A stretch of 64,000 nucleotides of DNA, from the IMG/VR virus record IMGVR_UViG_3300022752_000015, positions 124,001 through 188,000 of that record. One strand, written 5' to 3'. Position 1 is the stretch's first letter. Each line of letters starts with the position of its first letter. The position numbers and the translations under genes were made by a program. The DNA comes from a virus. A model generated the notes under the pieces. The model worked only from the letters and a program-made list of their open reading frames with translations, made no database searches and had not been told where the DNA came from. This document shows, in pieces, positions 1 through 64,000 of this stretch.

Positions 1-987
1 ATTATCCCCTGTACGAGCAGTAGTGGGTAGAGAACTCTTACAATCTAGGTTTCGTAAACTTTGCCTAGGCAATATTCTTCGTTTATTTAACGGAGGTTGG
101 AATACCAAAGTTGATCCAAAGTTTTTTTGACCTGGCCAATTAAGCAACGGGCGGAGACCTATAGAATAACTAGCTACGTTTAAAGCTGTATCTGTGTCAG
201 AATAGGATGAATCATATTCTGCTCCACCATAAGTAGATAATTTTCTTACGGACTTAGAATAATCTAGTTCAGTAGCAAAATCTCTCATTTGATAATAACC
301 GTCAAGGAAGACTCCTACGGTCGCATTATCGTTTGATCCGCCAGTGTATAATCTCCAACCAGAACGAGGCGAGTATCTAAATTCAACGCGTCCGTTCTCA
401 TAAACTATACATTCAAAAATTAAAACGTTGTCTTCGGCTAAGGAAATTGAATGCCATCTAATGACAAGTCTTTTTCCTAAAGGAGAATTTTTGTCGATGC
501 AATACATCACTCCATTTGCTGTAGGGTGGTAGGCATCAGTGAGGGGGAAAAGCCCTTTGTTCACGGAGTCTTGTTGGACTGTCGTGAAGAGAGAAGCTAG
601 ATCGTATTTGTTTTTTAAATCATCAAACCATGGGGCAAGCAAGAGATGTTGCTTACCTCCAAAGCTTGAATTTATAGACCAATTTTCTCCAGAAGTTGAA
701 GATAAAATATCACCCAAAGAAAATGCGAACGAAGGATCAACAAGAAGCATCCATCCGTTTGTCGAAACGACGAATTTATTGTATGTGATGCCGTTGATCT
801 GAAATCCAAATCCGATGTCCAGCTCAGAAGAAACTGCATCATCAGCGCTTGGTTGTCCAACTGAACCTGGGATTGGCACGAATAACGATGCATCGACCCC
901 CGAAAGACCTCTACCTATTTCTTTGGTTAAAATATAATCTTTGAATAACCTCTGCGGAGGCGTTCTAGAAGATCTTGCGGAAGGCAT
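1..987 (-). CDS. Virion structural protein with nidogen-like beta-sandwich motif, 3' end cut by window edge
   Basis: The frame is open for all 329 codons from the ATG at 987 to the window edge, so the C-terminus is missing. The ATG overlaps the stop of the upstream gene (TAATG), and a GGAGG lies just upstream. Residues about 67-82 (ITYNKFVVSTNGWMLL) match the pattern found in extracellular beta-sandwich/NIDO-like modules (F-x-G-x-x-Y...VS-x-NG). The protein is otherwise rich in Ser, Asn, Tyr and Gly, like exposed phage proteins. It is the last visible gene of the baseplate operon, so a peripheral baseplate or fibre-attachment part is likely. No catalytic motif was seen. The function is inferred from context. 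Confidence 0.75.
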   Translation of the reverse strand, partial: MPSARSSRTPPQRLFKDYILTKEIGRGLSGVDASLFVPIPGSVGQPSADDAVSSELDIGFGFQINGITYNKFVVSTNGWMLLVDPSFAFSLGDILSSTSGENWSINSSFGGKQHLLLAPWFDDLKNKYDLASLFTTVQQDSVNKGLFPLTDAYHPTANGVMYCIDKNSPLGKRLVIRWHSISLAEDNVLIFECIVYENGRVEFRYSPRSGWRLYTGGSNDNATVGVFLDGYYQMRDFATELDYSKSVRKLSTYGGAEYDSSYSDTDTALNVASYSIGLRPLLNWPGQKNFGSTLVFQPPLNKRRILPRQSLRNLDCKSSLPTTARTGDN

Positions 988-1883
988 TAGTATCCAAACC
1001 CTCCAAATGCAATCGAATCAGTTCCATGAACCGTCACGTCATCGTACGTCCACCCTGCCGTTGCAGATATGTACCCGTCAGCAACGTAGTTATCGGTTGA
1101 CCCATTCAACAGTCTTGCGGCTAAAAGCATTGTACCTTCTAAGTTTGATGATAATTCTAACTTATACTTTTGATCGTTAAACGGAGCAATAAAAGTACGA
1201 TCGTCGTTAAAATATCCCATCGTTGGGATTTTCTTGACTTCTCCCACCATATCTATCATGTCCAACCAAGGAACAATCCTGTTCTCATTTCTTTCTCGAA
1301 CAGTCTTAATTCTATCATTAGATCGAATTATGGTGCTGTTGCCGTCCTCTAGATTGGCTTTCACGTCATGAGCTTCGAAAGGAACGTCAATGCTAAAAAA
1401 CGAAACTAGTGCTCTTATGGTTAAAGGCTCAATTACGCCGTTGAAGTTATAATTTTCAGTTTCATCATTATCGCCAGTAATAATAGGATATGAAAAAACT
1501 CGAGTTGACGTCAGGTAGTCAACAGGATCAAAATAATCAATATCGCTATAAAAATTATCTTTTCTAAAATTACGATCATATCCATAAGAATTTTTTCTGA
1601 CGACCCCTCCGGGTTCACCTGCGTGAATTTTTAAAGAAGTTCCCGCGTCAAAATGTCGAGACCTTGTGATCTCTACGCCTTGTCTAAAAGCGTCGATGGC
1701 AGATGTATCCATCGAACCAGTTAAAACGAATTCAGTTGACGAAGGCTTGAGTTTTAGATCGTTGCTTTCACCCTGACCATCATCAAAATATTCTTTGTTA
1801 ATTCTAGGTAAGAAACCATAGAAAAAATTAGTATTTTTTTTGGGTGTCAATAGCTGTAAAGCTTTGCTAACTTCATTTCCCAT
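987..1883 (-). CDS. Baseplate-operon virion protein, unknown function
   Basis: A 298-residue protein with no recognised family. Start and stop both overlap the neighbours in TAATG arrangements (1883-1885 and 985-989), so it is co-translated with the large LamG protein upstream and the partial protein downstream. It begins MGNEVSKALQLLTPKKNTNF and is acidic and polar, with no membrane segment or signal peptide. The C-terminus is rich in Gly and aromatic residues (about residues 270-298), which fits a beta-rich structural protein. The tight coupling to gp25/gp6-type genes supports a virion role. No enzymatic motif is visible. Confidence 0.8.
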   Translation of the reverse strand: MGNEVSKALQLLTPKKNTNFFYGFLPRINKEYFDDGQGESNDLKLKPSSTEFVLTGSMDTSAIDAFRQGVEITRSRHFDAGTSLKIHAGEPGGVVRKNSYGYDRNFRKDNFYSDIDYFDPVDYLTSTRVFSYPIITGDNDETENYNFNGVIEPLTIRALVSFFSIDVPFEAHDVKANLEDGNSTIIRSNDRIKTVRERNENRIVPWLDMIDMVGEVKKIPTMGYFNDDRTFIAPFNDQKYKLELSSNLEGTMLLAARLLNGSTDNYVADGYISATAGWTYDDVTVHGTDSIAFGGFGY

Positions 1884-4800
1884 TAAAATCTCCTTATCGT
1901 TCCAGCGATTTGTTGAAGCAACAAATTGTCTCTAATTCTATTACGATCATTTTCGCCTAGATATATCTCGCTAGAATAATACTCTTGCTTATGCCTTTCA
2001 AGCATGTGAGACTCTACGATAAAGTTAGTACCTTTATACACTGTCTTTCTAGGTATCAACTGTTCTATAAAATTGCTTATTGAATTATCAAACCAACTAT
2101 AGAACTCGAAAAAAGCCTTGAAATTTAGTTTTTCTTTCAAACGATTAAAGTACACGTTTCTCAAAGTTTCTAGATCTGGATAATCGGGGGAATAGACTAA
2201 ATCAGGATTTCCTATGGCGTTCTCTAGTGCTTCAAAAGTTGAGAACATGTTTACTATGTCGTTGTTTAAAGAATCAACCAAAGAAAAATCGATTGAAAAT
2301 CTAGTATCATCTGTTGGGCTTTCCGATCTAGATATCTGATGAACGGGCGCTCTCGAAGCCCAAGGGTTTGCATCAATCAAAGAATCTTCTAGATATCCAC
2401 GAACTCTTATCTTATCGTTAGATAGCGCTTCATCATAGTACGAAGACAAGTGTGAATACCTAATAATTTCAGGTAAGAAAAAGTCAGTGGCCGTTGGAAA
2501 TCCCGTTCCCAACATGTGCATGTTATTTTCGCTGAAATCCAAGAACGTGATGCTTCCGTCAGGAGCAGAAGCCGTTCTATTCGATTGTTTAGATAAAGAA
2601 TCTAGTCTTAGCTTTTCGAAAGAACCTGATACTGTGTACACGTAATTGTAGTTTTTGGATGGATCAGACACACCCAAAGACTGATAGTTTCGTATGTGTT
2701 CCGACCATTCTTTGGTGGTAAATGACTTTGACCAAAATCTTGTCTTAGCTAACCTTCCTTCAAAGTCAGTGCTTCTAGCTGCTTCGTCAGTAACAACTGA
2801 CGAGTTATTAAGGTAAAGATAAGTCGAAGTAGTTCCATCTGGAATTACTTGATTGGATCCTAAGCTCAAAAAAGTTCCAGATGCATTTAACGTTGAATTA
2901 AGACTTCTGAAAGCATTTTCATCAGGAGATCCCATTCCTGCTAGTTCAAAAAAGTAAGACGACGTCGTGTAATATGCTTGAATTTCTCCTTCATTTTGAA
3001 ATCCTGCTCGAATGTAGTAAGAAGATGAAGCTAAAGATTCTATCTCATCATTCCTTATGCATCCGAACGAAACGTTCCAAACATCTCCATTGAAAATAGA
3101 AGACTTATCTAGATTCAAACGTAATTTGAAAAGAGGAGCAGAAGTCGAATTACCAGGTCGCAAAAACAAATCAATTCTTGGATCGTTGTCGTCGTTGTAA
3201 GTAACCAAATTTGCAACCAATCCAGGATTTTGTATGCCAGAACCAGTCACACACAATCTAGCTAAAGATTGTGTCGTCGATAATATAACTCCAGAATTGA
3301 TTGATCCGTATTTGACAGCGGTCTCAAAAGTCCAAGAACCTGAAGTAAAGAGCCCATCATTCGGGTCATCAGAAATTCCATGAAATCCGTATGAAGGATC
3401 TTGAACATAATTTCCTGCAATTTTTGGTTTTCCTGCCTCTATTCTAGAGCCTGAAAGGTATTGAGACGTTACTAATGAAGAAGAGGTAAAGTTAATCATC
3501 GTAGTTACGTCAGACTTCAGCTCTCTAGATTTTGATAGAACTTTGTAAGTAGGTCCACCATACTCTCTAAATCTCATGCTGCTGTCTGGATCTATTCCTA
3601 CTGCTCTGAGAAATGATTTTATGCTATGTTGAGTCCCTTTTGAACGTATGACCGACGGTAAATTGACTAGAACTCTACGTAGTATTGAATTTTGAACTTG
3701 CTGTAAAGACAGAGATTCATTGCTCTTAAATAGAGGATCGATATTTTCTCCCTGCAAGTATTGTTCGACTGTAGAATTGGCAAACAGCGGAGGAATATAG
3801 AATCCATAGCTTTTCGCTATGTCAAAAAGAAAATTATCAGGAGCACTTTCTCTAGTATCATAAGAGACGTACTTGATTGTGCTAAATGTGTCAAGAAACA
3901 ACTTAATTTCATCAAAAAACTTTGCCCAAATATAAAGCAAAGACAGCAACAATTGAACGTTATTTAACTTACCTTGTCCAGGAATTCCTGTACCTGAATA
4001 CTGAGAACCGTTATTTTGTAACGCAGTATTGAACCCTTCTAACGCAGCACCTTCTAAAAGATAGTGTCTGGGAATTAACTTCGTTATCAAATTGGGATTT
4101 TCTGCATCAAAATCAGCAGCTTCGTTTAAAAGATCATTATTTAAAGCAACGACTCCTGCATAGGCTGGGAATAGAACCGGACAAGTCGACAGCTTTTCAT
4201 ATGTCATGTTGCTTGCTGTATCAGCAGCAGCGTCAATCCTTAAAGAATCTTCGAAATTTCTAACGTAGGAATGTAAAGAGTTTCCTGAGCTATCAAGAAC
4301 AATCGTGTTCGTTACGTCATTGTTGATTGGTGACAGCGGAGGGGCTGGTTCATTGAATCGATAATATAACTTTAAATCAGGAGTAGAAAAAATTGATTTT
4401 TTTGCATAAGAAGTTTGTTGGAGCACGCTTCTAACGCTATGAAAAACTCTTAACTCATCAAGAACCCCTGATAACGTCTGTTGCGGGGTGACTATAGTAG
4501 AAGCTACCTTGTAAGAAGTTCCGCTACCTATGACAAAATCATTATAGTCGATATCAAGATTGGTTAAATACATGCTATCAGAAGTAGCTTTTAAAATTTC
4601 ATTATTATAAAATCTTAAAACATTGTTGTTAGATTCTTTATCCAACACCACGCATAAATGATTAAATTCGCCTTTTTTAATCTGCGATGAAACCGTCATT
4701 GCAGCTGATCCTGAAAACACGTCAAACTGTGCCTCAACTTCATCTGTCGAAGTTGTAGGATTCAATCGCAAAGATATTCCGTGGTTGTTACTGGCATTTA

Positions 4801-5383
4801 TTTTTTGAAAGACTATTTGCGTTCCTGCAGTTTGTATGCTTGGAATGAAAAGCTGCATTTCTACGCTTAGTGACTTATCATTCTTTGGATTAAGAACTGA
4901 AGACTTTACTAACGCATCAGGGTTAAGTGATGGAAACATCGATCCCGGGATGTCTTTTACGACTATATAAGTTCCTTTGTCAGGAGTCGTTTCGGATAGC
5001 TGGGTTCCTGAAAAAAGCAACTCTCCTTTGTACTTCGGAATTTGATCAAAAACCCATTTTTCAAATCCAGTCAAGTTCGAAAAAAATGAATCTATTTCTT
5101 CTTTACTACCGTCAAAAGGATAAGAGTTAATTATCAACTCAAAAGCTAAGTTAACTTTAGCTTCCGCTGACATAAAGAAAGTATGATTTTCAAATTTTGA
5201 CCAGTCTATGTCGAGCTGCTGAGTAGATTTTAATCCTGTTCCCTGAATGTCGTTTGCAAATGAGTTTTCGTTGCTGGAGTCAGACTCAGGTAAATCTGCA
5301 AACTTCAATACGTAAGATCTGTTGTTATCTCCAACTGCCTTTATAAAAGAAGGTACGTACTGAGTGAAACTGTAATTAGCCAT
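1883..5383 (-). CDS. Large baseplate-peripheral protein with two LamG/concanavalin-like domains
   Basis: A 1166-residue protein. Two regions look like LamG jelly-roll modules, at about residues 135-335 (with GEFNHLCVVLD and LSGVLDELRVF) and about 690-900 (ending with FEGRLAKTRFWSK). The motif of a short W/H-containing strand followed by 'G-x-L-D-E-x-R-x-F/W' is typical of LamG folds, which often bind glycans or other proteins. The C-terminal 200 residues look helical. It sits downstream of gp6 and the DNRLRE-like gene, the place where T4-like phages keep large wedge proteins such as gp7, but I see no direct gp7 similarity. Its stop overlaps the next start (TAATG). A host-glycan contact role is inference. 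Confidence 0.8.
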   Translation of the reverse strand: MANYSFTQYVPSFIKAVGDNNRSYVLKFADLPESDSSNENSFANDIQGTGLKSTQQLDIDWSKFENHTFFMSAEAKVNLAFELIINSYPFDGSKEEIDSFFSNLTGFEKWVFDQIPKYKGELLFSGTQLSETTPDKGTYIVVKDIPGSMFPSLNPDALVKSSVLNPKNDKSLSVEMQLFIPSIQTAGTQIVFQKINASNNHGISLRLNPTTSTDEVEAQFDVFSGSAAMTVSSQIKKGEFNHLCVVLDKESNNNVLRFYNNEILKATSDSMYLTNLDIDYNDFVIGSGTSYKVASTIVTPQQTLSGVLDELRVFHSVRSVLQQTSYAKKSIFSTPDLKLYYRFNEPAPPLSPINNDVTNTIVLDSSGNSLHSYVRNFEDSLRIDAAADTASNMTYEKLSTCPVLFPAYAGVVALNNDLLNEAADFDAENPNLITKLIPRHYLLEGAALEGFNTALQNNGSQYSGTGIPGQGKLNNVQLLLSLLYIWAKFFDEIKLFLDTFSTIKYVSYDTRESAPDNFLFDIAKSYGFYIPPLFANSTVEQYLQGENIDPLFKSNESLSLQQVQNSILRRVLVNLPSVIRSKGTQHSIKSFLRAVGIDPDSSMRFREYGGPTYKVLSKSRELKSDVTTMINFTSSSLVTSQYLSGSRIEAGKPKIAGNYVQDPSYGFHGISDDPNDGLFTSGSWTFETAVKYGSINSGVILSTTQSLARLCVTGSGIQNPGLVANLVTYNDDNDPRIDLFLRPGNSTSAPLFKLRLNLDKSSIFNGDVWNVSFGCIRNDEIESLASSSYYIRAGFQNEGEIQAYYTTSSYFFELAGMGSPDENAFRSLNSTLNASGTFLSLGSNQVIPDGTTSTYLYLNNSSVVTDEAARSTDFEGRLAKTRFWSKSFTTKEWSEHIRNYQSLGVSDPSKNYNYVYTVSGSFEKLRLDSLSKQSNRTASAPDGSITFLDFSENNMHMLGTGFPTATDFFLPEIIRYSHLSSYYDEALSNDKIRVRGYLEDSLIDANPWASRAPVHQISRSESPTDDTRFSIDFSLVDSLNNDIVNMFSTFEALENAIGNPDLVYSPDYPDLETLRNVYFNRLKEKLNFKAFFEFYSWFDNSISNFIEQLIPRKTVYKGTNFIVESHMLERHKQEYYSSEIYLGENDRNRIRDNLLLQQIAGTIRRF

Positions 5384-5397
5384 TTGTTTGCCTTACA

Positions 5398-6942
5398 TCA
5401 CGAAACTTGAGAGTTGCTAACGTTAAATACATTTGAGACAGCCTTATAGATTTTTTTGTACCCTATCACGTTAACCATTATATCAACTACATAACTTCTA
5501 TCTAGCGGTAAACTAGACATATCCAAGTTAAAGTACATGCCGTCTGTGTCACTAGACACTCTTGTTGAGTTATAAACTTCGTCAAACGGAATTATTACTT
5601 CGTTTGTCGAAAAATCTCTTACTTGATAATAAGTTCTTTTTAACACTATCCCAGGCAAGTTAATTGGTTTTTTAACTAACTTGATAAAAGGTGCAGTATA
5701 ATCGAATATATTAAGACGAACTATCACGTCTTCATTCGACCTATGCAAGTTTTGTAATCCAGTCGTCGTAATCACATATTCTTTTCCATCAAGTATAGCA
5801 GAACTTCTGTTAGGCGGATAAGCATATAAGTCAGATCCTGTGTAATAAACTACAGATTCATCTAACGAACTCCAGACAGGAGTGAAAAGAACAGAACCTG
5901 ATTTAGCTAGTTCAGCGTATAAAATTGAGTCCGATTGCGGAAGCACGAATGATGCAGAATATAATCCTGCAAAATAATTCAAGCCGTCGAAATGTTGAGA
6001 TCCTGTCGCGTATATTGAATAAGATCCGCTACCGTCAGACCTCGTTGTCTTTAACTTTAACAATAAACAATTGCTACCAGTAACTTGTGATAAGGAAGAT
6101 CCACTCAAGATGTTAGAAAGTTGATCATCTCGATAATTTCTTAAAAACATTGTTGATGTTGTGTCGAATCTTAATATCCTCGAATCATCAATAATCGAGT
6201 CATTATATCTTACAATCATTCGTGGGTGTTTTGAAGAATTGTAAGCCGTTCTAGCAGCGAACCTTTTAACAAAGTAAGAATAAGCGTTGTTTTCTTCAAC
6301 GTTAGAGAAAGAAATTCTAAATCCGTTATCAGGCAAATCACCTGAAAGAGTAGCTGACACGATGGTTGTAACATCTAAATCTAGATTTTCTTCTCCAGAA
6401 GCAAAATGTTGTTTAGACTCAAAGCTAGAAATAGATAACAAATTTGACGATGTTATATAATCGCAGCTTGATTCAGCATAACCCGCTAACGAACATCCTG
6501 TAACAAACCATGATCCTTCAGAGAAAGATGAAGATAAGAAATTGCAATAATCAATATCAGAGTAATAAACTACGTCCCTTCCTTCTCCTTCATCAAAAGA
6601 TCTGGACAAAGGATAAGCTGATACGTCGAAATTATTTGGAGTTGTTTGCCCTCCGTACACATCAAATAGTTGCAATTTGCAATTGAAAGACGAATGATTA
6701 ATGTTTATCTTATTTTGCGATATTAGGTCTTTTAAAGGTTGCAGATCAAAATGAATGAGAATTCTTGAGAGTTCTTTTCTTGGATTGCCATTCTCATCAA
6801 GATTAGATCCGTACAATTTAAAAAGATCTAAAGTAGAAGCCGCGCCAACATTTGAACTAGTTTTTATGGACGAAGTACTTGCGTTTCTAACAAATCTGTT
6901 AGTAATATAAGCGTCTTTATCCGCTAACAATACTTTATACAT
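5398..6942 (-). CDS. DNRLRE-like baseplate structural protein
   Basis: A 514-residue protein. The N-terminal 250 residues follow the DNRLRE pattern: DAYITNRFVRNAS, then a Gly/Ser-rich stretch, then SRILIHFDLQPL, then alternating strands with PLSRSFDEGEG and HPRMIVRYND. These modules form beta-sandwiches and usually serve as rigid extracellular scaffolds. The second half has more beta-rich sequence and no catalytic motif. The start overlaps the stop of the gp6-like gene (TAATG at 6940-6944). Position suggests a wedge or peripheral baseplate component. The domain call is moderate because it rests on pattern only. Confidence 0.75.
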   Translation of the reverse strand: MYKVLLADKDAYITNRFVRNASTSSIKTSSNVGAASTLDLFKLYGSNLDENGNPRKELSRILIHFDLQPLKDLISQNKININHSSFNCKLQLFDVYGGQTTPNNFDVSAYPLSRSFDEGEGRDVVYYSDIDYCNFLSSSFSEGSWFVTGCSLAGYAESSCDYITSSNLLSISSFESKQHFASGEENLDLDVTTIVSATLSGDLPDNGFRISFSNVEENNAYSYFVKRFAARTAYNSSKHPRMIVRYNDSIIDDSRILRFDTTSTMFLRNYRDDQLSNILSGSSLSQVTGSNCLLLKLKTTRSDGSGSYSIYATGSQHFDGLNYFAGLYSASFVLPQSDSILYAELAKSGSVLFTPVWSSLDESVVYYTGSDLYAYPPNRSSAILDGKEYVITTTGLQNLHRSNEDVIVRLNIFDYTAPFIKLVKKPINLPGIVLKRTYYQVRDFSTNEVIIPFDEVYNSTRVSSDTDGMYFNLDMSSLPLDRSYVVDIMVNVIGYKKIYKAVSNVFNVSNSQVS

Positions 6943-8777
6943 TATATGCTAGTCCTTCCAATTATGTCTACGTTGGGAAATTTGAATTCGAATATTCCAC
7001 CCTCTGGTGGATATAACATACCTTTTCTAAGATGCATTTTTACGTCAAAAGAATTTTCGCTGTATTGAAGATTGTTTATCTTTCCGTTTAAATTAAAGAA
7101 TTCTATATTAGTAACAGCGATAACACCAGGGGTGTTATATATCAAATTTTGCAAATCGTTGATGACAATTGGTTGATCTATAGAAAAATTCTTAATATTG
7201 AGACGATCGATCAACTTTACCAAGATTTCTTGCAGTAAAATTTGTTTATTCAAGGAAGGATCGGCAACGACCTCGAAAATCATCGATAGATTGACTATGT
7301 AAGCGTCTAATATATCGATTGCATCATTCACCAGACGATAAGGGGCAATATATTTTCGAAGATTTTCTTTCAACGTATCAGGACTATTTATTAAAGTAGA
7401 ATTTGCAGATCTTGAAACAACGTAAAGTTGAGTCGCTAGAGGGTTGTTGGGATTTGAACGAACTGCAGCTCTAAATACTCGACCAAAGTTAGAAGGTATA
7501 GAATAGATCCTAGCAAGCAAATCTTCTCTTGTCACAATTCTTTCTTGAGCATTTCTTGCTGAAGGAATTAAGGATTTCAACTCGTCGACGCCTGGTGCTT
7601 CTTCTCCTCCTGAAGCCACCTTCTTGTTCGTGACGACCATGCCATTTCTAACTGCGTTTATAACTGAAAGCTTTGGATTTAGCGGAAAATCCACTGTCAT
7701 ACTAGTGATAGTGTTGATAGTCTTTGCAGGAACGTTGTGAGATAGTCCACCGCCATATCTATAAACCACTGTTAATTGAGACTCTGGCGCATACACTCCC
7801 AAAGTCCTCGTCTTCAACATTTGAAGAGGGTTAACTGTTGTTCTAGAGAACGTTTTTGAATAAGGAAAGCTAATTGCAAACTCAGATGGATCAGGAACCG
7901 CATCGTCTTCAAGACTGGTGTCTGAACCTCCACCCATGATCATATAGGTTTTTCTGGTGCTTAGATCAACATTGGTGATGTACCGATACGGAGCTGGAAT
8001 TACTTTTATAGCTTCAGATATTTCTTGAGAATCTCTAGCTAAATTCAATACGTTACGATAGACAACATCATCTGTCAACGAACTAACTTCGTAATAAACG
8101 TTACCTTTGCTATCAAACACCGATAATATTTCCGTGACATTGCTTCTTGATAATTCAATCGTCCTAAATGGTAATTCTCCGCTTAACGAAAAAGATTCTT
8201 TTTCTTGTTTACCAGAAATGCATTGTCCATCTAAAACCATGACAAAGCTAAGAGGAGTACCATCCCCAGATATCTTTCCAACTTGAACATCAGCTAAAAA
8301 AGTACCATCTGATCTTTTTCTGGAAAAATCTACGTCTGAAAGCAACGTAAAGTCTATTCCTGAGTTAGAAGTAAAGATAGAATTTGCCCTTACGATCGGT
8401 AGAGCTTCAGCAGAAGGAACTATGGCGTTAGAAACTATCGATGATGGAACTTCGATAACAAAAGTTAAATCAACTATTGAAGGAGAAGCTCCCGTTATTT
8501 TAACTCCCGAAGACCTGATAGCTCGTTCTATGTTTTGCGGTTCAATCGCAGCGTTGTAATCTAATTCGTTGTATTGATGATCCAAATAAAAAGACATCAC
8601 ATCGCCTGTATAGGCGGCTAAGTCTAATAACATTCCTCCCATAGAAGATTCAGAAAAATCTTGTATCTTATCAGGGTAATAAGTCCTTGCGTATTGAACA
8701 AGCTGAGCTCGAAGAGAATCAAAATCTTTTGCTAGATAAGTCCTAATACGATAGTTCTTTAAATCATTTATTGCCAT
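6942..8777 (-). CDS. 6: Baseplate wedge protein, T4 gp6 / Baseplate_J-like
   Basis: A 611-residue protein matching the gp6/gpJ wedge family. The N-terminus has the family pattern of a short helix, then YYPDKIQDFSESSMGGMLLD, LAAYTGDVMSFYLDHQYNE and a run of NIERAIRSSG. The C-terminal half has VTREDLLARIYSIPSNFGRV and the final strand-rich PEGGIFEFKFPN. In T4, gp6 forms the inner wedge ring that couples sheath contraction to baseplate opening. It lies directly after the gp25 gene (18-base gap), the same order as in many myoviruses. Its length is near the T4 gp6 size (660). No RBS stands out. Confidence 0.9.
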   Translation of the reverse strand: MAINDLKNYRIRTYLAKDFDSLRAQLVQYARTYYPDKIQDFSESSMGGMLLDLAAYTGDVMSFYLDHQYNELDYNAAIEPQNIERAIRSSGVKITGASPSIVDLTFVIEVPSSIVSNAIVPSAEALPIVRANSIFTSNSGIDFTLLSDVDFSRKRSDGTFLADVQVGKISGDGTPLSFVMVLDGQCISGKQEKESFSLSGELPFRTIELSRSNVTEILSVFDSKGNVYYEVSSLTDDVVYRNVLNLARDSQEISEAIKVIPAPYRYITNVDLSTRKTYMIMGGGSDTSLEDDAVPDPSEFAISFPYSKTFSRTTVNPLQMLKTRTLGVYAPESQLTVVYRYGGGLSHNVPAKTINTITSMTVDFPLNPKLSVINAVRNGMVVTNKKVASGGEEAPGVDELKSLIPSARNAQERIVTREDLLARIYSIPSNFGRVFRAAVRSNPNNPLATQLYVVSRSANSTLINSPDTLKENLRKYIAPYRLVNDAIDILDAYIVNLSMIFEVVADPSLNKQILLQEILVKLIDRLNIKNFSIDQPIVINDLQNLIYNTPGVIAVTNIEFFNLNGKINNLQYSENSFDVKMHLRKGMLYPPEGGIFEFKFPNVDIIGRTSI

Positions 8778-8795
8778 AATAGTTCCACCATTACA

Positions 8796-9260
8796 TTATA
8801 TTGCATACAAGACTATCTGCAATGATCTAATTTCAGTGCTAATCTTAGGGACAGTATAAGTTATCGTAATCTTAACAATAGCTGTAGAAAAATTGTTGAC
8901 ATTATCGGCAGAAGAAGAAAAATCTTTCAAAGAAACGAAAGGCATCCATTTTTCAACAGCGCTTCTTATTCTTGTGATAGCTAGTTCATCGAATGCATCG
9001 AGATTTGATATCTCTGATGTCAATTCTCTTAAATTTGCGCCAAAATAATACGAACCTAAACGCTCACCCCAGTTAGTCAAAAGCAAATTCTTCAAATTAT
9101 CATGTATCTGATCAGCTAAGCTATAATGCATAGCATATATGTCTTTATCGCTGACCTGCAAGGGGGTCTTTATACCTATGGGTTGCAAAAAAGTCTGCTC
9201 AACAGCCGTAGCGGGTTGTGAAGCAAGCTTTCCAGAACTCTTGAAATTAAAGCTACCCAT
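8796..9260 (-). CDS. 25: Baseplate wedge protein, gp25-like (GPW_gp25 family)
   Basis: A 154-residue protein containing the gp25/lysozyme-like wedge core. The signature is LADQIHDNLKNLLLTNWGER followed by LGSYYFGANLRELTSE, then a helix with ITRIRSAVEKWMPFV and a terminal beta-hairpin. This small protein sits at the gp6-gp25-gp53 wedge core and nucleates the sheath in T4-like tails. Its length (T4 gp25 is 132) fits. The first 35 residues form an extra polar N-terminal extension. It starts the gp25-gp6 pair and is separated from the peptidase gene upstream by an 82-base gap that holds a possible terminator. Confidence 0.92.
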   Translation of the reverse strand: MGSFNFKSSGKLASQPATAVEQTFLQPIGIKTPLQVSDKDIYAMHYSLADQIHDNLKNLLLTNWGERLGSYYFGANLRELTSEISNLDAFDELAITRIRSAVEKWMPFVSLKDFSSSADNVNNFSTAIVKITITYTVPKISTEIRSLQIVLYAI

Positions 9261-9293
9261 GCCAAATATCTTTGCAAGAGTAAATATCTAAAG

Positions 9294-9316
9294 AAAAAAA
9301 TAAGACCACTTGTCTT
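9294..9316 (-). terminator. Possible weak intrinsic terminator after the tail peptidase gene
   Basis: On the minus strand, 27 bases past the stop of the peptidase gene, a 5-bp stem (AAGAC/GTCTT, 5-base loop; 9302-9316) is followed by ATTTTTTT. The U-run is good but the stem is short and weak, so it may be only partly effective before the gp25-gp6 genes. Confidence 0.4.
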
Positions 9317-9342
9317 TTGCTGGTAATTTTATCAGAAATAGT

Positions 9343-11853
9343 TTACTTTTTATTAGCAGCCTCGGCCTCGGCTTTTTTAGCAGCTTCAGCTTTATATTTT
9401 TTAGCGCCGAGAGTTGGAAAACACTTATACACACGTTCAAAGTCGCCACCGTTGTATTCAATGCGTCGTCTCCAAAGAAAAGCCGTCAATTCATCTTGAG
9501 CAGCTGCCGCAATCCCAGCTTCAGGATTTTCTTGACTATTCTCTTTCTCATCTAACATTAATTCAGCTCTCGCTATGTAATCTATTCTTCTAGTTTCGTT
9601 ATATGCCATACGTTGACCGTTCGACAAGATAATCTCTTCAGAACCTAACGAAAATCCGTTGACGGCGTCACGACCACCCAGATTTCTATTTACTCGTAAG
9701 ATCCCAGTGGGTTTACCGACCTTTAAATCTTCGGTAATATCTTGCGTCGAAAAGTTGACTTGCTTTTTTACTTTTTGACCATTTTCTATGACGGTCACGT
9801 CGCGAGGAGGATCATAATATCCCGTAATTTGTCTAACCTTATCTCCAACTACGAAGCGAGTTCCTACAGGAAATAAGGCTTGCTGCCAACCAGGAATTAT
9901 ATTTTTTTCATAAGGAAATCTAACAATAGTACTATAATCTCCTAAATTTACATCCGCTTTGTTGTCCGGATCGACTTGTCCTCCATCAATCGTGATAAAA
10001 GGTTCTTTGAGTTTTCTGTTTTCAATCAGCTCAAACCCTGCAGCACGGGGTTCTTCTAACACTGAAACGTGGTCGTTGTTTGCTTTTCCTATGACGTATA
10101 TTAGATCTCCTGGTTTTAATGCTGGAAAATCGGGACAATCAGGATGGTTTCTTTTAGCTATTGCCAATAGCTCACGACTTCCTATGTAGGGTCTTTGATT
10201 AAATGGTTTTAAATACTGTGATAGAAGATTTGCATTGTTAACCGGTTTTGCTCTATACCCGCCTGTTCCGTCTGGGACTATTTCTACTTCTAATCCGCCG
10301 ATCGTGTTAATCGCAACGCTGTTAATAGCGTCCTCATCCTGAGCCGCATTAACATTTGCAAATATTTTTTGCATAATATCGTAAAGTTCTACATTAAAAG
10401 TCCCATCGTCTTTCAACCATTTGTAATTTCTCAATACGAAAGACATTTTTAGACCTGCTGGGGCTGTCGACGTTGGGTACAAGGACGTAAAAAATCCTGC
10501 GTTGAATCCTCCTGCATAGTAGCAAGATCTTGCAAACAAAGCGCAGGAAGATTGTTCTAACGATAAACTTTTAGCATATTGATATTGACCGTTAGCGTTC
10601 TCAACAGGAGCAAATTTAGAATAATCCGACGACCAATCTGTAATTTCTTTTACGTTAATTCTTTTTGTTTCTTGCGCTTCTGGATCAATGGGTTCACCTA
10701 TCAGGTTCACGGTTCCATCATTCATCTGAGCTAGCGCAGCTTCTGCAAAATACAGAGAAGATATGTAGGGTTCTCCGTCATTTTGTCCTGCGCTTACTCC
10801 GGCAAGGCTGCGAGCATAACGACGAACCCTTTCTGACGGTGTGTCTGGTCCTTTCTTCGCGGGTTTCTTTTTAACGACATCATACCCTGAGATTTGCTGG
10901 TTGATAGCGCAACCTGCGCTTCCTGGTGCCATACCAATCGTTGAGGCAAAAGCAGCATTTAACAAACATTCGGCTGTTTTTCTCGCCAACACCACTGTTG
11001 CTGCAGCCTGAACAGAAGACGTGGGTTTAATGTTACCAAAAATACCAGAGTCTCTCACCATGCCGCATATTTCTGCTAATATCGCTTTTATATCTCCTAA
11101 TTTAGGCAAAAAACCAGGTATCTTCGCGATCATCTCAACCAACAAGTTAGGAATGCCTGTAACTAAAGCAACCTGTAAATCCACAAAGTCTAAAAATGCC
11201 TCAAGCGGATTCGGAATTCCAGGAATTGGAGGAATCTCTAAGCCTGGTATAGGAGGGAGAGCTGGTAATTCCGGGATTGGAGGGCTAGGTATTCCAGGAA
11301 TTGGCGGCGGAAAAGGTACATCAGGCGGCAAAGGTAATGAAGGTATTGATGGGACCTTGACTAGTTCAAGGAGCTTTGGTACCAATAAAACTGGAGGGAA
11401 AAAATCTGGGACTCCTGCTGCTAACAAATCTATGGCAAACTTGGGAACAAGCAATCCTGTAAAATACGGTATAAAACCGCTAGGGAATGATAATTCTGGC
11501 ATTTCAATGCCAAAAGATCCAGCTAGTGCTATGGGGTCAGCCAAGGCAGGTAATAAGCTGAAGGTCGACTCTAGATTGAGAGACTTGGCTATCTTTTCAT
11601 ACTGACCTTTCACTGTGTTCTTGTGAAAATCTGAAAAGATTGACTCGACTTCTAAATTAAATGCCTGCGGATCCATATTCGGATTCGGTGGAATAGGATC
11701 GCCACAGGGAAAAGGGGATGGTATAGTGAGGTTCTCTGATCCATTTATGACAATGTCCTTGACCTCTTCTATGAATTTGTTTTTTGCTTTTTCAGTCAAA
11801 GTCAAGTCATCTTCTTTTAAGATGCCAGCAGCAACTTGACAACCCATTCCCAT
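9343..11853 (-). CDS. Tail-associated NlpC/P60-CHAP-like cell-wall peptidase with proline-rich linker
   Basis: An 836-residue protein. Residues about 160-215 are a Pro-rich linker built of repeated PPIPG/PSIP units. After it, residues about 430-640 carry a papain-like (NlpC/P60 or CHAP) signature: SSCALFARSCYYAGG with candidate catalytic Cys437, then ALKPGDLIYVIG, NNDHVSVLEE with candidate His595, and ITIDGGQVD. Such enzymes cut peptidoglycan peptide or amide bonds. The gene lies between the spike and gp25 genes, so it is probably the lytic part of the tail tip that T4 places in gp5 as a lysozyme. The C-terminal tail is Ala/Lys/Glu-rich and helical. The third catalytic residue was not assigned. 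Confidence 0.75.
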   Translation of the reverse strand: MGMGCQVAAGILKEDDLTLTEKAKNKFIEEVKDIVINGSENLTIPSPFPCGDPIPPNPNMDPQAFNLEVESIFSDFHKNTVKGQYEKIAKSLNLESTFSLLPALADPIALAGSFGIEMPELSFPSGFIPYFTGLLVPKFAIDLLAAGVPDFFPPVLLVPKLLELVKVPSIPSLPLPPDVPFPPPIPGIPSPPIPELPALPPIPGLEIPPIPGIPNPLEAFLDFVDLQVALVTGIPNLLVEMIAKIPGFLPKLGDIKAILAEICGMVRDSGIFGNIKPTSSVQAAATVVLARKTAECLLNAAFASTIGMAPGSAGCAINQQISGYDVVKKKPAKKGPDTPSERVRRYARSLAGVSAGQNDGEPYISSLYFAEAALAQMNDGTVNLIGEPIDPEAQETKRINVKEITDWSSDYSKFAPVENANGQYQYAKSLSLEQSSCALFARSCYYAGGFNAGFFTSLYPTSTAPAGLKMSFVLRNYKWLKDDGTFNVELYDIMQKIFANVNAAQDEDAINSVAINTIGGLEVEIVPDGTGGYRAKPVNNANLLSQYLKPFNQRPYIGSRELLAIAKRNHPDCPDFPALKPGDLIYVIGKANNDHVSVLEEPRAAGFELIENRKLKEPFITIDGGQVDPDNKADVNLGDYSTIVRFPYEKNIIPGWQQALFPVGTRFVVGDKVRQITGYYDPPRDVTVIENGQKVKKQVNFSTQDITEDLKVGKPTGILRVNRNLGGRDAVNGFSLGSEEIILSNGQRMAYNETRRIDYIARAELMLDEKENSQENPEAGIAAAAQDELTAFLWRRRIEYNGGDFERVYKCFPTLGAKKYKAEAAKKAEAEAANKK

Positions 11854-11862
11854 GTTAAGACC

Positions 11863-13428
11863 TCACTTAATTAGTACTTTGTTTGCATAGGTTCCTAAAG
11901 AAGGTGCGATAGCCCCTAGGTTACCGGCTGAATTTGCACTCTTTGCTCCTGCAAATTGACCACCCATGGTCGTCAGCAACGGTCCTCCCACGATGCCACC
12001 TCCCGTAGGTGTTACAGGAAAATCTGAACAAACTATTCCTCTATTTGCGTCATCTCCTCCTAACTTTATATAACCTAGCTTGGAAGGAGTAAACACTATG
12101 TCACCATTAGATTTTATAGTGATAGATGCGTATTTCGTAGAGTCATCACTCTCATCTTTTATCGGGTTCCCGTTAGCATCTTCATCATTAGAAAATCCTT
12201 TCACCAACAACTGAATGTCAGATCTGGCCACTATTCTAACTTTATCAGTTTTTAGAACTATAGCAGCATCTCCTTCTACGTTATCTCCAGTTGCAGGACC
12301 AAAGTTGGATTTGTTATACAAGTTCAATCCTAAAGCTGCATCAGGCGATGTTCTTTGAGAAATCATGATGCGGCTGCGGTCATTACGCGTGTCAGGATCA
12401 CCTTCAAGAGGCTCTAGATTTGTTATAAATTTATCTAACTCTTGTTCTCCTAAATCATTATTTACGATTTTTCCTGATGTCCCTTGTTCGTTCTTTACGA
12501 TTTCTTCATCAGCAGATTTTTTTCCTGATCCTCGGCCGACGACTATGTCTATTGCTCCCGCTGCAGTTTCAGCAGAAAAATTTCCTGAAGACAAAGGGTT
12601 AGGTCCATAGTTTTCGAACCTATCTCTGCCCAACACAATTAGAGAATTATTGCTTCCTTCAAGGGCTAAATCTCCTGGTCTCTTCTTGAAACGAGGAATT
12701 GGTTCTCTTACCTCTAGTGACGCGGCATTAGAATTTAAAATAATGTTCTCGTAAGCATTTGCGAAATCTTGTTTTGTCAAAATATATTGACTGTCCGCAT
12801 TTACGATTTGATCAGGTTCTTCATTTTCGTTTAAAACGTTGATAAAAATTCCGTTCTTAAAATGAAAACGAGGTTTGGTAGGTTCCTGAAGTTCATTTAT
12901 TACTTGGATTGTTTCAGGAGAAAACGTAGGATTAAAACTGTTATCGTACTCTCGAGGAGCATGACTGTGGTTGACATCATCTATGTGTTGTGAACCGACG
13001 ATTCGGCATATCCAATAGCCTATGCTTTTCTTCTCAGTCAAAGATTCAAAAACAACCCAGACATGCTCACCTGCCTTACATGGAATGGCTAAGTGAGATG
13101 GGAAAAAAGGATACAATATCATCGTTGTAGCTGCATCAGCTCGATTTGCCAAAACGTCTGATAAAACAGGCTTAGCAATAATCGAATTACGAGGCATAGA
13201 TCTAGAAAATTCAAAGTTTGTCAACTCGCCGTAGGCACTTTGAATCGAATCTAATGATTCAGTCGTCAATTCAGAAGGAGAATTAAAAACTTCAAGAACT
13301 ACAAACTTTTGGAAAACAGGGAATAGGCTAATGTCGCTGTTAGAAAACTCATTATAAGCAGCACGAATTGCAGAGTTAGTCTTAAAGGTACCTTCAGCTA
13401 TCTCAGATTGTAATCTGGAATTACCCAT
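11863..13428 (-). CDS. Baseplate central spike protein, gp5-like OB fold with beta-helix-like C-terminus
   Basis: A 521-residue protein. Residues about 100-160 look like the OB-fold of phage spike proteins: ILYPFFPSHLAIPCKAGEHV, then GYWICRIVG and a DDVNHSH turn. The C-terminal part has repeated short strands (DKVRIVARSDIQLLVKG, ASITIKSNGDIVFTPS) like the triple-stranded beta-helix of gp5/VgrG-type needles, and ends in a Gly/Ala-rich tail. T4 gp5 carries a lysozyme domain in the middle, but none is visible here. The peptidase function seems to lie in the next gene, 9 bases downstream. The fold call is from pattern and position. Confidence 0.7.
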   Translation of the reverse strand: MGNSRLQSEIAEGTFKTNSAIRAAYNEFSNSDISLFPVFQKFVVLEVFNSPSELTTESLDSIQSAYGELTNFEFSRSMPRNSIIAKPVLSDVLANRADAATTMILYPFFPSHLAIPCKAGEHVWVVFESLTEKKSIGYWICRIVGSQHIDDVNHSHAPREYDNSFNPTFSPETIQVINELQEPTKPRFHFKNGIFINVLNENEEPDQIVNADSQYILTKQDFANAYENIILNSNAASLEVREPIPRFKKRPGDLALEGSNNSLIVLGRDRFENYGPNPLSSGNFSAETAAGAIDIVVGRGSGKKSADEEIVKNEQGTSGKIVNNDLGEQELDKFITNLEPLEGDPDTRNDRSRIMISQRTSPDAALGLNLYNKSNFGPATGDNVEGDAAIVLKTDKVRIVARSDIQLLVKGFSNDEDANGNPIKDESDDSTKYASITIKSNGDIVFTPSKLGYIKLGGDDANRGIVCSDFPVTPTGGGIVGGPLLTTMGGQFAGAKSANSAGNLGAIAPSLGTYANKVLIK

Positions 13429-13431
13429 TCT

Positions 13432-13803
13432 TCAGTTGTCCCTTATTTTACTAAACACTTCATCAGGATCTATGGTCTCAGAAGCTGTCTCAGCCTTTGC
13501 TACGAGTTCAGCTAGCTTGATAAGCTGATCGTTCGCCTTGCTCATTCTTTCAATGTATGACGAAATGTTTCTTCCATGCACTGCATGTTCTGTGCTCTTA
13601 TCATGCACAATCATCACCAATTTTGTGAACATTATGTACGCATTTTGTCGATCACAAATGGCGTTTTCGTATATCTCTTTCCATAGTTGCTTTTTCTTAT
13701 CAGTCAAAGATTCTATTTGATTTAGTAGCGTGCTAAAATCTTTTACTTTTTCCTGTATGGTCTTGTCGCTCAACTCCAAAGCATCATGTAGATCTGTAGT
13801 CAT
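13432..13803 (-). CDS. Small helical protein of the sigma-spike intergenic position, unknown function
   Basis: A 123-residue, mostly helical protein (MTTDLHDALELSDKTIQEKV) with heptad-like spacing in residues 10-45 and 75-105, so a short coiled coil is likely. There are no Cys clusters, membrane segments or catalytic motifs. It lies 8 bases downstream of the sigma-like gene and 3 bases upstream of the spike gene, so it belongs to the same transcript. It might be a tail-assembly chaperone or baseplate-hub helper, but nothing in the sequence proves this. Confidence 0.7.
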   Translation of the reverse strand: MTTDLHDALELSDKTIQEKVKDFSTLLNQIESLTDKKKQLWKEIYENAICDRQNAYIMFTKLVMIVHDKSTEHAVHGRNISSYIERMSKANDQLIKLAELVAKAETASETIDPDEVFSKIRDN

Positions 13804-13811
13804 AATTGAAA

Positions 13812-14597
13812 TTATTCGAAGATATCGTTTAAGGAATTAAATTTTAGCTTGTTATAATGCTTTTTTATCGATTGTATTGATGTCGTCAGTTGTTTAGGGC
13901 TTAAACCTGATAACTCACGCATGTAAATAAAAATTGCGCTTTTATTCAATATGTCAATATCATCAATATTTTCAAAGATTGTTATAACCGAATTGATACA
14001 TGCTAGTTCATTCTCAACTTTTACCTTGGCGCGGATATCATACAACATCTTAAGTATCTTAGCGGTATATGCGGCCTTATCCAGATCATGATCTTGAGAA
14101 GGTACCATGTTGTACTCTTCTATTATTTGTATTTCACTGTTTGAAAGCATCTCGACATCGCTCAAACTAACCATTCTCTTTGTTTTTTGAGCTTTTTGTT
14201 TCGTTTTTATGATCAACCAGTTCTTTGCGACAACGTTAAAGTAAGAAAATGCATTGGTACCCATTGATTGGTTGAACTTATGAATTGTTTCAAACAAAAA
14301 ATTTACGCAATCACTCTTTAAGTCCTCATAAGAATCATACATGCTGCTAAACTTATGAATGTTAATAAGGTTTTCAACCAGCTTTTCAAAAGCTGGCATT
14401 ATTTCATCTACATACAATCTTTCTCTTTCAATCTTATCCACCGAACTTTGAAACTTGCAGATAGCTTCTTGAGTGTTGGAAGTGAAATAAAATTTAGGAT
14501 TTTGTTGCGTTCCTTCTTCATTGGGTGAATCAGTTTGCGCACTTTTTCTCTTTTTTCTAGTTTTTTTTGTTTTTGTTTCTTCCACAATTTTACTCAT
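13812..14597 (-). CDS. Phage late sigma factor, gp55-like
   Basis: A 261-residue protein. After a Lys-rich N-terminal tail (KTKKTRKKRKS), residues about 75-145 follow sigma-70 region 2 as in T4 gp55: a helix with LVENLINIHKF, SYEDLKSDCVNFLFETIHKF, and AFSYFNVVAKNWLIIKTKQK. That region binds the polymerase clamp and reads the -10 element. The C-terminus has a helix-turn-helix-like stretch (IYMRELSGLSPKQLTTSIQS) that could serve as a region-4-like part, making it longer than T4 gp55 (185). Gp55-type factors direct late transcription coupled to replication. It is placed just upstream of the baseplate genes it may serve. Assignment is by pattern. Confidence 0.7.
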   Translation of the reverse strand: MSKIVEETKTKKTRKKRKSAQTDSPNEEGTQQNPKFYFTSNTQEAICKFQSSVDKIERERLYVDEIMPAFEKLVENLINIHKFSSMYDSYEDLKSDCVNFLFETIHKFNQSMGTNAFSYFNVVAKNWLIIKTKQKAQKTKRMVSLSDVEMLSNSEIQIIEEYNMVPSQDHDLDKAAYTAKILKMLYDIRAKVKVENELACINSVITIFENIDDIDILNKSAIFIYMRELSGLSPKQLTTSIQSIKKHYNKLKFNSLNDIFE

Positions 14598-14883
14598 TGT
14601 TCGGTTGTAATTTTTCGTTTACTATGTTGTTAGCTACTAAAAGCATGGCATCGCGGGCGTTCTTTGCGCTTTGTACTAATTCGACAGCAATTGGATCATC
14701 AAATGCAACTGGTGTTTCTAACAACTTTGTCATTCTTCCATAAGAAAAATCAAGCACGTCTAAAGATTCTTCAATTCTTTCAGTCAAATCTTCAAACTGT
14801 TCTAACGTCTGCATGTGCCTCTTTACTAAGAGAAACAAACATGAAAATGTTAAAAGATTAGAAAATATCAAAAAATAAATCAT
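14590..14883 (-). CDS. Small membrane protein with one N-terminal transmembrane segment
   Basis: A 97-residue protein beginning MIYFLIFSNLLTFSCLFLLV, a clear membrane span or uncleaved signal anchor, followed by KRHMQ and a helical soluble domain with coiled-coil-like spacing (residues 25-90). The positive residues after the span suggest a cytoplasmic C-terminus by the positive-inside rule. The ATG overlaps the stop of the glycosyltransferase gene (ATGA) and the 3' end overlaps the sigma gene by 8 bases. It could be a holin/antiholin-type or membrane-scaffold protein. Neither can be shown here. Confidence 0.75.
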   Translation of the reverse strand: MIYFLIFSNLLTFSCLFLLVKRHMQTLEQFEDLTERIEESLDVLDFSYGRMTKLLETPVAFDDPIAVELVQSAKNARDAMLLVANNIVNEKLQPNNE

Positions 14884-16040
14884 TTTAAGAAATGTCCTAA
14901 TTGATCATCATAAATTTTCGCAACTTCTGAAAACCGATATTTCTCTTTAATCACATTAGCTCCTTCTAATGCCCATTCTTTAGGCAAAGTAGGAGATGAT
15001 CTAAACTTTGCAATTTTTTTCTTAAAATCTGACTCTAGGGGTTCAGCCCATTTAGCTCCTGCTACAAAGATCTTATCATCTATGCGCGACGGATGGACTG
15101 GGACGATCTTACTATCAATCTTAGTAAATTTGGTGTGCTTCAAAAAATCTAAGTGTCCTGACCAATTTGTAGCAATGACTGGTAATCCAGAAGCGGCGGC
15201 TTCTAAAATTGGTAATCCATATCCTTCTCCCCTAGTCAAAGTTACCAAAGCTTTAATTTTAGGATTCGTGTAAAGACCAGCTACATCTTTATTACTTAGT
15301 TCGCCATGCAAAAGATGTAATTTAGGATATGGACCTTTTCTAACTTCAGATAAAACATTTTTTAGAATCTTAATGATAAGATTTCTATCAATTTTAGTAT
15401 TTCTTCCTGAATTAGTCTTTAGAACTATTCCAACATCAGGATCATCCTTAAAAACTTCGCACAACCATTTAATGGTAAACAGAATATTCTTTCGATCATT
15501 GTGCGGGTTATTTCCTGTAAGTTGTCCGAACACTAAAAAATTAAATTTGGTGTCAACTTCTGGCAAATCTAAACTGTGATCATTACCTAATATTTCTTCG
15601 CAAAAAGATTCTGGTATTACGTGAACTGGTTTTATTACTTCGCCTATTGAAGTAATGCTTTCTTTTGCATGATTAGAAGGAAAAACAACTGCATCCATGC
15701 TGTTACAAGCGGTTACCCAAGACGTATGAGCCTTGTCTGTTTCTACTGATGCTGTCAAACCTACGTTTTTTGAAGATAATTTTGGATCCCATTCGTTAGG
15801 AAGCTGAAGTTGAAAAGAAACGTCTGCCTTGTAATCAGGACCAACCGTTCTTTCCATTATTTTTCCGACCAATCCATCATCAAAATCTTTATCTAAAATC
15901 CATGGAGTATCTCCCCAAGGAGTTGCCATAAATTTCACGGAAATATCAGGTTGATTAATTAACCACTTTGCTACCTGTCTACTATGAACTCCGTATCCAG
16001 ATTGCGTCATCACAGGACCCCTGAGAACTACAGTTTTCAT
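14880..16040 (-). CDS. Glycosyltransferase, GT-B fold, GT4-like
   Basis: A retaining-type GT4 family enzyme, expected to move a sugar from a nucleotide-sugar to an acceptor. The C-terminal Rossmann domain has TRGEGYGLPILEAAASGLPV, the E-x7-E motif that contacts the donor. The N-terminus MKTVVLRGPVMTQSGYGVHS contains the usual Gly-rich first loop. The ATG at 16040 overlaps the upstream stop (ATGA), giving 386 residues. An in-frame upstream start at 16079 would add 13 residues and a longer overlap and is less likely. It is the last sugar gene of the island and is followed at once by the membrane protein. The sugar and acceptor are unknown. Confidence 0.85.
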   Translation of the reverse strand: MKTVVLRGPVMTQSGYGVHSRQVAKWLINQPDISVKFMATPWGDTPWILDKDFDDGLVGKIMERTVGPDYKADVSFQLQLPNEWDPKLSSKNVGLTASVETDKAHTSWVTACNSMDAVVFPSNHAKESITSIGEVIKPVHVIPESFCEEILGNDHSLDLPEVDTKFNFLVFGQLTGNNPHNDRKNILFTIKWLCEVFKDDPDVGIVLKTNSGRNTKIDRNLIIKILKNVLSEVRKGPYPKLHLLHGELSNKDVAGLYTNPKIKALVTLTRGEGYGLPILEAAASGLPVIATNWSGHLDFLKHTKFTKIDSKIVPVHPSRIDDKIFVAGAKWAEPLESDFKKKIAKFRSSPTLPKEWALEGANVIKEKYRFSEVAKIYDDQLGHFLK

Positions 16041-17281
16041 AGAGAATTTACCTCCCAAGCTTTTCTTTGGTCTTTCCAAGTTTCAATCAGTTTCATCAAT
16101 GAAATATCCCAATCAGAAACAATCTTCTTTAGATCATAATCTTTGTGAGCGTGTTCTAATGCTCTCATTCCGACTTGCTTTCTCTTATCAGGACCCCATT
16201 CATACATTTCTAAAAATGCATTTGCTAATTTTTCATGAGTAACTAAATCTTCGTAAATGAAAGGTACCATTTGATTGCCAACCAAAGATTTAACGTCAGG
16301 TTCTAATGCAATCCCATATTGTTCACCAGTCTCTAGATCTTCAACTTGTCTAGTTAACCCGCCGGTTTTAATAGCAATAATGGGCTTTCCACACATCATA
16401 GCTTCTAAAGTGGGTAAACCAAATCCTTCATTAGAACTTCTATTAACGATTGTATCGCATGCCGAATAAACTTCTCTCATTTCATCGAAATCAACTCTCT
16501 TTTTAGAGAATTTTACATGATCTTCAATCTGAAGCATCTCTATGACATGATAAAGATTAGGACCTTCATGATCAAGAGGATCTGTATGCATCAAAAGCGT
16601 AGCTTTTTTATGACCATGCTTTTCTTGCAAAGCATCTAAAAATTGCTTCCAAGACACTAAAATATCACTTGGCATTTTTCTTCTAGCATTTCTAGAGACA
16701 TAAAGAGCCACAAAGTGATCTGCTCTATCGGAACCTAAAATCTTAACTTTATTTTTTCTAGAATTATCTTCAGATAAAGGATAATAGATTTCTTTTGGAA
16801 CTCCATGAGGAATATAGTTGGTTTTTTCTGGAAATCTTTCCTTAACCATTTGATAGGTGGGCCAATTTATACAATTGACTAAATCAGTAGATTCATATAG
16901 CACTTTATTGAATTCTGGCCAAGGACCGTTATCCCATAGATGATTGTATGCGATTGGACATATTTGATGTATTTCATCCTCCATTTCCCAAACCCAAATA
17001 AAAAATCTAGGATCGGTAAATAGCATTAGAGCGTCTGGTCGTTCAGTCGCAAGGACTTGTCGCAAAAGATTTCTGTCACCAAATCCGTTAGTCGGTTTGA
17101 TAATGAAATCTTCATTTACTACAATCGTTCTATAGTCTTCATGCTTCATTGCACCACCAAAGCACTTAAACTTATATTTCCCTGTAGAAATTAGTCCATT
17201 AATCAACCATCTAGCTTGAGTTCCTACTCCGCTCGTAGAAAGTGGGTGATCTGAAAGTAACAATATTGTCTTTTTCTGCAT
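16037..17281 (-). CDS. Glycosyltransferase, GT-B fold, GT4-like
   Basis: A 414-residue GT4-type protein. The N-terminal LLLSDHPLSTSGVGTQARWL is the donor-domain-facing Gly loop. The C-terminal half has NRSSNEGFGLPTLEAMMCGK with the E-x7-E motif and IAIKTGG after it. The ATG at 17281 is preferred over an in-frame TTG at 17284. The stop overlaps the next GT4 start, so the two are a coupled pair and may add consecutive sugars. The 57 bases upstream (17282-17341) have no strong promoter or RBS except a GTAGG about 16 bases before the ATG. Confidence 0.85.
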   Translation of the reverse strand: MQKKTILLLSDHPLSTSGVGTQARWLINGLISTGKYKFKCFGGAMKHEDYRTIVVNEDFIIKPTNGFGDRNLLRQVLATERPDALMLFTDPRFFIWVWEMEDEIHQICPIAYNHLWDNGPWPEFNKVLYESTDLVNCINWPTYQMVKERFPEKTNYIPHGVPKEIYYPLSEDNSRKNKVKILGSDRADHFVALYVSRNARRKMPSDILVSWKQFLDALQEKHGHKKATLLMHTDPLDHEGPNLYHVIEMLQIEDHVKFSKKRVDFDEMREVYSACDTIVNRSSNEGFGLPTLEAMMCGKPIIAIKTGGLTRQVEDLETGEQYGIALEPDVKSLVGNQMVPFIYEDLVTHEKLANAFLEMYEWGPDKRKQVGMRALEHAHKDYDLKKIVSDWDISLMKLIETWKDQRKAWEVNSL

Positions 17282-17341
17282 CAACGATATATTACCTACT
17301 TTTCAAAAGTTGTAATAAAAATTCATCAAACTAACAAAAAA

Positions 17342-18160
17342 TTATGTGCAATGCTCAGTGCCTTTATACTCACAGTATGTGCATGCATCTCTATTTTTGA
17401 TGGCAATGCCTCGTTTGACGGAAGTCAACATGTTTCCAACAACCTTAAGAGATTTCTTAATTGGTACCTCACCAAGAGAAACAGAAAATAACTCGCAATG
17501 TTCTCCTGGTTTTGCTGACTTTTTCAAAAGCACAAAACCGCATCTAACATCCTTGAATGGAACATTAGGATTTTTTTGGCACCAATAGTTTTTGTAAAGA
17601 GCCAGCTGGGCTTTTACCATGTCGTCTGATCTTTTTTCTCGAAACCACCCTCTTATAGTAGTTTTCCAATCGAGAATCCAATAGACTGTTTCTCCTCTTT
17701 TACCCTTGGCTTTAATGACTCCATCAATAAAACCTTTGAATGCATGAGGATGACCTTCAACGGCTTCATAAAGTTGATGCTCTGCATCAACGACTTGCCA
17801 TTCAGGAAACTCTTTATCTAAAAATGCAGGAACCTCAGATAGAATTTGAGATACTTCAACCTTAGCTTTCTCTAAAGCAGATTTAGAAAAATCAGGATTG
17901 TCTTCATGCTTCTTCCAAGCATTGTCTAGATGACTAAACGCGACCTGCTGATCCATCTCTCGAGTCAACAGATATTTTTCGCAAGATGCATGGACAGCGG
18001 TTCCAAAGTCTAAAACAGGAGAAGGTTTAGACAAATCAATCTTTTTAATATGAATTAGATGATGTCTAAAAGAACATTCCTTCCATAACTTTACCTCAGA
18101 AAAAGAAACGTGCGGTTTTCCAGTAGGTAAAGTTTGGAAGGAACTATTATTTTCTTGCAT
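17342..18160 (-). CDS. Cas4/AddB-type PD-(D/E)XK exonuclease with four-Cys iron-sulfur motif
   Basis: A 272-residue RecB-family nuclease. The motifs are FGTAVHASCEKYL (helix His), GFIDGVIKA and WILDWKTT (the D...D-x-K active site), and QLALYKNYW (QxxxY). One Cys near the N-terminus (LWKECSFRHH) plus C-terminal CTYC and EHC give four Cys spaced as in Cas4/AddB iron-sulfur nucleases. These enzymes process DNA ends. There is no cas1/cas2 or repeat array nearby, so a phage recombination or host-DNA degradation role is likelier than spacer acquisition. It is oddly placed inside the glycan operon. A 9-bp hairpin ends 4 bases before the ATG. Confidence 0.85.
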   Translation of the reverse strand: MQENNSSFQTLPTGKPHVSFSEVKLWKECSFRHHLIHIKKIDLSKPSPVLDFGTAVHASCEKYLLTREMDQQVAFSHLDNAWKKHEDNPDFSKSALEKAKVEVSQILSEVPAFLDKEFPEWQVVDAEHQLYEAVEGHPHAFKGFIDGVIKAKGKRGETVYWILDWKTTIRGWFREKRSDDMVKAQLALYKNYWCQKNPNVPFKDVRCGFVLLKKSAKPGEHCELFSVSLGEVPIKKSLKVVGNMLTSVKRGIAIKNRDACTYCEYKGTEHCT

Positions 18161-18164
18161 TGTT

Positions 18165-18188
18165 ATAAGGTAATTTACATTACCTTAT
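18165..18188 (-). promoter_or_regulatory. Perfect 9-bp inverted repeat directly before the Cas4-like gene
   Basis: ATAAGGTAA (18165-18173) and TTACCTTAT (18180-18188) are exact inverses around a 6-base loop. In the mRNA the hairpin ends 4 bases before the ATG and includes the AAGG that could pair with 16S rRNA, so folding would hide the ribosome site. It could instead be a DNA operator. It has no following U-run, so it is not a typical terminator. Confidence 0.55.
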
Positions 18189-18192
18189 TAGT

Positions 18193-19125
18193 TCAATCTT
18201 TGGGTTTTTTAGAAACTGCACGGCCAGACATGCGTTCCCAATCTCTGTCTTTTCTAACCTCAAGATTCTTTTCCCACGCAGCTTTAAGAACAGTCGGTTT
18301 AACCTCAAGATTTTTTGCAACGTCGATCATAGCATTGATGTCCTTAGGGAAACAGTGACCCCCGCTGCCAAAGTCACCATCAGGTCCAGGTACACTCCAG
18401 TGGCTTGATCCTAACCTAGAATCATACTTTGCATATTCAATTACCTTATCATAATCCACATTTAATCCGGATTTATCTAGGGCATTACAAACCTGATACA
18501 TCTCGTTTGCAAACGAAACCTTAACTGTCAGGAAGTTATTAGTGACATATTTCACCATCTCAGCTGTCGTTGACGAAGTTTTGATGAGTGGAACTTTTGG
18601 AAACGCTGTTTGAAAAACTTGTTTCACGGTATTAATCCACGGGCGAGGTCCACCAAGAATAATACGATTTTGATTTCTCATGTCATCTAGAGCGTTGGCC
18701 TCTGTGAGAAATTCTGGATTAAAAACTACATGAAGGCCTTGTTCCGAGAACATCTTGTTCCATCTCTCAGTAGAGCCAGGAGGAACCGTGGATTTTACTA
18801 CAGCAATTCTCTCGCCAGGTAAAGTTGCCAATTGCGAAAGAACACCTTCTACGATAGACAGATCCGCAGATCCGTCATCATACATCGGAGTCGGTAGACA
18901 CACAAAATACACTTTTGAGAAGTTTTCAGATGCTTCACATGACTTTACGAACTCATTTACATTAGTCGGGTGTAATCCTTCTGGTGTTGTTGGTTGCTTT
19001 CCTCCAGTACAGACTTTTCCTGTCTTGTCATGCACCAAGACGTCGAATCCTCTTTCAGCAAAGACAGTAGTAAGAGAGCCGCCAACAAACCCTTGACCTA
19101 CAACAGCAATAGATTGTTTCTTCAT
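18193..19125 (-). CDS. UDP-glucose/GDP-mannose dehydrogenase family protein lacking the C-terminal domain
   Basis: A 310-residue NAD-dependent nucleotide-sugar dehydrogenase, the family that oxidises UDP-Glc, UDP-GlcNAc/ManNAc or GDP-Man to the uronic acid. Seen are the Rossmann motif VVGQGFVGGS, VCLPTPM, VVKSTVPPGST, FNPEFLTEANA, the central helix VKYVTNNFLTVKVSFANEM, and the catalytic Cys in SGGHCFPKDINA. Family members are usually about 390-450 residues with a third UDP-binding domain. Here the protein ends soon after the central helix, in a Lys-rich tail. It may be a natural short phage form or a changed activity. No SD precedes the ATG, and a promoter abuts it. Confidence 0.85.
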   Translation of the reverse strand: MKKQSIAVVGQGFVGGSLTTVFAERGFDVLVHDKTGKVCTGGKQPTTPEGLHPTNVNEFVKSCEASENFSKVYFVCLPTPMYDDGSADLSIVEGVLSQLATLPGERIAVVKSTVPPGSTERWNKMFSEQGLHVVFNPEFLTEANALDDMRNQNRIILGGPRPWINTVKQVFQTAFPKVPLIKTSSTTAEMVKYVTNNFLTVKVSFANEMYQVCNALDKSGLNVDYDKVIEYAKYDSRLGSSHWSVPGPDGDFGSGGHCFPKDINAMIDVAKNLEVKPTVLKAAWEKNLEVRKDRDWERMSGRAVSKKPKD

Positions 19126-19131
19126 ACAAAG

Positions 19132-19160
19132 ATTATAAGAAAAAATAAAAAAATGATCAA
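19132..19160 (-). promoter_or_regulatory. Sigma-70-type promoter abutting the dehydrogenase start codon
   Basis: On the minus strand TTGATC (19160-19155) and a consensus TATAAT (19137-19132) are 17 bases apart. The expected start of transcription, 7 bases past the -10, falls on or next to the A of the ATG at 19125, so the mRNA would be leaderless. No Shine-Dalgarno is present, which agrees. It is an internal promoter for the dehydrogenase and genes downstream. Confidence 0.6.
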
Positions 19161-19162
19161 GA

Positions 19163-20068
19163 TTATTCTAACGCCTTAATAACAGTTTTCCATCCAACAT
19201 CATTCTTTATTACGTTCACTGATTCAATTATTTTGTCTTGAAGTTGATTCGCTTCTTTCAAGTTTCTTCTTATCACTTCAATTGCATTCTCAAATGAATC
19301 ATAAGTCATTATCGTAGAGATATTATTTTTAGGAACATAATTTTCTAATTCTTCTTCATAATCTCTAATGCTTATACAACCTCTAGCTGCGGCCTCAACA
19401 TCTTTAATCCACAGTGCATTTGCTGAGATGTTTTTTCCATTCACTTGCCAATTGACTTGCTCATTATGCACATAGATTTTTATATTTGACAAATTTTGCA
19501 AAAATTCTTGGTAAGGAGCAGGTTTCAGCACCTCGACAACAATTCCTTCACTTTTAAGATAATCAAAGAATTTTTTCCTATAAGGATGTAGTTGGCCACA
19601 AAAGCCTAAATCTATTTGTCGTGAAGATAATTCAGGAACAGCAGAACAATATTCTGGCAACATCCACATCTTCACAAATTTAGACCTTATTCCTTGAGAG
19701 TTGATAAAGTCGCTCCACCACTTCGACGTATTTAAGAAGGATAAAACATTCAACTCGTTATAAATCTTATGATATGAACCCTTGTATTGCGAATCATCTT
19801 TGAAAGATTCCCAAGGATCCTGTTCATAGATATAAATTTCTCTATTATCTAAAAACCTCTTAATTGTATGAACGTTGTTGTTTATTGTCCTAAGCTTTAA
19901 ACATGACAATATCCTATCATGGTTTGAAGATATTTTTTTATTCTTCAATATGTCATCAATTGTGCTAAAGGTCAATTCACACTCTTGACTTAAGGTTTTG
20001 AATAACTGATGTTGATAACAGTTAGACTGAATGTAAGACAAGTTGTCAATCAATACATGCAATTTCAT
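19163..20068 (-). CDS. Putative GT-B glycosyltransferase, CgeB-like
   Basis: A 301-residue protein. The N-terminal half is divergent. The C-terminal half has the shape of CgeB/GT4-like donor domains: IDLGFCGQLHPYRKKFFDYL, then IKIYVHNEQV, and WIKDVEAAARGCISIRDYEE, where an acidic residue precedes the 'A-x-G-C/T' turn. A basic, Asn-rich composition is shared with its neighbours. The ATG at 20068 overlaps the stop of the gene before it (ATGA). Its stop is 37 bases before the dehydrogenase start, and the internal promoter sits in this gap. Family call is moderate; donor and acceptor are unknown. Confidence 0.65.
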   Translation of the reverse strand: MKLHVLIDNLSYIQSNCYQHQLFKTLSQECELTFSTIDDILKNKKISSNHDRILSCLKLRTINNNVHTIKRFLDNREIYIYEQDPWESFKDDSQYKGSYHKIYNELNVLSFLNTSKWWSDFINSQGIRSKFVKMWMLPEYCSAVPELSSRQIDLGFCGQLHPYRKKFFDYLKSEGIVVEVLKPAPYQEFLQNLSNIKIYVHNEQVNWQVNGKNISANALWIKDVEAAARGCISIRDYEEELENYVPKNNISTIMTYDSFENAIEVIRRNLKEANQLQDKIIESVNVIKNDVGWKTVIKALE

Positions 20069-20769
20069 CTTTTTACTTTTTCTTTTGAGTAAGTTCTCTT
20101 AGCAATTTCAAAAGCATTTTGAAAATCTTCATCTCTATAATCAACATTTTCGTACGATAAAGACAACTTAAATCCCATTAGACACATGCCTCTGATTCTG
20201 TCAAAATCGTTTTTTTCCCAAGCAGAATAGACCTTATTAAGAATGTCTGATTGGTTCTTTTTACCTCTATGAAAGCCGTAATGAAATGCTTGAGATTCTG
20301 AAGAGTACCAGCAATGCTTCCCGGCAGGTATTAACTTTTCAGGTAATTGATTTCCGCGTAAAACGATATCATGACCCGTGTCTGCTCGATCAGGATACAA
20401 CTTATCAACTTTTGTTGCAACATTGACAGTGTTTTTTAAGCAAGTTAGTCCATATATCAAGCTGTCTGTCAAATAATCGTGTAACCAAGCTTGCGCACCT
20501 GTTACTCTAGAGTTACTTTCAAAAACTTCAACAAAGTTTTTTATAACTTCATTATGAGACAAGACAGTATCGGCATCAACCTTCAAGAAAAGTTGATGAT
20601 CTTTTTTAGCTTCATTCCACGCGGAAAATAATTTTTCATGAGCTTCTTTTTCTGGAAGATTAGAAACAACGTAATGTGTCAGTTCTACGCCTACTTGATT
20701 TTTTATTGATTCTTTACAAGTTTGAAAATCTAACTCTCCATGTTCCATGGTTCCAACAAAAATTTTCAT
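20065..20769 (-). CDS. GT-A type glycosyltransferase-like protein
   Basis: A 234-residue protein. It begins MKIFVGTMEHGELDFQTCKE, then a strand-helix pattern, and LFLKVDADTVLSHNEV, where DAD is a candidate DxD metal/nucleotide-sugar motif of GT-A enzymes. HYGFHRGKKN further on resembles the distal His-containing loop. Both ends overlap neighbours as ATGA. It is shorter than most GT2 enzymes, so it may work with the next product. The specific sugar is not inferable. Confidence 0.7.
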   Translation of the reverse strand: MKIFVGTMEHGELDFQTCKESIKNQVGVELTHYVVSNLPEKEAHEKLFSAWNEAKKDHQLFLKVDADTVLSHNEVIKNFVEVFESNSRVTGAQAWLHDYLTDSLIYGLTCLKNTVNVATKVDKLYPDRADTGHDIVLRGNQLPEKLIPAGKHCWYSSESQAFHYGFHRGKKNQSDILNKVYSAWEKNDFDRIRGMCLMGFKLSLSYENVDYRDEDFQNAFEIAKRTYSKEKVKR

Positions 20770-22076
20770 TTATCATTCCAATCTTGTCTTAACAAATACA
20801 TACAAATAGAATCATGATATTTTTCTTCTCTATACAACGATTCAACTTGTTTACCTTCTTTTTTGAACCCTAGATTCTTATAGACTTTTTGTCCCACCAC
20901 GTTGTATGATGCTGTTGTCAGCGAAACTCTATGTAAATTTAACGCGTTGAAACATACCTGAAGCATCAGCTTCCACATGAATTTTGCGTATCCTTTTCCT
21001 CTATGATTTTTGTGTATGTCCGCTCCTAACACACAATTGTTATTATTACGATCTATCGAATAGATCTTACAAAAGCCTACTTTTTCTTCATTAACGCAAA
21101 AAATATATCTTTTTTCTTTTTCTTTATGTAAAGAATTCCACCACCTCAAATGAGATTCTAAAGTAATAGGTTGTGGATTTGTCAAATTTTTTAGGACTTC
21201 AGGATCATTGTGCAGATCTACTAACCAATCATGATCATCGTCACAAACTTCTCTTAAAGAAAACAAGTCTTCTTTCTCACAAAAATGAGAATCTACAACT
21301 GAATAGAATTGACTAGAGATTTCAGAATTTTTAAACTTATGACTCATTGAACCTCTTTGATGTCCTACAAAGGGTAAATTATCTAATTGATACTCTTCAT
21401 GATAATCGTTGTTAGTTTTTATTATTTTTGCGTTTTTTGTAGGCTTTTCGTGAGTCAATATTTTATAAGAAATACTGTTTTCGTGTAGGAAACTAGGTAT
21501 TTGCCAGCCTGTATCTCTTAAAACTCGAAAGCCTATAGGTAATTGATATATTTCTGCTTCTAAATCGTTAGATATATCTAAATGAGATCCTTTATGAGGG
21601 GTAACGTCTATGCCAGAAAAATCTACGTTTTTTGACATAGCAAACCAAGTAAAGTTTGGTTTATTTTTATAAGTTTGAACGTTTCCAGAACCAGATGAAA
21701 ATCCGCCATAAGCTTCATATGATGAACCTAAAATATCAACTTTTGATAATTCATCTACAAGTAATTTATCCCATTCTTTAACTAACATGACTGTATCTGA
21801 ATCAGCAATCACATTAATTGAATTATTTTTTGATTTTATTTTAGAAAGAGCTAATTTAATTGCCTCACAATGTCCTCTAGTCCCTCTTTCGTTGTTAACA
21901 AAATGAGAAACTATTGATTTTGAGCTATGAAATTTGTTAAAAGAATATTCATCTAAACAGTAAGCATGAAATTTTAACTTGTTCTTATTACTAAGAAGTT
22001 GACTATAGTTTTTTTGCATATATTCAAAATAAGCAATTGAATTTTCGCTGACTGTAACATGAATATTAATTTTCAT
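20766..22076 (-). CDS. Fusion: GT-A-like glycosyltransferase plus GNAT N-acetyltransferase (PseH-like)
   Basis: A 436-residue two-domain protein. Residues 1-260 look like a GT-A domain: GHCEAIKLALSKIKS and INVIADSDTVMLVKEWDKL, with DSD as the DxD motif. Residues about 270-436 are a GNAT domain with LREVCDDDHDWLVDLHNDPE, HKNHRGKGYAKFMW (the acetyl-CoA loop R/Q-x-x-G-x-G/A) and NVVGQKVYKNLGFKKEG. In pseudaminic-acid-type pathways PseH acetylates the 4-amino group made by PseC. Here the aminotransferase gene is directly upstream (11-base overlap) and the PseB-like gene before that, which supports a PseH-like role. The fusion could pass the acetylated sugar straight to transfer. Confidence 0.8.
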   Translation of the reverse strand: MKINIHVTVSENSIAYFEYMQKNYSQLLSNKNKLKFHAYCLDEYSFNKFHSSKSIVSHFVNNERGTRGHCEAIKLALSKIKSKNNSINVIADSDTVMLVKEWDKLLVDELSKVDILGSSYEAYGGFSSGSGNVQTYKNKPNFTWFAMSKNVDFSGIDVTPHKGSHLDISNDLEAEIYQLPIGFRVLRDTGWQIPSFLHENSISYKILTHEKPTKNAKIIKTNNDYHEEYQLDNLPFVGHQRGSMSHKFKNSEISSQFYSVVDSHFCEKEDLFSLREVCDDDHDWLVDLHNDPEVLKNLTNPQPITLESHLRWWNSLHKEKEKRYIFCVNEEKVGFCKIYSIDRNNNNCVLGADIHKNHRGKGYAKFMWKLMLQVCFNALNLHRVSLTTASYNVVGQKVYKNLGFKKEGKQVESLYREEKYHDSICMYLLRQDWNDK

Positions 22077-23211
22077 TAATAATTTCTTTCACTTTTGTTG
22101 CTATTTGCAATATGTCATTTTCATCAAGCCACCATCCACAAGGCAAAGAAAATTGATTTTTTGAAAATTCTTCTACGCCAGGTAAATCAACGTTATGATC
22201 TTTAAATGCAGTATATTCATGATTAGGAACGTGTACTACTCCCGCATGTATTCCTGATTCATTCAACAACTTCAATAGTTGATCTCTTGTAATTTTAGGA
22301 TGTTTTAATTTCATAGTATAAACCCAAAATGTAGAGTTCGATCCTTCTGGAACTAATACTGGGCATAAAAACTTTTCTTGTTCAAAGATAGAATTATACA
22401 ATTTAGCATTTTTTACATGAGATGTCACAATTTTATCAAGATATTCAATCTGTGACAATCCAATTGCAGCTGACACATTATTCATGTTAAATTTGTAACC
22501 AGCTTCAAGTATATCTACGTCCCACTGCTGGCCTTTCCAATTTCCTGAAGCATCTTTTGCTACATCTCTATCTAACCCAAACCATTTCATAGACTTAGAT
22601 CGTTTATAATCTTCGTCAGACTTACTTATCAAAGCTCCACCGTCGCCTGTTGTGACGTGTTTAATAGCTTGAAAGCTGTAACAAACAAAATCGCACCAGT
22701 CATGTAACGGTAAATTCTCGTAAGATGCTCCAAAAGCATGGGCGGCATCCAAAATAAGCTTGATATTTTTTTCTTGGCAAATTTTGCTTAATTCTCTAAG
22801 TCTTGGAGGCGTGCCTGCCCAGGCAACAGCAATAACAGCTTTAGTTTTTGAAGTAATCTTATTGATAACGTCATCTGGATTTATCATTCCATTTTCAGGA
22901 TCTACGTCGGCCCAAACTACTTTTGCTCCTAAATTATCAATAGGAGTATTTGTAGCAACACAGGTCATAGAAGTAGAAATAACTTCATCATCTTTTGTTA
23001 CGTTTGAAAGACGTAGAGCCATCGTTAAGGCTGAAGTGCAACTGTTGACTAATATCAAATTTTTTGATTTTAGATATAATTTTAATTTTTCTGTCAGTTC
23101 AGTTACTTGGACACCTTCATTTATAAATCCTGACTCAAAAACTTTCTTAATTTCTTCTAAGGCTTTATCGACAGGTATATGAACTTTAAAAAGATGATAT
23201 TGTTTATTCAT
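22066..23211 (-). CDS. DegT/DnrJ/EryC1-family sugar aminotransferase, PseC-like
   Basis: A 381-residue PLP enzyme. It has VNSCTSALTMALRLSN, the Asp loop LILDAAHAFGASY, and the Schiff-base Lys in YSFQAIKHVTTGDGGALI, as expected for sugar aminotransferases that act on 4-keto-6-deoxy nucleotide sugars. The ATG at 23211 begins one base after the TAA of the PseB-like gene. A TTG at 23235 would add 8 residues and is less likely. Adjacent genes supply the likely substrate (dehydratase) and next step (acetyltransferase). Exact stereochemistry cannot be told from sequence. Confidence 0.9.
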   Translation of the reverse strand: MNKQYHLFKVHIPVDKALEEIKKVFESGFINEGVQVTELTEKLKLYLKSKNLILVNSCTSALTMALRLSNVTKDDEVISTSMTCVATNTPIDNLGAKVVWADVDPENGMINPDDVINKITSKTKAVIAVAWAGTPPRLRELSKICQEKNIKLILDAAHAFGASYENLPLHDWCDFVCYSFQAIKHVTTGDGGALISKSDEDYKRSKSMKWFGLDRDVAKDASGNWKGQQWDVDILEAGYKFNMNNVSAAIGLSQIEYLDKIVTSHVKNAKLYNSIFEQEKFLCPVLVPEGSNSTFWVYTMKLKHPKITRDQLLKLLNESGIHAGVVHVPNHEYTAFKDHNVDLPGVEEFSKNQFSLPCGWWLDENDILQIATKVKEIINEN

Positions 23212-23212
23212 T

Positions 23213-24238
23213 TTAGTTCTTTCTATTAGTTGCAATCTCTTCTATCTTTAACCCTTGAAAATTATCTAAAGACATGTCAATAATTCCAAGCTCATTAAGT
23301 TTGGCAAAAAGTTGTTCTTTAGTCATGACATCGTCGGCACTAGTGTAAGTGAATCTGTTATTAGTTCCAGACTGATATGCAGGTCCTATTACGTAGTGAG
23401 TTTCTACATCTTTTGTCCTGACGGATTCAGATTCGTTAACAAGATCTTCATGTTTTTTCTCGCCTGGTCTCAAACCAATTATTTTAATTGGTTTTTTATA
23501 TAAGCTTGAAAAAATTTCTGCCAAATCTCCTATTTTCATCGCTGGTATTTTAGGGATCCAAGTTTCACCACTCTCTCCTCTTTTTAAAGCTTCTAAAATT
23601 AGATCTACACTGTCATCTAAAGTCATAACAAATCTAGTCATGTTTGGATCTGTTACTGTCAAATTTTCAGAATACTCAGCTTGATACTTAAAAAGAGGAA
23701 TTATACTTCCTCTAGATTCTAGAACATTTCCATACCTAGTGCACAAAAACTTAACGCCAGTTGAGTCATTCTTTGATTGACTAGTTACAAGACGTTCAGA
23801 TATCCCTTTACACATTCCGTAAACATTTACAGGAGAGCAAGCCTTGTCTGTACTGACAAATAAAACTTTTTCAACTTTCCAGTCTGATGCCCAAGATTGA
23901 GAAATATCTTTCACGGATTTAACGACATTTTGAGTTCCTAACAAATTTGTCATTACGCTTTCAAAAGGGCTAAGCTCACAAGTGTCAACTTGTTTTAGAG
24001 CAGCCGCAACAATTATGATTTCAGGTTTGTAATGAAGTATGACTTCTTTTACTCGATTATAATCTCTAATGTCTCCAACAAAAAACTCTACATCCGTAGA
24101 AGAATTAAGTTCATTCTTTATGGTCCAATGTTTGGCTTCATCTCTAGAATAAACTGCGATTTTATCTCCGTTTATCAAAAATCTAGAAATTAATTTTTTT
24201 CCTAATGAACCTGTTCCACCAAATATAAGATATTTCAT
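23213..24238 (-). CDS. UDP-GlcNAc 4,6-dehydratase family protein, PseB/CapE-like
   Basis: A 341-residue extended short-chain dehydrogenase. It has the NAD loop FGGTGSLGKKL, YSRDEAKHW, VAAALKQVDTCE, VSTDKACSPVNVYGMCKG (with Y-x3-K), LCTRYGNVLESRGSIIPLFK, MTRFVMTLDD and IIGLRPGEKKHE. This string is characteristic of the PseB/CapE/FlaA1 group, which removes water from UDP-GlcNAc, often with C5 epimerisation, to give 4-keto-6-deoxy sugars. Length is typical. A YGMCK variant replaces the more usual YGATK. It begins a PseB-PseC-PseH-like trio. Confidence 0.9.
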   Translation of the reverse strand: MKYLIFGGTGSLGKKLISRFLINGDKIAVYSRDEAKHWTIKNELNSSTDVEFFVGDIRDYNRVKEVILHYKPEIIIVAAALKQVDTCELSPFESVMTNLLGTQNVVKSVKDISQSWASDWKVEKVLFVSTDKACSPVNVYGMCKGISERLVTSQSKNDSTGVKFLCTRYGNVLESRGSIIPLFKYQAEYSENLTVTDPNMTRFVMTLDDSVDLILEALKRGESGETWIPKIPAMKIGDLAEIFSSLYKKPIKIIGLRPGEKKHEDLVNESESVRTKDVETHYVIGPAYQSGTNNRFTYTSADDVMTKEQLFAKLNELGIIDMSLDNFQGLKIEEIATNRKN

Positions 24239-24271
24239 CGTTCAAATTATAACTTTTGCAAAAAAAACTGT

Positions 24272-25099
24272 TCAAAGTTTAGTAACATCATTTAAAGAAA
24301 TTTCAGATATTGTATCAGATCTAGTAGGTCTATAATCAATTTCTAAATTGTAATTTCTGCTTCCGTTTACAACAACATTGACATTTTCATTTCCTAGCTT
24401 AGAATGAAATACTCCGCCATCTAAAAGTGCTGAAATCTTGTATCTATCGTAGTATAACTTTTGATAATCAGTTTCGCTAAATTTTTTTAAAGAAGAAAGA
24501 TCTAAAAAAACTTCTTTTATAGCTTGAATTCTACTTAAAGCTGGTAGTTTTGCTAAAAAATTGCATTTATAAATTCCTTCATAATTTGTCTTATGAAACT
24601 CTACTCTTTTGTTTTGAATAAAATTATTTTGAGTCACCCATGCATATTTCCTTGAATTTTTTTTTGGACTTCCTTTATCATAAAGATGTCTTTCTGCAAC
24701 AAAAAATTCTTCTGTTCTTACAAACCCTACATCATCATTAGAATCTAAAAATGACTCACACATCTCTAGCTTTTTTAAAGAATCATCAAAATGGATTAAA
24801 TCAGATTCAATTATGTAAAGATATTTGTAATCTCTACTCATTAACGTTTGATAATTTTTCAAACACCAATGTATTGCACTCCAAAGTCCTACGTTTAGTT
24901 TAGATTGATAAACATTATTAAAGTTGTCTGTCAGCAATTTTACGCTACCTGTATAAGAAGAAGCGTTGTCAAATACCAACATGTTATGTAACGTTTTTTT
25001 ATCAAATACATTACACAAATTATTAACAACTTGATTCAAAATTTCAAATCTTGTAATATCTTTCGTACAAGTAACCAAAAGAAATAAAGTATCTTTCAT
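24272..25099 (-). CDS. Putative GT-A glycosyltransferase (GT2-like)
   Basis: A 275-residue protein. MKDTLFLLVTCTKDITRFEI, NMLVFDNASSYTG and LNVGLWSAIHWCL follow the GT2 N-terminal pattern. YLYIIESDLIHFDD offers E-S-D in place of the usual D-x-D. The ATG at 25099 overlaps the stop of the upstream gene (ATGA); the longer in-frame start at 25135 lies inside that gene. The end of the protein has a short conserved-looking tail (RPTRSDTISEISLNDV). A 33-base gap separates it from the PseB-like gene. Confidence 0.7.
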   Translation of the reverse strand: MKDTLFLLVTCTKDITRFEILNQVVNNLCNVFDKKTLHNMLVFDNASSYTGSVKLLTDNFNNVYQSKLNVGLWSAIHWCLKNYQTLMSRDYKYLYIIESDLIHFDDSLKKLEMCESFLDSNDDVGFVRTEEFFVAERHLYDKGSPKKNSRKYAWVTQNNFIQNKRVEFHKTNYEGIYKCNFLAKLPALSRIQAIKEVFLDLSSLKKFSETDYQKLYYDRYKISALLDGGVFHSKLGNENVNVVVNGSRNYNLEIDYRPTRSDTISEISLNDVTKL

Positions 25100-26229
25100 G
25101 TTAGTTCTCCAATAAAATTTTCCCAATTTTCCCAATAAGAATTATTAAGAATCTCTTTTTGAAGTTCTAACATCCCATTTCTTAATTTTTTAACGTAAGA
25201 ATCATCAAATAACAATTTTTCAATCGAGTTTGTTGCTTTAATTGCATCATCAACAAGAATACAATTAATGTTATCTATAAGATATTTTGAAGCATTTGAA
25301 GAATTAACGTATCTATTAGTCGTAATAATAGGAGTTCCAGAATTTAAGCAGTAATAAAAAACTCCTCCGCCCCAATCAGTCTGTTTAAAATGAACAGCCG
25401 CTTTTAATCCAGAAGTAATCTTATAAGATTGCCTAGGCGTGATTGTAGGAAATTTACCAGTTACGCCATTTTCTTTTGAATATCTGATGTCAGCTCCTGC
25501 GCTACGGACGTTTCCGCCAAAGTTTATTACTTCTGGAAGATTGATTTCCTTAAGTAAGGAATTCATTTTTTTGAAAATCTTATAGTCGTCTGGTTGTCTT
25601 ACTTCAAAGTTGTGATTAAACGAAGCAAAAGAAACGTTTTCGTAACCTGAAATAGAGACATTCGTGATATCTAGTAATGACTTTTCGAATGGTAGGCAAA
25701 AGACATTAACGTTGTTTACGTCTACATTTTTATTTTCATAGTTTGCAGGAATAAATTTGGCGGCATTTCTTGTTTTATAATTTCCAGGCGAACTATCCCA
25801 AGCATTCATCGTTGAAGATACCCATTTTGCATTTGGGAAATATTCTGAAGCTATTTTGAAATATTGGTATAAAGAACTCTCGCCGCCTCGTAAAGTGTGG
25901 AATACATCAATTGAACATTTTTGTTTTGTCAAATCTATGATTTGACAAGAGATGTCTTCTTCATAAAGATTATGAGATTTAAAATCTTTCAAAAAGTAAT
26001 CTTCTCCAAAAAAAGAAAAATTTTCTTCAAATGGATAAATTTCTAAATTTCTTTTTGTTTTGTCTTCAAAAGATTTACAAAGCATAGCAGGCCAAGTTGC
26101 TATTCTTTGCCAGTTTAGACCAAGAGTTCCTTTTTTAGGAACAAAAACCTTATGTCCCAATTTTGAATAGTGGTAGATCATAGAAGCTAGTCCACTTCTA
26201 TCATCTGTAGGAAATATTAAGACGTTCAT
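25096..26229 (-). CDS. Putative GT-B glycosyltransferase
   Basis: A 377-residue protein. MNVLIFPTDDRSGLASMIYH with a following 'LGHKVFVPKKG' looks like a GT-B N-terminal domain. The C-terminal part has HFKQTDWGGGVFYYCLNSGT, then PIITTNRYVN and CILVDD, the order found in GT4/GT-B donor domains, but the classic E-x7-E is not clear. The ATG at 26229 overlaps the stop of the upstream gene (TGATG); a TTG one codon earlier is also possible. Both ends overlap neighbours, so it is translated with the two GT-A genes beside it. Confidence 0.65.
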   Translation of the reverse strand: MNVLIFPTDDRSGLASMIYHYSKLGHKVFVPKKGTLGLNWQRIATWPAMLCKSFEDKTKRNLEIYPFEENFSFFGEDYFLKDFKSHNLYEEDISCQIIDLTKQKCSIDVFHTLRGGESSLYQYFKIASEYFPNAKWVSSTMNAWDSSPGNYKTRNAAKFIPANYENKNVDVNNVNVFCLPFEKSLLDITNVSISGYENVSFASFNHNFEVRQPDDYKIFKKMNSLLKEINLPEVINFGGNVRSAGADIRYSKENGVTGKFPTITPRQSYKITSGLKAAVHFKQTDWGGGVFYYCLNSGTPIITTNRYVNSSNASKYLIDNINCILVDDAIKATNSIEKLLFDDSYVKKLRNGMLELQKEILNNSYWENWENFIGELT

Positions 26230-27143
26230 CAAAATTCCTCTTCAGGTCCTTCTAAAAGAATTTTATTTTGTGGATATTTTACCTGGTCTTTATTAACCAC
26301 TTTGTATTCCCACCCGTCTGATTTACAGACATCAGTAAACCCTAATGGAATCCTAGAATTTTGCTTTTGTTGATATTGTTCATCAGACAATCTTTCATAG
26401 TACATACCAGAAGCAGATGGAGCATCTAAATAATAACCATATCTCTTATTGCCTCTAATGAAAGCGTATCCTCCTCTAGGATCATTCCATACTGGGGCGA
26501 ACAGTGGAACCCAGCTAGAATAGTTCGTTTGATCTTTTAACTTCAATTTTACTTCATTGTCGTACCAGTCTTCTGATCTTCCCCAATAATCTTGAGTCTG
26601 AGGCCAATCGACTGGGTACTTTCCGATTAAGTCAAAGACTTCTTTTTTGAAAAATCCCATCGTAGGGAAATGATTATCTGTTGGTTTGTAATATTTGTAA
26701 TTTTCAAGCTTAAAAACTTCACATCTATCAGCATCATACCTGTTTGATACAGTCGAGTTTCTAACAGCATTTACTTCTAATGCTTTCGCCTCATCAAAGT
26801 TGACAAAATCTTGAACTGTTTTTTCAAAAACTTCATTATTAACAATCAATTGCAAATCATCTTGTAAGAATAAAATCACATCATTTTTTGCGGTCTCGAT
26901 GATCATGTTCTTAGCGACGTATTCATCATTTACCCAATTTCTTTCTTTGGGATCTCTCAAAAATAAATCGTCTATCAAATTAGATTTTTTAAGATTAAAA
27001 AGATAATCTTGCAAACCTTTTTCAGTGCTACAATTATCAATAACAATAATTTGATTGTTGCTTTTTACATTTTCTAAAGACTTTAAAAGAGACTTAGCAT
27101 ACTTTAGTCTATTAAAAGTTGTAACTGCAATAGTAATTGACAT
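26229..27143 (-). CDS. Glycosyltransferase family 2-like protein
   Basis: A 304-residue GT-A protein. MSITIAVTTFNRLKYAKSLL and IIVIDNCSTEKG are the GT2 N-terminal strand and nucleotide-binding turn. LFLQDDLQLIVNNE gives the acidic metal motif. The middle has GFFKKEVFDLIGKYPVDWPQ, matching the GT2 'G-x-F-K-x-x-x-F-x-x-I-G-x-F' helper region, and W-rich acceptor loops follow. A strong SD (AAGGAGG, 5 bases before the ATG) marks a fresh translation start after a 21-base gap. Confidence 0.85.
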   Translation of the reverse strand: MSITIAVTTFNRLKYAKSLLKSLENVKSNNQIIVIDNCSTEKGLQDYLFNLKKSNLIDDLFLRDPKERNWVNDEYVAKNMIIETAKNDVILFLQDDLQLIVNNEVFEKTVQDFVNFDEAKALEVNAVRNSTVSNRYDADRCEVFKLENYKYYKPTDNHFPTMGFFKKEVFDLIGKYPVDWPQTQDYWGRSEDWYDNEVKLKLKDQTNYSSWVPLFAPVWNDPRGGYAFIRGNKRYGYYLDAPSASGMYYERLSDEQYQQKQNSRIPLGFTDVCKSDGWEYKVVNKDQVKYPQNKILLEGPEEEF

Positions 27144-27164
27144 ATTTGCCTCCTTATCTACTCT

Positions 27165-28067
27165 TCAAATAATGGATATTAAATTTCTATATCCTTGATA
27201 TCCTTGTGGTAATTTCCAGGATTCAACGTTGGGGATTGAAGGAATAGCTAAGCTAACATCGTCTTGAATAGAATGAAGAGGAAGAACTTGAGTAGCTATT
27301 CCTATGTTTCTTGAAACTACTGGAACATTTAATAATCCACATTCTATCAAAGATTGAGGACCTCCTTCACACCTTGCTGTCACAGGATATAAATCAAGAG
27401 TTTGATATAACTCGTTTATTACATCGTGAGGTGGTCGTTCGACATATGTGAATGGTATTCCAGATTTTTTTAGTCTAGAGATTATATACTGTCTTCTCCA
27501 TCCAGCCAAAACAACATGCAAGTCAGGATTCTTTTTAACGACTTTTTCTAGATAATCGGCCAGCAAATCTGGACCTTTTTCTAATTTAGGACTTATCAAA
27601 TCAGATCCTTCTGTGTCTCTTTGAAAAGATCCTATCAAGTATGAATTCAACGGCAAATTATATTTTTTTCTTAAATCGTTTTTACTTCCAGTTGCTTTCC
27701 ATATCTTTTGATTTGCCCAATATGGTACCACGAATACTTCTTTTTTTGTTAATCTACTTATAAAGTCTTTAGTCTGTTCATTGTAAACGTGATACGCTGT
27801 CGTTAACTTATCTCTAAACATAAATTCTTGATAAGCTAAAGAATTAAATTTTTCAGGAACAATGTGGTGAACGGTGGTCAAAACTTTTTTCCCGTTTAAC
27901 CAACCTGATTGATACAGATTTTGCCAAGCCCAATCAGCTAATAACCAAACTACATTTGCGTCTTTTGGGTGATTAACACTTATGTCTGAATTATCTTCAT
28001 TCCATTCTTTGACAAATCTATCGACTATCCAATCCTCAGATGGAGGTAAGACAAACACCTTATTCAT
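27165..28067 (-). CDS. Glycosyltransferase, GT4-like
   Basis: A 300-residue GT-B protein. LIGSFQRDTEGSDLISPKLE and LHVVLAGWRRQYII are donor-domain strands, and ARCEGGPQSLIECGLLNVPV gives the E-x7-E motif. VPYWANQKIWKA is the common hinge. The ATG at 28067 overlaps the upstream stop (ATGA); an upstream in-frame start at 28109 would lie within the previous gene. It lacks a long N-terminal acceptor domain compared with typical 370-residue GT4 enzymes. It has many Trp and Lys residues. Role within the glycan unknown. Confidence 0.8.
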   Translation of the reverse strand: MNKVFVLPPSEDWIVDRFVKEWNEDNSDISVNHPKDANVVWLLADWAWQNLYQSGWLNGKKVLTTVHHIVPEKFNSLAYQEFMFRDKLTTAYHVYNEQTKDFISRLTKKEVFVVPYWANQKIWKATGSKNDLRKKYNLPLNSYLIGSFQRDTEGSDLISPKLEKGPDLLADYLEKVVKKNPDLHVVLAGWRRQYIISRLKKSGIPFTYVERPPHDVINELYQTLDLYPVTARCEGGPQSLIECGLLNVPVVSRNIGIATQVLPLHSIQDDVSLAIPSIPNVESWKLPQGYQGYRNLISII

Positions 28068-28963
28068 TGAAAAATTATATTCCAAAAATGTTTCATTGAA
28101 TCGGACCATCTTAAAATATCATAAGAATTATTCTTCAAATCTCTGCTAAGCAACAACTTTTCAATTTCAAAAAAATTCTTATAGACATGATCTATGCCTG
28201 CGAATTCTACAGATCCGCCACCTTCAACATGAACGTATGTTGGCAAACCTACAGCAATAGATTCTAAAACATGATTAGGTCCTGGGTCATGTCTTGATCC
28301 ACTTATATAAACATCATGTTTTGCTAACTCTTTTGCTAACTCTTCTCCGTGAATTGGAGGAATTATTTTTGTATTGTTAAAGGTACCTCTTTCTCTTCCG
28401 ATGTAAGTAAATTCAATATTTCTTTCTTTCGTGGTCAAATAATCAATAAACTCGTATACGTCAAATCCCTTTAAAGAATTGTTAGACCAATGATGAGTTA
28501 CTACTTTGAGTTTATTATCTGAACGAGTATATGAGTTGTTCTTTCTATTTTCAATGAAAGTGTCATCTACTCCGTTGTGCACAACGTATTGTTTCTTACA
28601 ATTCCACCCTTTTTTATTGAAGTAATCTTTCATCCAGTTACTAACAAAAATTGTTTTTGTATTTAAGATGCTACATTGTAAGAGCAAACTATCCATGTGT
28701 TCAGTACCTTTTCTAGCATCACATTCATTGATTCTTTGAACAACTGGAATTTTTTTAACAGAAGACACAAATTTGTAGACGTCATTTGCGTCAAACATTC
28801 CATTTTCTTTTCTAGGATCCATTAGAAATATGGAATCAACATCTTCTGACAGATTATTAGTAATGGTTATGCCAGAAGGAACAGTTGCATATACTGCTCT
28901 AACAAAATTGTTTCCGCCGCCCCAAGGTCCGTCTATTGGCTTTCTATTTATGGCTATTTTCAT
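28064..28963 (-). CDS. Glycosyltransferase, GT4-like, D-x7-E variant
   Basis: A 299-residue GT-B protein. MKIAINRKPIDGPWGGGNNF has a Gly-rich first loop. The donor domain has VVTHHWSNNSLKGFDVYEF and VYISGSRHDPGPNHVLESIA, where Asp replaces the first Glu of E-x7-E, followed by VGLPTYVHVEGG. An N-terminal Ile/Asn bias matches neighbours. ATGA overlaps join it to genes on both sides. The variant motif recurs in the next two GT-B genes upstream, hinting at a related subfamily formed by duplication. Confidence 0.8.
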   Translation of the reverse strand: MKIAINRKPIDGPWGGGNNFVRAVYATVPSGITITNNLSEDVDSIFLMDPRKENGMFDANDVYKFVSSVKKIPVVQRINECDARKGTEHMDSLLLQCSILNTKTIFVSNWMKDYFNKKGWNCKKQYVVHNGVDDTFIENRKNNSYTRSDNKLKVVTHHWSNNSLKGFDVYEFIDYLTTKERNIEFTYIGRERGTFNNTKIIPPIHGEELAKELAKHDVYISGSRHDPGPNHVLESIAVGLPTYVHVEGGGSVEFAGIDHVYKNFFEIEKLLLSRDLKNNSYDILRWSDSMKHFWNIIFQ

Positions 28964-29889
28964 AATAGTTCTTTAAAAAATGTTAGATAATCATTCATGA
29001 CTCTATTCATTGAGACGTCTGTGTCAGGCTTTTTGTCTTTTAGGTCTGGAAGTTTTTCTTTTATTTGGCTCACGTCTATTTTTGGAGGATTATCATAGTT
29101 GACTAGTTCGTAATCATATGGTTGATTCTCTTTTAAAATCACTCCAAAATTCTTAACTAGTTCTTTTGTGCCTCCTTGCTCCGAACAAATAACAGGAGTA
29201 AATTGAGATAAAGATTCTACCACCGTATTAGGACAATGATCTAACCAAGCAAGGTGAATCATCCAATTTGAAGCAGAGAATACTTCTAGACAAACTTCAT
29301 GAGGTTGAGGTCCTGTGTAGAATATGTCTACATCAGGAATCATTTTTGGATTTGAACCCATCACTATGAGCGCGGCTGAACTATAAAAACTTTGTAAATG
29401 CTTGAATAACTCAACGTTAGATTCAAGCCTTTTTTGTGAGTGCCAATTTGCTGAACAGACAAAAAGCATTTCATACTTTTGTCTAATTTGTTCTAATGAA
29501 GAAATTTTAAACTGTTTAACGGGTTCAGCATTTATGCCATTCAATATGATCTTTCCATTTTTTGGAATTCCCCACCATTTCGACGCCATATTCTTATCAA
29601 ATTCAGATTGCCAGATCACGCCATCAGCTTTTTGATATAATGATTTTATATTGAAGTTTTTTACGTGAAATTCAGATGGAGAAAACCAAATTCCATCAAG
29701 TCTTTGAACGACTTTCTTTGCCAAGGGTCTACCGCTAGGTTCAATAAAAACCAAAGAAACATCTGAATTTCTTCCATCATAAATTTCTACCTCATGCCCA
29801 GATTCTATAAGACCTTTTGCAAATCTCTTTGCAAAAGAATTTGGACCTGAATTAGATCCCATATTCACATTGTCTAAATGTATTTTCAC
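28960..29889 (-). CDS. Glycosyltransferase, GT4-like, D-x7-E variant
   Basis: A 309-residue GT-B protein starting at a GTG (29889) that overlaps the upstream stop as GTGA. MKIHLDNVNMGSNSGPNSFA is the first Gly loop; FVCSANWHSQKRLESNVELF opens the donor domain; LDHCPNTVVESLSQFTPVIC has D-x7-E in place of E-x7-E, and EQGGTKELV follows. This resembles its downstream neighbour in overall plan, length and motif, so the pair may be an old tandem duplication. The donor is unknown. Confidence 0.8.
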   Translation of the reverse strand: MKIHLDNVNMGSNSGPNSFAKRFAKGLIESGHEVEIYDGRNSDVSLVFIEPSGRPLAKKVVQRLDGIWFSPSEFHVKNFNIKSLYQKADGVIWQSEFDKNMASKWWGIPKNGKIILNGINAEPVKQFKISSLEQIRQKYEMLFVCSANWHSQKRLESNVELFKHLQSFYSSAALIVMGSNPKMIPDVDIFYTGPQPHEVCLEVFSASNWMIHLAWLDHCPNTVVESLSQFTPVICSEQGGTKELVKNFGVILKENQPYDYELVNYDNPPKIDVSQIKEKLPDLKDKKPDTDVSMNRVMNDYLTFFKELL

Positions 29890-30248
29890 GATCTTCGTTT
29901 TACCTCTGAAATAAAAGGTGTGGCAAATTCAGTACCATTTAGCATAACGGCCATTAAAGCAATTTCTTTAGTTTCAATATTTTTTAAACTAGCTCTTTGC
30001 GTAAAGATGTTGGGATCTAATTCTTGGGTCTCGTTTATGTTTATAGAATCATAGTACATTTGAGCTAGAAAATTAACTGATTCATTTGATAGAGGGGTTG
30101 CAGCCGTTTTTATCACTTCAGACAATGTAAAAAATACATCGTTATAAATCTCTATGCAAGTTGCTTTATTTAAAATTTGATTCTTTCTTTTTGAAAGTCT
30201 TTCCACTAACAGCTTAGTAATAGAATCATGAAAATTTTGCTTTTTCAT
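29886..30248 (-). CDS. Small helical protein inside the glycan operon, unknown function
   Basis: A 120-residue protein with no recognised family. It is mainly helical (KNQILNKATCIEIYNDVFFT, VNFLAQMYYDSININ) with a Lys/Arg-rich C-terminus (EVKRRS). No membrane segment or catalytic motif is visible. ATGA overlaps on both sides show that it is co-translated between a GT2-like and a GT4-like gene. It could be a regulatory or scaffolding partner of the glycosyltransferases or an unrelated phage gene carried along. Confidence 0.7.
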   Translation of the reverse strand: MKKQNFHDSITKLLVERLSKRKNQILNKATCIEIYNDVFFTLSEVIKTAATPLSNESVNFLAQMYYDSININETQELDPNIFTQRASLKNIETKEIALMAVMLNGTEFATPFISEVKRRS

Positions 30249-30979
30249 TTTACAAACCCACGTTTTCTTAAAAATACAGCTTCATCTCTTTGAAATTTAG
30301 CGTCATCTGTTTGATACGTCTCAGGAACATCTTTAATGGTATAATGATACATTATACGAGGCAAAAATAGCCTTTTTTTAGACTTATGAAGAACTGGTAA
30401 GTAAATCGCTTGATCTCCTGCTCTTCTTATATAGTTGCCGTCCTCTCCTCTAAAGTTTTCATCTTTTACTTCATTTATTAAAATTTTTCTAAACGTTTTT
30501 AGATGACTTGAAACCCAAGGATAAGCGTAAACATCTGCGTCGTTAGGCATAGTGTTGCTAATATTTTTATCAGAAAAACTCCATCGATGAGCTGTCCAAA
30601 GAGCTTCGCAACCTGTTTCAACATACGCATGGTTAATGATAGATAACGCATCAAGATCTGTCAACCAATCATCTGCATCTATTCTACAAACAATATCATT
30701 GTCATCGCACTTAGATATTCCTGTTAATACATTAGCTACTTCCCATTTTTTTTCAACATTCCATACAAAATCAATTTTTTTCTTGTAAGCTTGATCTAAC
30801 ATGTTAGAAAAATCATTTTCTATTTTTTTACATTTTCTAACATGTTCGTCTGAAGATACGTCATCGATCAAAATTACTCGCCAATTTTCATATGATTGAC
30901 CACAAATAGAATGAAGCATCCGAGGCAAGGTCTCGGATGCGTTATACATTGGAGCAACAAAAACGAATCTATTTTGCAT
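30245..30979 (-). CDS. Glycosyltransferase family 2
   Basis: A 244-residue GT2 protein. VFVAPMYNASETLPRMLHSI, CGQSYENWRVILIDDVSSDE and IVCRIDADDWLTD (DAD as the DxD metal motif) are strong family matches. LWTAHRWSFSDKN and a C-terminal GDQAIYLPVLHKS helix are consistent with the acceptor-binding part. Length is near the minimal GT2 catalytic core, so it has no extra domain. It starts 4 bases after the stop of the large two-domain transferase. Confidence 0.9.
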   Translation of the reverse strand: MQNRFVFVAPMYNASETLPRMLHSICGQSYENWRVILIDDVSSDEHVRKCKKIENDFSNMLDQAYKKKIDFVWNVEKKWEVANVLTGISKCDDNDIVCRIDADDWLTDLDALSIINHAYVETGCEALWTAHRWSFSDKNISNTMPNDADVYAYPWVSSHLKTFRKILINEVKDENFRGEDGNYIRRAGDQAIYLPVLHKSKKRLFLPRIMYHYTIKDVPETYQTDDAKFQRDEAVFLRKRGFVK

Positions 30980-30983
30980 TAGA

Positions 30984-32906
30984 TTATAACATAATTTTGG
31001 GCTGAGATTTGTTCACAACAATATGATAAGTTTTTGTCTTACCATCCCATTTTTTATGCCAAATCCAACCGCCTAAACTTTCCGAAAGTTCAGTAGCTTT
31101 AGAAGCTATCATTTCATCTGTTACTTGCGACCAAGGGACATCAAACATCATATTTGATTCTGCTGTGTCTTCATAAGATTTTCCTGACAAAGATTCCCAA
31201 TGTTTGGTCCAATATTTTTTGTAAAGCTTAATCTTTCTATTCAAATCAAACCAACTATAATGAAACACACCAGGTAAATTATCAACGACTTTATTGAACC
31301 ACTCTTGATAATTTTTTATTGCGTCAGGATCTCCTAAAACAGCTTTATTACGAACATCATCAACTTCAGAAGTGTAAAAAGTTACGTGAGGTATTCTTTC
31401 GTAAGATGATGAATCTATCATGTCACATCCATCTCCATAAGCCGCATAAAGATTTCCATTTTCATCAGTTCGACGAGCATCTAAAGGTATTCCGTGAGTG
31501 ATATTTTTCTTATTTTTACTTAATCTCCACTTCCAAGGAAGAACATCGGCTCTAACTTTCTCAGGGCCTCCCCAATATTCAACAACTGGCAATGATATAA
31601 TATCTACGCTAGTTGGGAACTTAGCACATAAATTTAATATTTTTTCACAATCTTCTTCATGCACTATTTCGTCTGAATCCATTTGCCAACAAAAATCTCC
31701 TGTGCACATGGATCTTGCTTCGGCTTTTTGCATTCCGTCAAAAACAGCAAATCTAGGATGACTCCAATCTCTTATCACTTGTTTCAGTTTGATCTTTGTT
31801 TCAGTAGATGACAATTCTTGAAGCTTCTCCCAAGTGCCGTCTGTAGAACCTCCATCAACAATACAAACCTCCTCACAAAAAGGAAGCATAGACTTAACAC
31901 ACTGTATAAATGGATATTCTTGAGACAATGCATTATAAACCGTCACATATCCGCTGATATTAGGACGATATTCCATCATCTTTTTTATGTAATTCCAAAA
32001 TAGAGTTGGCGCTCCAAATAAGTACTCTTCAATCTCTTCAACGTTATTTGTAGAGAACCAATCTTCATTTTTATGTTGTACGTTTTCATTCAAATGAAGT
32101 TTGCATCCCAGAAGCTTCGCTTCTATGACCATTCTTGGGCAGGTATCAGCGCCTGCTGGAAGATATACAAAACCTTCTGCATTAGCTAACTTTTCCAACA
32201 TGACTTCGTAAGCTACATTCCAGACAACTTCATATTCTACTTTGTTGTCTAAGCACCACTTTTCTGCAGCTTGAGCTCCTTTTACCCATGATTCTGATCC
32301 TAAGACTATCCACCTTTTTCGATCTGATGTTGATAAAGAAACAGCTTCTCTGAGCCACTTGATGGTACCTAGAGTTTTTTTCGAAAATACGCTTGATAAG
32401 ACAACATTATCTTTTTCAGATAAAAATGGGAACATTCTATGATAACGATCTTTTTGCGCCTCTGACATCCACCATAGAACTTTTGCTCCATAATAAAAAG
32501 CAGAAATTAATTTTCCATTGAATTGGTTGTGACAATCACATGGAGATCCGGTTTTCTCAGAATGTTTTTCAGGAGATCTGTACTTGCAATATTTGTAATC
32601 ATATTCTAAAATAGAATAATTCAAATTTCCAATTATGCTTGGAACTAGTTCCATGTTCATTTGAGCAAAATTGCCAAAGATCCAAAACTTATTGGTTCCT
32701 TGAGCTAACAAATGCATAGTCAGCTCTTTTGAACGAATTTTCATGTAAGGCAAAGGACATTCATCAATCAAAGCCTGCGTGGTTAGTTCTGCTCCGCCGA
32801 CATAATCTTCTGAAAAAAGATCAGCTACAAAAATAACCTTAACTTCATCAGGGATGATGAGAGGTCTAGAACTATTTTCGAATACGCTTTTATTGAATGT
32901 TTGCAA
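30984..32906 (-). CDS. Two-domain glycosyltransferase: GT-B (GT4-like) plus GT2
   Basis: A 640-residue fusion. Residues 1-300 form a GT-B-like unit with VIFVADLFSEDYVGGAELTT and ADTCPRMVIEAKLLGCKLHL (D-x7-E). From about residue 320 a GT2 domain follows: SGYVTVYNALSQEYPFIQCV, CIVDGGSTDGTWEKL and FCWQMDSDEIVHEED (DSD metal motif). A bifunctional enzyme could add two sugars in sequence. It is the first gene of the leftward operon. The start is a TTG (32906) 5 bases after a good SD (AGAGGT), with no nearby in-frame ATG giving a better site. Confidence 0.85.
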   Translation of the reverse strand: MQTFNKSVFENSSRPLIIPDEVKVIFVADLFSEDYVGGAELTTQALIDECPLPYMKIRSKELTMHLLAQGTNKFWIFGNFAQMNMELVPSIIGNLNYSILEYDYKYCKYRSPEKHSEKTGSPCDCHNQFNGKLISAFYYGAKVLWWMSEAQKDRYHRMFPFLSEKDNVVLSSVFSKKTLGTIKWLREAVSLSTSDRKRWIVLGSESWVKGAQAAEKWCLDNKVEYEVVWNVAYEVMLEKLANAEGFVYLPAGADTCPRMVIEAKLLGCKLHLNENVQHKNEDWFSTNNVEEIEEYLFGAPTLFWNYIKKMMEYRPNISGYVTVYNALSQEYPFIQCVKSMLPFCEEVCIVDGGSTDGTWEKLQELSSTETKIKLKQVIRDWSHPRFAVFDGMQKAEARSMCTGDFCWQMDSDEIVHEEDCEKILNLCAKFPTSVDIISLPVVEYWGGPEKVRADVLPWKWRLSKNKKNITHGIPLDARRTDENGNLYAAYGDGCDMIDSSSYERIPHVTFYTSEVDDVRNKAVLGDPDAIKNYQEWFNKVVDNLPGVFHYSWFDLNRKIKLYKKYWTKHWESLSGKSYEDTAESNMMFDVPWSQVTDEMIASKATELSESLGGWIWHKKWDGKTKTYHIVVNKSQPKIML

Positions 32907-33045
32907 GATTTACCTCTTTAAATTCTCTGAAGAATTATAATTAATTCTATAAGTAAATTGATCTAAATTTATAGATTTAGAACTAAGATTTAGTAAATTA
33001 TAAATCTTAATCTTAGAAAAAATAATAACGTTTAGGAGGATGTAT
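32907..33045. promoter_or_regulatory. Divergent control region between leftward and rightward operons, with inverted repeats
   Basis: A very AT-rich gap between divergent genes. It holds CTAAAT-TTATAG-ATTTAG (32963-32980), and a 9-bp perfect inverted repeat TAAGATTTA (32984-32992)/TAAATCTTA (33001-33009). AGATTTAG also recurs as a direct repeat at 32973 and 32986. On the minus strand a TATAAT lies at 32939-32934. On the plus strand TATAAATC (32999-33006) is one base off the T4 late promoter core TATAAATA. An SD AGGAGG sits at 33034-33039. The repeats could be an operator governing both directions. Confidence 0.6.
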
Positions 33046-33648
33046 ATGTCGAGAAAAAAATCTAACACTCAAGTAAGTTCTCCAAATTTTCCTGATAAAC
33101 ATCTTGACATCAAAGATTCTCCTGACAGCATTGAAACAAAAAAGACGTTGGATGCTATTGAAAGCAATAGACAGCAGATTTTAGAGATGCAAAAAAGAAT
33201 CTTATCGGCTCCTGCTATGAATGGTGGCTTCTCTAATTTAATGTACAAAATTGAAAAAATAGAGCAATCGCAAACGCAGTTGGTTGTGAAAGTCGATGAG
33301 ATAAGAGAAGTCTTATATGATCCTGATAATGGTTTATACGCAAGAATAAAAAACGTTGAAAATAGTTCAGCTGAAATTGAAAGAGTTGAAGAGTTGGAAG
33401 AACAACTACATTCCATACAAAGCTGGAAAATTCATGAAGAAAAATTAGCTCAAAAAGAAGAGCTCAATGATGAAAATCTTGCAAAGATTATAAATCAACA
33501 TTCTGAGGTAATTAAAGAATTACAGTCTTGGTACCAAAAACAAGCAGCTTTTACTAGATGGCTTTCAATTGCAGTAGGTACAGCAATCTTAGGTGCTATT
33601 GGTAAGATAATACATGCTTACATCAATTCTCATGTTCAAATTATTTGA
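33046..33648 (+). CDS. Coiled-coil protein with C-terminal membrane anchor
   Basis: A 200-residue protein. The ATG at 33046 is preferred because the AGGAGG at 33034 is then 6 bases away; the earlier ATG at 33040 abuts it. Residues 35-160 are helical with heptad-like runs (SNRQQILEMQKRI, EIERVEELEEQLHS). The last 25 residues, WLSIAVGTAILGAIGKIIHA, are a C-terminal membrane segment, so the protein is probably tail-anchored with the coiled coil in the cytoplasm. A central DPDNGLYARIKNVE motif recurs, as I recall it, in other phage hypotheticals. No enzymatic motif. It precedes the chaperonin-like gene with a 4-base overlap. Confidence 0.75.
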   Translation: MSRKKSNTQVSSPNFPDKHLDIKDSPDSIETKKTLDAIESNRQQILEMQKRILSAPAMNGGFSNLMYKIEKIEQSQTQLVVKVDEIREVLYDPDNGLYARIKNVENSSAEIERVEELEEQLHSIQSWKIHEEKLAQKEELNDENLAKIINQHSEVIKELQSWYQKQAAFTRWLSIAVGTAILGAIGKIIHAYINSHVQII

Positions 33649-34874
33649 ACATTAAACAAATAATTGGCTACATTGATTTTGTGGCAATTTTTCTAAAAAA
33701 AGAAATACTTGAATCATTTAAAGAAGTCTGTAATGATTTAAGAAATTTTTCAAATACAGAAAAAGTATTATTCCTTGAAAAAGATCAAGTTTTGATTAAA
33801 ACTTCATTTCAAGGAATTTTTAATTTAAAATATTCTAATCAGCTAAAATTAGCTATTCATAGGTTGATAGTAGAACACTGCATTTTATCAGAAAAAATAT
33901 CTCCTGGAGGGTTTGACTTAACATTACATAAAATTGTAAGTTCTGATTTAAACAATCTAGATAAAGCTTCAAATAAAGCTACTTTGAATGATTTAAAAAA
34001 TATAATTGTTTCTCAAACTAAAGACGATGACTTTCTGAACAAAATGTTATTTGATGCCGTGCTTTTAGCTGGATTTGGCGGTAGAATATCTGTAGAAAAA
34101 TCCAGTAATAATTTTGCTTCGATTGAAGTGATTGATGGTTTCACATTTAAAGTAAAAACTTTTGAAGAAAAACCTATCAAAATAGCAAATCCTAAAATCA
34201 TTGTTATTGATGGATTTGTTGAATCTGTTTCTGAAATTAATTTATTGCTTGAAGGTGCAAGTGTAACAAAGCATCCTGTAGTCTTAATAACTAGAGGACT
34301 TCATGAAGAAGTACTAAATACGATAAAAGTTAATAAAATTAGAGGAGTTATTGAAGTTTATCCTATCGTAGTAGAGTTTAATCTAGAAGGTATAAATAAG
34401 CTTAACGACATCTCAATAGCTTGTTCTACATCTTTGTTTTCTAGCAATTTAGGCCAGCTAATTTCTAACATTTCTATAGATGATGCAAAAAAAATAGATG
34501 AAATTTCTATTTATGTTAATTCAATTTGCATAAAGAATCAAGCATCAAAATCTGATGTTAATTCTCATATAAAATTCTTATTGTCTAAAAGAGAAGAATC
34601 AAAAAATGTAGAAGAAATTTACGAAGATAGAATAAGATCTTTATCTTCCAATAATGTACTCATTAGACTTCCAGATACTAACGATTTTGTTGTAAAAAGA
34701 CAATCAATTGACTATTGTCTTAGGTCGATAAAATCTATGATAGAATTTGGAGTATTAAATGATTCTAAACCTTATGGATCTTATGTCTCTTCTAATTTAT
34801 ATTCTAAATTGTTTTTTGAAAAATTAAGTTCATTAGGTGCAGTAATACATAACTCTGCCATTATGTCATACTAG
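33645..34874 (+). CDS. Degenerate GroEL-like chaperonin (apical and intermediate domains), ATPase motifs missing
   Basis: A 409-residue protein with clear type-I chaperonin order from about residue 110: DAVLLAGFGGRISVEKS, VIDGFTFKVKTF, NPKIIVIDG, INLLLEGASVTKHPVVLI, EEVLNTIKVNKIRGVIEVYP, KLNDISIACST and EIYEDRIRSLSSNNVLIRLP. These align with GroEL apical/intermediate segments such as VVN-x-x-RG and LEDIAILTGG, and hydrophobic helix positions of the apical groove are kept. The GDGTTT nucleotide loop is absent and the region matching GroEL Asp398 reads QSIDYCL with Tyr at that place, so ATP hydrolysis is unlikely. The usual length is about 545. The likely start is a TTG at 33645, overlapping the previous TGA. 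Confidence 0.7.
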   Translation: MNIKQIIGYIDFVAIFLKKEILESFKEVCNDLRNFSNTEKVLFLEKDQVLIKTSFQGIFNLKYSNQLKLAIHRLIVEHCILSEKISPGGFDLTLHKIVSSDLNNLDKASNKATLNDLKNIIVSQTKDDDFLNKMLFDAVLLAGFGGRISVEKSSNNFASIEVIDGFTFKVKTFEEKPIKIANPKIIVIDGFVESVSEINLLLEGASVTKHPVVLITRGLHEEVLNTIKVNKIRGVIEVYPIVVEFNLEGINKLNDISIACSTSLFSSNLGQLISNISIDDAKKIDEISIYVNSICIKNQASKSDVNSHIKFLLSKREESKNVEEIYEDRIRSLSSNNVLIRLPDTNDFVVKRQSIDYCLRSIKSMIEFGVLNDSKPYGSYVSSNLYSKLFFEKLSSLGAVIHNSAIMSY

Positions 34875-35676
34875 CAAGTATTGCAGCTAGATCATCTTTA
34901 TCAGAAAGTTCAAACCCAAATTTTTCTTTGAATTTTTCATTAAACTTTCTTATATCTTGTTCGTTTGCTCCCTTAAAGATATCTTTAATCTTTACATCAG
35001 GTGTGGCAGGTGTTGGTGGACCACCAGGGGGTGTTGGTGGAGCTGGCGGTTCACTTTCTTGTACTTTTCCTGCAAAAGCGTTTAATGACTTAACTGGCAT
35101 GTTTACAAACTCATCAACTAGACGAGTTATATCAAAAGGAATTTCTAGCTTTTCAGGATTAAGAACTTTAATTTCAGAATTAAAAGAAGAAGTTAAAGCA
35201 GATTTGAACTTTTTATATTCATTAGGAAAAAGTTCTGTCATCTTTTTGCTAACTCTGTTACCGGTTTTACTGTCTTCTAATTCTTTTTTTAGAATATCTT
35301 CATAATCTCTTATAGATGCTCCTGCCTCTGAAATATCTTTTATTACATTATGAAATCCCACAAAAATTCTTTGTAGTTTTTTTATGCCTTCTATTGCTGC
35401 CGCTTCATCCTTAGGTTTTAAAGAACCTGATTGAATTTTTTCTAGATACTCAAATTGTTTGTCTCGAGCTTTTTCTAAAAAACCTTTGATGGCAGTAGAA
35501 CTTATACCTTCGCTGGTTAAAGCATCCAGATATATTTTTGATTGTTTATTAACAGCTCCAGCGAATTTTATAAATTGTTTTTTTTCTTTTTCAGATATCT
35601 CTTTTAGAACCTTAGATTCTAATAAAGCGATTTTTAACGCTACGATATCTTCATTAACTTTGTTTACTTCACTCAT
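34861..35676 (-). CDS. Helical protein with a Pro-rich linker, unknown function
   Basis: A 271-residue protein. Residues 1-190 are charged and helical (EISEKEKKQFIKFAGAVNKQ). Residues about 210-230 form a Pro-rich linker (PPAPPTPPGGPPTPATP), and a short C-terminal domain follows (NEQDIRKFNEKFKEKFGFEL) that looks like a small helical module. Its 3' end overlaps that of the chaperonin-like gene by 14 bases (convergent). Only 21 bases separate its start from the divergent gene at 35698. It could be a structural or scaffold protein. No known family is recognised. Confidence 0.75.
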   Translation of the reverse strand: MSEVNKVNEDIVALKIALLESKVLKEISEKEKKQFIKFAGAVNKQSKIYLDALTSEGISSTAIKGFLEKARDKQFEYLEKIQSGSLKPKDEAAAIEGIKKLQRIFVGFHNVIKDISEAGASIRDYEDILKKELEDSKTGNRVSKKMTELFPNEYKKFKSALTSSFNSEIKVLNPEKLEIPFDITRLVDEFVNMPVKSLNAFAGKVQESEPPAPPTPPGGPPTPATPDVKIKDIFKGANEQDIRKFNEKFKEKFGFELSDKDDLAAILASMT

Positions 35677-35697
35677 GTAATAAATTATATCTTACTT

Positions 35698-35940
35698 ATG
35701 TTAAACAAGAATAAAGTAAGCAAATTAACTTGGGATTTTTTTGAAGTTACAAAAGAAATCGCCAAGAGAAATTTAGTCACGGCTGTCAACACAAAGCAAA
35801 TTGACGTAAATGAAAGCTTACTACCTGCTATTTTAGGGCTTATTGATGCGTCAGTTAATGAAGGATTCAATAAAGGCCACAATAATTTCTTAAATGCTTT
35901 ATCAAACATGACTGAAGAACAGCCAAAGAAAAAAAAATAG
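35698..35940 (+). CDS. Small protein, unknown function
   Basis: An 80-residue basic protein (MLNKNKVSKLTWDFFEVTKE) ending in KKKK. It looks helical, with no Cys or membrane segment. No SD precedes the ATG. A weak promoter-like pair (TTTACT, then TATATC after 17 bases) ends 6 bases before the start, so a leaderless mRNA is possible. It lies 21 bases from the divergent Pro-rich gene and 6 bases before the zinc protein. Confidence 0.65.
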   Translation: MLNKNKVSKLTWDFFEVTKEIAKRNLVTAVNTKQIDVNESLLPAILGLIDASVNEGFNKGHNNFLNALSNMTEEQPKKKK

Positions 35941-35946
35941 TAGATC

Positions 35947-36462
35947 ATGAAGAAAAGAAAAGCCCAAATCCAGGATTCTGGAACAAGCTTAAAAGAATCT
36001 TTTGGACAAAAGCATCTAATAAAATGTAGATGCATTTTGCCGCAAATGAAAAACACTGCAAATCCTGCTCCTCATTGTTTTGTGGTTTTTTCTGAAGTAT
36101 TTGAAGGTCAAATAAAACCTAAATTTTCTCAATGTAATAACTGCGGAGTGGTTCACAAGGTTGTTGACATATGCTCTTCGGAAATAATGAGTGGAAAAGA
36201 TGCAATGAGTTCTATTATGACTATAGACGACATTAGATCTTCCATGAACAAAAGCTTATCTTCGATATTAGATAGACACAATTGTGATTTACCTACTTGG
36301 GAGTTTGCTCAATACGTTGTTGAGAATAAAAGATGGGGAGAAATTGTCGTATTATCTACTGACGTAGAAAAAGAAGATAAAATTATAAAATACGTTAGAA
36401 TTTTAGGCGATTCATTGTTCAAAGTAGATTCTCACATAAGAAAAGAAACATTAGGTGAGTAA
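35947..36462 (+). CDS. Probable zinc-binding protein, unknown function
   Basis: A 171-residue protein. KCRCILPQ, NPAPHCFVVF and SQCNNCGVVHKVVDIC give pairs of Cys (C-x-C, C-x2-C) and His, enough for a zinc ribbon in residues 25-75. The remaining sequence is a mixed helix/strand domain (PTWEFAQYVVENKRWGEIVV). No nuclease or kinase motif is visible. It lies between the small basic protein and the 79-residue gene in a plus-strand run that continues to clpP and the helicase, so an early-gene regulatory or DNA-binding role is possible. Confidence 0.7.
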   Translation: MKKRKAQIQDSGTSLKESFGQKHLIKCRCILPQMKNTANPAPHCFVVFSEVFEGQIKPKFSQCNNCGVVHKVVDICSSEIMSGKDAMSSIMTIDDIRSSMNKSLSSILDRHNCDLPTWEFAQYVVENKRWGEIVVLSTDVEKEDKIIKYVRILGDSLFKVDSHIRKETLGE

Positions 36463-36463
36463 T

Positions 36464-36703
36464 ATGCAAACTTTTGGTAAGCTTTCTTCTGAAAAATTAG
36501 CAGAGGAAAATGAAGAATGTCGAAAGATCGTAAAAGAAATTTTGAATGTAGGTCTTACGCAAAGGCAACAAATGTTCCTTATTTATTTACTTTCTCTTGA
36601 ATTAGAGAATATAGAATATGTAAAAGACCTGACAGAAGTGATTAAAGAAATTGCAGGAGACGATATTTTTGTCTCAAGGAGCGATGATGGGAAGATCAAT
36701 TAA
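36464..36703 (+). CDS. Small helical protein upstream of clpP, unknown function
   Basis: A 79-residue protein. The ATG at 36464 has AGGTGAG a few bases upstream and is preferred to the in-frame GTG at 36455. Helices such as KLAEENEECRKIVKEILNVG and RQQMFLIYLLSLELENIEYV have amphipathic spacing. The last 17 bases overlap the start of the clpP-like gene. It may form a small helical bundle or act as a regulator. No known domain. Confidence 0.65.
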   Translation: MQTFGKLSSEKLAEENEECRKIVKEILNVGLTQRQQMFLIYLLSLELENIEYVKDLTEVIKEIAGDDIFVSRSDDGKIN

Positions 36704-37301
36704 CGTAAAAACTCCGTTTACAACAAAAAATAAAACCGGCGATCATGATGAAGCTGAATTAGCAGCTTTGCTCCCTCATCCAAAACATGGAGAAGATTCT
36801 AGAATCGTAGTATTATACGGAGGGGTCAGCGAACAATCAATTTCCGCAGTAATCTATCAGCTCTTGTATTTAGCAAATCAAAACCACAAACCAATTCATC
36901 TAGTGGTTTCTACTTACGGAGGATCTGTAGATGAAATGTTTTCGCTTTATGATACCATCAGATTTTTGCCATGTCCTGTCCATACCATAGCGTTGGGCAA
37001 AGTAATGTCAGCAGGCGTGCTACTATTAGCTTCTGGTGTGAAAGGTAAACGTTTAATCGGGTCATCAGCAAGACTTATGATGCATCCTATATCAGGTGGT
37101 TTTTACGGTAACGTTTTTGAATCTATGAGTGAAACTAACGAATTCAAAAGGTTGCAAGAATTGATGGTTTCATCTCTTCAAAAAGAATCCAACATGACAA
37201 AGGAGCAAGTCGAAAAAATCATGAAATCTGGACATGATTTTTATGTGACTCCTGAAGAAGCAATCAAATTAGGCATCGTGGATAAAATTATTGGTGCATA
37301 A
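36687..37301 (+). CDS. clpP: ClpP-like serine peptidase
   Basis: A 204-residue ClpP. The ATG at 36687 follows AAGGAG by 5 bases; the ATG at 36684 and an upstream in-frame start at 36651 are less likely. The catalytic triad is complete: Ser108 in GKVMSAGVLLLASG, His133 in RLMMHPISGG, and Asp184 in SGHDFYVTPEEAIKLGIVDK. ClpP forms barrel-shaped proteolytic chambers that need a Clp ATPase to feed them. None is encoded in the window, so it may use host ClpA/X or act alone, for example in head maturation. Neighbours are early genes rather than capsid genes. Confidence 0.92.
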   Translation: MGRSINVKTPFTTKNKTGDHDEAELAALLPHPKHGEDSRIVVLYGGVSEQSISAVIYQLLYLANQNHKPIHLVVSTYGGSVDEMFSLYDTIRFLPCPVHTIALGKVMSAGVLLLASGVKGKRLIGSSARLMMHPISGGFYGNVFESMSETNEFKRLQELMVSSLQKESNMTKEQVEKIMKSGHDFYVTPEEAIKLGIVDKIIGA

Positions 37302-37332
37302 ATTTTGTAATTGATCGATAGTTTGCTTTATG

Positions 37333-37363
37333 ATCGTCTGGGGAGAATAAATCCTCAGACGAT
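37333..37363 (+). promoter_or_regulatory. 12-bp hairpin just before the helicase start codon
   Basis: ATCGTCTGGGGA (37333-37344) pairs with TCCTCAGACGAT (37352-37363) around a 7-base loop, with one G-U pair. It ends 8 bases before the ATG of the helicase gene and encloses the GGGGAG that looks like the only SD. It has no U-run after it. It probably controls translation or mRNA stability and is not a plain terminator. Confidence 0.6.
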
Positions 37364-37371
37364 TATCATTT

Positions 37372-39027
37372 ATGAAAAAAATCTCTATTGAAGATTGGAA
37401 AATGTATTTTCCATTCGATAAGATTCGCAAAGAGCAAGAAGTCGCAATTAACTTTGCTTTAAACTCTTTCTTAAACGAAAATAAGAAGTATGTAATCTTA
37501 GAGCTAGGCACTGGCGTGGGTAAATCCGCAACAGGAATTACAATTGCTAGATACATGGAAAATCATGCTCCGATTTCAATTGGAGAGAATGGTGATCGTT
37601 TGGTTGGTTCTTACGTGGTTACAACGCAAAAAATTCTTCAAGAGCAGTATCTAAGAGACTTTGGCCCAAGTTGTGGGAAGAACCTTGTCAAATCTATAAA
37701 ATCTTCCAGCAACTATATGTGTTCTTTTTATTCAGATCAAACGTGCGCTGAATCTAAAAGAATCTTGATGAATTTAGGAAAACAGTTAAATGGAACTGAT
37801 TTTCAAAAAAACTGTAAAACTAATTGCAAGTATTCTATAGAAAAGCAAGAATTTATAGATTCTTCTATCGCTGTTACTAATTTTCCTTATCTTCTTGCAG
37901 AATCTACTTATGCAGGGAAATTAGAACCTAGAGCTATGCTTATCGTAGACGAAGCTCACAATGCTGAAACTGAGCTCGGAAAATTCATTGAGATTACTTT
38001 TTCAGAAAAATTTGCTAGAGACATTCTAAAGTGTAAGTCTCCAAAATCAGAATCTCAATCTGCTATTTTTGAATGGATTAATTCAACTTACAAAAAAGCT
38101 TTGTTGAAACATATTAAAGAAGTAGAAAAGGCTCTAGAAAAACTTAGTAATGATATTGAAGGATATGGCAATTTTTCAAAGCAATATGAGATTTTAGATA
38201 AACATGTGTGTAAAATCAATCGATTTACAGAAGTCTATAAACCTGAAAATTGGATCATGAACGTAGCTTTACCTTCATACGATAACAAGAAGGCAGGTAA
38301 AAAATTCGAATTTAAACCAATTGATGTTTCACCTTATGCATATTCAAGTTTTTTTAGATTAGGAAATAGAGTGTTGCTAATGTCTGCAACAATTGTCAAC
38401 AAAGAGATTTTTTCTCGATCTATAGGCATCGAAGAGAAAGATGTTTCTTATCTTTCTATACCTTCTCCATTTCCTGTAGAAAACAGACCTGTTCATTTTT
38501 TGCCTGTAGGATCTATGTCAAAATCGACGATTGATTCTACGCTACCAAAAATGGTAGAAGTTGTAAAATTGTTGCTAGAAAAGCATCCTCAAGAAAAAGG
38601 AATCATTCATTGTACTAATTTCAAAGTAGCAAAATACATCAAAGAGAATGTAGATTCTAATAGGTTAGTGCTTCATGATTCAAGCAATAGAGAAGAAATG
38701 CTAAAGTTTCATGTCAATAGCAAAGATCCAACTGTATTAGTCAGCCCTTCTATGATGGAAGGAGTAGACTTACATGATGATTTAAGTCGTTTTCAAATTA
38801 TATGCAAGATTCCTTTCCCTTATCTAGGAGACTTGGTCGTAAAAAAGAGAATGGAAAAAAACAAGTTTTGGTATCCTTATATGACAGCCAAATCAATAAT
38901 CCAATCTTTAGGTAGATCAATTAGGAATGAAAGTGACCATGCAATCTCTTACATATTAGATTCTGATTGGGAAAAGTTTTTTCGAATGAACAGAACGTTA
39001 TTTGACGAGACATTTAAAATTTTTTAA
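37372..39027 (+). CDS. DinG/XPD-type superfamily 2 iron-sulfur helicase
   Basis: A 551-residue helicase. The Walker A is LGTGVGKSATG (about residue 46). Between it and the Walker B/DEAH box (LIVDEAHNAE) lie four Cys in YMC, TCAE and NCKTNC, spaced as in the 4Fe-4S domain of XPD/DinG. LLMSATIVN and VLVSPSMMEGVDLHDDLSRF are motifs III and V, and QSLGRSIRNESDHAISYILD is motif VI. Such enzymes unwind DNA or R-loops 5'-3'. It follows clpP after a 70-base gap with a strong hairpin. Confidence 0.9.
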   Translation: MKKISIEDWKMYFPFDKIRKEQEVAINFALNSFLNENKKYVILELGTGVGKSATGITIARYMENHAPISIGENGDRLVGSYVVTTQKILQEQYLRDFGPSCGKNLVKSIKSSSNYMCSFYSDQTCAESKRILMNLGKQLNGTDFQKNCKTNCKYSIEKQEFIDSSIAVTNFPYLLAESTYAGKLEPRAMLIVDEAHNAETELGKFIEITFSEKFARDILKCKSPKSESQSAIFEWINSTYKKALLKHIKEVEKALEKLSNDIEGYGNFSKQYEILDKHVCKINRFTEVYKPENWIMNVALPSYDNKKAGKKFEFKPIDVSPYAYSSFFRLGNRVLLMSATIVNKEIFSRSIGIEEKDVSYLSIPSPFPVENRPVHFLPVGSMSKSTIDSTLPKMVEVVKLLLEKHPQEKGIIHCTNFKVAKYIKENVDSNRLVLHDSSNREEMLKFHVNSKDPTVLVSPSMMEGVDLHDDLSRFQIICKIPFPYLGDLVVKKRMEKNKFWYPYMTAKSIIQSLGRSIRNESDHAISYILDSDWEKFFRMNRTLFDETFKIF

Positions 39028-39080
39028 GATATTTACCTGCAAACGTGATTCCGTATATTAATTCTGGAGGTAACAATCAA

Positions 39081-39284
39081 ATGTCCGATAATGAAGTTTT
39101 AGCAAAATGGAATGAAGTTAAATCTTTAGTTGAATCTCTTGAACATGACGTTGCAAAGTCAGCTAGAGGCGTCGCGGCGGCAGGCGTCAGAGTTAGAAAA
39201 GGATTAAGAGAATTAAAGACAAAAGCATCCGACATGGTGAAAACAACGATTGCTTTTGAAAAAAGTTCAAAAGATTCAAAGTGA
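39081..39284 (+). CDS. Small histone H1-like (Hc1-type) DNA-binding protein
   Basis: A 67-residue basic protein. The ATG at 39081 follows GGAGG by 10 bases; an in-frame start at 39045 is less likely. SLVESLEHDVAKSARGVAAA and GVRVRKGLRELKTKASDMV follow the N-terminal pattern of bacterial Hc1-like histones (helix, 'K-A-x-x-G-x-x-A-A-x-x-R-V-R', then a Lys/Arg-rich helix). The long Lys/Ala tail of chlamydial Hc1 is absent. It could package phage DNA or silence host DNA. A strong hairpin follows the stop. Confidence 0.6.
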   Translation: MSDNEVLAKWNEVKSLVESLEHDVAKSARGVAAAGVRVRKGLRELKTKASDMVKTTIAFEKSSKDSK

Positions 39285-39294
39285 ATAATTATTA

Positions 39295-39318
39295 AACGGG
39301 TGCTGAAGCACCCGTTTG
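39295..39318 (+). terminator. Hairpin terminator after the Hc1-like gene
   Basis: AAACGGGTGC (39295-39304), loop TGAA, GCACCCGTTT (39309-39318): a perfect 10-bp stem with a GC-rich core, 10 bases past the stop codon. The U-rich part is only the T3 in the stem, followed by GAATT, so termination strength is uncertain. It is nearly symmetric and could act on both strands. Confidence 0.6.
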
Positions 39319-39355
39319 AATTAATATTCAAATTTTAATTGAATAAGAGGAAAAA

Positions 39356-39769
39356 ATGCCAGCACCTAGAGCAGTCCTAGCAGATATCTTAAACTTGGGA
39401 TTAGATCCAAAAAAATCCCATAGATCTTTGTCTAAAGATGGAAAGCTTAAGAATGCTTCTTTAGAAAAGAAGAAAGATCTTAAACCAGGTTTTGTTTTTG
39501 TACCGACGCAAGAAGAATCCGCCAAGGTGGAAACTCTAAAGCAAGAAAAGCATACCGAAATTATGGACGTTAGTCCTAACGTTGAAAACGAAAAAGTTAC
39601 CATTACTACTGATGCTTCCTTAAAAGAAAAAGAAGCTGACACTACATCCACAATTATTAAAGAAAAAGTGGAAGTTAATTTTTCAACTGATAAAAGTGTT
39701 GATGAACAGTCAGAAAAGCAAAAGAAAAAGCAATTATTTCAAAAGAAATCATTATCAAACAACAGCTGA
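39356..39769 (+). CDS. Lys/Glu-rich protein, unknown function
   Basis: A 137-residue, highly charged, probably disordered protein. The N-terminus MPAPRAVLADILNLGLDPKK may form one short helix, and the rest is Lys-, Glu-, Ser- and Thr-rich low complexity ending in QKKKQLFQKKS. The start follows AGAGGAAAAA. Its 3' end overlaps the minus-strand sigma region-4 gene by 31 bases. It could be a DNA- or polymerase-interacting tail protein. No family is recognised. Confidence 0.65.
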   Translation: MPAPRAVLADILNLGLDPKKSHRSLSKDGKLKNASLEKKKDLKPGFVFVPTQEESAKVETLKQEKHTEIMDVSPNVENEKVTITTDASLKEKEADTTSTIIKEKVEVNFSTDKSVDEQSEKQKKKQLFQKKSLSNNS

Positions 39770-40017
39770 AACTTTAACTTTTGAATGATGTTTTTTTCTA
39801 TTTGACAAATTCTCATTCTTGTCAATCCATATATTTTTCCTATATTTTGTAGGGTATATGGTCCTTTTTGAGCTGCAATGATTACACAGTTTTGATTATT
39901 TTTATCATTCATGTAATTTTTGCAGCTGTCTTTATTGCAGTTGACGTTGTATTTAGCATGCGTCTCAAAGCAAGTAGCTGATTGTTTTAGTATTGGTAAA
40001 CTTTTGCCTTTTGTCAT
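39739..40017 (-). CDS. Small sigma-70 region 4-like HTH protein with Cys cluster
   Basis: A 92-residue protein. GPYTLQNIGKIYGLTRMRIC followed by QIEKNIIQKLK is the helix-turn-helix of sigma region 4.2, which reads the -35 element or contacts the RNA polymerase flap. The N-terminal part has TCFETH, NVNCNKDSC and QNC, a cluster that could bind a metal. No region 2 is present, so it cannot be a whole sigma factor. It might partner the gp55-like protein (a role like T4 gp33) or act as a regulator. It is divergent from phoH and overlaps the 137-residue gene at its 3' end. Confidence 0.7.
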   Translation of the reverse strand: MTKGKSLPILKQSATCFETHAKYNVNCNKDSCKNYMNDKNNQNCVIIAAQKGPYTLQNIGKIYGLTRMRICQIEKNIIQKLKFQLLFDNDFF

Positions 40018-40080
40018 TAGAATTTGTTTATACTTTAGGCAAAAAAAGGTACATTGTTCAAAGAAGATATTGAAATCAAC

Positions 40081-41472
40081 ATGAAAAAAACATACGTCCT
40101 TGACACGAACGTTCTTTTAAGCGATCCTAATGCTATATTTTCATTTCAAGATAATGATGTCATTATTCCAATGGTGGTTTTAGAGGAATTAGACCACCAT
40201 AAAAGCAGAATGGATGAAGTAGGACACAACGCCAGAAGCGTGAGCAGAACGTTGGATGGTATGAGATCATCTAATGATAGTTTGATAGACGGAGTTGCAT
40301 TGCCTGAAGGCGGAATTTTACGAGTAGTATCAGTTGATTCTACAGTTGTAAAAGAAAAACTACCAGTAGAACTAGATCCAACGAAGGCAGACAACGTAAT
40401 CATAAGCTTAATGTTAGGATTACCAAGAGATTACATACTGGTTTCTAAAGATATTAACGTAAGAATTAAGTGTGATGCTTTAGGAATAGTATCTGAAGAT
40501 TATTTGAAATTAAGAATTACTAATGATCCAAAAACTTTTTACAAAGGAGTAGAAGTTGTAGAGCTATCTGAAGATGAAATAGACAATTTTTATCATCAGG
40601 AAAAATTAGTAATCGATGTTCCTCAAGTCAGATATCCAAACCAAGTCGTCATAATCAAGCACGTAGAGAACGAAAAGACAGTAAAATCAGCAATAACGAA
40701 GTTAAAAGTTGTTGACGGAGTTAAAACACTTGTTCCAATCGAGAAGTTTGAAAGTGTTTTTGGGTTAAAACCTAGAAACAAAGAACAAGCATTTTCTTTA
40801 GATTTGCTTTTTGATCCTGACGTTAAACTTTTAACCTTGGTCGGGTTAAGTGGAAGTGGAAAAACCCTATTAGCGTTAGCCGCAGCATTAGAACAGCTAA
40901 AAGGAATAGGAAGTCCAGAAGTAGCCAGATATTCAAAGTTGATAGTAACTAAGCCAGTTCAACCCGTAGGAAAAGATATCGGATTTTTGCCTGGAACTTT
41001 ACAGGAAAAAATGGAACCCTGGATATCTCCTATCAAAGACAATTTAAATTTCTTAATGGGAAGTAAGAGAGGCAACGCAGCAAAAGTCAGAGGCGGAACA
41101 AAAGCAGATAGCGGGTGGAACAAGACCGATAGCAACGCGTATTTGTCTTTAATGCAAGAAAAAGGGTTAATTGAGATTGAAGCGATCACCTTCATCAGAG
41201 GAAGATCTATACCTAATTCTTTTATAGTCATTGATGAAGCGCAAAATCTTACTATGCATGAATTAAAGACGATTATAACCAGAGTAGGAGACGGAACAAA
41301 AATAGTTCTTACTGGAGATATTGAGCAGATCGACAATGTGCATGTTGATGCATACACATGCGGTTTAACATACGCAATTGAAAAATTTAAAGAGTATGAT
41401 ATAGCTGGACACGTTACTATGCTAAAAGGAGAAAGAAGCGAACTTGCTACATTGGCTTCTCAAATATTGTAA
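40081..41472 (+). CDS. phoH: PIN-PhoH family protein (PhoH2-like RNA helicase/nuclease)
   Basis: A 463-residue, two-domain protein. Residues 1-150 form a PIN domain: TYVLDTNVLLSDPN, VVLEELDHHKS, ADNVIISLML, and ILVSKDINVRIKC, carrying its acidic metal site. Residues about 230-463 are the PhoH ATPase with GLSGSGKTLLALAAA, KPVQPVGKDIGFLPG, FIVIDEAQNLTMHELK and VLTGDIEQID. PhoH2 proteins unwind and cut RNA. The ATG at 40081 opens right at the PIN domain; an in-frame TTG at 40054 would add 9 residues. It is widespread in large marine phages. The Walker B is DEAQ. Confidence 0.92.
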   Translation: MKKTYVLDTNVLLSDPNAIFSFQDNDVIIPMVVLEELDHHKSRMDEVGHNARSVSRTLDGMRSSNDSLIDGVALPEGGILRVVSVDSTVVKEKLPVELDPTKADNVIISLMLGLPRDYILVSKDINVRIKCDALGIVSEDYLKLRITNDPKTFYKGVEVVELSEDEIDNFYHQEKLVIDVPQVRYPNQVVIIKHVENEKTVKSAITKLKVVDGVKTLVPIEKFESVFGLKPRNKEQAFSLDLLFDPDVKLLTLVGLSGSGKTLLALAAALEQLKGIGSPEVARYSKLIVTKPVQPVGKDIGFLPGTLQEKMEPWISPIKDNLNFLMGSKRGNAAKVRGGTKADSGWNKTDSNAYLSLMQEKGLIEIEAITFIRGRSIPNSFIVIDEAQNLTMHELKTIITRVGDGTKIVLTGDIEQIDNVHVDAYTCGLTYAIEKFKEYDIAGHVTMLKGERSELATLASQIL

Positions 41473-41515
41473 ATTGTTTGGTTGCATATAATGACATCAA
41501 ACATAATTTATTGCT

Positions 41516-42499
41516 ATGAGTGGTATATTAGACAGCCGAAAACGTATCATGGATACCATCGTTACGTTGGAAGGCAGGAAGCAAATTGCTGATGGAAAAT
41601 TAAAGATAGAATACATCAGCTTTACTGATAGTTCCACTTTTTATAGTGCGGATGTCGTTAGCGGATCTGCTGATGTAACCAAAAGATTGTATTTTGAGCA
41701 ATGTCATTTACCTCAAGATCAAATCACTTTTGAAGCAGATGATTCAGGAAAATTAAAACCGTTCAAAAACGCTAACGAAATTGACGTATTGAATGGAAAA
41801 TTATCCAAAAAAGTCATTAATCAAGTCTTTGAAGGTTCTTCTAGAGAAGAGACTGTTTATTTGACAGGCTCTCAGTTTGCTTCAACAGCAGAGAGCTTGT
41901 TGAACTCTTCAATAGATAACTACAAAAAGCTTTATGTCTTAGGAACTAGAGATTATTTGTTTGAAGATGATGGATTTGGTATTGGAAATAACGAGATAGA
42001 ATTTAAGATATTGAAAGACAATCCAATTTCTAGCCCGCAATTTTATGAAAAAAACTTGAATGACATACCAAGTTTATTCAACGATAAGCTACTAAGTAAT
42101 GTATTAAATTTCAAATTTTTGCCGCCAATAAACAAGGTGCAAAACGATTTGGTGGACAAATCTTCAAAAGAAATAATCGAATCTAACAAGATCGGCGATT
42201 ATCAACCTTTAAATCAAGCTGAAAAGTATAATTTTGTTCAACTAGAAGACGATTTAGCAAACTTTGAAAAATTAGGATACAAAAAAACTATAGTTTTTGA
42301 TCCGACGTCTTTAAATAACAAATTAGTTTCTCAATTCTTTGAAGTGAACGAAGAAGAAATGAAAAAACTAGACGTGATAGATTACGGATCTTATCGTTAC
42401 AAAAATAAGATGAAACAAGCATTTTTCGTAGGAAAAGTGTTGTTGGATGATAATGGTACTAACACGTTCGTTAGACTTTTTACAGTGGTTTTTGAATAG
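41516..42499 (+). CDS. Virion structural protein with a TGR-type N-terminal domain
   Basis: A 327-residue protein. The N-terminus (LDSRKRIMDTIVTLEGRKQI then LKIEYISFTDSSTFYS) resembles that of the product at 50942 (LD...I-D...T-x-x-GR...F-x-D...Y-S), a module also reminiscent of the N-terminal domain of phage tail-fibre/collar proteins. The remainder is mixed and acidic with no enzyme motifs. It opens the plus-strand structural block. A TATAAT at about 41489 lies upstream. Possibly a neck or baseplate-attached part. Confidence 0.7.
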   Translation: MSGILDSRKRIMDTIVTLEGRKQIADGKLKIEYISFTDSSTFYSADVVSGSADVTKRLYFEQCHLPQDQITFEADDSGKLKPFKNANEIDVLNGKLSKKVINQVFEGSSREETVYLTGSQFASTAESLLNSSIDNYKKLYVLGTRDYLFEDDGFGIGNNEIEFKILKDNPISSPQFYEKNLNDIPSLFNDKLLSNVLNFKFLPPINKVQNDLVDKSSKEIIESNKIGDYQPLNQAEKYNFVQLEDDLANFEKLGYKKTIVFDPTSLNNKLVSQFFEVNEEEMKKLDVIDYGSYRYKNKMKQAFFVGKVLLDDNGTNTFVRLFTVVFE

Positions 42500-42517
42500 C
42501 AAAGGTAAATAACTGTT

Positions 42518-45007
42518 ATGTACTTTAATCCAGCAAATAACGTAAAAGGATTATTAGAAATAGATGATAATTTTGCCGAGTTGGTAGAAATTACAGGACC
42601 ACCAGCTTCTTCTAGTTCTGATTTTAAAAGCCAACGTATTGATTCATGTTTAAAGTTTAAATTTACTTACAAGGTTTCTCAAATAAAAGTCACGCAAGAG
42701 AATGCGTTGTTAGTTAGAATCACAGTAAAAAAGAAAAACAAAACAAAAAATAGCATTACTCAATCTACTAAAGTAGGATCAGTTGATACTAAAAAGTTAG
42801 TAGAAAATATCTTAATGCAAAAGATAAACATTGTCAATTCAAACAAAGAAGAGAAAGATTCTATAATACTGGTCAAAGAATCTGATATTGGTTCAAGAGT
42901 AAACAACCAAATCTTAAATGCTCTAAAAAATGGTGACGACATAAGCGAGCTTAAAGGATTAAAAAAATCCAAGCTAGTGTTCTTAGCAAAAAACGAAATA
43001 AATAATTTTTCAAAGAACTCCATTTTAGAAGCTCAAGTAGGGCATAACTCTGTAGAAATAAAAGACAATGATACATTGTTGAAAAACAATCTTTCTACAT
43101 TCGTTAATGTCAAGAATGAAAGACTAAAGCTAATCTTCAATAAAGAAAATTCGCCATCTCAGATAACTCAACTCTCAGATAGATCTTTATCAATTCATAA
43201 TGCATCTTCAGGAACTTCTAGAAAACAAAAAACAGAAGAATATGCAGGAGACATAAAAACAAAATTACTTAATGCTCATCTTTTTGAGGGTCAAAGAAAT
43301 CTTGAAACAAAAAAAGATTTTTTTGCATCTATTCAAGATATTTTTGACGATAAAATTTTGATAGATACTGAAATTAACATAAAAGAATCAGTTGCAAAAG
43401 ATCAGTCTACGGTTTTGGTCAGCTTCGAACTTCTAAAGTCAACAACAAAAAAATCTGGCGTTAAAGAAGTCAAGGTTATCGAAAAAATAGAAAAAGATCT
43501 AAACATACAGTCTTACATTTCGAATCTTTTTCGTCCTACGACTCCGCCTCTTGTTAGATTTTCAAAGACAAATCAAAACATCACTTTCAAAATAAAACAA
43601 TTGGATGCAAACGCTAATTTTGTTTCGGTGTATAAACGAACAATAAACAATGGAAATTTAAGAGAGAAATATGTAAAACTAGCTTCTGTTCCTGTTACAA
43701 CGAAAGAAGGAGAAGCTAGTTTCAACATTATTAATTTAAAAGACAACATAGCGATTTTTCGATTTGTGCCTTTTAACGGGATAACAAAAATTCAATCTTA
43801 TGAATTTACTGATGTGGTGATAAGAGATAATCCTAGAGTAAATGAAAGAAAATTAATCATTATTCCTTCCTTATCGAAACAAGGAGGAGAAGGAATAGAG
43901 ATAACAGCACATAACGATTATTTGCCAGACGTCGTCGCCGCTAAACTCTTAGTAAGAAACGCAACCACTGGAAAGAAAAACTTTGAAGTTGTAAATAATT
44001 TTAATTTTTCTGATAAACAAAACAGCTCTAGATTAATTGTAAAAAATTTAATCCCATATAACCTTTACGAATTTAAGACGATTTTAATTACCGAAATGGG
44101 AGATGAAATACCATCAAATTATTCTGCTTGTCTAGAGTATATTCCGCCCGTTGGAACTCCGCTAAACGTTGTTATATCTAAACCGTTAACTGTTTCTAAC
44201 AGTGGAAATACCATAGACGTTCAATTTTCTGTGGCTGCTAACGTAGTTGATGATCAAACCAAGATGCTGAGGACTATGTTGGATCAATTGCAGATTTCAG
44301 ATCCCGTAGGTAGAAGCACGCTTTCTGAATTAATAGCATTCAGCATAACCAGATACAACACGTTAACGGGCGATGTCGATGACATGGGAATCATTTCCAA
44401 TGATTCTACTTTTTCTGATTCTATAGAATCAGGTAAAAGAGGAATAAAGACAGTAGAAATCGGCCAATCTTACAAGTACATAATATATCCGTTGGTCAGA
44501 GATCCAAATACCGTCGTTGACAAAGTCATCGACATGGTTGATACTGAAACAAAGAAAAGTTACAAAATAACCCCACAAAAACACCACCATCCAGCGACCT
44601 TGTTAAAAGGAAATGTTGTATCAGATCACTTTATAAAAAACGACCCAAGACCAGAGATGATGAAAGGTATGCTTGGAATTAGTTATGAAGTTCCTATCTC
44701 ATTTGCCAATAAAAATCCGCGGATAAATGGTCTTTCAATTAGACAAACGAATAGCAAAAATTATCTAACTTGGAAAATTGATGGAGATCCTAATTTAATT
44801 GATCATATACTTGTAATGAAAACAACTGATGACGTTAGAACCTTGGTGGGCAAGTCGGCTAGCTTTTCTGATTTGCATAATTTTATTCATAACTTAACAA
44901 AAGATGATATAGGACTTGTTTCTTACCTTTTGACGCCCGTTTATTTAGATTATACTTCAGGTAATACTGTAGAATCTTCTAAGATTTTAATAGAACAGGC
45001 AAATTAA
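42518..45007 (+). CDS. Large virion protein with FN3-like C-terminal repeats, unknown
   Basis: An 829-residue protein. The first 320 residues are Lys/Asn-rich and helical. From about residue 350 short beta-rich segments recur with FN3-like turns (YNLYEFKTILITEMGDEIPS, then YIPPVGTPLNVV), so several FN3-like modules are likely in residues 350-800. FN3 modules are common in phage tail proteins. No catalytic motif. The SD AAAGGT is about 11 bases before the ATG. It is followed by a still larger protein on the same transcript. Confidence 0.75.
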   Translation: MYFNPANNVKGLLEIDDNFAELVEITGPPASSSSDFKSQRIDSCLKFKFTYKVSQIKVTQENALLVRITVKKKNKTKNSITQSTKVGSVDTKKLVENILMQKINIVNSNKEEKDSIILVKESDIGSRVNNQILNALKNGDDISELKGLKKSKLVFLAKNEINNFSKNSILEAQVGHNSVEIKDNDTLLKNNLSTFVNVKNERLKLIFNKENSPSQITQLSDRSLSIHNASSGTSRKQKTEEYAGDIKTKLLNAHLFEGQRNLETKKDFFASIQDIFDDKILIDTEINIKESVAKDQSTVLVSFELLKSTTKKSGVKEVKVIEKIEKDLNIQSYISNLFRPTTPPLVRFSKTNQNITFKIKQLDANANFVSVYKRTINNGNLREKYVKLASVPVTTKEGEASFNIINLKDNIAIFRFVPFNGITKIQSYEFTDVVIRDNPRVNERKLIIIPSLSKQGGEGIEITAHNDYLPDVVAAKLLVRNATTGKKNFEVVNNFNFSDKQNSSRLIVKNLIPYNLYEFKTILITEMGDEIPSNYSACLEYIPPVGTPLNVVISKPLTVSNSGNTIDVQFSVAANVVDDQTKMLRTMLDQLQISDPVGRSTLSELIAFSITRYNTLTGDVDDMGIISNDSTFSDSIESGKRGIKTVEIGQSYKYIIYPLVRDPNTVVDKVIDMVDTETKKSYKITPQKHHHPATLLKGNVVSDHFIKNDPRPEMMKGMLGISYEVPISFANKNPRINGLSIRQTNSKNYLTWKIDGDPNLIDHILVMKTTDDVRTLVGKSASFSDLHNFIHNLTKDDIGLVSYLLTPVYLDYTSGNTVESSKILIEQAN

Positions 45008-45036
45008 AAGCGCAATAAATTAAAGAAGGATCAAAG

Positions 45037-48000
45037 ATGTTTAGATTCCCTAAGTCAAGCAATGGAACGTTTCTTAAGTCAGGAAACATGCAAACAAGAG
45101 TTGTTAGTTCTGATTCAAACAACTCTAGAAAAACATCTACCGTTTATATACCAAAAAAAGACCTAGATCCGTCTTCTGATCCGTCTGCAACTTCTACAAA
45201 TTCTCATAAACGTAAGTTAACAAAATATGAAGAACTAGCAAATCTTTCAGAAGACAGACCTGAAATGATTGCGCTAACTAATTTTTCTCCTATCTTGACT
45301 GATTCTCAAACAAAGACTGCATATGGAGAATTATTCGATCTATACGTAGAAACATTAAGGCAGATTGATGCTTCAACTCAATCTGCCATGAACTCAGAAA
45401 AAAATAAGAAGTTAATAAAAGACAACAACAAACAGTTCAAACAACAAATTTCCATTTTGAGAAACAGATTGAGCGAACTCAATAACATTCTTAAAATGTT
45501 AGCAACAGCCAACAAGAACATTAATTCTCACAACTCAATATACAGATTTTCTCCAACTGAGTTTGTTTCTAGAATGTTTGAAGGCTCGCAAAGAAAAACT
45601 AAAAAAGAAGATTTAGATGCCATAGCAGAAAAGCTACCTGAAACATTAACCCTAGAAACATCTCTGGCAGATGCTATCATCTCTACGCCTTCAACTGCAA
45701 AAAATTATTCTTCTACAAAGCTATGGTTGATGTGTGTAGGTGAATTAGCAAAATTAATAAAAACTCACTCAAAGAAGTCTTTGAATGTAAATCCGCTTGA
45801 AGAAAAGCAGTCATCTATTAAAGGGCAGATTCCTCCTCTCGATGGTGGAAAAAACAGGATATCATTAAGTAGTATTCAAAAAAATGCTAATGTACCTTCA
45901 AATTTAGTGATTGCTCCCACTTTTCAAACTTCTCTTACTGATTCAGAACAAAAAAAATTAGAGCAAGCACAAAAAGACTTAAAAAATCTTGGAGTTTCTT
46001 TCGAAATTCCAACAGGAGTAAAAGATCAAAAAGTAAATCAACAGAAGTTAAATTCCGACTTAACATCTCTTGCTTCTAATTTAAAAGTATCTATGTTAGA
46101 AATAGATACAGCTCTTAACAATAATTTAAAAAGCGAAAATTATATAGCTCCTGTATTGATTCACTTGTTGTCAAAAGAGTTGAGACATTCTGCTTGTTTC
46201 GATCAAAACTTCCAATTTTTAAGAAATTTTCGTTCAACTGGGACAGGAGTCGTTAACTCTACAAATTACATTGAAAAAATATTTGGACAAGACCCAGGCG
46301 GTTTTGATGTTTTTCAGGCACCCAGTAAAAATGTTAACGTAAATTCATTTTCTTTATTTGATCTTACTTACTCTAGACATGTAGAAGATAGCTCTAAAAT
46401 AGTGTTAACTCTTGAAGAGAATGAATCTTCTAACATGTCTACAACATTGGTTCCTGGAGGTCGTTATTTTTTTGATTCACAAGCGCTATTCAATAACATA
46501 TCTCAAAATAGCATAAATCTATCTAGAATGTTTGAAATTTCTAGAGAAATTGAAAGATTAGATTCTGGCTTTTTTGAAATTATTTCAAACTTTGGATTTT
46601 TGCCGATAGATGACAGCATGTTTGAGACCATGAAAAATGACAGTTCTCAAAAACCTTCATTTACATCCTTTAATCCAGCAACTTTTGCTAAAAATATTCT
46701 TAATGTTCTTGTCGATGGAGAAGGAAACTCTAAAACGTATGATTTTGCCGATAGAGAATCAGATCTTGAGATATTTGCTCAAAAAGACAGGGGAATAGTT
46801 GCTATTTTAGCAAAAGCTGGAGAAAACAGTGATTTTGGTAGAGAACTAAGAGCTTCTCTATTAATTTCTTTGATTGAATTAGTGGAAGATTCTGTTAACG
46901 CAGGTAATAATGATGAAAATCTAAAGATGCTCTTGATTAATGAATCCAAAAACGTTCCTCCTGAGTTATTATCTCAAATAATCGCCGACCGCGCCGCATT
47001 TTCAGCTTTTTTTGGCGTGAGCAATTATAATGATATCTTTCAAAAGACTGCAGAAGTTCTTAAAACATCATTGACAGCTAATTACGAAAGCAAAAATATA
47101 ATCAATAGAATTCCTTGCAAATATGATAACACTGCAGATTTAGGAAATTCTCTAAGAAGTAACAAGTTATTTCTTTCAATTGTTAACATAATAAAAGATA
47201 TCAAGGCTGCATTCTCTAACTATGCGACTTCAAGTTCTACCAATAACACTATTTTCTCTGAATTAAACATTAATACAATAATTGTGCTAGCTTTTACTGT
47301 TATTTGCTCGTTAGTCAAGAAATTCTCAGACAACAATTTTGCTGCTACTAATGCATTTCAAGATTTTTTAACGCCATACTCAAATGGCATAAATCTTTCA
47401 ACGGCCAATGGAAATTTTTCATTAACCCCTGAAGACAAAAAATTTCTCGTAAGCGTAGGAGCTTCCTTTTACGAACTTGTCGTATATGTTGATTCTAATC
47501 CAACAAATCATTCTATAGGCCAACAAGAAATTATCTCCATAATTGAAGACGAAATGAAAACTTTGACTTCAATGATATTTTCTGTAACCAATTTTTTGGA
47601 TACCTTGAATGGAAAAATTCAAACGATATACAACACGATTAACAAATTCAATAAAGAAGCAATAGCTTATTTGCTAGGATATCTGGAAACTACTGAAAAG
47701 TTGTCAATTTTGATGAGAGAGCAACAACTTATGATGTTGCTCTCATCAGTAGAAGATGTGTATCAAAATTTTCAAACTTTTACTGAAAACTTTTCGACGG
47801 AAGAAACTGATCCTGATATGATCTTAGCGACCAAGTATCTTAAAAGCTTGCATTATTCTCCACAAATGGTATCAGTTTTACAAAGATTCTTTTCAGACTC
47901 AGAATTCACTGAGACAAAAGGATACAATAAAAAAATTGCCACAATTGGAATTCCGCAAGGGTTGCTTAAAGGTTTGTTAAAAAATCCCTTGATGGCTGAC

Positions 48001-49017
48001 AGTAATAAACATAATGATATTATAAAGATCTTAATCTATAAGATAGACGTCTTTAATAGTGATATTGTGTATAAACCAAAGGAATTTTTGTTTGAAGCTT
48101 CTAGATTTCCAACTCGTGTTTATTCATCAGTAAAGCCAATCAACACAGACGTGAGAGGAATCAGTGACATAGCTAATGCAATTCCAACTAGAAATTACTC
48201 TTTATTTACAAGCTTGAACTTGATAGACACAGGAGCATCTACGTATTGGGACGATAAAACCAGCTCTTTTGGAGAAGAATATAATTTTCTAACATCAAGA
48301 GAAAAAAATGAAATTATAGAAAATCACATAACTAGTTTTCTTTTGGAAAATTACATAAAAATCTTGACAGGTTTTGATGTTGGAGATGTTCAATTTAATC
48401 TATCGAATATAGAAGCAGATGCTCTTGCTGAAGCTGGTAATTCAACTAACGATGACGTAACTAAGAATTTGCAAAGTTCTACTTCGACCACTAAAGATTC
48501 TAAATCTTCTAACTCTTTATCTAAAGGATTAGGAAATGCAGGAAAATCTGTTTTAAATTCTTCTGGTCTCAATAAGATACCGAAGATAAAGAATGAAGCT
48601 TTAAAAAATTTGATAGTTGCAGATGTTTTGATTCCAAGACAAGATTTGTATATTAAGAACTTGGTTCAGCCTAAAAAATTTGATAGAGTCTTTAACATTA
48701 TATTCGATCCTGAGTTTGAAATAGATTATGAAAAATCAACATCAACCCAAAGTAGTTCTTCTAAATTAGAATTTTTAATAAAAACTGCAAAATCTATTAA
48801 ACAAAAAAGTAATCCCAATGTCTATGTTGATGTAGATAAATCTTTTGAAAATCCATCCCTAGACGCTTTTTTTGCGGTCGTAGAAACTCATGCAGAGCCT
48901 TTTGTTGCGGATCCAAAATTGTTAACTTCAATTCAAAAGAGCGAAAATGCGCAGGAATCAGCAAGAAAGCAACAAGACAAAAAATCCATAACGAAAAAAA
49001 GCGTTGGTAAGCTATAA
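45037..49017 (+). CDS. Very large virion-associated protein, unknown function (1326 residues)
   Basis: The largest gene in the window. The N-terminal 130 residues are polar and probably flexible. The middle has long helical stretches with coiled-coil spacing (SILRNRLSELNNILKMLATA, NKKLIKDNNKQ). LSTANGNFSLTPEDKKFLVS and NTINKFNKEAIAYLLGYLET are typical of the helical part. A Ser/Thr-rich segment near residue 1140-1180 (STSTTKDSKSSNSLSKG) precedes the C-terminal domain. No family is recognised. Placement between FN3-like and TGR-type proteins suggests an internal-tail, neck or ejected protein. Confidence 0.7.
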   Translation: MFRFPKSSNGTFLKSGNMQTRVVSSDSNNSRKTSTVYIPKKDLDPSSDPSATSTNSHKRKLTKYEELANLSEDRPEMIALTNFSPILTDSQTKTAYGELFDLYVETLRQIDASTQSAMNSEKNKKLIKDNNKQFKQQISILRNRLSELNNILKMLATANKNINSHNSIYRFSPTEFVSRMFEGSQRKTKKEDLDAIAEKLPETLTLETSLADAIISTPSTAKNYSSTKLWLMCVGELAKLIKTHSKKSLNVNPLEEKQSSIKGQIPPLDGGKNRISLSSIQKNANVPSNLVIAPTFQTSLTDSEQKKLEQAQKDLKNLGVSFEIPTGVKDQKVNQQKLNSDLTSLASNLKVSMLEIDTALNNNLKSENYIAPVLIHLLSKELRHSACFDQNFQFLRNFRSTGTGVVNSTNYIEKIFGQDPGGFDVFQAPSKNVNVNSFSLFDLTYSRHVEDSSKIVLTLEENESSNMSTTLVPGGRYFFDSQALFNNISQNSINLSRMFEISREIERLDSGFFEIISNFGFLPIDDSMFETMKNDSSQKPSFTSFNPATFAKNILNVLVDGEGNSKTYDFADRESDLEIFAQKDRGIVAILAKAGENSDFGRELRASLLISLIELVEDSVNAGNNDENLKMLLINESKNVPPELLSQIIADRAAFSAFFGVSNYNDIFQKTAEVLKTSLTANYESKNIINRIPCKYDNTADLGNSLRSNKLFLSIVNIIKDIKAAFSNYATSSSTNNTIFSELNINTIIVLAFTVICSLVKKFSDNNFAATNAFQDFLTPYSNGINLSTANGNFSLTPEDKKFLVSVGASFYELVVYVDSNPTNHSIGQQEIISIIEDEMKTLTSMIFSVTNFLDTLNGKIQTIYNTINKFNKEAIAYLLGYLETTEKLSILMREQQLMMLLSSVEDVYQNFQTFTENFSTEETDPDMILATKYLKSLHYSPQMVSVLQRFFSDSEFTETKGYNKKIATIGIPQGLLKGLLKNPLMADSNKHNDIIKILIYKIDVFNSDIVYKPKEFLFEASRFPTRVYSSVKPINTDVRGISDIANAIPTRNYSLFTSLNLIDTGASTYWDDKTSSFGEEYNFLTSREKNEIIENHITSFLLENYIKILTGFDVGDVQFNLSNIEADALAEAGNSTNDDVTKNLQSSTSTTKDSKSSNSLSKGLGNAGKSVLNSSGLNKIPKIKNEALKNLIVADVLIPRQDLYIKNLVQPKKFDRVFNIIFDPEFEIDYEKSTSTQSSSSKLEFLIKTAKSIKQKSNPNVYVDVDKSFENPSLDAFFAVVETHAEPFVADPKLLTSIQKSENAQESARKQQDKKSITKKSVGKL

Positions 49018-49029
49018 AGAGAAACGAAC

Positions 49030-50859
49030 ATGGGAATAAAATCAATACCGACAAGAATCATCTATTCAGTAGACGTACCTGAAGTCACTGAGTTGAAGAC
49101 AGAATTTGTTTACAATTATTATGTTCCTAATGAAGCTGTCAGAGACAAAGATATCTTAACCGATGACGCGATAAAAAATATGAATTTATCGCAAAATATC
49201 ATCTCTAAACCACGTACTGAGTTAGCAGAATCTTATTTGGATTATGGTAGCAGAAAATTCCCAAGGTACGTAAAAATTACATTCAAAGGTCCTAAAAAGA
49301 TACCTTACATAGAATCTGGAGAAGAGAACGACATAATTGCTCAAAATTTTGACAAGATTGTGTCAGAAAGTCAGTTTGCTACCAGCTATTACACTGCTGT
49401 AAATTTAAAAAATAATGAAATAGACAAACAGACTGCTTCGATTTTTAAAAATGCTTCAATGCTGCTTCATGATACTGAAGAAATTGATTCTTCAAAGTCT
49501 GTACAGTCTGTAAAAAATTTGGTAGGAAGTTCTAATGAAAAAGTAGTAGGAAATGTGCTAAGCCAGCAAGAATACATTTCTAACACTATCTATAAAAAAA
49601 ATGATGGTAAAAAAACAATAAACAACTACTTGAATAGTTTAAAGAATGTTTCGACCAACATGCAGATTAGTAATAATTTGCTATACGACTTGGTTCAAAG
49701 AGCATCCAATGATTCATTGAATTTAAACAAGGACTCTTTTAAAAAATTAAAAAATTCGGTTGGTAATAAAAGAAATAGCAACAGCAATTTTGACCTGACC
49801 GAAGATGAATTTAAGACGAACGTACAATATATCAATGTAGTATCTTCAGCGGATGATGCGAATGTTCCAACCACCTACAAGCTTGTTGGTTATGTTATAG
49901 AAAAAACAGAAATCTTCCCCGATGGAACCCAAAGAGATTTTAATCCAATTATTATAGAGGATCCAAGATCAACTAGCTATGCAGATTTTGATGTACGGTA
50001 TGGTACTGTCTACATTTACCAAGTTAAATCAATAATGGAAGCAACCTTTGCCGCTGTCGATAACGTCGGACTAGGAATATCGATGATCAGCTCTTTGATC
50101 AGTTCAAAACCTGTGATTTCTTATGTAGAAACGACAGAGGATATAGCTCCTCCTCCGCCTACAGGATTAAAGTTTGTTTGGGATTTTGACAGGATAAATC
50201 CTGTAACCGCAGAATTTGATCATATCTCGAACAGCATTATACCCGGAACTGGTGTTAGAGGAAGTTTATTAATTTGCTGGTCATTCCCAGTAAATTCGCA
50301 AATGGACATCAAAAAATTTCAAGTATTTAGAAGAAAAAATCTGGAACACCCATTTGAGTTATTAAAAGTTTTTGACTTTAACGATGCATCTATCAAATTC
50401 CCAGATGATGAAAAAAAGATTGATCAAAAGTTGGTAGAAATAGTTACACCAAATCCAGAATCTTCTTATTATGATGATGATTTTTTTAAGAATTCAGAGT
50501 ACATTTACGCAGTTGCGTCTGTAGATGCTCACGGAATTAGCTCCAATTACTCTGAACAGTTTCAAGTGAAATTTGATCAATATGCAAATAAACTAATAAT
50601 AAGATTAGTTTCTACTCAAAATGCTCCTAAGAGTTATCCTAACATGTATCTTGAAAAAGATCTATTCTTGGATTCAGTAAAAACAAGCAACAAAAATACG
50701 ATGCATGTTTATTTCACACCAACCTGTTATTCCGTCAACAACGATAACGTCAAAACTGATGTAGTCGTGACAGAAAATGGAAGATACAAGATAAATTTTA
50801 TAAACATAGAGAATCAAGCTTCTACGCAACTCACTATTAACTTGAAAGATTTTCGATAG
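49030..50859 (+). CDS. Virion protein with FN3-like domain, unknown function
   Basis: A 609-residue protein. The N-terminal 280 residues are strand-rich with helical insertions. From about residue 360 a proline hinge (AAPPPPTGLKF-type, DIAPPPPTGLKFVW) leads to an FN3-like module (LLICWSFPVNSQMDIKKFQV, FRRKNLEHPFELL, YIYAVASVDAHGISSNYS). The C-terminal 100 residues form another beta domain. It shares the FN3 habit with the product at 42518. It ends 82 bases before the next gene. A structural tail or fibre-attachment part is likely. Confidence 0.75.
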   Translation: MGIKSIPTRIIYSVDVPEVTELKTEFVYNYYVPNEAVRDKDILTDDAIKNMNLSQNIISKPRTELAESYLDYGSRKFPRYVKITFKGPKKIPYIESGEENDIIAQNFDKIVSESQFATSYYTAVNLKNNEIDKQTASIFKNASMLLHDTEEIDSSKSVQSVKNLVGSSNEKVVGNVLSQQEYISNTIYKKNDGKKTINNYLNSLKNVSTNMQISNNLLYDLVQRASNDSLNLNKDSFKKLKNSVGNKRNSNSNFDLTEDEFKTNVQYINVVSSADDANVPTTYKLVGYVIEKTEIFPDGTQRDFNPIIIEDPRSTSYADFDVRYGTVYIYQVKSIMEATFAAVDNVGLGISMISSLISSKPVISYVETTEDIAPPPPTGLKFVWDFDRINPVTAEFDHISNSIIPGTGVRGSLLICWSFPVNSQMDIKKFQVFRRKNLEHPFELLKVFDFNDASIKFPDDEKKIDQKLVEIVTPNPESSYYDDDFFKNSEYIYAVASVDAHGISSNYSEQFQVKFDQYANKLIIRLVSTQNAPKSYPNMYLEKDLFLDSVKTSNKNTMHVYFTPTCYSVNNDNVKTDVVVTENGRYKINFINIENQASTQLTINLKDFR

Positions 50860-50941
50860 GCGTTAATCAATTCTTGGCAAATAAAGGAAAGCAATATTTA
50901 ACTAACTAATACTTACGTGTAGATTTAAGAGTAGAGGAATT

Positions 50942-51661
50942 ATGGGTTTTCTTGATCATTCGACCAATAACATCATCCTTGATGCTGTTTTAACGGACAC
51001 GGGCCGACAATTTTTGTCAAGAAATAATGGCGATTTTACTTTGACTAAGTTCGCTCTGGGAGATGATGAAGTAAACTACAGCATTATACAAAAATACGGT
51101 AGAACGGTAGGCAGAGAAAAAATCGAAAAAAACACTCCTATTTTTGAAGCATTAACGAATCAAGCTCATTCTCAGAAATATAGGCTCATAAGTGTATCTA
51201 ATCCTAATTTAGTTAGATTACCGAGCTTCACATACACTGGAGATGCAGCTTCATCTGGAAGTGTTATAACCTTATACACCGTGTCTACTTCTGGAAAAGC
51301 TACATCTTCTAAGATTAATTTAGAACAGACAGTGCTGAATGAAACGTTGATTGATGTCGAATTAAGAGATCAAACTTTTATTGTTGACGTACCAAATTTG
51401 TTCTTGTTGGTAGATTCTGGTAACAAATCTCCAAACAATATAGACAATCAGCAAAGAGCGTATTATACTCTTACCAAATCAGGAACTAATAGCATAGCTG
51501 GATCTACTTTAATGTTTACTGTTAATGCAAAATCTTTAACGCAAACTGTATTTGATGTGTACGGAACAGGTACACAAAAAAATACAATAAAGACCTATGT
51601 TCGCGTGACAGGTATGCAATCAGGCGCTGTGAAAGACATAGCCGTTGAACTCAAACGTTGA
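50942..51661 (+). CDS. Virion structural protein with TGR-type N-terminal domain
   Basis: A 239-residue protein. MGFLDHSTNNIILDAVLTDT followed by GRQFLSRNNGDFTLTKFALG and DDEVNYSIIQKYGRT forms a compact N-terminal domain related to that of the product at 41516. The later part is beta-rich (LSITL-type strands, TKSGTNSIAGSTLMFTVN). Short relatives occur, as I recall, beside other T4-like tail genes. An SD GAGGA lies 5 bases before the ATG. Probably a small tail or baseplate adaptor; exact role unknown. Confidence 0.75.
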   Translation: MGFLDHSTNNIILDAVLTDTGRQFLSRNNGDFTLTKFALGDDEVNYSIIQKYGRTVGREKIEKNTPIFEALTNQAHSQKYRLISVSNPNLVRLPSFTYTGDAASSGSVITLYTVSTSGKATSSKINLEQTVLNETLIDVELRDQTFIVDVPNLFLLVDSGNKSPNNIDNQQRAYYTLTKSGTNSIAGSTLMFTVNAKSLTQTVFDVYGTGTQKNTIKTYVRVTGMQSGAVKDIAVELKR

Positions 51662-51673
51662 AAAAAGAAATAT

Positions 51674-52882
51674 ATGGCCACCTATAAAAACTTAGATCCA
51701 TCAGACGTAAAAACTGCTCGTTCTTTTTTAAGTCAATTGATTGACGTAATTCAAGAAGACATCAGCGGATCAACTTCAAGAAGAAAATATCAAGTTTTCG
51801 TAACTGGAGGTGTTGGTCCCGGAATTACGTCTTCATTATTTCAAACCGTCTATGATCAAGATTTTACGTTACAAACGGCTAACCCTGTTTTTGACTGTAC
51901 TGTTGGAATTTATCCCAACTCGGATATTACTTCATCTTCTTTATCATCAGTAGATTCCGCAGGAAAAGAAATTTTTCCTTCATCTTCATTGATGATGAGA
52001 GAAAAGCTTGACAACTATCGTCAGTTTGCGCAACTTTTGTTAGGAGATGCTAATTCTCAATTTGTCGCTCCATATGGATCAGTTAGCGCAAATGATAAAA
52101 TTGATGCCGCGTTCTTTATAGCATTTAAGAGATTATTCGCTCGTGATGCGATAAAGAGAGAATCATTTGCAATGAGATTCTTTCAATCAGCTTCTCTTTG
52201 CAGATACGACGGAGCTCCTAACATTCCTAATCTTTATAAAACATCAGAGATTGGAATGTCGATTTACACTGATATCGGAGCTTCCACCAACAAACTAACT
52301 GAGTTTGGTGGTCAATTAGGCAACATAGTTGATGCCGCTGACACGAATAGAACTGTCGGTCTGCTGTTCTATGACAGAGGAATTGCCGTGATGGATCTAG
52401 AAAAGATCACATCAGCTAGCCAATTCGTGTCTGGAAATATTGATGCCATGTCTCCAACAGGATTGGCTGTGTTAGGTGGACCTGGGACCGAAACTTCAGG
52501 AATCTCTAAATTTATTCCTGACTTTATAGTTTCAGCTTCTATTGACAATGTAGTAGATCACATTTGTGCCACCAGATTTAGTTCGGGATCGCAGACGGCA
52601 ATTACTTTTCAAAACACGACAAATATTAACAGCACGTTAGTCTTTTGCAGAGCAGCGGCTGATGAGTTCAACTATTCTTCGAATCCTACTTTTACAGATT
52701 CACAAAACAGAATAGTTGTAATTGATTCGGGGCAAGAAGACACGCAACAGACTTTCACTTTCGTGACGTCGGTTGGGCTTTATGATCCGAATGATAACTT
52801 GCTCGCAGTTGCTAAGTTAAGTAGACCAGTAGAGAAGAGTCCAGAAAGAGACTTGACCTTTAGAGTACGTCTAGATTTCTGA
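51674..52882 (+). CDS. Virion structural protein with C-terminal module shared with the next gene
   Basis: A 402-residue protein. The N-terminus LDPSDVKTARSFLSQLIDVI is helical. The middle is mixed. The C-terminal module from about residue 330, FVTSVGLYDPNDNLLAVAKL followed by SRPVEKSPERDLTFRVRLDF, has the same plan as the end of the 52905 product (YISGINFHDDNLNVIMKTQL...FRVKYD). This suggests a shared attachment module. The protein has no recognisable tail sheath or tube motifs, so those were not assigned. Starts 12 bases after the previous stop. Confidence 0.75.
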   Translation: MATYKNLDPSDVKTARSFLSQLIDVIQEDISGSTSRRKYQVFVTGGVGPGITSSLFQTVYDQDFTLQTANPVFDCTVGIYPNSDITSSSLSSVDSAGKEIFPSSSLMMREKLDNYRQFAQLLLGDANSQFVAPYGSVSANDKIDAAFFIAFKRLFARDAIKRESFAMRFFQSASLCRYDGAPNIPNLYKTSEIGMSIYTDIGASTNKLTEFGGQLGNIVDAADTNRTVGLLFYDRGIAVMDLEKITSASQFVSGNIDAMSPTGLAVLGGPGTETSGISKFIPDFIVSASIDNVVDHICATRFSSGSQTAITFQNTTNINSTLVFCRAAADEFNYSSNPTFTDSQNRIVVIDSGQEDTQQTFTFVTSVGLYDPNDNLLAVAKLSRPVEKSPERDLTFRVRLDF

Positions 52883-52904
52883 TCCTTAACGAGTTGAAGC
52901 GTGA

Positions 52905-55400
52905 ATGTCAATATACAAAGTAAACCCGACCGACTTTCAAAGCATCACTGTCGCCACTAATCCTAGTAGATATTATTCTTCAAGCTCAAGTGGCGTCACG
53001 GGATCCGTTCACGTTTTTGCGCGCAGATCAAAAATAGAAAAAGAGACAGCGCCTTTATCTTCCTTCATTGAAGCGACACACAATGACGTTGACATCGCTT
53101 CGACGATACAGGGAATAAAGCAACAGATAAAAAGTAAAAAGAATTCGACGACAGGCTCAATAGATGTAAAAAATGCAGTCGAATCTTTTTTAAATTTTGT
53201 AAATGATCAGGGAGTATCTGCAAAGAAGAAAAAAGTTCTTGACGTAATAAGATTCACACCTTCTTTTAACTTCACTTCGAATACAGTGCGAAAGATGGTG
53301 ATAAAAGAGAACTTATCTTCTTATTACAGAGGTGCATACCCATCATCTCACTGGGCTTATGTTAACTATAATTCTTTAAATTTTTTTTCTTCTTCCGATA
53401 TCCCATCTTCATCGGTCCTGTTGTATCCTAACTATGACAATGGGACAATCCACGAAGGTTACTCCTACGGCGCTTACATGCCAAGTGGAGCCATCAGTTT
53501 TGATTTTTACATAAATCCCAGATATAACAATATAGATGAAGGATTTAAAGCAGGAACCATTTTTCATCTTTCATCAACGTATGCGTTATCTTTGGTGTCA
53601 GGTAGCTTAAAAGATGGTCGAGGACGACCCCTGGGGTTTAAGATGCTGTTACAGCTAAGTCACAGCGCCGATATTCCTCCATCAATTGCTACGCAAGGTT
53701 CTTACCCAAATAATTTAGTATTTGAGTCTCAGGACAATGCATTGACATTTAATAAATGGCATCATGTTGTCGTCAGGTGGGGTACAAGTGAAATTAATGC
53801 AGGTACCGGTTCATTCAATGTTGACGGAGTTGACAAAGGTTACTTTGTAGTTCCTTCCGGAACAATAGCTCCGTTGGTATTTCCAGACAACGGAACCGAT
53901 CCAACAAATCCAGATGTTTTGTGCATCGGAAATTATTACGAAGGCAGTAATAGTGGGTTTAATACTCTTAAAAGTTTTTTTGCAAGAGACACGTCTAACA
54001 GAGAAGGTCTGTTAGAACTAGATCCAGCGACGGGCGTAGATGAACCTGACAAATATGCTTTTAATCACCCTCTTAGAGCAGAGGTCCATGATTTATCAAT
54101 AAAAAACTACTATATGTCAGAAGCCGACTTACAAGTTTCTAGCTCGATAGGTCCTTCAAGCATTGATTCTAGAGTGGCTTTTTATGTTCCTCCTTTCTTT
54201 GTCGAAGCAACGCCTGTTAGAAAATTCGTAAATACGTGGGGAGGAATACTACAAACTCCTTTTATTGAAGTCGATGGAACCACGGCTGATCCATTCAACA
54301 TTGCAATGGCATTTGGTGTGGCAGGCCATTACATCAACACTGAAAACTTTTTAAAAGATTTTGCCACCAACAACTTTCCTAGGCAACATCACCTTTCAGC
54401 ATCAGCATTAAACAGCACAACGACAGCTAGATCAGCGAATGAATTTCTTTACGATCAACCTATGGTCAGAAAAAGAAACTTGTTGATCATGCCATGTGAT
54501 GATGGAAATTTCTATCCTGATTACGATTTGCTTAAGAATGAAGAATTGCAAAACCTCTATTCAGATGATTTAGATAACTTCACTCCTGGATTTATCAGCC
54601 TTAATAACATGCTTTTGACATCTTCATTAGTGTTTAACACCTCTTTTGAAGATTCTGAATCTACTAATAAAGCAGAAAAAGACCCAGATTTCTTCATAAA
54701 AGAGACGATCGGCGTCACGCCTGAAAATCCCGCTTCATCTGGTGGGCCTGCTTACAAGAATTATTTGAGAAATACCAACAAAGCAATTTATGCAGGACAA
54801 TCAGGACAAGGTCTTCAAGAAAATGCTCCATTGACGATATATCAAAGAACAGGAGATTCTAGCTCTAATCAAGTAACTTTCTTTGATATCAGCAATCTGT
54901 ACTATGGGATGAGTATTTTACCCGGCAGTTTCATGATAAAAGATGTTTCTCTTTCAGGCTCTAACGGAGAAATGAAGATTACCATTAGAGACAACGGCAA
55001 CGGAGGGTTGTATAGAGCAGATAGCGATTCGCCTACTTGCAAGTGGAACACTGTAGGAACAATCTATTACAATGAAGGAATCATTGCAATAAAGAGTCCG
55101 CATCTGTACTTCTTTGGTAAGGAAAACTTTGAAGTTTCATTTAAAGGTGAACAAAACATTCACGTTTTGAAGTTAGACATGTCAGCACCAGTCAATCATC
55201 TAAATTCATCTTCAAATCCCACATTCGTGAAGGTTCCATCCACGCTGAATCCTAATGAATATGACTCTGACTTCGTGTATATTTCAGGCATAAATTTTCA
55301 TGATGATAATCTAAACGTGATCATGAAAACTCAGCTTGCACAGCCCATCATGAAACGACACTCTGATAAGATAGCTTTCAGAGTGAAATACGATTGGTAA
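52905..55400 (+). CDS. LamG-containing virion structural protein
   Basis: An 831-residue protein. Residues about 195-345 hold a LamG/concanavalin-like domain: GAISFDFYINPRYNN, ALTFNKWHHVVVRWG (the LamG 'W-x-H-V-x-V' strand) and GSFNVDGVDKGYFVV. A large beta-rich region follows. The last 60 residues match the C-terminal module of the previous protein (YISGINFHDDNLNVIMKTQL and IAFRVKYDW). The pair probably attaches to the same ring in the virion. The ATG lies 22 bases after the previous stop, with only weak SD. A host-glycan contact is possible. Confidence 0.8.
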   Translation: MSIYKVNPTDFQSITVATNPSRYYSSSSSGVTGSVHVFARRSKIEKETAPLSSFIEATHNDVDIASTIQGIKQQIKSKKNSTTGSIDVKNAVESFLNFVNDQGVSAKKKKVLDVIRFTPSFNFTSNTVRKMVIKENLSSYYRGAYPSSHWAYVNYNSLNFFSSSDIPSSSVLLYPNYDNGTIHEGYSYGAYMPSGAISFDFYINPRYNNIDEGFKAGTIFHLSSTYALSLVSGSLKDGRGRPLGFKMLLQLSHSADIPPSIATQGSYPNNLVFESQDNALTFNKWHHVVVRWGTSEINAGTGSFNVDGVDKGYFVVPSGTIAPLVFPDNGTDPTNPDVLCIGNYYEGSNSGFNTLKSFFARDTSNREGLLELDPATGVDEPDKYAFNHPLRAEVHDLSIKNYYMSEADLQVSSSIGPSSIDSRVAFYVPPFFVEATPVRKFVNTWGGILQTPFIEVDGTTADPFNIAMAFGVAGHYINTENFLKDFATNNFPRQHHLSASALNSTTTARSANEFLYDQPMVRKRNLLIMPCDDGNFYPDYDLLKNEELQNLYSDDLDNFTPGFISLNNMLLTSSLVFNTSFEDSESTNKAEKDPDFFIKETIGVTPENPASSGGPAYKNYLRNTNKAIYAGQSGQGLQENAPLTIYQRTGDSSSNQVTFFDISNLYYGMSILPGSFMIKDVSLSGSNGEMKITIRDNGNGGLYRADSDSPTCKWNTVGTIYYNEGIIAIKSPHLYFFGKENFEVSFKGEQNIHVLKLDMSAPVNHLNSSSNPTFVKVPSTLNPNEYDSDFVYISGINFHDDNLNVIMKTQLAQPIMKRHSDKIAFRVKYDW

Positions 55401-55412
55401 CAGATCTAGTTC

Positions 55413-55805
55413 ATGACAGTAAAAAAGAGAAAGAAAAAAGGAAGGTATCATAGAGGTACTCATAATTCTCCTCTGGCTGGCGAGTGTAAATTTCGTTCAG
55501 GATGGGAGCAAAAGTACATGGAGTATTTAGATGCTGACCCGAACGTAGAATCTTGGTCTTACGAAAAGATCGTTATCAAATACATCTCTAATAAGTCTTC
55601 AGGAAAAATTCGAAAGTACTATCCTGATTTTTTTGTGAAGATGAAAAATGGCGATCTACTCGTCGTGGAGATCAAACAAAAAAGGAAGTTAGATTCCTCG
55701 GCCGTCAAGAAAAAATCGGCAGCGGCACAACAGTGGTGCATGATCAACAATGCCTCTTTCTTAATTCTTACTGAATTAGAATTAAAAGATATGGGAATCT
55801 TATAA
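55413..55805 (+). CDS. T4 gp4-like head-completion / TnsA-type PD-(D/E)XK endonuclease
   Basis: A 130-residue nuclease-fold protein. KFRSGWEQKYMEYLDADPNV and ESWSYEKIVIKYIS are followed by KYYPDFFVKMKNGDLLVVEI then KQKRKL, giving E...PD...E-x-K as the metal site. This order ('FRSxWE...YPDF...EIK') is typical of T4-like gp4 head-completion proteins and TnsA-type nucleases. A basic N-terminus (KKRKKKGRYHRG) suits DNA contact. It follows the structural block by 12 bases and precedes the RuvC-like gene. Confidence 0.75.
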   Translation: MTVKKRKKKGRYHRGTHNSPLAGECKFRSGWEQKYMEYLDADPNVESWSYEKIVIKYISNKSSGKIRKYYPDFFVKMKNGDLLVVEIKQKRKLDSSAVKKKSAAAQQWCMINNASFLILTELELKDMGIL

Positions 55806-55845
55806 AAAGATTTTACCTGATGTCACCTGATGATGATAATCAGAT

Positions 55846-56403
55846 GTGTCAAAAATTGTTTTAGGTCTTGACGTTTCAACTTCAGTGACAGGTGTTTGCG
55901 TTATAGATAAAGATGTTCAACCTGATGACAAGGGTTCTCACATCCTTCTCCTCGACAAAGTAGAGTTCAAGAAGTGTAAAACATTTTGGGAGAAGTCTGA
56001 TGTTATTGAATCAGTTTTATCAGACATATTCCATCGACAGAAACTAGCACCAGTCGTATTCGCTCTTGAGGAACCGTTGTTGGGATTTCAAAAAGGAATG
56101 TCATCAGCAACAACCATCACCACCCTCATGAGGTTTAATGGTATAGTTTCTTATATCGGTAGAAGAATATTTCAGGTGGACCCAACCTACATCTCATCCT
56201 CGCACGCCAGAAAACTATGCGGAATAAAGATGCAACGAACATCTATCGCCGGAATGAATGGTAAGGAGCAGGTCTTCAAACACATGTCTGAAAACGACCT
56301 GAAGCATGTGGATTGGCCGAAGAAGAAAAATGGTCAACCCGTCGATTGGAGCCGTGATGCTACAGATGCATATGTAATAGCTCGAGCTGCATGTCTCTTA
56401 TAA
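55846..56403 (+). CDS. RuvC-like Holliday-junction endonuclease
   Basis: A 185-residue protein with the RNase-H fold of RuvC: LGLDVSTSVTGVCVID (first Asp), FALEEPLLGF (Glu) and SRDATDAYVIARAACLL (last Asp pair). These acidic residues bind two metal ions for four-way junction cleavage. The start is a GTG at 55846 in frame with the first Asp strand, without SD. A small broken hairpin (55827-55843) ends just before it. It would resolve recombination intermediates before packaging, matching its neighbours gp4-like nuclease and SbcDC. Confidence 0.85.
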   Translation: MSKIVLGLDVSTSVTGVCVIDKDVQPDDKGSHILLLDKVEFKKCKTFWEKSDVIESVLSDIFHRQKLAPVVFALEEPLLGFQKGMSSATTITTLMRFNGIVSYIGRRIFQVDPTYISSSHARKLCGIKMQRTSIAGMNGKEQVFKHMSENDLKHVDWPKKKNGQPVDWSRDATDAYVIARAACLL

Positions 56404-56427
56404 TTTTTGTAAATGATATTTCTTAAC

Positions 56428-56438
56428 TATAATATAAT
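56428..56438 (+). promoter_or_regulatory. Promoter -10 candidate before the 99-residue gene
   Basis: TATAATATAAT, two overlapping consensus -10 boxes, lies 28 bases before the ATG at 56466. A TTTGTA 16 bases upstream is a poor -35. A clean SD (AAAGGAG) follows. It may start a short transcript for the small protein and the primase. Confidence 0.4.
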
Positions 56439-56465
56439 TAGTTACATCCCAAAGGAGTATTTCAC

Positions 56466-56765
56466 ATGAAGATTACCCCTTCGCAATTACGTAAAATCAT
56501 AAAAGAAGAAGTCAAAAGATTGTCAGAAGGTCCTGAAGAGGAACAAAAGGTTTTTTATGACGCTTTACGTCAAGCAGAAGATGCCTTAATGAAAGTCGTA
56601 GAGATCGTAGAAAAATCCGGAAAGGGAAGCCCTGAAAAATTTGGAGGACAAGGTTCTCAACAGGTTAATCTAAAGGCGGTCCTTGCACAGATTTCCAACC
56701 AAAGAGAAATTGAACAAGACGCACCAGATTATGGCGGCGGTTTATTCGATCTGCCTGGCAAATAA
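56466..56765 (+). CDS. Small protein with LRKIIKEE leader motif, unknown function
   Basis: A 99-residue protein. The first 20 residues, MKITPSQLRKIIKEEVKRLS, form a basic amphipathic helix of the type '(I/L)T-x-x-x-(L/I)R-x-I-I-x-E-E', which also begins the product at 57801 (ITEARIREIIQEEIAIQQLL). The rest is charged and helical, with a Gly-rich tail ending DYGGGLFDLPGK. The start has a good SD. The leader may be a sorting or assembly signal. No known family. Confidence 0.7.
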   Translation: MKITPSQLRKIIKEEVKRLSEGPEEEQKVFYDALRQAEDALMKVVEIVEKSGKGSPEKFGGQGSQQVNLKAVLAQISNQREIEQDAPDYGGGLFDLPGK

Positions 56766-56793
56766 TTGAACATATAACTCTACAAGTATTACG

Positions 56794-56830
56794 ATGCTAT
56801 CGTGGCCATTCGTTCGGTCTCCGATAGCAT
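56794..56830 (+). promoter_or_regulatory. 9-bp hairpin with U-run spanning the primase start codon
   Basis: ATGCTATCG (56794-56802) and CGATAGCAT (56822-56830) are exact inverses around a 19-base loop, followed by TAATTTTTTT. The GTG start (56802) sits at the end of the left arm. It looks like an intrinsic terminator inside a translation start. It may attenuate primase expression or be chance. The loop is long for a terminator. Confidence 0.45.
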
Positions 56831-57785
56831 TAATTTTTTTGAATCTGTTTTTGGTAAGGGGCGTATATCTTCCAACGGTATCAACTTTGACGTTCGTTGT
56901 CCAATATGCGCCTCGGCAGATCCAACGAAAAAGAAACTTTCTATTCGCACTGACACCACCGCAAATCATTGTTGGGTTTGTGGGTGGAAGTCTCGTACCA
57001 TAGTTCCTCTAATAAGAAAATTTGGAACTCAAAATCAACTAGCAGAATTCAAAGAGTTGTTTGGACTGTTCGATAACTCTTTTCATCTGGTTACTGGTGA
57101 AAAAGAAGAAAAACAAAAGCTCGAACTTCCAAAAGATTTTAGGCTTTTGACGTTAGCAAATAGTATGGATCCTGACGTAAAGGCCGCCTGGCGCTATGTG
57201 TACTCTCGAGGACTTACTGACAGAGATGCTTGGTACTTCAAACTAGGAGTTTCTGATGAGCCTAGATGGAAGAGAAGAATCATCATGCCTTCATTTGATG
57301 CGCAAGGAAATTTAAATTTTTTTGTAGCTAGAGCGATCGATAAGGACAAAAAGCCAAAGTATGATAGCCCAGACGTAGATAAAAATCCTATCGTCTTTAA
57401 CGATCTAAACATAGATTGGTCAAAGAGATTGGTGCTAGTAGAAGGTTCATTCGATCTAGTAAAGTGCCCAGAAAACTCTACTGCAATATTAGGATCGGAT
57501 CTTGACGAGAGACACGAAATCTTTAATAAAATCTTACTACACAACACACCAATTGCGTTATCTTTAGATGGAGACATGTGGGACAAAAAGACTCCTAAAA
57601 TAGCGAAAAAGTTGCAGGAATATAATGTAGACGTCATCGTAGTTGATGTTCGTCCGTGGGGAGACCCAGGTAGCATGTCTAAAATCGAATTTGAAGAAGC
57701 GTTAAAAGAAGCAAAGCAAATTAGCTGGGACGATAACTTTAGTAGAAAGTTAAAAAAAGCTACTGCAGTAAGTTTTGCATTTTAG
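56802..57785 (+). CDS. DNA primase, zinc-binding plus TOPRIM
   Basis: A 327-residue primase. The N-terminal zinc finger has RCPICASA and NHCWVCGWKS (C-x2-C...H/C-x2-C). The catalytic TOPRIM region has VLVEGSFDLVK (Glu), ILGSDLDERH and ALSLDGDMWDKKT (D-x-D), followed by VDVRPWGDPGSM. It would make RNA primers for lagging-strand synthesis. No helicase domain is fused. The start is a GTG at 56802, in a hairpin, without a clear SD. The whole frame before that is closed by a stop. Confidence 0.88.
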   Translation: MAIRSVSDSINFFESVFGKGRISSNGINFDVRCPICASADPTKKKLSIRTDTTANHCWVCGWKSRTIVPLIRKFGTQNQLAEFKELFGLFDNSFHLVTGEKEEKQKLELPKDFRLLTLANSMDPDVKAAWRYVYSRGLTDRDAWYFKLGVSDEPRWKRRIIMPSFDAQGNLNFFVARAIDKDKKPKYDSPDVDKNPIVFNDLNIDWSKRLVLVEGSFDLVKCPENSTAILGSDLDERHEIFNKILLHNTPIALSLDGDMWDKKTPKIAKKLQEYNVDVIVVDVRPWGDPGSMSKIEFEEALKEAKQISWDDNFSRKLKKATAVSFAF

Positions 57786-57800
57786 TGATAATTAGTTATT

Positions 57801-58715
57801 GTGAGAAAGCACGTAATTACAGAAGCCAGGATTAGAGAAATAATCCAAGAAGAAATAGCAATTCAACAGCTCCTTGAAGAAGGATTTTTAGATTCTGCTA
57901 AAGATGCAATAAAAAAATTGTCAGTTGCAGTTACTAATAGATTTAAGGAAGCAGCAGACAAGTGGGCAAACGTTATCTCTGAAAAGATAAACATGATGCA
58001 GACGATCCCTCCAGAGATATTGACAATCGTCAATGCACTCGAAGAAGGAAAGAAGTCGACAGGAGAATCAATAGAGTTAGATGAAACGTTAAAGCTAGCT
58101 CAGTCTCTCAGTAAAGAAAATCCTCTTGCTTCTGCTGAAGAAGAATTATCTGGTCCTATCTACGCAAAAGCAAAAGAATTAAAAGAAATGTATGTTGTAT
58201 TGTCCGATAATTCTTACGTCAAACAAAGAAAAAACTTACACGAAGCAGGAATAATAACTGGAGCAGGTATTGGATTAGCGATCATCGGAGGTTTACCTTT
58301 GTTATTTAAAGGGTTAACTAAGCTGGCTGTCTATTTGAAAGCTGAAAAATTAGCTTCAATCTTTGAAAAAGCTGAACATGTTACTCACGCTTTTGAGCAA
58401 AAATTTATAAAATTTGTAATCCCTAGCAAACTTTCATATTTCGTATATAAGTTTTTAGCTGAAAAAGGATTTCATACGGCTGGTGAAAAAGAAGTTTTAT
58501 CTTACGAAAGATATAAATCTTCGAAATCAGAGCAAAAAACAGCAGAATTAATCTATAAGGCTTTATTGATATATTTTGCTTTTCAAGGACTAGCAGGCGC
58601 TCTCAAGGCTGGTGCATCCTTGTTAGGATTTGTTGAAGGAACTGCAACAACAGTGAAAGGCATCGAACTAGCAAAAGGATTTGCTGACGTTCGAAAAATT
58701 GTCAGCGGAGCATGA
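57801..58715 (+). CDS. Putative membrane protein with LRKIIKEE-type leader, unknown function
   Basis: A 304-residue protein. The start is a GTG at 57801. The N-terminus (ITEARIREIIQEEIAIQQLL) carries the leader motif shared with the 56466 product, followed by helical, charged sequence. Two hydrophobic segments appear at about residues 153-180 (GAGIGLAIIGGLPLLFKGLT) and about 250-285 (LIYKALLIYFAFQGLAGALK), so it is probably membrane-inserted or a membrane-active ejected protein. No catalytic motif. Lying between primase and SbcDC genes, its role is unclear. Confidence 0.7.
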   Translation: MRKHVITEARIREIIQEEIAIQQLLEEGFLDSAKDAIKKLSVAVTNRFKEAADKWANVISEKINMMQTIPPEILTIVNALEEGKKSTGESIELDETLKLAQSLSKENPLASAEEELSGPIYAKAKELKEMYVVLSDNSYVKQRKNLHEAGIITGAGIGLAIIGGLPLLFKGLTKLAVYLKAEKLASIFEKAEHVTHAFEQKFIKFVIPSKLSYFVYKFLAEKGFHTAGEKEVLSYERYKSSKSEQKTAELIYKALLIYFAFQGLAGALKAGASLLGFVEGTATTVKGIELAKGFADVRKIVSGA

Positions 58716-58728
58716 GATATGAACATAC

Positions 58729-58757
58729 GCATTATCTACGTTACATTTAGATAATGC
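58729..58757 (+). promoter_or_regulatory. 10-bp hairpin containing the start codon of the SbcDC-like gene
   Basis: GCATTATCTA (58729-58738) and TAGATAATGC (58748-58757) are exact inverses around a 9-base loop. The ATG (58754-58756) lies in the 3' arm, so folding would block initiation. No SD is visible. It resembles operator hairpins by which T4 replication proteins limit their own translation. Confidence 0.55.
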
Positions 58758-61700
58758 TACGAATTGCGCATACAGCAGACGTGCACTGGCGTGGGCTTAG
58801 TCGACATGATGAATATCGAGAGATATTTTCTGCTTTTATAAATGACTGTAAGAAGAGCCGCGTCGACCACATCTTCATTGGTGGTGATATCTTTCATACA
58901 AAAACATCAGGAATTTCTCCTGAATACATCAACCAACTAACGTGGTGGCTAAATGCCATGTCTGAAGTTGCAGTGGTGCACATCATATTGGGTAACCATG
59001 ATGGTAACCTAACTAATCTTTCTAGGCAAGACGCAGTTTCTCCGATTGTTGATGCAATGAAAAATGATCGGATAAAGCTCTACAAGAAAAGTGGTACTTA
59101 CGAATTTTCTCCTGGATACAATTGGTGTGTTTTTAGTCTCTTTGACGAAGAAGGTTGGAAAGATGTAAAACCAGTCCCAGGAATGATCAACATCGCGTGT
59201 TTCCATGGATCAGTAAGAGGATGCGTAACGGAAACAGGATGGGACATAACAGAAGGCATCAGCACTGATTTTTTCAATGAATATGACTTTGTATTTCTAG
59301 GTGACATACACAAACGACAAATGTTAGCCTACAGAGATGGAAAGCCTTGGATAGGATTTCCAGGTACACCCATTCAGCAAAACTACGCAGAAGAGTTAGA
59401 TCATGGATATTTGCTTTGGGATATTGGTTCAGCATCCAACTGGGATGTTAAGTTTTGTCAACTTCCTAATGTTAAGCCTTACGTAACGATTGATTGGCAA
59501 GAGAATCATGAAAAGTTAATCAACGAAGCTTTGCTTTATCCAAAGCAGTCAAGATTTCGTATTAGATCTAACGTACCAATGTCACAAGGTGACATTCAGA
59601 CGATTTCTAATCAACTGAAAACTACATTTCAAGCAACGGAAGTTACTTTTAAAACAGACTGTAAAGTAGAGACGAAAAAAATCTCAACGTCAGATGTTGT
59701 AATAGAGAAATCTGATATTAGATCTAATGAAGTGATCTTATCTCTTTTGCGTTCTTATGCAAAAGAAAACAAATATTCTAACGTAAACTGGGAAGCGGTA
59801 GAAAATGATGTAAAAAAGTATCTTTCTTTGGTCACAACGACGGATGATTTAGCTAGAGGATCTTCATGGTCTCTTAAACAGTTGAAATGGGATAACATTT
59901 TTGCTTATGGCGAAGGCAATGAGATAGATTTTTCAAACTTGAATGGAATAGTAGGAATTTTTGGTCCCAACAGGATTGGAAAATCTTCGATTATAGGCAC
60001 AATCATGTATTCTTTATTCAACACGACCGATAGAGGATCCATGAAGAACATTTACGTTTGTAACGTAAGAAAGCCTTACTGTTCATCCAGGGCAATATTT
60101 GAACACAACGGTAAATCTTATGTTGTAGAAAGGCAAACGACAAAACAGCTGAATAAAAAAGGCGGAGTAAGTGCTTCAACAGCTCTTAACCTTTTTAAGA
60201 TTAATGACGATGAAGCAGAAGATCTAGGCGGCGAGCAAAGAACAGACACTGAAAAGATCATTAGATCGTTGTTAGGATCTCCTGATGACTTCTTGCTGAC
60301 TTCTTTTTCTGCACAAGGAGAAACCAACGCATTCATTGCATTATCATCAGCCAAAAGAAGATCATTGTTGTCTAGATTTCTAGATTTAGATGTCTTTGAT
60401 AAAATGTACGAAAATTGCAACAAAGAGCTAAATGGATTTAAAGCAAGGTTAAAGAATTACCCAGAAAAAGATTGGGATGCCTTGAAGAAACAAGGAGAAG
60501 ATCTTTGTATAGACCTTCAAAAAAAGATTGAAGATCTGCAGATCAAAATATCTGATACTCAAAATTTGCTAACGGACGTCAAGTACAAGCTGTCTTTGCA
60601 TAAAGATCTAAAGCCAGTAACAAAAATTCAGCTTGAAGCTCAAGAGAAAAAAGTTTCTTCGCTAGAAAAGCAAGCGCAAGAATGTTCTTCTTATATCGAT
60701 TCATTAAAAGCAGAAATATCATCTTTAACTTCAAAACTTGAAACTGTCAATTCTTTTATTGAAAGTGAAGACATTGATGAACTTAAAACCAAACTTACCG
60801 CAATAGATTCTATCGAAAAATCTATCACAAGTCTAAAACATTCTTACGAGTTAGAAACTGCTACTTTAAAACAACAACAAAAATCTCTTGCGTTGTTGGA
60901 TGAAGTCCCTTGTGGTGATGAATACCCCACTTGCAAATTCATCAAAGATGCTCACTTAGATAAGTCAAAATTTCAAAATCAAAAAGAAAAAGAAGCCAAT
61001 ATAAAAGCATCTCTTGACAAGGCAATCAACTCTTTAAATTTGTTAGATAAAAATTCCATAATTTCAAAAATCTCTAAATATGAAAAAGCTGTTGGTTTAT
61101 TGTCTAACATCAAATTGGAAATCTCTAAGAAAGAAACAGAAATTGAAAAGTGCAAATCTTCCTGCGAGATTTGTTTAGAGAACTTAAAAGAAGCAAAGAC
61201 CAAGTTAGTTGACATTCAAAAGGCTTTAAAAAATAATGAAAATTATGAGGTTGTTGCCTTACGTTCAAAATTAGAAGAATTATCTAGTATTGCTAGAGAT
61301 CATGACGATGAAAAGATACGATTAGCGACTCAGCATGGAAGAGCTTTATCTGATCTAGAAAAATTGAAATCTGAAAAAGATTCTAGAGAGAGTTTGATTC
61401 GTGAGATGAAATCGACGGAAATGATATGCGATGCCTTTTCAAAAAAAGGTCTTCCTTTAATGATCACGAAAACTCAGCTTCCTGTCATCAATCAAGAGAT
61501 TTCAAAAATTTTACAAGGTATCGTAGATTTTACAGTAGAACTTGAAAATGATGATGAAACAGACTCTACGGAAATATACATCAACTATGGAGACAGCAGG
61601 AGGATAATTGAGCTATGTTCAGGAATGGAAAAAACTATCTCATCAATTGCAATTAGAGTAGCCTTAGTTAATATTTCAACTCTTCCAAAATTGGATATGT

Positions 61701-61891
61701 TTATAATCGACGAAGGATTTGGAACGTTAGACGAATCTGGAGTGGAAGCATGTAGTAGATTGCTCAATAGCCTGAAGAGGTATTTTAAGACAATTTTGAT
61801 GATTACCCATGTGGATGGAATAAAAGATATGGCAGATCATATTATCGAAATAACCAAGCAAGAAAAAGATTCTAAGGTGGTTGTCACATGA
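58754..61891 (+). CDS. Fused SbcD-SbcC (gp47-gp46, Mre11-Rad50-like) recombination nuclease/ATPase
   Basis: A 1045-residue single chain. Residues 1-330 are a calcineurin-like phosphoesterase: AHTADVHW, FIGGDIFH, ILGNHDGN, ACFHGS and FLGDIHKRQ. Residues from about 370 are an SMC-like ATPase with IFGPNRIGKSS (Walker A, about 404), long coiled coils, signature LCSGMEKT (Ser956), and FIIDEGFGTLDE (Walker B, Asp986). The hook is CGDEYPTC (Cys720, Cys727), C-x6-C in place of the usual C-x2-C. T4 encodes these as two genes (47, 46). The enzyme resects DNA ends for recombination-dependent replication. The start codon lies in a hairpin. It is linked by ATGA to the zinc protein. Confidence 0.9.
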   Translation: MLRIAHTADVHWRGLSRHDEYREIFSAFINDCKKSRVDHIFIGGDIFHTKTSGISPEYINQLTWWLNAMSEVAVVHIILGNHDGNLTNLSRQDAVSPIVDAMKNDRIKLYKKSGTYEFSPGYNWCVFSLFDEEGWKDVKPVPGMINIACFHGSVRGCVTETGWDITEGISTDFFNEYDFVFLGDIHKRQMLAYRDGKPWIGFPGTPIQQNYAEELDHGYLLWDIGSASNWDVKFCQLPNVKPYVTIDWQENHEKLINEALLYPKQSRFRIRSNVPMSQGDIQTISNQLKTTFQATEVTFKTDCKVETKKISTSDVVIEKSDIRSNEVILSLLRSYAKENKYSNVNWEAVENDVKKYLSLVTTTDDLARGSSWSLKQLKWDNIFAYGEGNEIDFSNLNGIVGIFGPNRIGKSSIIGTIMYSLFNTTDRGSMKNIYVCNVRKPYCSSRAIFEHNGKSYVVERQTTKQLNKKGGVSASTALNLFKINDDEAEDLGGEQRTDTEKIIRSLLGSPDDFLLTSFSAQGETNAFIALSSAKRRSLLSRFLDLDVFDKMYENCNKELNGFKARLKNYPEKDWDALKKQGEDLCIDLQKKIEDLQIKISDTQNLLTDVKYKLSLHKDLKPVTKIQLEAQEKKVSSLEKQAQECSSYIDSLKAEISSLTSKLETVNSFIESEDIDELKTKLTAIDSIEKSITSLKHSYELETATLKQQQKSLALLDEVPCGDEYPTCKFIKDAHLDKSKFQNQKEKEANIKASLDKAINSLNLLDKNSIISKISKYEKAVGLLSNIKLEISKKETEIEKCKSSCEICLENLKEAKTKLVDIQKALKNNENYEVVALRSKLEELSSIARDHDDEKIRLATQHGRALSDLEKLKSEKDSRESLIREMKSTEMICDAFSKKGLPLMITKTQLPVINQEISKILQGIVDFTVELENDDETDSTEIYINYGDSRRIIELCSGMEKTISSIAIRVALVNISTLPKLDMFIIDEGFGTLDESGVEACSRLLNSLKRYFKTILMITHVDGIKDMADHIIEITKQEKDSKVVVT

Positions 61892-62181
61892 CGTGGAAAG
61901 ATTATTCGCACGAAAGATTGATTAAAGAATGTTCAGGTTACTACGTGATCAAACCAAAAATTGCAAGAGAAATTGTACCATTGATTTGTCCAGTCTGCGA
62001 ATGTATTTTTAGATCTTCAGAAGATGAAAAATCTTATAAAAGCTTTGGATGCTGTGAAAGCTGTGAGACGTTATGGGCAAGACCCAACCAAGAAAAATGG
62101 AAAAATGGGTGGAGACCTGAAAAAGAGATTGTTCTTTTGAAAGCAGAACAAAAAAAGTTAGATATTCATTTAGAATTTTAA
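61888..62181 (+). CDS. Small zinc-ribbon protein
   Basis: A 97-residue protein. LICPVCECIF and FGCCESCETLW give C-x2-C pairs typical of a zinc ribbon, with a basic Trp-rich tail (NQEKWKNGWRPEKEIV). The ATG overlaps the stop of the SbcDC-like gene (ATGA), so they are co-translated. It could be a DNA- or RNA-binding cofactor. No family is recognised beyond the metal site. Confidence 0.75.
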   Translation: MTWKDYSHERLIKECSGYYVIKPKIAREIVPLICPVCECIFRSSEDEKSYKSFGCCESCETLWARPNQEKWKNGWRPEKEIVLLKAEQKKLDIHLEF

Positions 62182-62223
62182 ATGTGATGATACATAGTTA
62201 TCTTTGTTTTTGAAGAGGAAAAA

Positions 62224-62604
62224 ATGGCTGATATTGATCTTAGTTCTCTTGGAGAAGCAATCGATACATCATGGGGTAGATCTTCCATGCCTTTGACTTC
62301 AGGTTTTTCAGCAAAAATGTCGCTTGCTGGTCAAAATCAACTTCACTTGGTTTATCAGACTGTGATTAACTTTGCTTCAGAGCGAGAAATGCTTAGAGTA
62401 AAATTATTTGAGTCTGAGCAAGCTGTAAAAAATGTGAAATCGATAGTTGATAACGTTAAAAGCAAATATAAAGATCTGTCTGGACAGTCTTTAAAAGTTA
62501 AAGAAGTTTCTTCAGGCGAATCTGTTGAAATAATTGGTCTTAATGTTCACAATCCAAAAAGAACTGCTTTGTACAGAAGAAAGTGTATATTTGAACTAGC
62601 ATAA
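62224..62604 (+). CDS. Small protein directly before the large terminase, possible small terminase
   Basis: A 126-residue protein. The first 35 residues are polar (WGRSSMPLTSGFSAKMS); the rest is a helical region with coiled-coil spacing (REMLRVKLFESEQAVKNVKS) and a basic end (NPKRTALYRRK). A clear SD (GAGGA) precedes the ATG. Its stop overlaps the terminase start (TAATG), the usual place of a T4 gp16-like small terminase, but there is no obvious HTH, so this is a positional guess. Confidence 0.65.
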   Translation: MADIDLSSLGEAIDTSWGRSSMPLTSGFSAKMSLAGQNQLHLVYQTVINFASEREMLRVKLFESEQAVKNVKSIVDNVKSKYKDLSGQSLKVKEVSSGESVEIIGLNVHNPKRTALYRRKCIFELA

Positions 62605-64000
62605 TGTCTGAAAAAACGTTAACAAAACAGCAACAAGTCAACGAGATAATTCGTTGTGGCAAAGATCCGTCGTATTTTATAAAGCACTACGCAAGAATCC
62701 AGCATCCATTAAAAGGTACGATTCCATTTGAGTTGTATCCTTTTCAAGATGAATGCTTAGAAAACTTTCAAAAGCATAGATTTAACATTGTGCTAAAATC
62801 CAGACAGCTGGGTTTATCAACGGTTTCAGCTGCATATGCCACTTGGTTAGCTATTTTTTACAAAGATAAAAACGTATTAGTTATTGCAACAAAACTTGCT
62901 ACTGCTCAGAACTTTATTAAGAAAGTAGCTGTTTTACTACAATCTTTGCCAAAATGGCTTTTGATGCCCAAGTTTGAGCCATCAAAGCAACAAATATCTT
63001 TTAGCAATGGATCTCAGATAAAGGCTGTACCTACGTCGGAAGATGCAGGCCGTTCTGAAGCTCTATCTTTGCTAATTGTAGACGAGTGTGCATTTATTAG
63101 AGATTTTGACACGATATGGACAGGTCTCTATCCCACGCTTACGACAGGTGGTAACGCTATTCTAATTTCTTCTCCTAATGGAGTAGGTGGTTTATATTAC
63201 AGATTATGGGTTGAAGCAGAAGCTGGGGCTAACGAATTTAATCCGATAAGACTTCCGTGGACTGTTCACCCAGAGCACGATGAAATTTGGTTTGCAAAAG
63301 AAACTAGAAATCTACCAAAAAGAAAAGTTAGTCAAGAATATCTTTGCGATTTTATCACGTCTGGAGATACGTTCTTACAGTCAGAAGATCTAGAAGATTT
63401 AAGATCCAAAATATCTCCTCCTATTGAAAAATCAGGATTTGATAGAAACGTTTGGATATGGGATCACCCTTCACCAGAAAAATCATATGTAATTTCTGCA
63501 GATGTTGCTAGAGGCGATGCATCAGATTATTCTGCGTTTCATGTAATAGATCAATCTGCTTGTGAGATTGTAGCAGAATACATGGGTAAAATACCTCCAG
63601 AAAAGTTTGCAGAGTTATTGGCTGAATGGGGTAAAAAATATAATAATGCTTTCATCTGTCCAGAGAATAACACATTTGGATATTTCGTGAATGTTAAGCT
63701 TAGAGACTCCGGATATCCACGATTGTATTACCACAACAATAAAGGTGATCCGTTTTCTTACTCTTCAGTAGATCCTTCAGAACTACCAGGGTTCCCAACG
63801 AATCAAAAAACGAGAGTTCAAGTTTTAACAAAGCTTGAAGAACTTATAAGAAATAAGGTTTTAAGGTGCCATTCTCAACGCCTGTACGATCAACTTCAGG
63901 CTTTTATTTGGAATGGTAATAAGCCTATGGCTTCTAAAGATAGTCATGATGATTTAATCATGAGTCTTGCTATTGGTGCGTGGCTAGTTGAAGACGGAAG
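62604..64000 (+). CDS. Terminase large subunit, gp17-like, 3' end cut by window edge
   Basis: Begins at the ATG at 62604 (TAATG overlap) and runs 465 codons to the window edge, so the C-terminus is missing. The ATPase motor has FNIVLKSRQLGLSTVSAAY (Walker A-type R-Q-x-G-x-S), LLIVDECAFI (Walker B) and ILISSPNG (C-motif). The nuclease domain has VISADVARGDASDYSAFHVI (Asp), ICPENNTFGYF (Glu) and KDSHDDLIMSL (Asp), the RNase-H-like metal site. It packages DNA into the head and cuts concatemers. Capsid genes would be expected to the right of the window. Confidence 0.93.
   Translation, partial: MSEKTLTKQQQVNEIIRCGKDPSYFIKHYARIQHPLKGTIPFELYPFQDECLENFQKHRFNIVLKSRQLGLSTVSAAYATWLAIFYKDKNVLVIATKLATAQNFIKKVAVLLQSLPKWLLMPKFEPSKQQISFSNGSQIKAVPTSEDAGRSEALSLLIVDECAFIRDFDTIWTGLYPTLTTGGNAILISSPNGVGGLYYRLWVEAEAGANEFNPIRLPWTVHPEHDEIWFAKETRNLPKRKVSQEYLCDFITSGDTFLQSEDLEDLRSKISPPIEKSGFDRNVWIWDHPSPEKSYVISADVARGDASDYSAFHVIDQSACEIVAEYMGKIPPEKFAELLAEWGKKYNNAFICPENNTFGYFVNVKLRDSGYPRLYYHNNKGDPFSYSSVDPSELPGFPTNQKTRVQVLTKLEELIRNKVLRCHSQRLYDQLQAFIWNGNKPMASKDSHDDLIMSLAIGAWLVEDG

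Follow-up and report, generated by a model that had tools for sequence, protein, structure and literature searches.

Chaperonins are usually treated as ATP machines, and several giant phages encode chaperonins of their own. The chaperonin of phage EL is an active ATPase that forms rings and does not use the GroES of E. coli (PMC7185714), and that of AR9 has been solved as a single ring (PMC9598537); like the chaperonin of OBP, both are full-length. In a survey of jumbo phages, HSP60 and HSP10 were found in different phages (PMC7824862). Diverged paralogues are also known from cells, and the following are the closest cases that we found of such proteins alongside intact chaperonins. Chlamydial GroEL2 and GroEL3 (NF038369, NF038370) occur beside an intact GroEL and are reported to differ from it in the GroES- and ATP-binding regions (PMC1892554), and the eukaryotic proteins MKKS, BBS10 and BBS12 are diverged chaperonins in which the ATP-hydrolysis motifs have been substituted or lost and the ATP-binding Gly-Pro is conserved (PMC2846930). 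The BBS/MKKS proteins belong to group II and have the full three-domain length. They act in BBSome assembly.

Here we describe a short chaperonin-like gene in a 64,000-nt window of viral DNA (positions 124001 to 188000 in the 212,804-bp record of an uncultured virus). Its product shares the three-domain fold of group I GroEL/Cpn60 (PF00118, TIGR02348), but has no ATP site, an equatorial domain about 100 residues shorter and altered groove residues. Giant phages are the source of this protein as well, yet unlike the EL/AR9 type it has only 397 aa and no ATP motifs; a second, full-length GroEL found in related phages fits that type by sequence, and an EL/AR9-type role would fall to this companion. 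The chlamydial paralogues likewise stand beside an intact GroEL, but they are full-length (profiles of 506-533 positions) with an undeleted equatorial core, as are in length all the divergent prokaryotic paralogues that we found for comparison, and the BBS/MKKS proteins are related to the short family only at the superfamily level. In the open-licence papers searched, we found no earlier account of a chaperonin, prokaryotic or viral, that has been stripped of its ATPase core. In this family, the engine has been removed and the binding end has been kept under selection.

Chaperonin fold and loss of the ATP site

A preliminary description of this DNA had proposed a degenerate GroEL-like chaperonin, and the resemblance proved to lie well beyond chance. 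The window protein matched the PHROG family "chaperonin groEL" (E = 1.3e-20), a single-sequence phmmer search against the PDB aligned residues 102-371 (2e-13), and a family profile built from 38 relatives retrieved Thermus GroEL from the PDB (E = 2.4e-29). The chlamydial GroEL3 model also matched (8.7e-12), and the NCBIfam GroEL model gave 56.7 bits against a cut-off of 582. Pfam returned no match for the window protein, and its PF00118 model recognised only one of the 38 family members and missed the other 37; similar genes are therefore likely to be labelled hypothetical.

Structure prediction with AlphaFold2 and the family alignment (pLDDT 88, pTM 0.72; single chains only, as for all models here) yielded a chaperonin fold that includes the apical domain. 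The top Foldseek match was GroEL (E = 6e-26), and the nearest shapes were GroES-bound GroEL conformers (TM-score 0.67). The intermediate and apical domains could be aligned to GroEL along their whole length, and Asn265, Asp291 and Arg368 are invariant both in GroEL and in the short family. As modelled, the protein has the three domains of a chaperonin, the equatorial one shrunken and the apical one re-tooled. Relative to GroEL, the intermediate segments retain about 55 of 57 and 30 of 32 residues and the apical domain 176 of 186, while the two equatorial segments retain 95 of 132 and 36 of 115 (a complete domain has about 247); about 100 equatorial residues are deleted. By alignment and model, the N-terminal equatorial remnant (33681..33965, plus strand, as are all features given below unless stated; about residues 1-95) corresponds to GroEL 2-133, and the C-terminal remnant (34746..34871) consists of one helix and the last strand, some 42 residues replacing 115.

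The ATP motifs of GroEL are LGPKG, ITKDG, GDGTT and GGG (PMC3268035), and none of them is present in the 39 aligned members of the short family, from which Asp52, Asp87, GDGTTT, Asp398 and the GGG of Gly414-416 are gone. The absence of GDGTTT noted in the preliminary description was borne out in the window protein, and no GDG[TS] occurs in any of 69 distinct relatives, all of which share the loss; it is not a peculiarity of one genome. Likewise, the position of the catalytic Asp398 is indeed occupied by tyrosine: Tyr345 (34713..34715) lies within an ungapped stretch and adjoins an invariant Asp344 that corresponds to Glu397. Across the family this position is mostly Tyr, Arg, Glu, Asn or Ser, against Asp in 15 of 15 full GroELs, and the Asp52 position is mostly Thr, Arg or Ser.

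No shift of the alignment brought the ATP loop back. The longer relatives L137 and L131 place SPGGF (residues 74-78; 33900..33914) at the position of GDGTT, with SPGG itself at 74-77, and L137 (468 aa) has AGADPAST opposite the AGDGTTT of GroEL. A profile alignment gave another register, in which SPGG falls on GroEL "NPLALKRG" and GDGTTT on helix residues; L137 and L131 disfavour it, and both registers lack the motif. The model of L137 (pLDDT 85, pTM 0.80) has three successive helices at GroEL helices C, D and E, whereas the short members have a shortened helix D and no helix E. The longer family members (468-509 aa) are already ATP-dead by sequence. L137 and L129 (509 aa) look like intermediates and suggest a stepwise reduction in which the ATP site was lost first, an order read from present-day sequences rather than from a rooted reconstruction. 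This large and conserved phage family thus likely preserves, in its longer ATP-dead members, a record of the path of reduction. The sequence, the model and the shared loss in 69 relatives give good support to the earlier proposal of a protein without its own ATP cycle, and an ATP-driven cycle in the short chaperonin is very unlikely.

Apical domain

The apical domain (34134..34655, about residues 152-325) is the best conserved part of the family. Within it, the helix H/helix I region (34221..34343, residues 181-221) carries the invariant residues E181, E185, R205, T214 and N218; D177 and G178 are also invariant, and G206 and R221 nearly so. We compared pairwise identities in five genomes that encode both proteins. 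The short proteins reached 0.21 in the N-terminal equatorial segment and 0.43 in the apical domain, whereas the full GroELs of the same genomes reached 0.56 and 0.57, respectively. Judged from these alignments, the weight of conservation and selection in the short family has moved off the ATPase domain and onto the apical domain.

What is conserved differs from the canonical binding site. The preliminary description held that the hydrophobic apical groove had been kept, and this did not stand up. We compared eight of the client- and GroES-binding residues of GroEL (listed in PMC3268035 and PMC3514286) across 39 members, namely Tyr199, Tyr203, Phe204, Leu234, Leu237, Leu259, Val263 and Val264, and only Leu237 and Val264 are retained family-wide. 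The Tyr199 stretch is deleted in all 39, Phe204 is mostly lost and Leu259 is mixed. The Leu234 position is His in 30 members and Asn in nine, and the Val263 position is Lys in 28, Ser in four and Arg in three; in the window protein these are N187 (His in most relatives) and K216. The conserved polar residues may form a docking site for a dedicated ligand, to which the start of helix H would contribute E181, E185 and the His/Asn at the Leu234 position, and helix I would contribute R205, the Lys at the Val263 position, N218 and R221.

Relatives, gene start and locus

Scans that used the helicase and PhoH genes as anchors, together with a family-alignment scan, recovered 69 distinct relatives in uncultured jumbo phages, mostly of 370-430 aa. 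Intact open reading frames were found in 68 of these, and the remaining one ends at a contig edge. The family-alignment scan of bacterial and archaeal genomes found no cellular relative, and a central family member used as query found no close relative in 50,697 annotated phage records. In annotated phages the window protein had only GroEL-like matches at about 20-25% identity, and those inspected were full-length. Purifying selection acts on the gene (dN/dS 0.13 against its nearest relative, L001).

The open reading frame at 33645-34874 is present as described earlier, but its reading from TTG 33645 as a protein of 409 aa probably needs correction. When two near relatives (88% identical) were compared, a one-base indel was found just 5′ of the aligned GTG at 33681. 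The bases before this GTG thus appear to be non-coding, which makes GTG 33681 the probable start and 397 aa the probable length (33681..34874). The TTG itself probably forms the first bases of a −35 hexamer, TTGAAC (33645-33650), in a promoter-like site (33645..33674) with an 18-bp spacer and a −10 element, TACATT (33669-33674). The GTG lies 6 nt downstream of the −10 element, a leaderless arrangement. Of 39 relatives, 35 have a TAnnnT pattern 4-10 nt 5′ of the short-chaperonin start and no Shine-Dalgarno sequence, against a shuffled rate of 26% for the pattern; at a strict spacing of 5-7 nt, the pattern occurs in 28 of 38 loci against 4.5 expected by chance. It also precedes the helicase gene (16 of 38) and an 86-aa gene (14 of 28), whereas the ClpP gene shows it in none of 38 loci and has a Shine-Dalgarno sequence in 32 of 38. 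These patterns suggest leaderless transcription of the short chaperonin by the host polymerase. The apparently leaderless, sigma70-like promoter points to early synthesis, the promoter call being a match to a consensus whose −10 element alone is found in 26% of shuffled sequence. In many of the 38 related loci, leaderless-type promoters (a −10 box some 6 nt from the start codon and no Shine-Dalgarno sequence) stand before three genes of the block, in the window at 33645-33683, upstream of 35698 and upstream of 37372, with the Shine-Dalgarno-bearing ClpP gene in between.

The gene order is nearly fixed in 38 representative loci, with some members absent or replaced in single loci: a glycosyltransferase on the minus strand, a coiled-coil protein, the short chaperonin, a small protein, a Cys-rich protein, an 82-aa protein, ClpP, the helicase and PhoH. 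In the window, the coiled-coil partner gene with a C-terminal hydrophobic helix (33040..33648) is syntenic in 36 of 38 loci, and the small protein of 80 aa (35698..35940), whose start is leaderless-type in relatives too, and a 171-aa protein with invariant Cys and His residues (35947..36462) are also syntenic. The ClpP-like protease (36651..37301) and the Rad3-like DNA helicase (37372..39027) are present in all 38 loci. Two conserved open reading frames of 327 and 829 aa follow PhoH and matched nothing in PHROGs, Pfam or annotated phages. Profile searches of the PDB and PHROGs gave nothing convincing for the coiled-coil and Cys-rich neighbours, and a defence library search gave no meaningful match. 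Weak holin/hemolysin matches were seen for the coiled-coil gene.

Divergence along the block is uneven. The ClpP-like protease of the window (36651-37301) has 100% protein identity with that of a sister phage and the helicase is nearly identical. Identity falls to 88% in the short chaperonin, and the gene at 34861-35676 has a dN/dS of 0.23. Recombination or a very different constraint along the block is possible.

Companion GroEL and the role of the short protein

A full-length GroEL is encoded together with the short protein in all seven short-protein records of at least 240 kb, and beside it in two smaller ones (G006, 205 kb; G011, 191 kb). The background rate is 245 GroEL matches at E < 1e-10 in 50,697 annotated phage records, although the co-occurrence is drawn from one phage clade and could reflect simple shared ancestry. 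The companion GroELs examined have the ATP loop, Asp398 and GGG (the loop reads GDGTST in G013). We found no full GroEL in the window's own 212.8-kb record, which also lacks the neighbourhood where the sister phage carries its full GroEL (L149:1408-3030); the record may therefore be a fragment. In a tree of the shared region, the short family forms one clade with 100% support on a long stem and falls, on a very long branch, outside the clade of most of these phages' GroELs. Long-branch effects leave the origin of the family uncertain in this tree. In a related phage, whose record yielded no short chaperonin, we observed a 593-aa GroEL with intact ATP motifs and a strongly diverged apical domain (L157:1399-3180).

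A search with Pfam Cpn10 found no GroES in 15 records, whereas 11 of 14 control genomes were positive. A phage GroEL with no recognisable GroES makes GroES-free working testable with two genes of one genome. Immediately 5′ of the phage GroEL, at the place of groES in bacteria, we observed a conserved open reading frame of 93-110 aa (L149:1036-1368, and in the same place in L150, L152, L153, L154 and L156); it has no Cpn10 match and, by eye, looks helical and unlike GroES. Just downstream of the full-length GroEL, an 83-aa open reading frame (L149:3790-4041) resembles translation initiation factor IF-1 by eye.

We consider it fairly probable that the short protein is an ATP-independent binding protein of chaperonin fold and has a conserved polar site of its own; it may be a partner of the phage GroEL. 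We infer that such a reduced group I chaperonin would work by binding rather than by folding, its apical domain recognising a dedicated ligand. In GroEL, neighbouring subunits are joined by a strand at the N-terminus, the stem-loop hairpin, and the final helix and strand. All of these are kept in the model, so the short chaperonin may still oligomerise; the hairpin, however, is modelled less confidently (pLDDT about 72) and does not appear in the model of L137, which leaves ring formation uncertain.

As partner we tentatively favour the phage's own GroEL, with the short chaperonin as part of a hetero-ring or as a regulator; the complete GroEL encoded by most of these phages would be a more natural partner than the host GroEL named in the preliminary description. 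An oligomer that stands alone and holds one particular phage or host protein, or serves as its scaffold, is about as likely. Holding a client, or making a contact of the GroES kind, would call for the groove, and the groove is altered in the short family. A more specific arrangement, which we regard as rather unlikely, is a two-part system without GroES, in which the full GroEL would supply the ATPase cycle and its ring would be joined or covered by the short, ATP-dead protein. The short protein would then be a specificity subunit or a built-in lid, and the pair a phage hetero-oligomeric group I chaperonin whose second subunit lacks the ATPase core.

A role in the virion or its assembly, as a scaffold, holding protein or minor structural part of heads or tails independent of GroEL, seems improbable. 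The 327- and 829-aa proteins encoded after PhoH could be structural, the PHROGs match of the ClpP-like neighbour is to a head maturation protease, and in Vibrio phage phiKT1024 a full chaperonin gene lies between the tail sheath and tail tube genes. The short chaperonin, however, has a protease, a helicase and PhoH as its immediate neighbours, the two large open reading frames are without any match in the databases searched, and a start preceded by a sigma70-like promoter suggests that the gene is expressed early.

That apparent early promoter would also suit a host-directed decoy, a poisoned subunit that would bind GroEL or GroES of the host and block or divert it during takeover, for which we see a similarly small chance. 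The protein does resemble a chaperonin subunit without its ATPase, and it invariably carries Asn265, whose mutation in GroEL blocks GroES binding (PMC3514286). Yet of the three GroES contacts that the same work lists, Leu234 has been replaced in the short family, which also has mostly Lys at Val263, the neighbour of Val264, and has lost the Tyr199 stretch. The diversity of the family also probably reflects many hosts, and matching the ring of each would be demanding.

A decaying pseudogene, or a recent relic left when a phage GroEL was duplicated, which the large deletions and the loss of every catalytic motif might suggest, was rejected as highly improbable on the basis of the low dN/dS and the 68 of 69 relatives that are intact, and the well-supported, long-stemmed clade does not join that of the phage GroELs.
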